Shown: positions 1-39,471 of the stretch, one piece after another
Layout: each line of letters begins with the position of its first letter
Numbering within the stretch: the first letter of the stretch is position 1
Assembly: GCA_021794385.1 (NCBI GenBank)
Contig: JAJYQY010000139.1
Location: 1-39,471 of the forward strand
Origin: Pseudomonadota bacterium
GTDB taxonomy: Bacteria > Pseudomonadota > Gammaproteobacteria > Acidithiobacillales > Acidithiobacillaceae
Length of the DNA: 39,471 nt
Reading direction: 5' to 3'
Program-made: the position numbers and the translations under genes
Notes under the pieces: model-generated
Told to the model about the DNA's origin: nothing
Databases searched by the model: none
What the model saw: the letters and a program-made list of their open reading frames with translations, nothing else

Positions 1-1022
1 ATGACTCGGTCACCGCGACGGTGCCGGAATACGTCATCCACGTGGATCGGCAAAAGGCGCAACTGGCCGGCGTTGCCCCGGCCCAGGTGGCGGAACTGGT
101 TCATGATTATGTGGCGGGCGCCAAGCTCGGCGACCTGCCTTCCGCTTCGGCGCGCGAGCCCCTGGACATTATCCTGCGCATCCCCCGGGCCGATCGTGCC
201 TGGCGGCAGCAGATTCTCGACCTGCGGGTGCAAAGTCAAAACGGCCAGGAAGTGCCGCTGGCAAGTATCGTGCAGATCCGCCATGCCACCCTGGACAAGC
301 CCATTTATGATCGCGACCAGCATCCCGTGGTGTATGTGACCGGTGATCTGCTGGGTTCCAGTCCGGTTTATGCAGTCCTGACCCTCAACCACTGGCTCGA
401 CGGCAAGATCCTGGATGGCGTTCATTTGACTACGGCCAATCTTGGCTTCACTCCGGCCCAACCCAACGACATCACCCATTACCAGATCCTCTGGGGGGGG
501 GACATGCGCCTGACCCTGGATGTCTTCCGCGACCTCGGGGCGGCTTTCATCGTGGCGCTGGTCTTCATTTACCTGATGCTGGTGGCCTATTACCAGTCGT
601 TCATGATGCCCATCATCGTCATGGGCGCCATTCCGCTGACCCTGGTGGGTGTGTTTCCGGGACACTGGCTGCTCAGCACCCCCTTCAACGCCACCTCCAT
701 GATCGGCGTCATTGCCCTGGCCGGTGTGGTGGTGCGTAACTCCCTCCTGCTGATCGATTTTATCGTCGATTACCGGCGCCGGGGTTATCCTTTGGATGAG
801 GCCGTGTTGCAAGGCGGCGCGGTGCGTTTCCGACCGATCCTGCTGACGGCGCTGGCCATCATGTTCGGCTCGGCCATCATGGTCACCGATCCCGTATTTG
901 GCGGCCTGGCCGTCTCCTTGATTTTCGGTACTTTCGCCTCCACTATGTTGACATTGATCGTGATCCCGCTGCTCTACTTCCTGTGGGAGCGACGTCTGGA
1001 ACAGCGGCTGCAAGGAGCTTGA
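1..1022 (+). CDS. RND family efflux transporter, C-terminal part (5' truncated by window edge)
   Basis: Frame 3 is open from the window start to the stop at 1022. C-terminal TM bundle typical of AcrB/CusA-type pumps (GVVVRNSLLLIDFI, RFRPILLTALAIMFG, GLAVSLIFGTFASTMLTLIVIPLLYF). Confidence 0.9.
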   Translation, partial: DSVTATVPEYVIHVDRQKAQLAGVAPAQVAELVHDYVAGAKLGDLPSASAREPLDIILRIPRADRAWRQQILDLRVQSQNGQEVPLASIVQIRHATLDKPIYDRDQHPVVYVTGDLLGSSPVYAVLTLNHWLDGKILDGVHLTTANLGFTPAQPNDITHYQILWGGDMRLTLDVFRDLGAAFIVALVFIYLMLVAYYQSFMMPIIVMGAIPLTLVGVFPGHWLLSTPFNATSMIGVIALAGVVVRNSLLLIDFIVDYRRRGYPLDEAVLQGGAVRFRPILLTALAIMFGSAIMVTDPVFGGLAVSLIFGTFASTMLTLIVIPLLYFLWERRLEQRLQGA

Positions 1023-1028
1023 ATCATT

Positions 1029-1250
1029 ATGAGTAGCGAACGTTGGGTACGAGTTATTGCGGGGGTTTTTGTCCTCTTGAGCGTGATTCTGGGCGCTCCG
1101 GCCAGCCCGGTCTTTATCAGTCAGTGGTTCCTGGCCTTTACTGTCTTTGTGGGCTTTAATCTCTTGCAAAGTGGCTTTACCTGTTTTTGTCCCCTGGAGC
1201 GCGTCCTGTTGTCCATGGGCATTCGCGACGCGCGGGCTTGTCGGCGGTGA
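1029..1250 (+). CDS. DUF2892 (YgaP TM-like) small inner membrane protein
   Basis: 73 aa, two hydrophobic segments, FNLLQSGFTCFCPLERVLLSMGIR is typical of DUF2892; located next to a rhodanese gene. Confidence 0.75.
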   Translation: MSSERWVRVIAGVFVLLSVILGAPASPVFISQWFLAFTVFVGFNLLQSGFTCFCPLERVLLSMGIRDARACRR

Positions 1251-1258
1251 GTGGGGTT

Positions 1259-1681
1259 ATGGGCGAACTGCTGCAATTCCTGCAAGCGCAATGGATGCTG
1301 GTGCTTTCCGGTATCGTCGTGCTGGTGCTGCTCCTGCGCGGGCCCCTGAGCCGCCGTATCGCCGGGATCGAGGAGGTGGACCCCAGTGCTGCCGTCCATC
1401 TGATCAATCACGAAGATACAGTGATCATTGATGTGCGTGAACAGGAGGAGTGGTCTCGCGGCCACCTGCCCAATGCCCGGCACATTCCCCTGGGGGACCT
1501 GTCCAAGTACGTGAAAGATCTGGAAAAACATCGCGGCCATCATGTGATTTGCCAGTGCGCCAGCGGGATGCGTTCGGCGCGTGCCGCGGCCCTGCTGAAA
1601 AAGGCCGGATTTGACAAGATCTACAGCCTCAAGGGAGGTATCCACGCCTGGCGGGGCGCCGGTTTGCCGGTGGAGAAATAA
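1259..1681 (+). CDS. Membrane-anchored rhodanese-like sulfurtransferase (YibN-like)
   Basis: N-terminal TM helix, then a rhodanese domain with active-site loop CQCASGMRSARAA. ATG at 1259 is preferred over the longer ORF start at 1187. Confidence 0.85.
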   Translation: MGELLQFLQAQWMLVLSGIVVLVLLLRGPLSRRIAGIEEVDPSAAVHLINHEDTVIIDVREQEEWSRGHLPNARHIPLGDLSKYVKDLEKHRGHHVICQCASGMRSARAAALLKKAGFDKIYSLKGGIHAWRGAGLPVEK

Positions 1682-1683
1682 TT

Positions 1684-1953
1684 ATGTCCGCCGTGTCTGT
1701 GCTCATGTACTCTACGCCTACCTGTCCCTATTGCCGCATGGCAGAGTCCTTGTTGCGGAGCAAAGGTGTGGCGCCGCAACAGATCCGGGTGGATCGCGAT
1801 CCGCAGCAGCGTCAAATCATGATGACGCGTAGCCACGGGCGGCATACGGTGCCGCAAATATTTATCGGGGAGCAGCATGTGGGTGGCTATGACGATCTGG
1901 CGGCTCTCGATAAAAAAGGCCTGCTGGACGGCTTGCTGCGGGGGGAAAGCTAA
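1684..1953 (+). CDS. grxC: Glutaredoxin 3
   Basis: CPYC active site (STPTCPYCRMAESLL) and TVPQIFIGEQHVGGYDD motif. Confidence 0.9.
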   Translation: MSAVSVLMYSTPTCPYCRMAESLLRSKGVAPQQIRVDRDPQQRQIMMTRSHGRHTVPQIFIGEQHVGGYDDLAALDKKGLLDGLLRGES

Positions 1954-1996
1954 AGCGCCGATAGCAAGAGTCCGAATTGCCGGCTGGGGAGGTGAG

Positions 1997-2428
1997 ATGT
2001 CTACAATAATGGTAGTTTGTCCGGCCTGTGGGGCGGTGAATCGGTTGCCGGCGGCGCGCCTGAGTGAGAATCCCAAATGCGGTAAATGCCATGCACCGCT
2101 GCTTCCGGACCATCCCGTCAATCTGAACAGCGACCGGTTTGCCCCTTATATTGCCAGGAATGAGCTGCCGGTGGTGGTGGACTTCTGGGCGCCCTGGTGC
2201 GGACCGTGCCGGATGATGGCTCCGCAGTTTGAGCAGGTGGCGCGGGAAATGAACGGGACGCTGCTCTTTGCCAAACTCAACACCGAGGCCGAGCCGGATA
2301 TCGGTACCCGTTACCAGATCCGCTCCATTCCTACCCTGGTACTCTTTCGCGCCGGGAAAGAGGCGGCGCGGGTGAGCGGGGCGCTGGGGGCGGCAGAATT
2401 GCAGCGTTGGCTCACCGCGCAGCGTTAG
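1997..2428 (+). CDS. trxC: Thioredoxin 2 (N-terminal zinc-binding CxxC pairs)
   Basis: Start MSTIMVVCPACGAVNRLP...CGKC, then thioredoxin fold with WCGPC (FWAPWCGPCRMMAP). Confidence 0.88.
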   Translation: MSTIMVVCPACGAVNRLPAARLSENPKCGKCHAPLLPDHPVNLNSDRFAPYIARNELPVVVDFWAPWCGPCRMMAPQFEQVAREMNGTLLFAKLNTEAEPDIGTRYQIRSIPTLVLFRAGKEAARVSGALGAAELQRWLTAQR

Positions 2429-2529
2429 GCCCTGGGCCGTGGTGCCGCTGCGGGGAATCTGCAGCGGGCGATAGCGGAGGGGGCTGGCCTTGGGGTAAAC
2501 TGAACCACATTTCAAGCAAAAGGACCAGC

Positions 2530-2976
2530 ATGGACGAGCAAAACGCGGTTTTCATGATTGAGCGGCTCTATATCAAGGATGCCTCTTTCGAGTCTCCCAA
2601 TGCCCCGCAGAGCTTTTTGATGAGTGAGGCGCCGACGGTGGACGTGGGTTTGAACACCGCCACTGCGCCGGTGGAAGGTGCGGATGATCTCATGGAGGTC
2701 GTGCTCACGGTGACGGTGAATGCCAAATCCGGTGAGCATACGTACTTTGCCATTGAGGTACAGCAGGCGGGACTCTTCCGCATGCAGCATATTCCCGACG
2801 AGCATCTGCCGGTGCTCCTGGGGGTGCATTGTCCGACCATTCTCTTCCCCTACGCCCGCGAGGCGGTGGCCGACATGGTGGGCCGCGGCGGCTTCCAGCC
2901 TTTGCATCTGCATCCCGTGAATTTTGAGGCCTTATACCAGCAGGCTCAGACCGAACCGCAGCATACGACGCAGTAG
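2530..2976 (+). CDS. secB: Protein-export chaperone SecB
   Basis: IERLYIKDASFESPNAPQSF and LHPVNFEALYQQ match SecB; gene order grx-secB-gpsA is conserved in proteobacteria. Confidence 0.95.
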   Translation: MDEQNAVFMIERLYIKDASFESPNAPQSFLMSEAPTVDVGLNTATAPVEGADDLMEVVLTVTVNAKSGEHTYFAIEVQQAGLFRMQHIPDEHLPVLLGVHCPTILFPYAREAVADMVGRGGFQPLHLHPVNFEALYQQAQTEPQHTTQ

Positions 2977-2980
2977 GTTC

Positions 2981-4009
2981 ATGAACTGGGTGGTGCTGGG
3001 GGCGGGACATTGGGGGGTGGCGCTGGCTGTCCACCTTGCTCGCCAGGGGCATGCCGTGCACTTGTGGGGGCGCCATCCCGAGAGCCTGCCCTGTCCATCG
3101 GCCAGTGGCGACCTCTCCCCCCATTTCCCCCGAGTCTCCAGGCCAGCCCGCCTCACCTGTACTACGGATCTCGTCGCCGCAGTGGCGGGTTGCGCGGGAA
3201 TGGTGCTGGCGGTACCGAGCCACGCGGTCCGTAACACCTTGCTGTCCCTGCGAGAGTCCCTACCGGCGGGCCAGATGGTGGTACTGGCCAGCAAGGGTCT
3301 GGAGCTGGAAACGGACCTGCGACTGGACCAGGTACTCGGACAGATCCTGGAAGATCGGCCCTTTGCCGTCATTTCCGGCCCTACCTTTGCCGCTGAGCTT
3401 GTTGCCGGCCTGCCGGTGGCCATCACGGCGGCCTCGGCCTCCGCGGATCTGGCGCAGGAGGTGGCGCGCAGTTTTGGAAACGAGCAGATGCGGGTCTATA
3501 CCAGTGATGATGTGGCCGGGGTTTGCCTGGGGGGCGCCATCAAAAACGTGCTCGCCATCGCCGCCGGGATTTCCGATGGGCTGGGGAACGGCTTTAGTGC
3601 CCGCGCGGCACTCATTACCCGAGGGCTCGCGGAGTTGCATCGTCTGGGCACGGCCTTGGGGGGGCGGACCGAAACCTTTATGGGTCTGGCCGGGGCCGGC
3701 GATTTGATCCTCACCTCCACCTCGGATCTCTCCCGCAATCGCCGCGTCGGCCTGGGCCTGGGGCGCGGACTGCCCCTGGCCACGGTGCTGCGGGAAATAG
3801 GCCAGGAGGCCGAGGGTGTGCGTACGGCCCAGGCCCTTTTCCTCCTGGCGCAGCGCGAAGGGGTGGAAATGCCCATTACCGAACAGGTGTTCCGGGTTCT
3901 TTACGAGGGGCTCGCGCCGCGCGAGGCAAGCGATGCGCTCATGCAGCGGGAGTTGCGCTCGGAGTTCGCCGCTTTGCGGCAGGGTAGTGCCGCCCATGAG
4001 GCCCCCTAG
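2981..4009 (+). CDS. gpsA: NAD(P)H-dependent glycerol-3-phosphate dehydrogenase
   Basis: GAGHWGVALAVHLARQGHAVHLWGR Rossmann motif; ASKGLE, SGPTFAAEL, GLAGAGDLILTSTSDLSRNRRVG. Confidence 0.95.
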   Translation: MNWVVLGAGHWGVALAVHLARQGHAVHLWGRHPESLPCPSASGDLSPHFPRVSRPARLTCTTDLVAAVAGCAGMVLAVPSHAVRNTLLSLRESLPAGQMVVLASKGLELETDLRLDQVLGQILEDRPFAVISGPTFAAELVAGLPVAITAASASADLAQEVARSFGNEQMRVYTSDDVAGVCLGGAIKNVLAIAAGISDGLGNGFSARAALITRGLAELHRLGTALGGRTETFMGLAGAGDLILTSTSDLSRNRRVGLGLGRGLPLATVLREIGQEAEGVRTAQALFLLAQREGVEMPITEQVFRVLYEGLAPREASDALMQRELRSEFAALRQGSAAHEAP

Positions 4010-4215
4010 GGGATGGCTCTCCTCCGCCTGCCGACGCCCGCCTTCTGGGGACAACGCGCAAAACACTGCGTTACCGCATCCGCAAATACGGTTTGGTGGC
4101 CAGAGGACGGCGAGGGATGAGGGCGCTGTTGGGGCACGCCTGTCGCGCAAGTCTTGCGGATTGGGCCCAGGGTGGGTACATTCCCGCAGCATTGGGACGG
4201 CGCCTGGCGCCATGA
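4000..4215 (+). pseudogene. Possible remnant of a Fis-type HTH (C-terminus of a sigma-54 enhancer-binding protein)
   Basis: Frame 1 after the TGA at 3997-3999 reads ...PADARLLGTTRKTLRYRIRKYGLVARGRRG..., resembling ARLLGISRKTLRYRLRKYGL of NtrC-family C-termini. No upstream domain; region overlaps the gpsA 3' end. Confidence 0.4.
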
Positions 4216-4261
4216 ACCGGGTATCGTAGAAGGGGATGTCATTGCAGTTAGGAATGAGACC

Positions 4262-5305
4262 GTGCTGACGCCGGATCTGGCGCAGGCCCTGGGCTATCAG
4301 GGACGTATCCTGCAGCAGGTTTCGCGGACCTTTGCGTTGACCATACCATGCCTGCCCGAGGCCTTGCGCCATGCGGTGGGCAATGGCTATCTGCTTTGCC
4401 GTATTGCCGATACCATCGAGGACGATCCCGAACTCTCCTGGGAGGAAAAGGCACACTGGCAGTCGGTTTTTGTCGGGGTGGTGGCCGGACGGGCCGATGC
4501 CGCGGCTTTTGCCCGGGATTTTGCTGGCCGACTTTCTCCGCAGATGCCCGCCGCCGAGCACGACCTGATTCGCCACACCCCTCAGGTGCTGGCCCTTACC
4601 CATAGCTTCACGGCTTCCCAGCAGGCAGCGTTACTGCGCTGCGTCCGGATCATGGGCGAGGGTATGGCCGAGTTCCAGCGCAGCGCCTCCCGCGCCGGCC
4701 TGCCCGACATGGCTACCCTGGACCGCTATTGTTATGTGGTGGCAGGGGTAGTGGGAGAATTGCTCACCAGCCTCTTTGTGGAACAGGTTCCGAGCATGGC
4801 TGCATATGATGCGGAAATGCAAAGGCTGGCGGTATCTTTCGGTCAGGGTCTGCAAATGACCAATATCCTCAAGGATATCTGGGGTGACTGGGAACGCGGA
4901 GTGTCCTGGTTGCCGCGAGCGGTCTTTGACCGCCATGGCTGTCAATGGGAGCAACTCGCGCCGGGGACGCAGGACCCCGGTTTTCATGCCGGCATCCGCG
5001 AGCTCGTTGCCGTGGCCGGCCGCCACCTGGACGATGCCCTGCGCTATACTTTGCTGATTCCCCGTGAAGAAACGGGGATGCGCGACTTTTGCCTGTGGGC
5101 GATTGCCATGGCCGTGTTGACCTTGCGACGCATTGCCGAGCGTCCGGATTTCGTATCGGGGGATGAAGTGAAAATCAGCCGCCGTAGTGTGGGTAACGTA
5201 GTGCTCCTGTCACGGTTCATCCATCGTTCCGATTCCCTCCTGAAACTGAGTTTCCGGCTAGGGGTCAAACCGTTGGCGGCATTAACCAATGAGCCTAGCT
5301 TATGA
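4262..5305 (+). CDS. Squalene synthase (farnesyl-diphosphate farnesyltransferase type)
   Basis: Two Asp-rich motifs: RIADTIEDDPEL and QMTNILKDIWGDWERG; FCLWAIAMAVLTLRRI. Immediately upstream of shc. GTG at 4262 is the likely start. Confidence 0.88.
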   Translation: MLTPDLAQALGYQGRILQQVSRTFALTIPCLPEALRHAVGNGYLLCRIADTIEDDPELSWEEKAHWQSVFVGVVAGRADAAAFARDFAGRLSPQMPAAEHDLIRHTPQVLALTHSFTASQQAALLRCVRIMGEGMAEFQRSASRAGLPDMATLDRYCYVVAGVVGELLTSLFVEQVPSMAAYDAEMQRLAVSFGQGLQMTNILKDIWGDWERGVSWLPRAVFDRHGCQWEQLAPGTQDPGFHAGIRELVAVAGRHLDDALRYTLLIPREETGMRDFCLWAIAMAVLTLRRIAERPDFVSGDEVKISRRSVGNVVLLSRFIHRSDSLLKLSFRLGVKPLAALTNEPSL

Positions 5306-7236
5306 TGACCCTGCATCCACGACAACAACAAAAACGCATCACTGCCTTTCAGTCTCGTCTCGGTGCCGCCATAGCCGCGGCGCGGGGGGCATTGCTGGGG
5401 CTCCAGGCCGAGGATGGCCACTGGTGCTTCGAGTTCGAGGCCGACTGCACCATCCCTGCCGAATATATCCTCATGCAGCATTACATGGACGAGCGGGACT
5501 CGGTCCTGGAGCGCAAACTGGCGGTCTACCTGCGGTCCAAACAGGCGGATCATGGCGGCTGGCCCCTTTATTACGGCGGACATTTCGATATGAGTGCATC
5601 CGTCAAGGCCTATTATGCCCTCAAGCTGGCGGGTGACGACCCCGATGCGCCGCACATGCGCCGCGCCCGGGAGGCCATCCTCGCCCATGGCGGAGCCGAG
5701 CGGGCCAACGTCTTCACGCGCATCGCCCTCGCTCTCTTCGGCCAAGTCCCCTGGCGAGCGGTGCCCTTCATTCCCGTGGAAGTGATGCTGCTGCCGCGCT
5801 GGTTTCCCTTTCATATCGACAAGGTGGCCTCCTGGTCGCGGACTGTCATGGTGCCGCTGTTCATCCTTTGCAGTCTCAAGCCTCAGGCGAAAAATCCCCT
5901 GGGTATCGGTATCCGTGAAATATTCCGACGCCCGCCAGAAAGAGTAGACGATTATTTTACTCATTCTGCCCATGGCTGGGTGGCATGGTTCCTCCTGTTC
6001 CTGGATCGCTTGGGGCGCAGTGCGGAAGGGCTGATTCCCCAACGCTTGCGCCAGAAGGCCGTAAAAAAGGCCGAAAACTGGTTCATTGCCCGGCTCAATG
6101 GTACGGATGGCCTCAACGGCATCTTCCCGGCCATGGTCAATGCCCATGAGGCCCTGGCCTTGCTGGGTTACCCGCCCGAGCATCCCTATCGGCAACAGAC
6201 CGCTGCGGCCCTGCGCAAACTGGTGGTGGAGCGCGCCGAAGACGCCTATTGCCAGCCCTGCGTTTCGCCGGTCTGGGACACCTGTCTAGCCCTCCATGGC
6301 CTGCTGGAAAGCGATGGCGCGTTGGCCCCCGAGCTGGGGCGCAGCATCGACTGGCTCAAGGAACGGCAGATCGTGGACGAACCCGGCGACTGGCGGGTGC
6401 AGCGCCCCCACCTGCGCGGCGGTGGTTGGGCCTTCCAATACTGGAATCATTACTATCCGGATTTGGATGATACGGCGGCGGTGGCCTGGGCCATGGCGCG
6501 CGCCGGCCGGGAGGAAGACCGCCCCAGTCTCGAACTCGCGGCGGACTGGCTCGCGGGCATGCAGTCGCGTAACGGCGGCTTCGCTGCCTATGATGCCGAT
6601 AATACCCATTATTATCTCAACGAAATCCCCTTTGCCGATCACAAGGCCCTGCTGGATCCGCCTTCGGCCGACGTCACGGGTCGGGTGGTGGCTTTTCTCG
6701 GCATCTATGGCCGTGCCAAGGATCGTGAGGTCCTGCGGCGGGCTGTGGCCTACCTGCTGCGTGAACAGGAGGCCTCGGGGGCCTGGTTTGGTCGGTGGGG
6801 GACCAACTATATCTATGGCACCTGGTCGGTACTGATGGGTTTGGAGCAACTCGATGACCCCTCCTTGCAGCCTGCCATGGCGCGCGCCGCTGATTGGCTG
6901 CGCTCGGTGCAGCAAGCTGATGGCGGTTGGGGAGAAAGCAACGACTCCTACCCTGATTCGGGCCTGGCCGGGCTGGGCCAGCCCTCCACGGCAGCGCAGA
7001 CCGCCTGGGCCTGCCTCGCCCTGATGGCGACAGGGGATCGGGGCAGCGAGGCCCTCTGCCGTGGCATCCGCTGGCTGGAAGAGCAGCAGGGGGATGACGG
7101 GCGTTGGCAGGATCCCTATTTTAATGCGCCCGGCTTTCCGCGGGTATTTTACCTTACCTATCATGGTTACCGCCTTTATTTTCCGCTCTGGGCGCTGGCC
7201 CGCTACCGGCGTCTGGGGTCTGGCGCGTGTCGTTAG
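5302..7236 (+). CDS. shc: Squalene-hopene cyclase
   Basis: Catalytic DxDD (YPDLDDTAAVAWAM), multiple QW-type repeats (QQADGGWGES, QEASGAWFGRWG), 644 aa. Confidence 0.97.
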   Translation: MMTLHPRQQQKRITAFQSRLGAAIAAARGALLGLQAEDGHWCFEFEADCTIPAEYILMQHYMDERDSVLERKLAVYLRSKQADHGGWPLYYGGHFDMSASVKAYYALKLAGDDPDAPHMRRAREAILAHGGAERANVFTRIALALFGQVPWRAVPFIPVEVMLLPRWFPFHIDKVASWSRTVMVPLFILCSLKPQAKNPLGIGIREIFRRPPERVDDYFTHSAHGWVAWFLLFLDRLGRSAEGLIPQRLRQKAVKKAENWFIARLNGTDGLNGIFPAMVNAHEALALLGYPPEHPYRQQTAAALRKLVVERAEDAYCQPCVSPVWDTCLALHGLLESDGALAPELGRSIDWLKERQIVDEPGDWRVQRPHLRGGGWAFQYWNHYYPDLDDTAAVAWAMARAGREEDRPSLELAADWLAGMQSRNGGFAAYDADNTHYYLNEIPFADHKALLDPPSADVTGRVVAFLGIYGRAKDREVLRRAVAYLLREQEASGAWFGRWGTNYIYGTWSVLMGLEQLDDPSLQPAMARAADWLRSVQQADGGWGESNDSYPDSGLAGLGQPSTAAQTAWACLALMATGDRGSEALCRGIRWLEEQQGDDGRWQDPYFNAPGFPRVFYLTYHGYRLYFPLWALARYRRLGSGACR

Positions 7237-7925
7237 GGATCGTGGTAGCCCTGGCGGCAGAAGCGCAGGTATTGACGGGAACGGTGCCGCTGGCGGGGGA
7301 GGGGATCGACATTGCCCCGGGCCTGCGCTTGCGTCTGTGTGGCATGGGACCGGAGCCGGCGGCGCAAGCGGCGGCGGCGCTGCTGGCCGAGGGCGTCGGG
7401 GCCTTGCTGGCCTTTGGGACGGCGGGGGGCCTGGACCCCGCCCTGCGCCCCGGCATCCTGCTCTTGCCGGAGCGCGTGATTTATGCCGGTGGCGACTATG
7501 CCGTTGCCGCCTCGTGGCGTAGCCGGGTGGCCGCGCGGATCCACGGAGAGCTGGTCTCCGGCCCCCTGCTGACGGTGGCCAATGCCTGCGCCCAGTCCGG
7601 GCAGAAACGGGCGTTGCACGGGCGCAGCGGCGCTGTGGCGGTAGATATGGAAAGCGGCGCCGTCGCGGCCGTGGCCACGGCCGCCGGCAAACCTTTTTTG
7701 GTATTGCGGGCACTGGTGGATCCGGCGGAGCGCGACCTTCCCCTGAGTGCCATGGTAGCCGTCGATGCCTATGGCCATCTGCGCCTTTCCGCCCTGTTGG
7801 CGGCCCTGGCGCGGCGCCCCTGGGAGATCACCGCCCTGCTGCGCCTGGGCCGGGAGATGAGCGCGGCCCTGCGATCCCTGAGAGCTGCATGGCAAGATCT
7901 CGGCCCCTCGGGGATCGTGCCATGA
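7227..7925 (+). CDS. hpnG: Hopanoid-associated phosphorylase/nucleosidase HpnG
   Basis: PNP/MTA-nucleosidase-like (GTAGGLDPALRPG, VDMESGAVAAVA); directly downstream of shc with 10-nt overlap. Confidence 0.88.
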   Translation: MSLGIVVALAAEAQVLTGTVPLAGEGIDIAPGLRLRLCGMGPEPAAQAAAALLAEGVGALLAFGTAGGLDPALRPGILLLPERVIYAGGDYAVAASWRSRVAARIHGELVSGPLLTVANACAQSGQKRALHGRSGAVAVDMESGAVAAVATAAGKPFLVLRALVDPAERDLPLSAMVAVDAYGHLRLSALLAALARRPWEITALLRLGREMSAALRSLRAAWQDLGPSGIVP

Positions 7926-8911
7926 AGGCACTATTGACCGGCGCGTCGGGCTTTGTCGGGGGGGCGGTCCTGCGCCGGCTTCTGGCGGAGGGGGTGGAAG
8001 TGCGCGTCCTCGCCCGCCGCGATGGTGATGCCGCCAACTGGCAGGGCCTGGAGGTAGAAGTGGTGCATGGCGATCTGCGTAATGGCGAAAGCCTGGGGCA
8101 GGCAGTGGCCGGATGTCAGGGGCTTTTCCATGTGGCTGCCGATTATCGCCTTTGGGTCCCCGATCCCGCTCCCATGTATGCGGCCAATGTCGGGGGTACG
8201 GAGCGCCTCATGCGCGCTGCCCTGGAGGCAGGAGTGGAGCGCATCGTTTATACCAGCAGTGTGGCGGTCCTGGGCTTTTATGCAGACGGGCGGATTGCCG
8301 ACGAAAATGCCCCCTCCAGCCTCGATACCATGATCGGCCATTACAAGCGCTCCAAGTTCCTTGCCGAAGAGGTGGTCCGTAATCTCTGCGCGACCGAAGG
8401 GTTGCCGGCCGTGATCGTCAACCCCTCTACCCCCGTCGGCCCCGCCGACCGCAAGCCGACCCCCACAGGCCGCATGGTGCGGGACGCCGCGGCCGGGCGG
8501 ATGCCGGCCTACATCGATACGGGTCTCAATGTGGTCCATGTGGATGACGTGGCCACGGGGCACTGGCAGGCCTTTGGGCAAGGGGTGGTGGGCGAACGCT
8601 ACATTCTTGGTGGAGACAATCTGCCATTGGGGGCCATGCTGACCCGCATTGCCGGCCTCACCGGTCACCGGTCGCCGCTGTTGCGTCTGCCCCGTCGCGC
8701 CCTCTATCCCCTGGCCTGGGGGGCAGAATCCTGGGTGCGCCTGCGCGGGCGGGGTACACCCCTGGTGACCAGGGACGAACTGCGCATGGCGGCCCACAAG
8801 ATGTACTTCTCCTCGGAGAAGGCCGAAAACTGCCTGGGCTACCGCCATCGCCCCGCCGAAGAGGCCCTGCGGGACGCCGTGCAATGGTTCCGGGAGCATC
8901 ATTATCTGTGA
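7922..8911 (+). CDS. hpnA: Hopanoid-associated sugar epimerase HpnA (extended SDR)
   Basis: MKALLTGASGFVGGAVLRRLL, YTSSVAVLG, YKRSKFLAEE; ATGA overlap with hpnG. Confidence 0.92.
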   Translation: MKALLTGASGFVGGAVLRRLLAEGVEVRVLARRDGDAANWQGLEVEVVHGDLRNGESLGQAVAGCQGLFHVAADYRLWVPDPAPMYAANVGGTERLMRAALEAGVERIVYTSSVAVLGFYADGRIADENAPSSLDTMIGHYKRSKFLAEEVVRNLCATEGLPAVIVNPSTPVGPADRKPTPTGRMVRDAAAGRMPAYIDTGLNVVHVDDVATGHWQAFGQGVVGERYILGGDNLPLGAMLTRIAGLTGHRSPLLRLPRRALYPLAWGAESWVRLRGRGTPLVTRDELRMAAHKMYFSSEKAENCLGYRHRPAEEALRDAVQWFREHHYL

Positions 8912-10095
8912 TGGCACTGATCCCCTGGTGGCATTGGCTGGCTTGGTCCCTCTGCGCCGCTGCCTTGGCTTATCTGGCCTTCGCCCTGTGGGTACTGACC
9001 CGCTGGCGGCCACGGCTGGTGGACAGCCATCTCTCCGGCCAGCGCTCTACCTCCCCCCTGCAAGCGACGGATAAAAGCTGGCCGGCCGTGAGCCTCCTCA
9101 AGCCCTTGCGTGGTCTGGAGGCCGGACTCTACGAAAACCTGCGTACCTTCTGCTCTCAGGATTACCCCTGCTATGAGATCGTCTTCGGTGTCCAAGACCC
9201 GGCGGACCCGGCCATCGCGGTAGTGGAGCGCCTGCGCCGGGAATACCCCGATCTCCCCATTGCCCTAAGCATCAGCGCCGCAAAGGTGGGCAGCAACCCC
9301 AAGGTCAACAACCTCGCCGGGATTTTTGCTTTGTGCCGCCACGATTATCTGGTCATCAGCGACGCCGACATTCGCGTGGGCGGCGGTTACCTGCGTGAGC
9401 TTTGCCGGCCTTTGCCAGATGACGGGGTAGGGGTGGTGACCTGCCTCTACCGGGGCATGGCCGTCGCCGGCTTCTGGTCGCGTATCCTGGCGGCCCAGAT
9501 CAATGAGTCTTTCCTGCCCTCGGTCCTCGTCGCCGAGCGCCTGGGGCCCACCATTTTCTGCGGCGGGGCGACCATGGCCCTGCGCCGCAGCACCCTGGAA
9601 GGGATTGGCGGATGGGCCGTCCTGGCAAAGCACCTTGCCGATGATTATCAACTGGGTGCCCTGAGCCGTGCCCAGGGCAAACGCACCGTCCTGTCTGCCT
9701 ATGTGGTGGATACCCTGGTCCATGAGCCTGATTTTGCGGCATTTTATCAGCATGCCCTGCGTTGGTCGCGGACCACGCGGGCGGTGCAGCCCGCCGGCCA
9801 CACGCTGGCCTTTATCAGCTATCCCTTGCCCGTCGTAGCCCTGCTCGCCGCTTGGGCCGGTCGACCCGGGCTGATTTTTTTGGTGGTGGTTCTGGGCTTG
9901 CGCCTCGTGTACCATTACGCGATCTTGAAAAAACTGCGGATCACCAATTCCGAGGGGGTGCTCGATGCCTTCCTCGCCGACGGTATGGGCCTGCTAGTAT
10001 GGTTTCATGCCCTTTTTGCCAGACGGATCCGCTGGCGGGGAGACCGCTTCGCCATCGACCCCAAGGGGCGTATGGGCGGGCACGACGGAGCATAG
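8911..10095 (+). CDS. hpnI: Hopanoid glycosyltransferase HpnI
   Basis: GT2 glucosyltransferase-type motifs (SLLKPLRGLEAGLYENL, YLVISDADIRVG, GGATMALRRSTLE, HALRWSRTTR). Confidence 0.9.
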   Translation: MALIPWWHWLAWSLCAAALAYLAFALWVLTRWRPRLVDSHLSGQRSTSPLQATDKSWPAVSLLKPLRGLEAGLYENLRTFCSQDYPCYEIVFGVQDPADPAIAVVERLRREYPDLPIALSISAAKVGSNPKVNNLAGIFALCRHDYLVISDADIRVGGGYLRELCRPLPDDGVGVVTCLYRGMAVAGFWSRILAAQINESFLPSVLVAERLGPTIFCGGATMALRRSTLEGIGGWAVLAKHLADDYQLGALSRAQGKRTVLSAYVVDTLVHEPDFAAFYQHALRWSRTTRAVQPAGHTLAFISYPLPVVALLAAWAGRPGLIFLVVVLGLRLVYHYAILKKLRITNSEGVLDAFLADGMGLLVWFHALFARRIRWRGDRFAIDPKGRMGGHDGA

Positions 10096-10097
10096 CA

Positions 10098-11525
10098 ATG
10101 ACGATGAAGACCCTGTTTCTGCAAGCGCCCTCTTTTGAAGGTTTTGACGGTGGTGCCGGATCGCGTTATCAGGCCAAGCGCGAGATTCGCTCTTTCTGGT
10201 ATCCCACCTGGCTGGCCCAACCGGCAGCCATGATTCCGGGGAGCCGACTGCTGGATGCGCCGCCCGCCGATGTGAGTGTCGAAGAGACCCTGCGCATTGC
10301 CGGCGGCTACGAGCTCTGCATCATCCATACCAGCACCCCATCTTTTCCCTCCGACGTGCGCATGGCCGAGGCCCTCAAGGAGGCGCACCCCAAGCTGATG
10401 ATCGGCATGGTGGGGGCCAAGGTGGCGGTGGAGCCGGAAGAATCCCTGCTGGCCTCGGCGGCCATCGATTTTGTCGCCCGTGAGGAGTTCGACTTTACCC
10501 TCAAGGAGATTGCCGAAGGCCGTCCCCTGGCGGAAGTGGACGGGGTCAGCTACCGTTCGGCCAATGGCACCGTTGTCCATACGCCGGACCGGGCGGTTTT
10601 GGAGGATATGGACTCCCTGCCCTTTGTCTCCGAGGTCTACAAGCGCGATCTGCATATCGAAGACTACTTCATCGGTTATCTCAAGCACCCCTACATTTCC
10701 CTCTATACGGGTCGCGGCTGCCGTTCCAAGTGTACCTTCTGCCTCTGGCCGCAGACCGTGGGCGGACACCGCTATCGCACGCGCAGCGCGGAGAATGTCC
10801 TGGAAGAGATCCGCTACATTCAGAAGAACTTCCCGCAGGTCAAGGAGATCTTCTTCGACGACGACACCTTTACCGATGACCGTCCGCGCGCCGAGGAAAT
10901 TGCCCGGGGCCTAGGCAAGCTCGGGGTCACCTGGTCGTGCAATGCCAAGGCCAATGTCCCCTATGAAACGCTGAAAATCCTCAAGGAAAACGGTCTGCGC
11001 CTCCTCCTCGTGGGTTATGAGTCGGGAGATCAGCAGATCCTCAACAACATCAAGAAAGGCCTGAAGGTCGAGGCGGCGCGCAAGTTTACCGCCGATTGCC
11101 ACAACCTGGGCATTGTCATTCACGGTACCTTCATTCTCGGCTTGCCGGGTGAGACCCGGGAAACCATCCAGGAGACCATCCGCTTCGCCAAGGAAATCAA
11201 CCCGCACACCATCCAGGTGTCCATCGCCGCCCCCTATCCGGGCACCTTCCTCTATGATCAGGCCAAGAAGGAGGGCTGGCTGACGGAGGATTCCGAGGCC
11301 CATCTGGTGAATGACCGCGGCGTGCAGATCAGTCCGTTGAGTTATCCCCATCTTACTCACACCGAGATTTTTGACTCGGTAGAGACTATGTACAAGCGGT
11401 TCTACTTCCGGGCCGGAAAGATCGCCGAAATCACCGGGGAGATGATCAAGAGTACCCAGATGATGAAAAGGCGGCTGCGGGAAGGGGTCGAATTCGTGCG
11501 TTTCCTCCGCCAGCGCCACGGTTGA
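10098..11525 (+). CDS. hpnJ: Hopanoid radical SAM protein HpnJ (cyclitol ether-forming)
   Basis: MKTLFLQAPSFEGFDGGAGSRYQAKREI; radical SAM CxxxCxxC (GRGCRSKCTFCLWPQ). Confidence 0.93.
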   Translation: MTMKTLFLQAPSFEGFDGGAGSRYQAKREIRSFWYPTWLAQPAAMIPGSRLLDAPPADVSVEETLRIAGGYELCIIHTSTPSFPSDVRMAEALKEAHPKLMIGMVGAKVAVEPEESLLASAAIDFVAREEFDFTLKEIAEGRPLAEVDGVSYRSANGTVVHTPDRAVLEDMDSLPFVSEVYKRDLHIEDYFIGYLKHPYISLYTGRGCRSKCTFCLWPQTVGGHRYRTRSAENVLEEIRYIQKNFPQVKEIFFDDDTFTDDRPRAEEIARGLGKLGVTWSCNAKANVPYETLKILKENGLRLLLVGYESGDQQILNNIKKGLKVEAARKFTADCHNLGIVIHGTFILGLPGETRETIQETIRFAKEINPHTIQVSIAAPYPGTFLYDQAKKEGWLTEDSEAHLVNDRGVQISPLSYPHLTHTEIFDSVETMYKRFYFRAGKIAEITGEMIKSTQMMKRRLREGVEFVRFLRQRHG

Positions 11526-11526
11526 G

Positions 11527-12399
11527 GTGACCGAGAGGGGAAATCGGCGGGTGATCTTTACTGCCGATGATTTCGGCCTGGATCCGGCGGTCAATGCTGC
11601 GGTGGAATCGGCCCATCGGGGCGGCGTGCTCAACACGGCCAGTCTCATGGTCGGGGCGCCCGCTGCGGCCGATGCCGTAGCGCGCGCCAGGACCATGCCC
11701 GGATTGCATGTGGGGCTGCATCTGACCCTGGTGGACGGGTGTCCGGTCTTGCCGGCGCAGCAGGTGCCGGAGCTGGTGGACAGCAGTGGGCGTTTTGCCG
11801 CCGATCTTTGGTGGCGGGGGGTGCGTTATTTTTTTATCCCACGGGTGCGCCGCCAACTGGCGGCGGAGATTCGTGCCCAGTTTGCCGCTTTCCAGGCAAC
11901 CGGTCTGGTTCTGGATCATGCCAATGCCCACAAGCACTTACACCTTCATCCCACGGTCCTGTCGCTGATGCTCCGCATTGGCCGGGAATTCGGTCTGCGT
12001 GCGGTGCGGCTGCCCTGGGAGCCCCTCGCCGCCGCCCGTTGCGGGGGGGCGAAAGGCATGGCGCCAGTCCTGTGGTCCTTCTTTCTCAGCCCGTGGCTGG
12101 CCCTCATGCGTCGGCGCTTGCGCCGTTTCGGCATGGCCCACAATGATGCACTCTTCGGTTTGACGTCCACGGGTGTCATGGATGAAGCGACCTTGTTACG
12201 GACATTGGCCTGTATGCCCGAAGGTGCCAGCGAGATTTACTTTCATCCGGCCGTGGCCCGTAGCGTGCTTTTGCAGGCGTTGATGCCCGGCTATCGACAT
12301 GATGCCGAATGGGCGGCCCTGTGCAGTCCGGAAATAGCCCAATATCTGCAGGTCCAACTCATTCAAAAGGTACACTTCAGTGATCTGGTCGCCCATTAG
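11527..12399 (+). CDS. hpnK: HpnK, ChbG/YdjC-family deacetylase
   Basis: VIFTADDFGLDPAVNAAVE, GLHVGLHLTLVDG, HANAHKHLHLHP; follows hpnJ. Confidence 0.92.
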   Translation: MTERGNRRVIFTADDFGLDPAVNAAVESAHRGGVLNTASLMVGAPAAADAVARARTMPGLHVGLHLTLVDGCPVLPAQQVPELVDSSGRFAADLWWRGVRYFFIPRVRRQLAAEIRAQFAAFQATGLVLDHANAHKHLHLHPTVLSLMLRIGREFGLRAVRLPWEPLAAARCGGAKGMAPVLWSFFLSPWLALMRRRLRRFGMAHNDALFGLTSTGVMDEATLLRTLACMPEGASEIYFHPAVARSVLLQALMPGYRHDAEWAALCSPEIAQYLQVQLIQKVHFSDLVAH

Positions 12400-15079
12400 C
12401 CATTTTCTCCAGAGGGTGGGAAGGGTGTATCTGGGCGCCCTCATCCTCCTCGTCGATACCTCCCAACGGCGCGCCCGGGCGGTCCTTGGGATACTGCTGG
12501 CGTTGACGGTGCTGGCGCTTATTTATACGGCAACGCATTTTGCCGTTGATACCGATACCAGTAACGCCATTTCCCGGGATCTCCCTTTTCAAAGGCTGGA
12601 GCATGCCTATCAACGGGCCTTTCCCCAGGAAAAAAACACCATCATCGTGGTGATCAAGGGCAAGGACTCGGCCTTGGTCGGGCAGGCGGCGGATCGTCTG
12701 GGTCAATGGCTACGCACCCATCCCCAGCAGTTTGAAAATGTTTATATCCCTGGGGGCGGTAGTTTCTTCCAGCGCAATGGTATTCTTTATCTCCCCCGGC
12801 AGGAGGTGCAATCCTTTGCCAACCGGGTTACCGATGCCCAACCGCTCATCGCCAGACTGTCCCAGGATCCCAGCCTCTCGGGATTGCTGGGCCTGATGAA
12901 CCAAGCCATTGATCAGCGTCTGCAGGGTGGGGCCACGCTGCCCGGTTTGGACCACATTTTTGTGGAGATGCGCAAGGCCGTGGATGCGCAGATGGCGGGG
13001 CAATTCTATCAGCTCCCCTGGGGGAGCCTGATGGGAGGCGGTGCGGCGGCCGCTGCCGGCGAGCAGCGCTTCGTCATCATCCGTCCCGTGCTCGATTATC
13101 ACTCTCTGGAGCCGGCTGCTCCGGCCCTGCAGACCCTGCGGGCGGGGATTGCGGACCTGCATCTGAATCAGGCCCATGGTCTGGATCTGGGCATAACGGG
13201 GGAAGCGGTACTGGACTCCGAACAACTCAAAACGGTGGCAGCCGGGGCGGGTATGTCTCTGGGGCTTACGTTTGCGGTGGAGATCCTCCTTCTGGTGGTG
13301 GCGCTGCGTTCGCTGCGCCTGGTAGCGGGGGTCTTGCTCGGCCTGGTTGTGGGCATGATCCTGACCACGGCCGGCGCCCTCCTGGTGATTGGCCCCTTTA
13401 ATTTGATCTCCGTGGCCTTTGCGATTCTGTTCATCGGCTTGGGTGTGGATTTTGGCATACAGTTTTGCATGCGCTATCGCGAAGAGATCTTTGCCGGAGC
13501 GCCCCATCCCGAGGCGCTGCAGCGCGTGGCCCATGCCCTAGGGGGTGCCCTGAGCCTGGCGGCGCTGGCCGCCGCGCTGAGTTTTTACGCCTTTGTGCCC
13601 ACCAGCTATGCCGGCATTGTCGATCTGGGCCTGATATCGGGTACGAGCATGCTGATCGCATTGCTGATGACCCTGACGCTGTTACCCGCCTTCCTTACCC
13701 TGTGGCCGGCACGCCAGCATCCTGCAGCGCACAGCCTTCCTCATCCGCGTCTGACGTCGGCTTTGGTCCGTTATCCCATTCATCGCTATGCCTATGGGGT
13801 GCTGGCGATGGTTATGGTGCTCGCTGTCCTGGCGGTTCCGGCGGTCCTGCGCGCGTCTTTCGATTTCAATCCCCTGAGTCTCATCGATCCCCACGTCGAA
13901 GGCGTGAAGGTCTTTCGTCAGCTCCTGGCCGAGCCGGGTGCATCACCATATCGGATCGAGATCGTCGCCCCGAACCTCTCGTCCGCCAATGCCCTGGCGG
14001 CGCGCCTGGACAAGTTGCCGACCGTGTCGCAGGCAGTGACGCTCGCCAGTTATATCCCCGCAGGGCAGACCGAAAAACTGGCCGTCCTGCAAAATCTGCA
14101 AATCCTGGTGCCGCCTTTTTCGCTGCTGATGCCGGCTACGTTACAGCCGCCGGCGGCGGATACCGGCGCCGTGCTGACCCGATTCGCCGGCAGGCTGGTG
14201 GCCTTTAGCATGGCGGAGGGGCAAGGCAGCCCTGGCGGACAGGCCGCCATGCAATTGCAAAGCGCCCTGCAGCGTTTTCACCAGCGCTACGGCGATGATC
14301 CGCAGGCCATCAATGCCTTGCAGGAACGGATCATGGGCGGCTTGCCCCCCGAACTGCAACGCTTGGGGATGGCCCTGACGGCCGCACCCGTGACCTTGCA
14401 GAGCCTGCCGGAAGACTTGCGTACGCGTTATATCACGCCCCAGGGTCAAGCCCGGATAGAAGTCTTTCCCAAGGCCAATCTCAGCAGCAATGTCGCCATG
14501 CTGCAGTTTGTCCGTAATGTCCAGCAGGTGGCGCCACAGGCGGTCGGTACACCGGTGATGTTGGTGGAGGGCGGCGAGGCGGTGCTGGGGGCCTTCCAGG
14601 AAGCCACGGTCATTGCCTTGGTCACCATTTCTCTCTTGCTCCTTCTGGTCTTGCGCTGCTGGCGCGATACCCTGCTGGTGATGGTGCCCCTGCTGTTGGC
14701 GGCGCTCTTTACGGTGGCCAGCATGAGCTATCTGGGGCTCTCCTTTAACCTGGGTAATATCATCGTCTTGCCGCTGCTGATCGGGCTGGGGGTGGCCTTT
14801 GCCATCTATATCGTGGCGCGTTGGCGCAGCGGAACCGATATTGCCCATTTGCTCCAGACCAGCACGCCCATGGCGGTGTTTTTCAGCGGGATCACCACCT
14901 TGAGCGCCTTTGGCAGTATGGCCATATCCCTGGATCCGGGTATGGCGAGTTTGGGCAAGACCCTGAGTCTGGCATTGGCCATGGTCCTCTTGTGTATTCT
15001 CATTGTGTTGCCGGCATTGCTCCTGCTATTCACGCATTCTCCCCGCGAACAGGGTATAGCTCAGGATGAAGGTCGCTGA
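12380..15079 (+). CDS. hpnN: Hopanoid-associated RND transporter HpnN
   Basis: 899 aa RND/MMPL-type with two TM bundles (FIGLGVDFGIQFCMRYREE, GLGVAFAIYIVARWR); overlaps hpnK by 20 nt. Confidence 0.92.
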   Translation: MIWSPISHFLQRVGRVYLGALILLVDTSQRRARAVLGILLALTVLALIYTATHFAVDTDTSNAISRDLPFQRLEHAYQRAFPQEKNTIIVVIKGKDSALVGQAADRLGQWLRTHPQQFENVYIPGGGSFFQRNGILYLPRQEVQSFANRVTDAQPLIARLSQDPSLSGLLGLMNQAIDQRLQGGATLPGLDHIFVEMRKAVDAQMAGQFYQLPWGSLMGGGAAAAAGEQRFVIIRPVLDYHSLEPAAPALQTLRAGIADLHLNQAHGLDLGITGEAVLDSEQLKTVAAGAGMSLGLTFAVEILLLVVALRSLRLVAGVLLGLVVGMILTTAGALLVIGPFNLISVAFAILFIGLGVDFGIQFCMRYREEIFAGAPHPEALQRVAHALGGALSLAALAAALSFYAFVPTSYAGIVDLGLISGTSMLIALLMTLTLLPAFLTLWPARQHPAAHSLPHPRLTSALVRYPIHRYAYGVLAMVMVLAVLAVPAVLRASFDFNPLSLIDPHVEGVKVFRQLLAEPGASPYRIEIVAPNLSSANALAARLDKLPTVSQAVTLASYIPAGQTEKLAVLQNLQILVPPFSLLMPATLQPPAADTGAVLTRFAGRLVAFSMAEGQGSPGGQAAMQLQSALQRFHQRYGDDPQAINALQERIMGGLPPELQRLGMALTAAPVTLQSLPEDLRTRYITPQGQARIEVFPKANLSSNVAMLQFVRNVQQVAPQAVGTPVMLVEGGEAVLGAFQEATVIALVTISLLLLLVLRCWRDTLLVMVPLLLAALFTVASMSYLGLSFNLGNIIVLPLLIGLGVAFAIYIVARWRSGTDIAHLLQTSTPMAVFFSGITTLSAFGSMAISLDPGMASLGKTLSLALAMVLLCILIVLPALLLLFTHSPREQGIAQDEGR

Positions 15080-16121
15080 GGGAGAGCGGCCCAAGGGCCG
15101 CATGCTGCCAACGGGCCCTATGCTGATTTATGCCAGCGGCTTGCTGGGGCTCTTGCTGGCCCTGGCGCTGGTGCTGCATGAGGGTGCCCGCAGCATCCTG
15201 CAGATCCTGGCTCATAGCGGTTGGGCCCTGCTATGGTTGCTGCCTTTCCATTTTTTACCGCTGGGCCTGGACGTCCTGAGCTGGAAATGGCTGCTGCGCG
15301 GGGAAAGTCGTGCGGGTTTTTGCTTTCTGCTCTGGGTCGCAGCGGTACGCGAATCCGTGAACGGCCTCCTGCCGGTCGCGCGGGTGGGCGGGGAAGTGGT
15401 TGGTGCGCGTCTGTTGGCCCGCCATGGCGTTTCCGGTTATCTGGGTGGCGCCAGCATTATGGTGGAGGTCACCCTGACCCTGGTGAGCCAGTTTCTCTTC
15501 ACCTTATTGGGTCTGGTCGTCTTGGTCTATGCCATCAGCGACCATGCCATGGAACTGGCCGTCCTCCTGGCTTTGGCTTTCATGGTTCCCGTCGTCCTCG
15601 GCTTTCTCTGGGTGCAGCATCGCTGGGGTTTTTTCCAGATCCTCCAGCGACTCATGAAAATGCTGCTGGGCGGCAAAGACCTGCTCTTACGTCTGGGTGA
15701 TCCGGCTGTCCTGGACGCAGAAATCCGCGCCCTTTATGGCCAGCGTTGGGCGCTGTTGACCCCGGTTTTCTGGCAGTGCATGGGTCTGCTGGCGGGAGCA
15801 CTGGAGGTGTGGTTCACTTTCTGGATTCTTGGCCATCCCGTTCCCTGGTGGGCGGCCATCCTGATGGAAAGTCTCGGGCAGGCCCTGCGCAGCGCGGCCT
15901 TTCTGGTGCCGGGCGGTATCGGTATTCAGGAAGGCGGTTTCGTGCTCTTTGGTGCCGCGGCGGGTATCAGTCCGGATCTGGCACTGGCCTTTTCCCTGGC
16001 GCGCCGCTTTCGGGAACTGGTATTGGGTGGCCCCGTACTCTTGTCATGGCAAGCCGTGGAAGGGCATCATTTACATCGAAAATGGCGGCAAGCGCAAACA
16101 CCGAAAGGAGAAGCATCATGA
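15066..16121 (+). CDS. hpnL: HpnL-like flippase-type membrane protein (LPG synthase TM-like)
   Basis: Multi-[46 protein letters not shown]; overlaps hpnN by 14 nt. Confidence 0.88.
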
Positions 16122-16960
16122 CGGCGGCCGTCCTGGAGATGGGCTCCAACGAGCATCGCGACCTTTTTTGCCAGTTTTTCCATGATACCCATATCCGTTT
16201 TGATCCGAATCAGATCGACTGGCCCCAATTGGACGAGGACGCCCATCGGCGTCTGGTGGCTTTGCCTTTCTGGGGTGAGGCGGTGGCCACCGAGAGTGTT
16301 ACCGCGCGCATGGTGCAGAGTATGGGGGAACAGGAGCCGGACCCCGTCGTGCGTTCGGCGGTCGCCCTGGATGGGCTGGAAGAGCAACGCCACGCGGATT
16401 TGCTGCGCGCCCTGGTGGAGCACTACGGGATCAAAATTCCGCCCTTACCGGCAGCCCCGGCCGTACGGGATCCCTATTGGGAGTTTCTCTACACCGGTTA
16501 CGGCGAGTGCCTGGATTCCTATTTTGCCTTCGGCCTTTTTGCCCTGGCCCGTGATTCGGGCTTTTTCCCGCCCGCGCTGGTGGCCATCTTCGACCCCATC
16601 ATGCAGGAGGAGGCCCGCCATATCATCTTTTTCATCAACTGGCTGGCATGGCATCGGAGCCGCCTGCCGTGGTGGAGGCGCATGGGGCTGGAACTGCAGC
16701 GGATTCAGGTCATTGCCATGCAGGCCTGGGCGCGGATGCGGACGGCACGCGGTCTCAACGAGCGTCAGGAAGAAAATTTTACCTTGACGGGGCACAAGGA
16801 GATCAGCAGCGACATCGGCCTGCGGGAACTCCTGGCACTGTGCCGAAGCGAAAATGAAAGGCGTTTTGCACCCTATGATCCGCGTTTGCTGCGGCCGAAG
16901 CTGGCGCCGCGCATTGCCGGGATGCTATTTTTTTTCTTGTCCCGAGCGAGGGCGGCTTGA
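16118..16960 (+). CDS. Ferritin-like (putative carboxylate-bridged diiron) protein in the hopanoid operon
   Basis: Four-helix ligand pattern: E in [11 protein letters not shown], ExxH in [11 protein letters not shown] in GYGECLDSY, ExxH in [14 protein letters not shown] overlap with hpnL; AAGGAG upstream. Confidence 0.75.
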
Positions 16961-16972
16961 TGCGCTGGGCGC

Positions 16973-17003
16973 TTGTCGTATAGACCGTTTGGTATGTTAT
17001 ACT
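16973..17003 (+). promoter_or_regulatory. Candidate internal sigma-70 promoter upstream of hpnH
   Basis: TTGTCG (16973-16978) and extended -10 TGTTATACT (16995-17003), 19-bp spacing, in the ~106-bp gap before hpnH. Confidence 0.4.
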
Positions 17004-17066
17004 TCATCCATTTTGTCAGCCACCGTTTTGCCTGTTCAGCCGGCAAAAACACAGGAGAAACCAGGT

Positions 17067-18170
17067 ATGGGCGTTCCACTAATCCAAAGCTATCGGGTAG
17101 GACGGTATATCCTCGCGCAAAAATTGCGGGGGCGTAAACGCTATCCCCTGGTGCTGATGCTGGAACCGCTGTTCCGCTGCAATCTGGCCTGTTCCGGCTG
17201 CGGCAAGATCGACTACCCGGACGATGTGCTGGACCAGCGGCTTTCCGTGGAAGAGTGCATCGGCGCTGCGGAGGAATGTGGTGCGCCCATCGTTTCCATC
17301 GCCGGCGGCGAACCGCTGATTCATAAAGACATGCCGGCCATTGTGCAGGGACTGGTGGAACGCAAGCGCTTCGTTTATCTCTGTACCAATGCGCTGCTCC
17401 TGAAAAAGCGGATGGAGGACTACACCCCTTCTCCCTATCTCACCTTTTCCATCCATCTCGATGGCAACGAAAGGCGCCATGATGATTCCGTCTGCCAGCC
17501 GGGGACCTATCAGCGCGCCACGGCAGCCGTACGTGAGGCCATAGAGAAGGGCTTTCGGGTAACCGTGAACTGCACGCTCTTCCAGGGTGAAAGCGCGGCA
17601 GAGGTGGCGGACTTCCTGGATGACTGCAAAAAACTCGGGGTGGAGGGCGTCACCATTTCGCCCGGCTTTAATTACGAGCGGGCGCCACAGCAGGAGGTCT
17701 TCCTCAAGCGCCAGGGTTCGCGGCAGTTGTTCCGCGATATTTTTCGCCTGGGCAAGGAGCGCCAGTCGCGCTGGCAGTTTAATCAGTCCAGCCTCTTTCT
17801 CGATTTTCTGGCCGGCAACCAGACCTATCAATGCACCCCCTGGGGCAATCCCACCCGGAATATTTTCGGCTGGCAGAAACCCTGTTATCTTTTGGTGACG
17901 GAGGGTTATGCCAAGACCTTTCGGGAGCTGCTGGATGATACCCCCTGGGATAAATATGGCGTCGGCAACCACGCCAAATGCGACCAGTGCCAGGTGCATT
18001 CGGGCTTTGAACCGACAGCGGTGAATGACACCTTTGCGCATCCCCTCAAGGCCTTGAAGGTAGCGTTGCTGGGCCCCCGCACCGCAGGCCCGATGGCGCC
18101 GGATCTGCCGTCCGCCCCGCCGTCGGCAGGGGCGGAGCATCCGGTGTTCCCGTTGCGTGTCGAGCGTTAA
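17067..18170 (+). CDS. hpnH: Adenosyl-hopene transferase HpnH (radical SAM)
   Basis: MGVPLIQSYRVGRYILAQKLRGRKRYPLVLMLEPLFRCNLACSGCGKIDYP; radical SAM CxxxCxxC. Confidence 0.96.
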   Translation: MGVPLIQSYRVGRYILAQKLRGRKRYPLVLMLEPLFRCNLACSGCGKIDYPDDVLDQRLSVEECIGAAEECGAPIVSIAGGEPLIHKDMPAIVQGLVERKRFVYLCTNALLLKKRMEDYTPSPYLTFSIHLDGNERRHDDSVCQPGTYQRATAAVREAIEKGFRVTVNCTLFQGESAAEVADFLDDCKKLGVEGVTISPGFNYERAPQQEVFLKRQGSRQLFRDIFRLGKERQSRWQFNQSSLFLDFLAGNQTYQCTPWGNPTRNIFGWQKPCYLLVTEGYAKTFRELLDDTPWDKYGVGNHAKCDQCQVHSGFEPTAVNDTFAHPLKALKVALLGPRTAGPMAPDLPSAPPSAGAEHPVFPLRVER

Positions 18171-18199
18171 ATCGCCGATCTCGTTGTCAGGAGTGTACC

Positions 18200-18865
18200 A
18201 TGACCAATAAAACACGGCTGAACGGAATGGGTGCGGGGGGCTTGTCCCTGCTGCTGCTTTTGGGCGCTGCGCCAGCTTGGGCAGATGCCGCTCCGGTTGC
18301 CGCCACGGCTTCCATTGCCTCCGCTTCGTCGCCTCAGGGGGCGATCGCCACCCTGGATAACACCTTGCTGGAGGCGATGAAGGGGGGCAAGGCGCTCGGC
18401 TATGCGGGGCGTTATCGGGTCGTTTTTCCGGTGGTGAAGCAGCTTTTTGATTTTGAGAAAATTGCCAGCCTGACCATGGGGCCCTACTGGGCACAGCTCC
18501 ATGGCGCTCAGCAAAAAGAGTTCATGGCGGTGCTCGCAGACTACACGGCGGCTACCTACGCTGCGCGCTTTGATCGCTACGATGGCGAGCGTTTTGCCAT
18601 CACCACCAGCCAGGCGCTTCAGCCCGGGACCATGGGGGTATTCACGACCTTCACGGAGCACAACGGCAAGGTCCATCGTTTTGACTATCTCCTGCAGCAG
18701 ACTGACGGGCAATGGCGTATTGTCAATGTCGTGGCAGATGGGGTGAGCGATCTCTCCATGAAGCGTGCAGAGTATACCGATACCATGAAGAACAAGGGAT
18801 TCCAGGCCTTGGTCGCGTATTTGCGCAAGCAAATCGAAGGCTATGCGAGGGGGGGAGGGCAATGA
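18200..18865 (+). CDS. hpnM: HpnM, MlaC/Ttg2D-family periplasmic lipid-binding protein
   Basis: Signal peptide; MlaC-type FEKIASLTMGPYWAQLHGAQQKEFMAVLADYTAATYAARFDRYDGE. Confidence 0.88.
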   Translation: MTNKTRLNGMGAGGLSLLLLLGAAPAWADAAPVAATASIASASSPQGAIATLDNTLLEAMKGGKALGYAGRYRVVFPVVKQLFDFEKIASLTMGPYWAQLHGAQQKEFMAVLADYTAATYAARFDRYDGERFAITTSQALQPGTMGVFTTFTEHNGKVHRFDYLLQQTDGQWRIVNVVADGVSDLSMKRAEYTDTMKNKGFQALVAYLRKQIEGYARGGGQ

Positions 18866-19701
18866 GGCGAGGCGTGCTGATCCTGTGTGCCGGCATGCTG
18901 GCCATGAGTACCAGCCTCGCGGCCTGTGCGACGGTTGATGCCCCCGGCCAAGGTGCGCATGCTCCTGCCGTGGCGGACAACCCGGATCCGCTGGAAGCCG
19001 TCAACCGGCCTATTTTTCACCTGAACATGGGTTTCTGGGACTATGTGCTCCATCCGGTGACAGAGGGCTACCGCACCGTGACTCCGAAAGCGTTTCGGGA
19101 AGGCGTGAGCAATGTCTTTAACAATGCGGGCACACCCTATATTTTCATCAATGATTTCCTGCAGGGGCGTGGTCGGGAGGGCATGGAAGACCTCAGTCGT
19201 TTTTTGGTGAACAGCATTTTCGGTCTGGGCGGTCTCTTTGACGTGGCCAACAAGCTCGACCTGCCTCCTCATGATAACGGCTTTGGCGTGACCTTGGGGG
19301 TGTGGGGCGTACCGCAGGGGCCCTATCTGGTCCTGCCTTTTTATGGACCCAGTTCTTTACGCAATCTGCCGGGCATTGCCATGAGCATCTTCACCGGGCC
19401 CGCCTACTACATTACCAGCACCCCCGCGCAGTACGCCCTGTCGGGTATGGGAGTGATCGATACCGGCTACACCGAGCGCGATAACATCCGCATGGTGCAG
19501 GAGGCCGTAAACCCCTATGTATTCATGCGCAATGCCTGGGAACAGCACGAGCAGTACCTGATCAACGGCGGGGAGGTCAGCAAGAGTCAGCTTTTGGAGG
19601 GGTTGGGTCCTTTGCCGGAGCCAGCGACGGCGCCAGCGGCAAGCGGTGCCAATACCGCCCCGGCAACGCCGGCTCCCGCCCAGGGTCGCCCGAATCCGTG
19701 A
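18862..19701 (+). CDS. mlaA: MlaA/VacJ-family outer membrane lipoprotein
   Basis: Lipobox-like LAAC; DPLEAVNRPIFHLN, FNNAGTPYIFINDFLQG, FLVNSIFGLGGLFDVA, GPYLVLPFYGPSS. ATGA overlap with hpnM. Confidence 0.95.
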   Translation: MRRGVLILCAGMLAMSTSLAACATVDAPGQGAHAPAVADNPDPLEAVNRPIFHLNMGFWDYVLHPVTEGYRTVTPKAFREGVSNVFNNAGTPYIFINDFLQGRGREGMEDLSRFLVNSIFGLGGLFDVANKLDLPPHDNGFGVTLGVWGVPQGPYLVLPFYGPSSLRNLPGIAMSIFTGPAYYITSTPAQYALSGMGVIDTGYTERDNIRMVQEAVNPYVFMRNAWEQHEQYLINGGEVSKSQLLEGLGPLPEPATAPAASGANTAPATPAPAQGRPNP

Positions 19702-19725
19702 CGCATTAGAGAGAAAGGGGAAAAG

Positions 19726-20013
19726 ATGGCTTTTGATGCAGAAGCGGTAATCCGAACGGCGCATCTGGCGCGCATCTCTTTGCCGGCGGCCGAGGTAGCA
19801 GCCGTGGCCGAGCAACTGGAGCGCATCATGGAGATGGTGGAAGCCTTGCGCAACGTCCCCACCGAGGGGGTGGGCAGCATGGCCCATCCGCTGGACCTGG
19901 AGCAGCCCTTGCGGCCCGATATCGCGCAGAATTCGGATCGCCGCGAGGCCTTGATGCAAAATGCCCCCGCCGCTCGGGATGGCCTTTTTCTCGTGCCCAA
20001 AGTGATCGAATAG
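19726..20013 (+). CDS. gatC: Asp-tRNA(Asn)/Glu-tRNA(Gln) amidotransferase subunit C
   Basis: HLARISLPAAEVAAVAEQLERIMEMVEAL; upstream of gatA. Confidence 0.93.
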   Translation: MAFDAEAVIRTAHLARISLPAAEVAAVAEQLERIMEMVEALRNVPTEGVGSMAHPLDLEQPLRPDIAQNSDRREALMQNAPAARDGLFLVPKVIE

Positions 20014-20022
20014 GAGCCCTTC

Positions 20023-21495
20023 GTGGATCTCAGTGAAGCTTCCTTGCGGGAACTCCGCGACGCCTTGCGCTCACGCCGGGTTTCGGCCCGGGAGCTTGCT
20101 CGCTTTTATCTGGATCGAGTGGCGGCCCACAACCCCGCCCTCAATGCCTTTATTACCATTACCGAGGCCGAGGCCCTTGCTGCGGCGACAGCGGCCGACG
20201 GGCGCCTGGCGGCGGGGGAGGAGGGTGCCCTGTTGGGGATCCCCATGGCGCACAAGGACATCTTTTGTACCGAGGGGGTGCGTACCACCTGCGCCTCGCG
20301 CATGCTGGAGCAGTTTATCGCCCCCTACAATGCCACCGTAGTGGAGCGTTTGCGTGCTGCCGGCATGGTGATGCTGGGCAAGCTCAACATGGACGAGTTC
20401 GCCATGGGTTCGTCCAATGAAACGAGTCATTTCGGTGCCGTGCGCAATCCCTGGGATCTGCAGCGGGTGCCGGGGGGCTCCTCCGGAGGTTCGGCGGCGG
20501 CGGTCGCGGCGCGGCTGGTGCCGGCGGCTACGGGCACCGATACCGGCGGGTCCATCCGTCAGCCGGCGGCCCTCTGCGGCGTGACGGGCATCAAGCCCAC
20601 CTACGGGCGGGTGTCCCGTTACGGCATGATTGCCTTTGCTTCCAGCCTGGACCAAGGCGGGCCGCTGGCGAAGACGGCCGAAGACTGCGCGCTCCTGCTG
20701 GAGGCGATGGCGGGCCACGATCCGCGCGATGCGACCAGTCACCCTGAGGCCGCAGGCACCTTTGCGGCCACCCTGGACGCGCCCCTCAAAGGCCTGCGGG
20801 TCGGGGTCCCGGAGGAATTTTTCGGTGCCGGCCTGGATCCGGAAGTGGCGGCCGCGGTGGAGGCGGGTATCCGCATCCTGGCGGCGCAGGGTGCCGTGAT
20901 CAAGCCCATCCACCTGTCCAACAACGCCCACGCCGTGAGCACCTATTATGTCCTGGCACCGGCCGAGGCCTCCAGCAATCTGGCGCGCTTCGACGGGGTT
21001 CGCTATACCTATCGTGCCGCCGGAGTGGAGGACCTCACCGATCTTTACCAGCGCAGCCGCTATGAAGGTTTTGGTGCCGAGGTACGGCGGCGCATCCTCA
21101 TCGGCACCTATGTCCTCTCGGCGGGCTACTACGATGCCTATTATCTCAAGGCCCAGCAGGTGCGCAGTCTCATTCGCGAGGACTTCCGCCAGGCCTTTGC
21201 CGAGGTGGATGTCATTGTCGGGCCCACCACGCCGACGGCGGCCTTTGCCCTGGGGGATAAGGCGCAGGACCCCGTCGCCATGTATCTGGCCGACATCTAC
21301 ACCATTGCCGTGAATCTGGCGGGCATTCCGGCCATGAGTATTCCCTGCGGCTTTACCGCGGGTGGATTGCCCATTGGCATGCAGTTGATGGGTAATTATT
21401 TTACCGACGGCCTGCTGCTCAATGTGGCCCACCGTTTTCAGCAGGAAACGGACTGGCATCGGCAGCGGCCGGCCCTGGCATCGGCAAAGGGATAG
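20023..21495 (+). CDS. gatA: Asp-tRNA(Asn)/Glu-tRNA(Gln) amidotransferase subunit A
   Basis: Amidase signature [54 protein letters not shown] start. Confidence 0.97.
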
Positions 21496-21499
21496 CATT

Positions 21500-22936
21500 A
21501 TGGAATGGGAAGTCGTCATCGGCCTTGAGGTGCATGCGCAGCTCAACACCGCCAGCAAGATTTTTTGTGGCTGCTCCACCGCCTTCGGCGCCGCGCCCAA
21601 TACGCAGACCTGTCCGGTTTGTCTGGCCTTGCCGGGGGCTTTGCCGGTGCTCAATGCCGCGGCAGTGGACAAGGCCATTGCCCTGGGTCTGGCGGTGAAC
21701 GCCCAGATCAACAAGCGCAGCGTTTTTGCCCGCAAGAATTATTTCTATCCGGATCTGCCCAAGGGCTATCAGATCAGCCAGTACGAATTGCCCATCGTCG
21801 GCAAGGGTACGCTGACGATTGCCCTGCCGGATGGCCGGGAAAAGCTGGTTGGCATTACCCGCGCGCACCTGGAAGAAGACGCCGGGAAATCGCTGCATGA
21901 GGCCTTTTCCGGACAGACGGGCATTGATCTCAATCGTGCCGGCACGCCGCTGCTGGAGATCGTCTCGGAACCCGATATGCGTTCCCCGGCCGAAGCGGTG
22001 GCCTATCTCAAGAAGCTCCATGCCCTCGTGCGCTATCTGGACGTTTGCGACGGCAATATGCAGGAGGGTTCCTTCCGCTGCGATGCCAACGTCTCCCTGC
22101 GCCGCCCCGGCGCCCCCTTTGGCACGCGCGCGGAGGTCAAAAACCTCAACTCCTTCCGCTTCCTGGAGAAAGCCATCGAATACGAGATGGAGCGGCAGCA
22201 GGACATCCTCGAAAGTGGCGGCAAGATTGTTCAGGAGACCCGTCTCTTTGACGCCAACAAGGGGGAGACCCGCTCCATGCGCAGCAAGGAAGAGGCCAAC
22301 GATTACCGCTACTTCCCCGACCCCGATCTGCTGCCCCTGGTTTTCGACGAGGCGCGCATCGGGGCGGTGCGGGCGGCGTTACCCGAGTTGCCGGACGCCA
22401 AACGCGACCGTTTCATGCAGCAGTATGGCCTGCCGGCCTACGATGCCGGGGTGCTGACGGCCAGCCGCGCCGTGGCCGACTATTACGAGACGGTGGCGGT
22501 GGGGGTGGATGCCAAGATGGCCGCTAACTGGGTCATGGGCGATTTGTTGGGGGCACTGAACAAGGCCGGCCTGGAGATGGAAGGCTGTCCGGTTGCGGCG
22601 GAAAAACTCCGCATTTTGCTGCAACGTATTGGCGACCAAACCATCTCCGGCAAGATCGCCAAGGACATCTTCGAGCTGATCTTTGCCGAGGGCGGCGAGG
22701 TGGACGCCATCATCGATAGCCGTGGTCTACGCCAGATCACCGATAGCGGGGCCATTGCCGGTCTCATTGACGAGATTATTGCGGCGAATCCGCAGCAGGT
22801 GGCGGATTATCGCGGAGGCAAGGACAAGCTCCTGGCCTTCTTTGTAGGCCAGGTCATGAAGGCCAGCAAAGGCAAGGCCAATCCCGATCAGGTCAATGCC
22901 TCGTTGCGGGAAAAGCTGAAGGCAGGATCCCAATAA
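21500..22936 (+). CDS. gatB: Asp-tRNA(Asn)/Glu-tRNA(Gln) amidotransferase subunit B
   Basis: [46 protein letters not shown]; GatB/Yqey C-terminal domain. Confidence 0.97.
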
Positions 22937-22937
22937 C

Positions 22938-22972
22938 GGCAGTTGGCGGAAAGTGTTTTGCCGCCAACTGCC
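22938..22972. terminator. Strong inverted repeat between convergent gatB and the SCP2-like gene
   Basis: ggcagttggcgg ... ccgccaactgcc: perfect 12-bp arms, 11-nt loop. No clear poly-U run, so intrinsic termination is uncertain. Confidence 0.5.
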
Positions 22973-23112
22973 AGATCTGGGCTGATTTTGCGGGAGCAGG
23001 TCGCTGAAAAACGCCTTACTCCCGCGATTCCGGAAATGTCATGTCGGGCATCATGCTGCAAATAGAGATGCAGCATGAAGCACATCCCTTTTTAGCGGCC
23101 CACGGGGCAGAA

Positions 23113-23625
23113 TCAGGCAGCGGGAGCGACCTTGTCGTTGCCGGGCACTTCCTTGACCAGCTTCAAGAATGCGGAGAAGGGACCCATGTTTTCCATGGCT
23201 TCCATCTTGGGGCCCTTGAAGTTGAGGCGCCCGAACATCATGGCGGTCATGGGCGAGCCCATGTGATGCCAGTCGTGGGTAGTAGCCCACATTTTGTAAT
23301 CGTAATCGTAGTTGAGATCTTGGGCCTTAACGGCGCCGCCATAAGTGCATAGGGCCTTGCCGTCTTTGGCGGCGATCTCCAACTGTACGGGGGGTACAGT
23401 TTTATAGTTGGAGTCCGAGATCTCCATGATCTTGTAACCCTTGCCGCCGTTGTTCTTGATCCAGCTACCGCCCAGCTTGTCCGTGAGGGTTGCGTTGTTG
23501 TTCCACGCCGTGCAGAGTTCCTGCGCCCAGCTCGGCGACATGAAGACCGGTATGTCAGCCAATGCTGCCGTTGATCCGGCGAGACTCAACCCCATGACCA
23601 TGGCCAATGCGATCTTTTTGTTCAT
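23113..23625 (-). CDS. Exported SCP2-like (sterol-carrier-type) lipid-binding protein
   Basis: Signal peptide MNKKIALAMVMGLSLAGSTAALA; C-terminal MTAMMFGRLNFKGPKMEAMENMGPFSAFLKLVKEVPG resembles SCP2 domain ends. Start at 23625 preferred over the 23706 ORF start. Confidence 0.6.
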   Translation of the reverse strand: MNKKIALAMVMGLSLAGSTAALADIPVFMSPSWAQELCTAWNNNATLTDKLGGSWIKNNGGKGYKIMEISDSNYKTVPPVQLEIAAKDGKALCTYGGAVKAQDLNYDYDYKMWATTHDWHHMGSPMTAMMFGRLNFKGPKMEAMENMGPFSAFLKLVKEVPGNDKVAPAA

Positions 23626-23792
23626 AGACTTTCCCTCTGTGTTTGCGGTTGATGTGCCCAATGACGGACATGTTAGGAGTATATCGGGAGGGTAAGGACT
23701 TACCAACCGGGTATTTTTTGATCGCGCTATAAAGTAGAAGAAAATCAGTATATAAGACTATTTCTCAGGGCAAGAATTTGCTGTGCTGCCCT

Positions 23793-24620
23793 CTATGCCG
23801 CGGCCGTTCGCACGACCTTTACCGCCTTTTTTACAGCCATCCGTTTGCCCGGTTCACCAAAGACCTCGTGCACGAAGCACCAGCCATAGACGCCGGAAAA
23901 AAGCAGCACGGCATTGCTGAGCAGGGCTGCCAAAAGTGCTGCATTGACGGTGGCGATGATCCCTGACAATGCCGTAGCTATCCCTTCGATCAACAAGGAT
24001 GCCAGCAAAAAGGCCATCCACACCCGGATGTTGCGCAATACACCGGAAAAACCGGCAATGAATGCGATGCTGGCCTGCCGTGTGACCCCCATCAGCATGA
24101 TGCCGATGGACAGGATCAAAAAGGCATTGCCGACGGTTTCCTGGGTATTGCCCAGAGCGTTGCTGATCCAGGAGCGTATCCATAGGGGCAGGGTCAGCCA
24201 TTGGCTTTGATGGGCATGACTCAAGTTCGCCGCAGCGGACAGGTGGTCCTGGCTGAGAATATTCCCCAGGAAGCGGTGCAACAGGAGCATCAAGACCAGT
24301 ATGGCGAGGATCAAGGCCGTAATTTCGGCCAGCAGGCGCAGGAGGCCCAACCAGGGGAGATCGCGAATGGTGCGCAAGACCCCGGCCAGATCCGTGACTC
24401 CCCCTTGTACCGCCATGGCGCAGCCCATGATCAATACGCTGATGCCACAGGCAATGGGAAAACTGAGCAGGGCAGGCTGCCAAGTCATATTGATGGCCGC
24501 CAGGGCCAGGTAAAGCACAGTGAAGGGGAGTGCCCCCGCATGAAGGAGATCCCTGGATTCGCGTAACCAGCGCATGGCCCAACCGGGCTCTACCGTTTTG
24601 GGATTCAAGGCGTTACCCAC
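23793..24620 (-). CDS. Polytopic membrane protein of unknown function
   Basis: 275 aa with about six hydrophobic segments; no family confidently recognised. Confidence 0.6.
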   Translation of the reverse strand: MGNALNPKTVEPGWAMRWLRESRDLLHAGALPFTVLYLALAAINMTWQPALLSFPIACGISVLIMGCAMAVQGGVTDLAGVLRTIRDLPWLGLLRLLAEITALILAILVLMLLLHRFLGNILSQDHLSAAANLSHAHQSQWLTLPLWIRSWISNALGNTQETVGNAFLILSIGIMLMGVTRQASIAFIAGFSGVLRNIRVWMAFLLASLLIEGIATALSGIIATVNAALLAALLSNAVLLFSGVYGWCFVHEVFGEPGKRMAVKKAVKVVRTAAA

Positions 24621-24844
24621 GAAACCTCCACCTCCCGTCCAGAATGCCGGAGAAATATTTTCGCCATGCTGCCGGGGCGGAATCGAAGCTTTTCAAAACG
24701 CCCTTGCCGCAACTATGGTCTTCCAAATGCCGACAATAGCATAACGGCTGCCAGGAAACGCCAGAGACGCCGATATTTCATGAGACAAGGAAAAGCCGTT
24801 GGGGTTCTATCGGCGCGCTCCAAGTTCGGATAAAATGCGGTAAC

Positions 24845-25144
24845 GGAGGTGTGGCAGAGCGGTTGATTGCACCGGTCTTGTCCCATCGAGCCCCAGGGGG
24901 GAAACCCTCTGGGTGTCAGGAATCAAATTCGGCGAAGCCCCTGCAGACAAGCGAGGTAACGCCGAGCCAAGCCGGCGCCGCCGGAAGGTGTAGAGATCAG
25001 ACGGTTCCCGCCTAAGGCCTTGGGGCTATGGCGAAGGCATGATCCAGACCGCAAACAGCTTGACTGGTGGCGAAAGCCATAGTGGTACGGAAAACCGGCA
25101 GGGGTTCGCGCCCCTCGTGAGTTCGAATCTCACCGCCTCCGCCA
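24845..25144 (+). tRNA. tRNA-Ser(UGA), interrupted in the anticodon by a group I intron
   Basis: Exon 1 24845-24879, exon 2 25090-25144. Acceptor GGAGGTG/CGCCTCC, spliced anticodon arm CCGGT-CTTGAAA-ACCGG, long variable arm (agggg ttcgcg cccct), T-arm GTTCGAATC, G73 and encoded CCA. Confidence 0.93.
24880..25089 (+). ncRNA. Group I (IC3-like) self-splicing intron, ~210 nt, no ORF
   Basis: Core TCAAATTCGGCGAA, AACGCCGAGCCAAGC, GAAGGTGTAGAGA, AGACGG as in the Azoarcus tRNA-Ile intron. Exon 1 ends in U, intron ends in G; P1-like pairing of exon GGUCUU with intron GAGCCC puts a U.G pair at the 5' splice site. Confidence 0.92.
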
Positions 25145-25255
25145 TTCATCGTTGTACCGTGTTGATCCATATTGGTTGTTATTTTCTGGTTCGGATCAGC
25201 TCTACCCTTTTGCCTTATCTGGCTAGCAAGTGAAGATCACGATAGAGAGGAAACT

Positions 25256-25450
25256 ATGGAATCCTGCATCGAAGTTTACCCGGTCAAAAAGGACGGCGCG
25301 CCTCTCTGGAAGTTTCGGGTGAGCCGGGACGCTGGTGTGATCTATGGCTTCTCTAAGCATGCGACCCGCGATGAGGCGGTAGCGGCAGCCAAAACCAACC
25401 CGGCCAACGCCAATCTTCCGGTCAAAGAGATTATTCCGCCTCGTCCATAG
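25256..25450 (+). CDS. Small hypothetical protein (64 aa)
   Basis: ATG with upstream GAGAGGAAA; MESCIEVYPVKKDGAPLWKFRVSRDAGVIYGFSKHATRDEAVAAAKTNPANANLPVKEIIPPRP, a plausible folded sequence. Confidence 0.55.
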   Translation: MESCIEVYPVKKDGAPLWKFRVSRDAGVIYGFSKHATRDEAVAAAKTNPANANLPVKEIIPPRP

Positions 25451-25630
25451 CAGGAGTAGCGTGCCGGGAATGTTTCGGCTTCTCCATTCGCGCTTCCCGC
25501 GCCGGTGTACGGTGTTTGCCGTTTGCGAAGAGCCCCATAGCGATTCGGGAGGCCAGGGATGCGGAGCAAAGGAGCCTCGCGCCGGACAGCGGGCGATTTT
25601 CCGGTGCATAACTCGAACTGGTGCCGGGTG

Positions 25631-26269
25631 ATGCGCTGCCATAGCTATGAACGCTGCGCCGTTGCTCTGGCGCTTGTCATCCTGGGTATGTCGGGGTCGG
25701 CCCAGGCTGGGGATTGGTGGACGGCGGCCAGGACGGCGGTGGCGGAGCGCTGGTCGGCGGCGACGGCCACTGCAGCGGCTTCCCCGACCACGCTACCTGC
25801 CATGGGCAGCATCCAAGTGGCCTTTTCGCCGTCAGGCGGTGCAACGGCGGCCATCGTTGCGGCGCTGGGAGAGGCGCGGCAGCGGCTTTGGGTGCAGGCC
25901 TATAGTTTTACCAGTGCGCCCATTGCCAAGGCGGTCTTGGCCGCGGCGAAACGCGGGGTGCAGGTGACGGTCCTGCTGGACAAGAGCCAGCGTAGCCAAC
26001 AGTACTCCGAGGCTGATTTCTTTGCCAATCAAGGGGTGCCGGTCTACATCGACGACCAGCATGCCATTGCCCATAACAAGGTGATGATCATCGATGGGGG
26101 GACGGTAATTACGGGCAGCTTCAATTTCAGCAAGGCGGCGGAGCAGTCCAACGCGGAGAACCTGCTGATTTTGCGTGGTAATCCTCCCCTGGCGGCGCTC
26201 TATGCGCAAAATTTCCGTTTTCACCTCAGCCATGCAACCCCCTACATGCCGCGCCACGGCCGGGATTGA
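25631..26269 (+). CDS. Exported phospholipase D/Nuc-family nuclease-like protein
   Basis: Signal peptide ALALVILGMSGSAQA; HKD motif HNKVMIIDGGTVITGSFNFS. Confidence 0.85.
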   Translation: MRCHSYERCAVALALVILGMSGSAQAGDWWTAARTAVAERWSAATATAAASPTTLPAMGSIQVAFSPSGGATAAIVAALGEARQRLWVQAYSFTSAPIAKAVLAAAKRGVQVTVLLDKSQRSQQYSEADFFANQGVPVYIDDQHAIAHNKVMIIDGGTVITGSFNFSKAAEQSNAENLLILRGNPPLAALYAQNFRFHLSHATPYMPRHGRD

Positions 26270-26644
26270 GGGCGAAAGCCGGTCAAAACAACCTTAGCTG
26301 CCGCGCTGGCAGCGCCGGATCGTGCGGATGCTGCGCCCGCTTCACCCCACCATACCCTTCCCATGCGGCGCAGACTAGCCCGAGATGGTAACTGCTAAGG
26401 TGGGCTTTTGTTTGACTATCCCGCCGCGTGTCGACCAGTGCATGGTGCCAGCGGGGCCGGTAATCCTGTTCCTCTTCCCACCCTTACGCTAAGGCCCGAT
26501 CAATGCGGGGCGCGGTCAGAGGAGATTTACGGAGAAGATGCGTAAACGCCAGTGACATCCAGGTCCACTACTGAGATGCCTGACATCATGGGACCGGCGG
26601 CTGCGTAGACATGGCATGAACAATATAGAGAAAAGTAATAGATT

Positions 26645-26693
26645 TGCACCAACATGAAGCGCATATTTTCCGGATTTGCACTAAATCAGTGCA
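26645..26693 (+). promoter_or_regulatory. Two candidate NtrC-type enhancer sites, 32 bp apart
   Basis: Site 1 TGCACCAACATGAAGCGCA (26645, conserved left half only); site 2 TGCACTAAATCAGTGCA (26677-26693, perfect TGCACT-N5-AGTGCA palindrome). NtrC consensus is about TGCACY-N5-RGTGCA. Confidence 0.65.
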
Positions 26694-26753
26694 GTCTTTA
26701 TAAGAAAATGTATAGCCGTAGACTTAAAACAGCAATTTTTAACAGCTACAAGA

Positions 26754-26768
26754 TGGCACACATATTGC
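26754..26768 (+). promoter_or_regulatory. Candidate sigma-54 promoter of the guanidine operon
   Basis: TGGCAC-ACATA-TTGC matches TGGCAC-N5-TTGC with correct -24/-12 spacing. Site 2 is centred about 95 bp upstream of the predicted start near 26780. Confidence 0.7.
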
Positions 26769-26831
26769 CTAATATACAGCACATGATAGGGAGTCGCTTA
26801 TAGAGAACGTGCGAATCATACAAATCGATTT

Positions 26832-26938
26832 GGTAACGGGTTCTAGGGTTCCGGCCGGCAAGTCGCAGGCGTCTGGTCCAAGAGAATTCGGCCTCCAGAA
26901 ATGGGGGTTCACGGAGGGATAAAAGCCCGGGAGATCAC
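26832..26938 (+). promoter_or_regulatory. Guanidine-I (ykkC-class) riboswitch aptamer
   Basis: ACGGGTTCTAGGGTTCCG...GGTCCAAGAGA...CACGGAGGGATAAAAGCCCGGGAGAT match ykkC conserved blocks; P1 CGGGTT/AAGCCCG. Downstream genes fit guanidine. Confidence 0.92.
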
Positions 26939-26960
26939 TGGTGATCTTTCGGGCTTATTT
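26923..26960 (+). terminator. Riboswitch expression-platform intrinsic terminator
   Basis: AAGCCCGGGAGATCAC-tg-GTGATCTTTCGGGCTT (16 bp with two G.U pairs) followed by ATTTTATT. Its 5' arm contains the aptamer P1 3' strand. Confidence 0.88.
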
Positions 26961-26984
26961 TATTGACTCAACGGAGGACGTAAC

Positions 26985-27965
26985 ATGGAAGCATGGAAAA
27001 AAGCCGTTTTTGGTCTAGCGCTCGCCGGAGCTGGACAATCCATGATGATGACAAACAGCTTCGCGACAATCACTCTCGGAGTCAGTGATTGGCCAGGATG
27101 GGTAGCATGGTATGTTGCTGAACATAACGGATATTTGAAAAAGTACCACGCAGACGTAAAGCTGGTATGGTTTTCAAGTTATACTACTTCTGTGGAAGCC
27201 TTATCCGCTGGAAAACTAGATGCCAACTGTCAAGCGCTGATCGACACATTGGCGCCAATTGAAAAAGGCGTACCTATCAAAGTAGTGCTGGTGACCGACA
27301 ATTCTGCCGGAAACGATGCCCTTATGGTCAATAATTCGATAACCAAGTTTGACCAGTTAAAGGGAAAAACCATCGCCGTACGCATGGACTCGATAGAACA
27401 ATATCTGGATGAGACAGCTTTAACGAAAAATGGCATCTCACCCGCTTCTGTCCACTTTATTAATATGTCAACAGGAAATGCCGCCGCGGCGCTGATTACC
27501 GGGCGTGTACCAGCGGCTGGCGTATGGAATCCGTGGATACAGAGAATTGAAGCCAGGAAAGCCGGACACCCAATCTTCACGAGTGCCGAAGCGCCGGGTG
27601 TTATTCCTGATATTGTAGCCGCGAGAGATAGTGTTATTGCTGCTCAACCGCAGCAGTTTGTTAACTTAGCCAAAGCTTGGTATGCGACAGTAGCATTTAT
27701 AAAAGAACATCCCAAACAGGCGGCCGCAATTATGGCTCCGCATGTCGACCTGAAGCCGGCAGAGTATGCCACTTCCTTGGCGGGGACCCGCCTTTTCGAC
27801 GCAAAGCTCAATCTTGAAGCGATGAAGCCCGGCGCATCCCCAGTGTCCCTCTACAACAGCACAAGAGACACTTCGGTATTCCTTAAACGTGTCGGAGCAA
27901 TAAAATCCGAACCGCTACCAAGTTCTTTTATAGACCAGACGTTTGCTGTTGAGGCCGCTAAGTGA
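26985..27965 (+). CDS. NitT/TauT-type ABC transporter substrate-binding protein (putative guanidine uptake)
   Basis: Signal peptide; LGVSDWPGWVAWYVAEHNGYLKKYHADVKLVWF and VEALSAGKLDANCQALIDTLAP; first gene behind the riboswitch. Confidence 0.85.
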   Translation: MEAWKKAVFGLALAGAGQSMMMTNSFATITLGVSDWPGWVAWYVAEHNGYLKKYHADVKLVWFSSYTTSVEALSAGKLDANCQALIDTLAPIEKGVPIKVVLVTDNSAGNDALMVNNSITKFDQLKGKTIAVRMDSIEQYLDETALTKNGISPASVHFINMSTGNAAAALITGRVPAAGVWNPWIQRIEARKAGHPIFTSAEAPGVIPDIVAARDSVIAAQPQQFVNLAKAWYATVAFIKEHPKQAAAIMAPHVDLKPAEYATSLAGTRLFDAKLNLEAMKPGASPVSLYNSTRDTSVFLKRVGAIKSEPLPSSFIDQTFAVEAAK

Positions 27966-28819
27966 GCAGCAGCGCAAAACCCGTACCGCTGGGGCGAGAT
28001 CAGATCTCGCCCCAGCGCCCGCCCCAGAACGCGAGGCGCAGAGCACAGTATCTAAAAATACGATCGGCCATCCCCCGGAAGGCTTATCTGATATTGTCGT
28101 TGCTTGGCTTTATAGTACCATTAGCAGCTTGGCAATGGTTAAGCTCCGCCGATATGGTGAGCAGTTTATTTTTACCATCACCACACGACGTTTGGAGATC
28201 CGCCATCGACTGGTACGCCGGCAATCTAGGCACCGATATCTACATTAGCACCTACCGTGTGGTTAGCGGTTTTCTTATGGCTGCTTTAATCGGTGTTCCA
28301 CTAGGAATATACATCGGCACATTTAAGTCGGTAGAGGCGGTATTCCAGCCTATCAATGATTTTGTACGCTACATGCCCGCCTCGGCGTTCATTCCCCTTG
28401 TGATGTTATGGATAGGCATCGGTGAATCGTCCAAGATCTCTATTATATTTATCGGTGTAGTGTTCCAAATTGTGGTGATGGTTGCTGACGCTGTGAGAAA
28501 TATACCAGAACGTTACATTGAAGCCGCATACACTCTGGGTGCAAAAAAGGGGGAGGTTATAAACCATGTTGTATGGCGGGGCGCCCTTCCCGACATCTTT
28601 AATATATTGAGAGTCAACATGGGCTGGGCATGGACGTACCTGGTCATTGCGGAGATGGTTGCGGCAGATAGGGGGCTTGGATTTGCCATCCTTCAGGCGC
28701 AGCGCTTCATGGATACACCAAAAATATTTGTTGGAATATTTATCATTGGCGTTCTCGGCCTGGTTTTTGATTTATCATTTCGCGTTGCCCATCGCGTCTT
28801 GTTTCCATGGAGCAGATAG
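27962..28819 (+). CDS. ABC transporter permease
   Basis: SsuC/TauC-like; EAAYTLGAKKGEVINHVVWRGALPDIFNILRVNMGWAWTYLVIAEM. Confidence 0.9.
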   Translation: MSSSAKPVPLGRDQISPQRPPQNARRRAQYLKIRSAIPRKAYLILSLLGFIVPLAAWQWLSSADMVSSLFLPSPHDVWRSAIDWYAGNLGTDIYISTYRVVSGFLMAALIGVPLGIYIGTFKSVEAVFQPINDFVRYMPASAFIPLVMLWIGIGESSKISIIFIGVVFQIVVMVADAVRNIPERYIEAAYTLGAKKGEVINHVVWRGALPDIFNILRVNMGWAWTYLVIAEMVAADRGLGFAILQAQRFMDTPKIFVGIFIIGVLGLVFDLSFRVAHRVLFPWSR

Positions 28820-29655
28820 TTATGAATAAAGAAGGGGTCGCAATTAAGTCAGTGAGTAAGTTATACCCCCAGCGAGATGGAAGTCGACGACGCGTGCTGA
28901 ACGATATAGATCTGGAAGTCGCGCAAGGTGAACGGGTGATGTTAGTCGGTGCATCTGGTTGCGGAAAGTCGACTCTGCTGAGATTGATAGCAGGGTTGGA
29001 ATTACCCAGCGAAGGTACGATTGATGTGGCTGGCACCTTAGTCACGGGGCCGGGCGTAAATCGTGGTGTTGTGTTTCAACAGTCAACATTGTTCCCATGG
29101 CTTACGGTCTGGCAGAATGTGACATTCTCCAGGCAATTGCGAGTCAATATAAATGTGGATGACTCCCAGGTAGCGCAGGCGGTTTATCGTAGTAACGCAC
29201 TAATGAATGTCATGGGCATGGATCATGTGCGTGATGCTTATCCGAATCAATTAAGCGGCGGCATGCAACAGCGCGCCAATATTGCACGGGCTCTGGTTTC
29301 CAGTCCGGCGGTATTATTAATGGATGAGCCATTTGGCGCCCTTGATGCGCAGACGCGGGAAACCATGCATGACCTCGTCCTGCACCTGTTCAACGCGGAA
29401 ATGACCACGGTGGTATTTGTGACGCACGATGTTGAGGAAGCGGTATACCTTGGAGATAAAGTGGTTGTTCTTGGGTCAAACCCAGGCCATATTGATAGTA
29501 TTTATGACATACCATTTGGGCGGGAACGCTCGCATGAGATAAAGTTTATTCCCGGATTCGTATCCATAAGAAATGAAATCCTCAATAGAATAAGGGCAAC
29601 AACTGAGGTTCGGACGAATCAGGATGTCTTAAGAAAAATGACCGAGTTTAAATAA
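28807..29655 (+). CDS. ABC transporter ATP-binding protein
   Basis: Walker A GASGCGKST, signature LSGGMQQR, Walker B VLLMDEPFGALD. Confidence 0.93.
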   Translation: MEQIVMNKEGVAIKSVSKLYPQRDGSRRRVLNDIDLEVAQGERVMLVGASGCGKSTLLRLIAGLELPSEGTIDVAGTLVTGPGVNRGVVFQQSTLFPWLTVWQNVTFSRQLRVNINVDDSQVAQAVYRSNALMNVMGMDHVRDAYPNQLSGGMQQRANIARALVSSPAVLLMDEPFGALDAQTRETMHDLVLHLFNAEMTTVVFVTHDVEEAVYLGDKVVVLGSNPGHIDSIYDIPFGRERSHEIKFIPGFVSIRNEILNRIRATTEVRTNQDVLRKMTEFK

Positions 29656-29795
29656 ACTTCGCAGACATGAACCCGTAATTCGAAGCTAAAAAAATAATTT
29701 AACCATCGATACCATTTACCAGCGCTGTAATATGGATAGATATTGGTAGCGTATTTTTTCCAATTGTTTGCGTTTGCAGCTAAAAAGGAGACAAC

Positions 29796-30533
29796 ATGAT
29801 CGAGCATGAAATCGTGGAGCATCAGGACCATGATATATGGACCGAAGAGATTCCTGGCGGTGCTCATACCTCCTTTATCATGAGAAGGCATACCGTTCTT
29901 CGAATTATGGATATGGAAGGGGCGGCCAATATTGTCGCTTTATTCTATAATCACGATGAAAAACTGGAGCGGTACAACATGGCGGACACATTGAAGGCGC
30001 AGCATACGGCTTATCTTACCCAAGGGCGCGTATGCTACTCGGATATGGGTCGAATACTCTGCTCCATCATTGCCGATACCTGCGGCTGGCACGATACCAT
30101 TTGTGGCATGACCGATGCCACCCAGGTGCGCCAGAAATATGGCGACAAAACGTACCAGGATGCGCATAATGCCATGCATCGTAATGCGCGCGATAGCGTT
30201 CTCATTGAGCTTGGTAAGTGGGGTTGCGGGAAGCGGGATATTGTGCCGAATGTCAACTTTTTTAGTAAAGTTACTGCTGACAACTCCGGGGATTTGCATT
30301 TTATTTCGAATCATTCCAAGCCAGGCGACTTTGTTGAGTTGAGATTTGAAATGAATACTCTAGTCGTATTGGCAGCATGTCAGCACCCGTTGGATCCTAA
30401 TCCGAATTATGCACCAAAACCAATAAGGATAACGGCTCGGCATACACCAGGTGCTGACCGATACGATTTCTGCCGGAAGTCTCACCCGGAAAATGAACGG
30501 GGTTTTTATAACACCGAGAACCTGTTCCGCTGA
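29796..30533 (+). CDS. DUF1989 urea-carboxylase-associated protein; carboxyguanidine deiminase subunit
   Basis: DUF1989-type [20 protein letters not shown]...[24 protein letters not shown]; paralogous to the next gene. Confidence 0.85.
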
Positions 30534-30547
30534 GAGGAAGGGAAACC

Positions 30548-31186
30548 ATGGCTATTGTAGAAAGCGAACTTGATCTGATAGCTGCCATTTATGATAAGGT
30601 ACTGCCTGCCGGGGAATCCTGGCTACATGAGATAAAGGAAGGCCAGGTTTTCCGCATCCTGGACCTGGAAGGCAATCAGGCGGTCGATACACTTTTTTAT
30701 AACGCACATGATCCTAGCGAACGTTACAGCGCAGTGGATACCATTCGCGCCCAAAATAATCTGTATCTCACCGCGGGCTCACGCCTGCTATCCAGCGAGG
30801 GGAATACGCTGATGACGATCATCGCCGATACATGCGGTCGGCATGACACCATAGGCGGCGCATGTTCTGCGGAGAGCAATAGCGTGCGCTATGGTATCGA
30901 CAAGAAGTTTATGCATAATTGTCGGGACAGTTTCTTGCATGCACTTGGCCATTGTGCCTGTCATATGGATAAGCGTGAGCTAATTAGCAATGTCAATTTC
31001 TTCATGAACGTACCGGTTACGGAGGATGGAGCCCTCACTTTTGCCGATGGCATCTCAGGATCCGGTAAGTATGTGGAAATGCGGGCAGAAATGGACGTCA
31101 TCGTACTCATTTCCAATTGTCCGCAACTCAATAATCCGTGCAATGCCTACAATCCGACACCAGTGCGACTGCTCATATGGAATTAA
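30548..31186 (+). CDS. DUF1989 urea-carboxylase-associated protein; second carboxyguanidine deiminase subunit
   Basis: [52 protein letters not shown]. Confidence 0.85.
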
Positions 31187-31255
31187 ACTCCGATAGCCAG
31201 GGGGACGACCCCCTCGGCTCAACACGCTGCAGGACGACCTGCCGTACTTCTTATC

Positions 31256-34200
31256 ATGTTTGAAAAAATTCTTATCGCCAATCGTGGCGCCATCGCCTGC
31301 CGCATCATCCGGACGCTCAAGCGCATGGGGATCCGCACGGTTGCCGTGTACTCCGAGGCAGATCGCGTCAGCGCGCATGTGCTGCTGGCCGATGAGTCCG
31401 TGTGTATCGGCCCTGCACCTGCGGCACAGAGCTATTTACGCAGCGAGGCCATCCTTACCGCAGCGCGTGCGAGCGGCGCCCAGGCCATCCATCCCGGCTA
31501 CGGTTTTCTGTCGGAAAACCCGGATTTCGCCGCCGCCGTGGAAGCTGCGGGTATGGCCTTCATCGGCCCCACACCCGAGCAGATGCGCGCCTTCGGCCGC
31601 AAGCACACGGCGCGCGAACTCGCTCAGCAAAACGGCGTGCCGCTGCTGCCGGGCTCGGGACTACTGGAGGATGTCGGCCATGCCATGGCCGAGGCGCGAC
31701 GCATCGGTTTTCCGGTCATGCTCAAAAGCACTGCCGGCGGCGGTGGCATCGGCATGCAACTGATCTGGAGTGAGGATGGCTTGCAGGACGCCTACGCACG
31801 GGTTGATCGCCTGGCGCGCGCCAACTTCAAGGAAGCAGGGATTTATCTGGAAAAATACGTCCAGGCCGCGCGCCACATCGAAGTGCAAATTTTCGGCGAT
31901 GGGCAGGGCCAGGTGGTGCATCTGGGTGAGCGCGACTGCTCGGTACAGCGCCGTAACCAGAAGGTAATCGAGGAAACCCCCGCACCCAATCTACCCGACG
32001 CGGTGCGTCATGCGCTGTGCGACACGGCCGTACGCCTGATGCAAAGCGTCCGCTACCGCAATGCGGGAACGGTGGAATTCGTGCTTGACGCCGATACTGG
32101 TGCATTCTACTTCCTTGAGGTCAACACCCGCTTGCAGGTCGAGCATGGGGTGAGCGAGGAAGTGAGCGGCGTCGATTTGGTCGAATGGATGGTGCGCCAG
32201 GCTGCCGGCGAATCGCCCATTGCCGGCTATTTGCACGCGCCGCACGGCCACAGCATCCAGGTGCGCCTCTACGCCGAAGATCCAGGCAAAGACTTCCAGC
32301 CCGCCGCTGGCGTGTTGAGCGAAGTGGTGTTTCCTCCGGATGCCCGGGTGGAAACCTGGGTCGAGGCCGGCAGCGAAGTCAGCGCGTATTACGACCCCAT
32401 GCTCGCCAAGCTCATCGTGCATGGCCGCGACCGTGCCGATGCGCTGGCGCGCATACAGGCGGCGCTCGACGCCACGCGTATTTACGGCTTCGAGACCAAT
32501 CTCGCCTACCTGCGCCAGATTGTCGCCGATGTGACCTTCACGCAAGGCCGGCAGACTACGCGCTATCTCAACGCCCTGGCCTACCATGCGTCCACGCTGG
32601 ATGTGATTGAACCGGGCGTGCAGACCAGCCTGCAGGACTGGCCGGGGCGGCTGGGTTATTGGGATGTCGGCGTGCCACCCTCCGGGCCCATGGATGCGCT
32701 CGCCCATCGCGCCGCTAACCGCCTGCTCAGCAACCCACCGGAGGCGGTGACCCTGGAAATCACCCTGAGCGGACCTACCCTCAAATTCAACACCGACAGC
32801 ATCATCGCCATTACCGGCGCCGATCTGCCGGTCACACTCGATGGCCAGCCATTGACGTTGTGGTGCAGCCATGGGGTAGCTGCTGGCAGTGTGCTGAAGT
32901 TCGGTAGCCTGAGCGGCGCTGGCTGCCGCGCCTATTTGGCAGTGGCGGGCGGCTTCGACACGCCGCTTTATCTGGGCAGTCGCGCCACCTTCACCCTCGG
33001 CCAATTCGGCGGTCACGCCGGACGCACTCTGCGCACCGGCGATGTGCTGCATCTGGGTGCCAATCCACGATCTCGGTCTGGACGACGCGTGGCGCCACAG
33101 GCGCTGCCGACTTATACCGAGCATTGGGAAATCGCCGTGTGCTACGGGCCCCACGGCGCGCCGGATTTTTTTACCGATGCCGATGTGGCGATGTTCTTCG
33201 CCACCAATTGGGAGGTGCACTACAATTCCAACCGCACCGGAGTGCGGCTCATTGGCCCGCGGCCGCACTGGGCGCGCAGCGACGGCGGCGAGGCCGGCTT
33301 GCACCCTTCGAACATTCACGACAACGCCTACGCCATCGGCGCGGTGGACTTTACCGGTGACATGCCGATCCTGCTCGGCCCGGATGGCCCCAGCTTGGGT
33401 GGCTTCGTCTGTCCTGCGGTGATTGTCGCCGCTGACCTCTGGAAGATAGGCCAACTGCGGCCGGGCAACACCCTCCGTTTCGTACCCGTTAGCCTGGAGG
33501 AAGCCGCCCGACTGGAATGTGCGCAAGACGCAGCCCTCGAAAGCCTGTCCACTTTTTTGGACCCGCCGCTGGCCGCAGCACCGGCATTGGAATCACCCAT
33601 CGTCGCCCGATGCGACCCGCCGCAACATCCAGTGGGGGTGGCCTATCGCGTAGCGGGCGATAAATACCTGCTGGTTGAATACGGGCCGCTGGTATTGGAT
33701 CTGGAATTGCGCTTTCGCGTCCATGCGCTGATGGAAAACCTGCATAGGCGCAGCTTACCCGGCATCGTCGACCTTACTCCAGGCATCAGATCGTTACAAA
33801 TCCATTATGACAACCGCATCTTATCGCTGGTAGAACTGCTCGATGCGCTACGCCGCACCGAAGATGAATTGCCCGCTGCGGACTTGCTGGAAGTACCCAC
33901 GCGCATAGTGCATTTACCGCTGTCCTGGGACGACCCCGCCACCCGGCTGGCCATCGAGAAATATATGGCCGGCGTGCGCAAGGACGCCCCCTGGTGCCCC
34001 TCCAACATCGAGTTCATCCGCCGTATCAACGGCCTGGACAGTATTGAGGATGTGCGCCGTATCGTGTTCGACGCCAGCTATCTGGTGCTGGGGCTGGGCG
34101 ATGTGTACCTAGGGGCGCCGGTGGCTACGCCACTGGACCCGCGTCACCGCCTGGTCACCACCAAGTACAATCCGGCGCGCACCTGGACCCCGGAGAATGC

Positions 34201-34855
34201 CGTGGGTATCGGCGGCGCTTATATGTGTGTTTACGGTATGGAGGGCCCCGGCGGCTATCAGTTCGTTGGCCGCACCCTGCAGATGTGGAACCGCTGGCGA
34301 CAGACTGCGCAATTTACCGATGGCAAGCCCTGGCTGCTGCGTTTTTTCGACCAGATCCGATTCTTCCCCGTCAGCACGGCAGAACTGGAAGCCATCCGCA
34401 CCGACTTCGTGCATGGTCACTACCACTTGGATATCCGCGAAGACACCTTTCGCCTGGCCGACTATCGCCGTTTTCTGGCCGATGAGGCTGACGATATTGC
34501 CGTATTTCGTGATCGCCAGCGTCAGGCCTTCGCCGAGGAGCGCGAGCGCTGGGCCCTATCGGGCCAAGCCAACTGGATCAGCGACGCAACCGTGGCTGAG
34601 GCCGCAAGCGACACGGAACTGGATCTGCCCGCTGGTGCACGCTCAGTGGCTAGTCCCATCGCTGGCAGCGTCTGGAAGATTCTGGTCAAAGCTGGTGAAC
34701 GGGTACAGGCCAAAGATCCGCTGATTATTTTAGAGTCCATGAAAATGGAGATGACTGTCGAGGCGCCTAGCTCTGGTGTCATTCATCGTCTGTTCTGCCG
34801 CGAAGGCGAAGCGGTTAGCGCTGGACAGAACGTATTGATACTAATGGAGAACTGA
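31256..34855 (+). CDS. Guanidine/urea carboxylase (biotin-dependent, 1199 aa)
   Basis: Biotin carboxylase N-terminus (KILIANRGAIACRIIRTLKRMGI), KipI/KipA-like carboxyltransferase, BCCP motif ILESMKMEM. Riboswitch and DUF1989 context favour guanidine as substrate. Confidence 0.92.
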   Translation: MFEKILIANRGAIACRIIRTLKRMGIRTVAVYSEADRVSAHVLLADESVCIGPAPAAQSYLRSEAILTAARASGAQAIHPGYGFLSENPDFAAAVEAAGMAFIGPTPEQMRAFGRKHTARELAQQNGVPLLPGSGLLEDVGHAMAEARRIGFPVMLKSTAGGGGIGMQLIWSEDGLQDAYARVDRLARANFKEAGIYLEKYVQAARHIEVQIFGDGQGQVVHLGERDCSVQRRNQKVIEETPAPNLPDAVRHALCDTAVRLMQSVRYRNAGTVEFVLDADTGAFYFLEVNTRLQVEHGVSEEVSGVDLVEWMVRQAAGESPIAGYLHAPHGHSIQVRLYAEDPGKDFQPAAGVLSEVVFPPDARVETWVEAGSEVSAYYDPMLAKLIVHGRDRADALARIQAALDATRIYGFETNLAYLRQIVADVTFTQGRQTTRYLNALAYHASTLDVIEPGVQTSLQDWPGRLGYWDVGVPPSGPMDALAHRAANRLLSNPPEAVTLEITLSGPTLKFNTDSIIAITGADLPVTLDGQPLTLWCSHGVAAGSVLKFGSLSGAGCRAYLAVAGGFDTPLYLGSRATFTLGQFGGHAGRTLRTGDVLHLGANPRSRSGRRVAPQALPTYTEHWEIAVCYGPHGAPDFFTDADVAMFFATNWEVHYNSNRTGVRLIGPRPHWARSDGGEAGLHPSNIHDNAYAIGAVDFTGDMPILLGPDGPSLGGFVCPAVIVAADLWKIGQLRPGNTLRFVPVSLEEAARLECAQDAALESLSTFLDPPLAAAPALESPIVARCDPPQHPVGVAYRVAGDKYLLVEYGPLVLDLELRFRVHALMENLHRRSLPGIVDLTPGIRSLQIHYDNRILSLVELLDALRRTEDELPAADLLEVPTRIVHLPLSWDDPATRLAIEKYMAGVRKDAPWCPSNIEFIRRINGLDSIEDVRRIVFDASYLVLGLGDVYLGAPVATPLDPRHRLVTTKYNPARTWTPENAVGIGGAYMCVYGMEGPGGYQFVGRTLQMWNRWRQTAQFTDGKPWLLRFFDQIRFFPVSTAELEAIRTDFVHGHYHLDIREDTFRLADYRRFLADEADDIAVFRDRQRQAFAEERERWALSGQANWISDATVAEAASDTELDLPAGARSVASPIAGSVWKILVKAGERVQAKDPLIILESMKMEMTVEAPSSGVIHRLFCREGEAVSAGQNVLILMEN

Positions 34856-36652
34856 ATGGCTACCAGCCTATATATACACAACTTGCTTTCAGCCTACCGT
34901 TCTGGGCAGATCACCCCAACGATCTTGGTGGAGCAGTTGCTTGAGCGTTCCGCCCGCCACCCCGATCACGCGATCTGGATTACCCCGCCGCAGCGTGAGC
35001 GTCTGCTCGAACGCGCGCGGGAGTTGGAGGGCCGAGACATGGAGGGACTGCCGCTGTACGGCGTGCCTTTCGCCATCAAGGACAACATCGATCTGGCCGG
35101 CGTGCCCACCACCTGCGCCTGTCCGGGCTTCGCCTATACGCCCAAGACCTCCGCTACGGTGGTGCAGAAGTTGCTGGACGCCGGCGCCATCGCCATGGGC
35201 AAGACCAATCTCGATCAGTTCGCCACCGGCTTGAACGGCACCCGCTCGCCCTATGGCGCCTGCCGCAACGCCTTCGACCCGGACTATATCTCCGGTGGAT
35301 CGAGTGCCGGATCGGCGGTGGCGGTAGCGCTGGGTCTGGCGAGTTTTTCATTGGGCACCGATACCGCCGGTTCCGGTCGCGTACCGGCGGCTTTCAATAA
35401 TCTGGTTGGACTCAAAGCAAGCTGCGGTCTGCTGTCTACCACCGGCGTGGTGCCAGCCTGCCGTTCCCTGGACAGCGTGTCGATCTTCGCCCTGAGTGCG
35501 CAGGACGCCCAGCGGGTCTTTGCGGCGGTGCTGGGCGAGGACCAAAGCGATCCGTATTCGCGCACCCCCCAGCCCCATGGCTTTGACTTTGGCTACGCGC
35601 CGCGCTTTCGCTTCGGCGTGCCGGCAGACAAGGACCTCAACTTCTTCGGCGACCACGAATATGCGCAGTTGTTCGACGCCGCGGTGGCACGGCTCGAATC
35701 GCTGGGCGGCGAGCGCGTCGAACTCGACTTCGCCCCCTTCCTGGAAACCGCTCGTCTGCTTTACGGCGGCCCCTGGGTAGCCGAACGTTACCAGGCCATC
35801 CGCAACTTTATTGATGCCAATCCCGAGGCACTGTTCCCGGTCACCCGCGACATCACCTTGGGGGGAGCCAAGCCGCTGGCTGCAGACGCCTTCGCCGCGC
35901 TCTACCGGCTACGGGAGCTCAAGCGCGAGTGCGACTGCATCTGGCCGCAGGTGGATTGCGTCATTACCCCTACAGCCGGCACCATCTTTACCCGCGCCGA
36001 ACTGCTGGCCGAACCCGTGGCCAGAAATACCGACCTGGGCTACTACACCAATTTCATGAATCTGCTGGATTACGCTGCGGTAGCGGTGCCGGCCGGATTC
36101 CGTGCTGACGGCCTGCCATTCGGCGTCACCCTGTTTGCCCCAGCCCATCAGGACGTACCGCTGCTGCATCTGGCCGAGCATTGGCAGCTTGCAGACCCTG
36201 CACCCATCGGCGCTATGGAAACCATGCCGCCACCAGTGGAAACCGTGCCCGCCGCAGTGCCCAGCGGGCAGGTACGGGTCGCGGTGGTCGGTGCCCACCT
36301 CAGCGGGCTAGCCCTTAATCAGCAGCTCACTGCACGCGCCGCCCGGCTGCTAAGCGAGACCTGCACCGCCCCCTGCTACCGCCTTTACGCCCTGCCGGAC
36401 GGCAATCGTCCCGGGCTGATTCGTGTCGCCAATGGCGGTGCGGCGATCGACTGCGAGCTGTGGGAACTGCCAGCCGCAGCCTTTGGATCCTTTGTCGCCG
36501 GCATCCCCGCACCACTGGGCATTGGTACCGTCGAATTGGCCGACGGCAGCGCGGTCAGTGGTTTCATATGCGAAGCTATCGGCATCGCCAACGCCAGCGA
36601 CATCACCAGATTCGGCGGCTGGCGTACCTATTTGCGTTCGCTGCAGGTCTGA
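34856..36652 (+). CDS. atzF: Allophanate hydrolase
   Basis: Amidase signature (SGGSSAGSAVAVALGLASFSLGTDTAGSGRVPAAFNN) plus C-terminal allophanate-hydrolase domain; follows the carboxylase directly. Confidence 0.92.
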   Translation: MATSLYIHNLLSAYRSGQITPTILVEQLLERSARHPDHAIWITPPQRERLLERARELEGRDMEGLPLYGVPFAIKDNIDLAGVPTTCACPGFAYTPKTSATVVQKLLDAGAIAMGKTNLDQFATGLNGTRSPYGACRNAFDPDYISGGSSAGSAVAVALGLASFSLGTDTAGSGRVPAAFNNLVGLKASCGLLSTTGVVPACRSLDSVSIFALSAQDAQRVFAAVLGEDQSDPYSRTPQPHGFDFGYAPRFRFGVPADKDLNFFGDHEYAQLFDAAVARLESLGGERVELDFAPFLETARLLYGGPWVAERYQAIRNFIDANPEALFPVTRDITLGGAKPLAADAFAALYRLRELKRECDCIWPQVDCVITPTAGTIFTRAELLAEPVARNTDLGYYTNFMNLLDYAAVAVPAGFRADGLPFGVTLFAPAHQDVPLLHLAEHWQLADPAPIGAMETMPPPVETVPAAVPSGQVRVAVVGAHLSGLALNQQLTARAARLLSETCTAPCYRLYALPDGNRPGLIRVANGGAAIDCELWELPAAAFGSFVAGIPAPLGIGTVELADGSAVSGFICEAIGIANASDITRFGGWRTYLRSLQV

Positions 36653-37338
36653 GGGGGCAGCATCTCGATCGGCAGTGTCAGACTCTGGCCTTCCAGCCAA
36701 GGTAGGGTAGAATGCCGGATGCAGCCGGCCTGTCCGGCAATTTCGCCAAAGGATATCTCGCAATCGGCCAGCCGGCGCAAATCGTCATCGCTAGCCGTGC
36801 CCTCATGCAGTCGGTACCAGTATTTGCGGCTCCCTGCATCGGCCGGAGGACGGTCGCGCACCCGCATGAAACGCCGCCCCGCTCTCAACCACAGGATCTG
36901 CGCCCGCGCAACCGTCGACCAGCAGACATCAACCGAACCGTCCCCTTCCTTCACACGCTCCCAGTGCTCGGTGTACTCAGCCTCAACGCCGTATTCTTCG
37001 ATGGCATCGGCGGTGGGGGAAAACATCATGCGGCCGAGATCGCGCAGACCTGTGGGGCGGTAGTCTACATAGCGTTGCCACTCGCAGGTATCGCCGTCGA
37101 TCAACGTCATGCCAGCAAATCCCTCTTGGCCCAGCAGCGCCAGCAATTGCGCACGACTACAATCGCTCAGTGTGACGCAGCCTGAAAAATCGGGCCGGCC
37201 GGCGGGTATGCGTAGGTCGGCATGCCAGGAGGCGGTCTGCAGCCAGAATACCAGAGTGGTGTCGTCACGGAGAATCGGCGTAGTGAGCAGTCTGCGCCGC
37301 CACAATCCCTGGTAGACAGCAGGCACGGTGTTATTCAT
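36628..37338 (-). CDS. Conserved protein of unknown function, possibly Hri1-like beta-barrel
   Basis: LWRRRLLTTP...TLVFWLQTASWHADLRIPAGRPDFSG...EGFAGMTLIDGDTCEWQRYVDYRP. Start at 37338 overlaps the upstream stop (TGATG). Family call from memory only. Confidence 0.55.
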   Translation of the reverse strand: MNNTVPAVYQGLWRRRLLTTPILRDDTTLVFWLQTASWHADLRIPAGRPDFSGCVTLSDCSRAQLLALLGQEGFAGMTLIDGDTCEWQRYVDYRPTGLRDLGRMMFSPTADAIEEYGVEAEYTEHWERVKEGDGSVDVCWSTVARAQILWLRAGRRFMRVRDRPPADAGSRKYWYRLHEGTASDDDLRRLADCEISFGEIAGQAGCIRHSTLPWLEGQSLTLPIEMLPPQTCSERK

Positions 37339-38120
37339 CAGTGGTGGAACTCTGGAAATCGGCGCAGGGTCCGCCAAAAGGCCAGATCATGGTTGGGCCA
37401 GAGCCGGGCCTTTTCCTGCGCAGCCAGGTGCTTCAGCTTGCGGATACTGGCTAAGGCCTGTTCTTCGCGGTCCTGCCAGCAGATCCCCGGCGCGATCTCG
37501 TCGCGCAGGTTTTCCTCGAGATCAGCGGCGTCGCCACAAAGGATGACCGGCGCCCCGTGAGGCAGTTCAACCCACAGCGACATATGCCCGGCGGTATGGC
37601 CGGGGCTGGACACCGCGCGCACCCCGGGTACCAGCTCATATTCCCCGCTCATCACCTTCCAGCGATGGTCGCCGGCAAAGTCATCGGGAAAGTACGCCGG
37701 GTCTAATCCGCTGCGCGCGGCGTCGAGTTCATCGCTCTGGACATGGACCTCGGCGCCGCACAGCTCGCACAATCCGCCGGCATGGTCGAAATGCAGATGG
37801 CCGAGAAACACTAGGTCCACGTCGGCCAAGGTCAAACCCAAGCGCGCCAGGTGATGCGGCAGGCGCTGGTCTTCGCGCATAGCGGGGGCGCCGAAGGCGA
37901 AGGTTTCGGGGTCGTAGTAGCGGGCCCGCTGCCGCTGGTCGGCAATCTTGCCGTAGTCGCAGCCGACATCGTAGAGGATACGCCCCTGCGCAGTCTCAAT
38001 CAGATAGGCGAGGATCGGCGCCTCTATGACCTGGCCCTGACCGCGATGGCGGGTAGAGAGGGATTTGTCGTAACGGTGGGTGGCGGTGAGCAGCGGCCAC
38101 ATCCTGAGGACCTGGGTCAT
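37338..38120 (-). CDS. MBL-fold hydrolase, N-acyl homoserine lactonase-like
   Basis: HxHxDH metal motif (FLGHLHFDHAGG), SSPGHTAGHMSLWV, LCGDAADL. Confidence 0.82.
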   Translation of the reverse strand: MTQVLRMWPLLTATHRYDKSLSTRHRGQGQVIEAPILAYLIETAQGRILYDVGCDYGKIADQRQRARYYDPETFAFGAPAMREDQRLPHHLARLGLTLADVDLVFLGHLHFDHAGGLCELCGAEVHVQSDELDAARSGLDPAYFPDDFAGDHRWKVMSGEYELVPGVRAVSSPGHTAGHMSLWVELPHGAPVILCGDAADLEENLRDEIAPGICWQDREEQALASIRKLKHLAAQEKARLWPNHDLAFWRTLRRFPEFHH

Positions 38121-38251
38121 GCGATCTCCCGAGGCAAAGCGTCGATCGCCACAGCGGCTCCGGCGAATGCCTTTTCCCGAGCAATGGTACGGCCATTGTC
38201 ACTGGCCGCTCCGGCCGCCAGTGCAGCTTCCCCGGCAAGATTGATTTGCAT
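38117..38251 (-). pseudogene. 44-codon SDR N-terminal remnant or short ORF upstream of the MBL gene
   Basis: Minus-strand ATG at 38251: MQINLAGEAALAAGAASDNGRTIAREKAFAGAAVAIDALPREIA*, resembling SDR starts (LAGKVALVTGAASGIGRAIA..FAAAGAAVAI); stop overlaps the MBL ATG. Confidence 0.5.
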
Positions 38252-38268
38252 GGTTATTTTTATTCCAG

Positions 38269-39351
38269 CTATACCGCAGTCAAAAAGGAAACGCCAATCG
38301 CACCGTAGAAACCATCAGCCTTGTTTGGCCCCGAGGTCACCACGCCATAGTCATCGCTAAGGATGCGCTTCACTCGGTGTTTATGGAATCCGGAAAGCAA
38401 GCATGACATCGGAATGACCTGCTCGCCATCGTCCCCATATAGTTCATGATGCAAAGATGGCAGGCGGTACCAAGGCACCGTGGGTTTTTCATGATGGGCG
38501 TTGTGGTATGAAAAGTTGAGTAGCAGCAGATTAAGCAGTGGATGACGCACCGAAACCAGATTAGAATAGGTATTGTTCTGCTCGTAGGCACGATCACGTA
38601 TTTTGTTGTCAGGAATAGCGCCCGCTGCCAAAATGGCGAAAGCGTCGTAGGTATGCTGGTAAGCGTCGGCGAAGCGCAGTGCAGTGATGAAAATCACATA
38701 GGCGACGAAATACAGCGCCAGCGCCTTCCACGATACCCACGCCAGCGTGGAAAAAAACAACAGGCGCAATACCAGCACCGCAATGATGCGCTTTCTGGCT
38801 GCCGCGTGCTCCAGCTCGATGAAGGGCAGCAGCATCACATAAATCCGCATGATAAATTCTACTGCCGGGATGTAGGCCCACTCCAGCACCAGCACCAGGT
38901 TACGCAGCCATGAGGGACCGGCGCGCAGAAAGGACTTGTAGTCGAAAGTGATCACATCGGCGCGATCACGGTGGTGCCGCATATGCTTGTGGCGCAGCTC
39001 GGCGAACGAGGCATAGCAGCTTCCGTTTAGCCACCCCATGATCACACCACAACGATGATTGGCGGCGCTGCTCCCGAATATTGTTCCATGAGCGACTTCA
39101 TGGATGAAATAAGCCGAATAGATCAGGGCGTGGGCAAGCAACAGCACCCCCAAGACGTTCAGCCACCAAGGTGCGACCATTAGCAAACCTGTCCCTACAC
39201 CATACCCAGCGAATGTATAGCCGAGAGCCAGAGTGTTGGGTATGGCGCCATCTCCATGGCGAAATAACCGATTAGCCATCTTTATCGACTCCGAAGTGTT
39301 ATTCGTGAGCTCGGCGGCTTTGCTAACGGTAAAATTAGCAACGACAGTCAA
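38269..39351 (-). CDS. Membrane fatty acid desaturase-type di-iron protein
   Basis: His boxes HEVAH, HKHMRHH, HNAHH with paired hydrophobic segments. Start is TTG 39351 or ATG 39279. Confidence 0.88.
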   Translation of the reverse strand: MTVVANFTVSKAAELTNNTSESIKMANRLFRHGDGAIPNTLALGYTFAGYGVGTGLLMVAPWWLNVLGVLLLAHALIYSAYFIHEVAHGTIFGSSAANHRCGVIMGWLNGSCYASFAELRHKHMRHHRDRADVITFDYKSFLRAGPSWLRNLVLVLEWAYIPAVEFIMRIYVMLLPFIELEHAAARKRIIAVLVLRLLFFSTLAWVSWKALALYFVAYVIFITALRFADAYQHTYDAFAILAAGAIPDNKIRDRAYEQNNTYSNLVSVRHPLLNLLLLNFSYHNAHHEKPTVPWYRLPSLHHELYGDDGEQVIPMSCLLSGFHKHRVKRILSDDYGVVTSGPNKADGFYGAIGVSFLTAV

Positions 39352-39355
39352 TTGC

Positions 39356-39471
39356 TCAGTATTTAGCTAAACCCTTGACGAACTCATCATCAAATGTCAA
39401 TGGCGTCGCCGGAATGTGGCTGATATCTTTATCCTTGAGCTGGATTTTGCTTATGATATTTCCGCTAGTGT
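39356..39471 (-). CDS. C-terminal fragment of an unidentified CDS continuing past the window
   Basis: Open minus-strand frame TSGNIISKIQLKDKDISHIPATPLTFDDEFVKGLAKY*. Too short to assign a family. Confidence 0.45.
   Translation of the reverse strand, partial: TSGNIISKIQLKDKDISHIPATPLTFDDEFVKGLAKY

Follow-up and report, generated by a model that had tools for sequence, protein, structure and literature searches.

A predicted NtrC and sigma-54 promoter precedes the guanidine-I riboswitch of a guanidine carboxylase operon in an Acidithiobacillaceae genome and is conserved in gammaproteobacteria

The window studied here, the whole stretch of 39,471 nucleotides that was analysed, comes from a 1.41 Mb, 72%-complete MAG of the Acidithiobacillaceae, and a search with the binding protein gave Acidithiobacillus sulfuriphilus as the nearest named relative (94% identity). 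The window carries the gene set of a guanidine carboxylase operon, i.e., carboxylase, UAAP1 and UAAP2, allophanate hydrolase and an ABC importer (Table 1), the first reading frame of which starts at an ATG at 26985 behind GGAGG at 26973-26977. In an alignment to 5i8i, Asp698 of the carboxylase falls on Asn1330 of the Kluyveromyces lactis urea amidolyase, which we take to be a substrate-specificity position. A 2025 review states that Asp at this position marks guanidine carboxylases and Asn marks urea carboxylases (PMC12186494). Among the carboxylase fragments matched in riboswitch loci, the window's included, 28/29 had Asp and 1/29 had Asn. A guanidine-II riboswitch lies directly 5' of the carboxylase, as it does in relatives, and may form a third layer of control.

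Table 1. Features of the guanidine operon and its upstream region, in window coordinates
Feature	Position	Strand	Basis
Weak NtrC half-site 1, TGCACCAACATGAAGCG	26645..26661	+	7/10 consensus positions, 32 bp before the strong site
NtrC enhancer site 2 (predicted), TGCACTAAATCAGTGCA	26677..26693	.	Exact palindrome TGCAC-N7-GTGCA
Sigma-54 (-24/-12) element, TGGCACACATATTGC	26754..26768	+	TGGCAC-ACATA-TTGC; sequence match, kept in relatives
5' leader RNA (predicted), ~205 nt	26780..26984	+	Inferred from the -12 position
Guanidine-I (ykkC subtype 1) riboswitch aptamer	26832..26935	+	RF00442, 86.3 bits, gathering score 63
Intrinsic terminator, ON-switch expression platform (predicted)	26923..26956	+	Hairpin; 5' arm overlaps aptamer 3' end
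SsuA-type ABC substrate-binding protein, putative guanidine importer	26985..27965	+	TIGR01728 over cut-off
ABC transporter permease	27962..28819	+	PF00528
ABC transporter ATPase	28807..29655	+	PF00005
UAAP1 (carboxyguanidine deiminase subunit type)	29796..30533	+	TIGR03425 over cut-off
UAAP2 (carboxyguanidine deiminase subunit type)	30548..31186	+	TIGR03424 over cut-off
Guanidine-II (mini-ykkC) riboswitch	31197..31242	+	RF01068, 34.7 bits, gathering score 32
Guanidine (urea-type) carboxylase	31256..34855	+	TIGR02712, 1878 bits; DFTGD motif
Allophanate hydrolase	34856..36652	+	TIGR02713 over cut-off

Elsewhere in the window, the minus strand of 38269-39471 holds the last part of another ABC substrate-binding protein and then a gene of the fatty-acid-desaturase family (PF00487), in convergent orientation to the main operon. 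Because the homologous desaturase of A. ferrianus (76% identity) belongs to an operon (L065b) that has a guanidine-I aptamer, an exact NtrC palindrome and a sigma-54 element at its own head, this segment is probably a second guanidine operon with its promoter off the contig. Desaturase-family homologues were also seen beside guanidine-I or guanidine-II riboswitches at L103, L123, L127, L142, L151, L158, L192, L200 and L206, and the gene perhaps serves the oxidation of substituted guanidines, if MgdH is a guide (PMC12508155). At L102, L112, L115 and L120, guanidine-I aptamers with sigma-54 elements precede GdmH-type guanidinase-like genes (~397 aa), some of which diverge from an importer operon that has a separate aptamer. 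At window positions 5302-10095, genes for a squalene-hopene cyclase, an NAD-dependent epimerase and a glycosyltransferase follow one another, as would fit a hopanoid cluster.

A sequence-only reading of this DNA had called a ykkC aptamer with a terminator ahead of the operon, and both were recovered, the aptamer scoring above the RF00442 gathering score. The terminator and the aptamer share 13 nt (26923-26935), as in a mutually exclusive expression platform, and the hairpin region at 26918-26965 has a folding energy of -23.9 kcal/mol (z -6.7). Minimum free energy folding of the aptamer alone was uninformative (z ~0), and the aptamer's identification therefore rests on the covariance model. Upstream, the sigma-54 element that had been proposed, TGGCAC-N5-TTGC, is present with its GG and GC doublets at -24 and -12 in the fixed spacing, and counting from the -12 GC gives a predicted transcription start near 26780. 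The exact consensus is not rare in the host genome, with 6 matches vs 4 for the reversed pattern, so its count was rejected as stand-alone evidence.

Two NtrC sites 32 bp apart had also been proposed, the second of them a perfect palindrome. The spacing and the palindrome at 26677-26693 held up on inspection; the first site had been overstated. Its left half, TGCAC at 26645-26649, is good, its right half is wrong in the N7 register, and GCGCA is obtained there only with N9, so that it was rejected as a full NtrC site. It may still matter, because in a congener (L048) a weak site, TGCACAAAACTAGGGCG at -188, again lies 32 bp before an exact one, TGCACCAGCTCGGTGCA at -156. The exact palindrome occurs only three times in the 1.41 Mb host genome, the other two copies preceding glnA and a circularly permuted ATP-grasp gene. 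These three loci are also the only ones in the genome in which an NtrC palindrome is followed by a sigma-54 element 45-75 nt away (3 vs 0 in the control). The ATP-grasp locus (G000:C71:1934-2032, L033) places a CP_ATPgrasp_2 gene behind its promoter, hinting at a role for this gene in nitrogen metabolism. A transglutaminase-like family neighbours circularly permuted ATP-grasp genes. Transglutaminase-like genes are NtrC-dependent in Burkholderia cenocepacia (PMC5491218).

The sequence-only reading had itself predicted that orthologous operons would share these upstream motifs, and this was borne out in Acidithiobacillaceae and, for the sigma-54 element, across families. In Acidithiobacillaceae, every locus carrying the riboswitch has a sigma-54 element, and in most the NtrC palindrome is exact or 9/10; MAGs of Thiomonas and other proteobacteria keep the sigma-54 element, with less regular NtrC sites. 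For a wider sample, guanidine-I aptamers were taken, unfocused, from genomes drawn evenly across the class and phylum, with Gammaproteobacteria used in the GTDB sense, betas included, and a sigma-54 element was called at a score of at least 12/14 no more than 120 nt upstream of the aptamer. In this sample, which includes related genomes, 67/73 gammaproteobacterial aptamers had the element (47/52 genomes, 29/33 families), and it was absent from the other 6/73. With nine wrong spacers (1-4 or 6-10) only 1-12 of the 73 scored as well, and matches were near zero on reverse strands and in coding controls. Among alphaproteobacterial aptamers, 9/18 had the element and 9/18 did not; three of the nine exceptions are aptamers that score weakly, under the gathering score, and precede EamA-like transporters. 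Counted from the first base of the aptamer, the predicted starts range from -73 to +6; in the model, P1 opens at base 7, and thus no predicted start would cut the aptamer. The pattern spans carboxylase operons and guanidinase-type (GdmH-like) genes, the latter judged from sequence.

The NtrC half-sites emerged from a count that was blind to any target motif. In the 165-nt stretches that precede the element in 95 regions, the most enriched hexamers were GCACCA/TGGTGC (90 seen vs 9.7 expected), followed by TGCACC/GGTGCA (68 seen vs 9.6 expected), and N7 palindromes of at least 8/10 were found in 37/66 vs 4-20 at other spacings. Outside Acidithiobacillaceae the sites are mostly 8-9/10, with some loci lacking a clear palindrome, and the enrichment could partly reflect related enhancer-binding proteins.

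RpoN co-occurs with the riboswitch and promoter. The host MAG encodes RpoN (G000:C19:50910-52298, 507 bits), and 70/75 riboswitch-bearing genomes have RpoN over the cut-off. Two alphaproteobacterial genomes, G615 and G715, lack the sigma-54 element and also lack RpoN over the cut-off. In a further genome (G392), the guanidine-I leader L119 has no sigma-54 element and rpoN is split over two frames, which may reflect either decay or an error in sequencing.

Published data on related genes bear on the regulator. In nitrogen-limited B. cenocepacia H111, mutation of ntrC reduced urea carboxylase transcription 6.0-fold and left adjoining ABC periplasmic protein and UAAP-type genes at zero reads (PMC5491218). 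On another B. cenocepacia replicon, which is not the H111 locus, we found the same kind of operon as in the window, behind guanidine-I aptamers with sigma-54 elements. A sigma-54 regulon prediction includes COG3665 genes, many of them annotated 'urea carboxylase' (PMC12316311). Both studies resemble the present case in placing urea-carboxylase-type genes under NtrC or a predicted sigma-54 promoter; the latter does not mention guanidine, the former does not use the word riboswitch, and neither draws the link.

An NtrC/sigma-54 promoter and a guanidine-I riboswitch in series would make the operon an AND gate for the use of guanidine as a nitrogen source, and we give this reading a probability of about 0.86. 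It is unlikely, though the most probable of the alternatives, that the sigma-54 promoter answers to another enhancer-binding protein, perhaps one responsive to guanidine or stress, so that transcription would follow a signal other than nitrogen status. No NtrC scoring over the family cut-off was found in the window's own 72%-complete MAG, which has many related sigma-54 activators, and the palindromes are degenerate in several lineages; the NtrC family model matches every related activator as well, and a congener has a bona fide NtrC over the cut-off at 744.6 bits. Against another activator stand the exact palindrome that the operon shares with glnA of the same genome, the rank of the half-sites among the enriched hexamers and the NtrC dependence of the equivalent B. 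cenocepacia genes.

The chance that the operon is meant for guanidine detoxification, with nitrogen control incidental, appears very small. Exporters are often under guanidine riboswitch control (PMC12186494), and their leaders allow a comparison: in genomes of the same class, none of eight guanidine-II exporter leaders had a sigma-54 element, the exporters being small (104-106 aa), identified by sequence reading, and one leader having only a short upstream stretch. Set against 67/73, this gives p ~1e-7 in a Fisher test on a sample with related genomes. The operon is predicted from its genes to import guanidine and release ammonia, and its carboxylase has the guanidine-type Asp. The earlier proposal that guanidine is a nitrogen source here is thus supported by the gene set, by the Asp and by exporter leaders free of sigma-54 elements. 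Equally improbable is an ordinary sigma-70 promoter with the riboswitch alone deciding and the upstream motifs as chance or relics, since the low specificity of the exact consensus in the host genome, which would suit it, is outweighed by spacing-specific conservation with starts outside the aptamer, and the sole sigma-70-like candidate, at 9/12, was no better than shuffles and was rejected.

For the NtrC and riboswitch AND gate, the order of the parts suggests the following sequence of events. Nitrogen limitation would lead to phosphorylation of NtrC, which, bound at about -95 (with the weak second site at about -127), would activate sigma-54 polymerase, so that leader RNA would be made only under nitrogen limitation. 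The terminator would then halt RNA polymerase unless guanidine stabilised the guanidine-I aptamer, and the guanidine-II switch before the carboxylase would apply a further guanidine check, probably at translation. NtrC binding, the start, termination control and the logic as a whole are thus predictions from the arrangement of elements, and the expected outcome is that guanidine is used as a nitrogen source when nitrogen limitation and guanidine coincide.

The single modules of this arrangement are known. As here, glnA-type NtrC/sigma-54 promoters have palindromic enhancer sites before a -24/-12 element; in the host's own glnA an exact NtrC site lies 68 bp before the element and a weaker one 30 bp further up. 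Unlike that type, the transcript here is predicted to begin with a ligand-gated terminator, and therefore NtrC activation alone should not suffice. Vreelandella boliviensis (PMC12508155) and enterobacteria (PMC12186494) have the same gene set with guanidine-I at its head and guanidine-II before the carboxylase, and their operon is induced on guanidine as nitrogen source. Those papers credit the two riboswitches for the induction, and a sigma-54/NtrC promoter layer was not found in them. In cyanobacterial gifB, too, a single transcript is controlled in series by a nitrogen regulator of transcription and a riboswitch (PMC6316151); that system differs in that NtcA represses, the ligand of the glutamine riboswitch reports a surplus of nitrogen, and sigma-54 and guanidine play no part. 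In Bacillus subtilis, a TnrA box in the ykkC promoter region had no observed effect (PMC4475385). Our search found no literature joining a guanidine riboswitch with NtrC or RpoN; since it excluded subscription papers and preprints, novelty is provisional, and the fixed combination of these modules across a class appears unreported in searchable papers.

Judged by its recurrence in the sampled genomes, promoter plus riboswitch is the rule for gammaproteobacterial guanidine-I assimilation operons and is also seen at about half of the sampled alphaproteobacterial aptamers. Somewhat less securely, it seems probable that gammaproteobacterial guanidine-I transcripts of both the carboxylase and guanidinase pathways are, ancestrally and almost universally, started under nitrogen limitation by sigma-54, in most cases with NtrC, the riboswitch being the second input of an AND gate for nitrogen scavenging and not a toxicity alarm. 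These results touch the open question of whether riboswitch-controlled guanidine genes are for feeding or detoxification, and a sigma-54/NtrC promoter before assimilation-type and not exporter-type riboswitches offers an independent signal, read from sequence, for telling these apart. Riboswitch reporters driven by a foreign promoter would capture only half of the logic, and guanidine use may go unseen in ammonium-rich media. Given the same promoter type before nearly all sampled gammaproteobacterial guanidine-I switches, these switches would, as the near-constancy suggests, serve mainly feeding and less detoxification.
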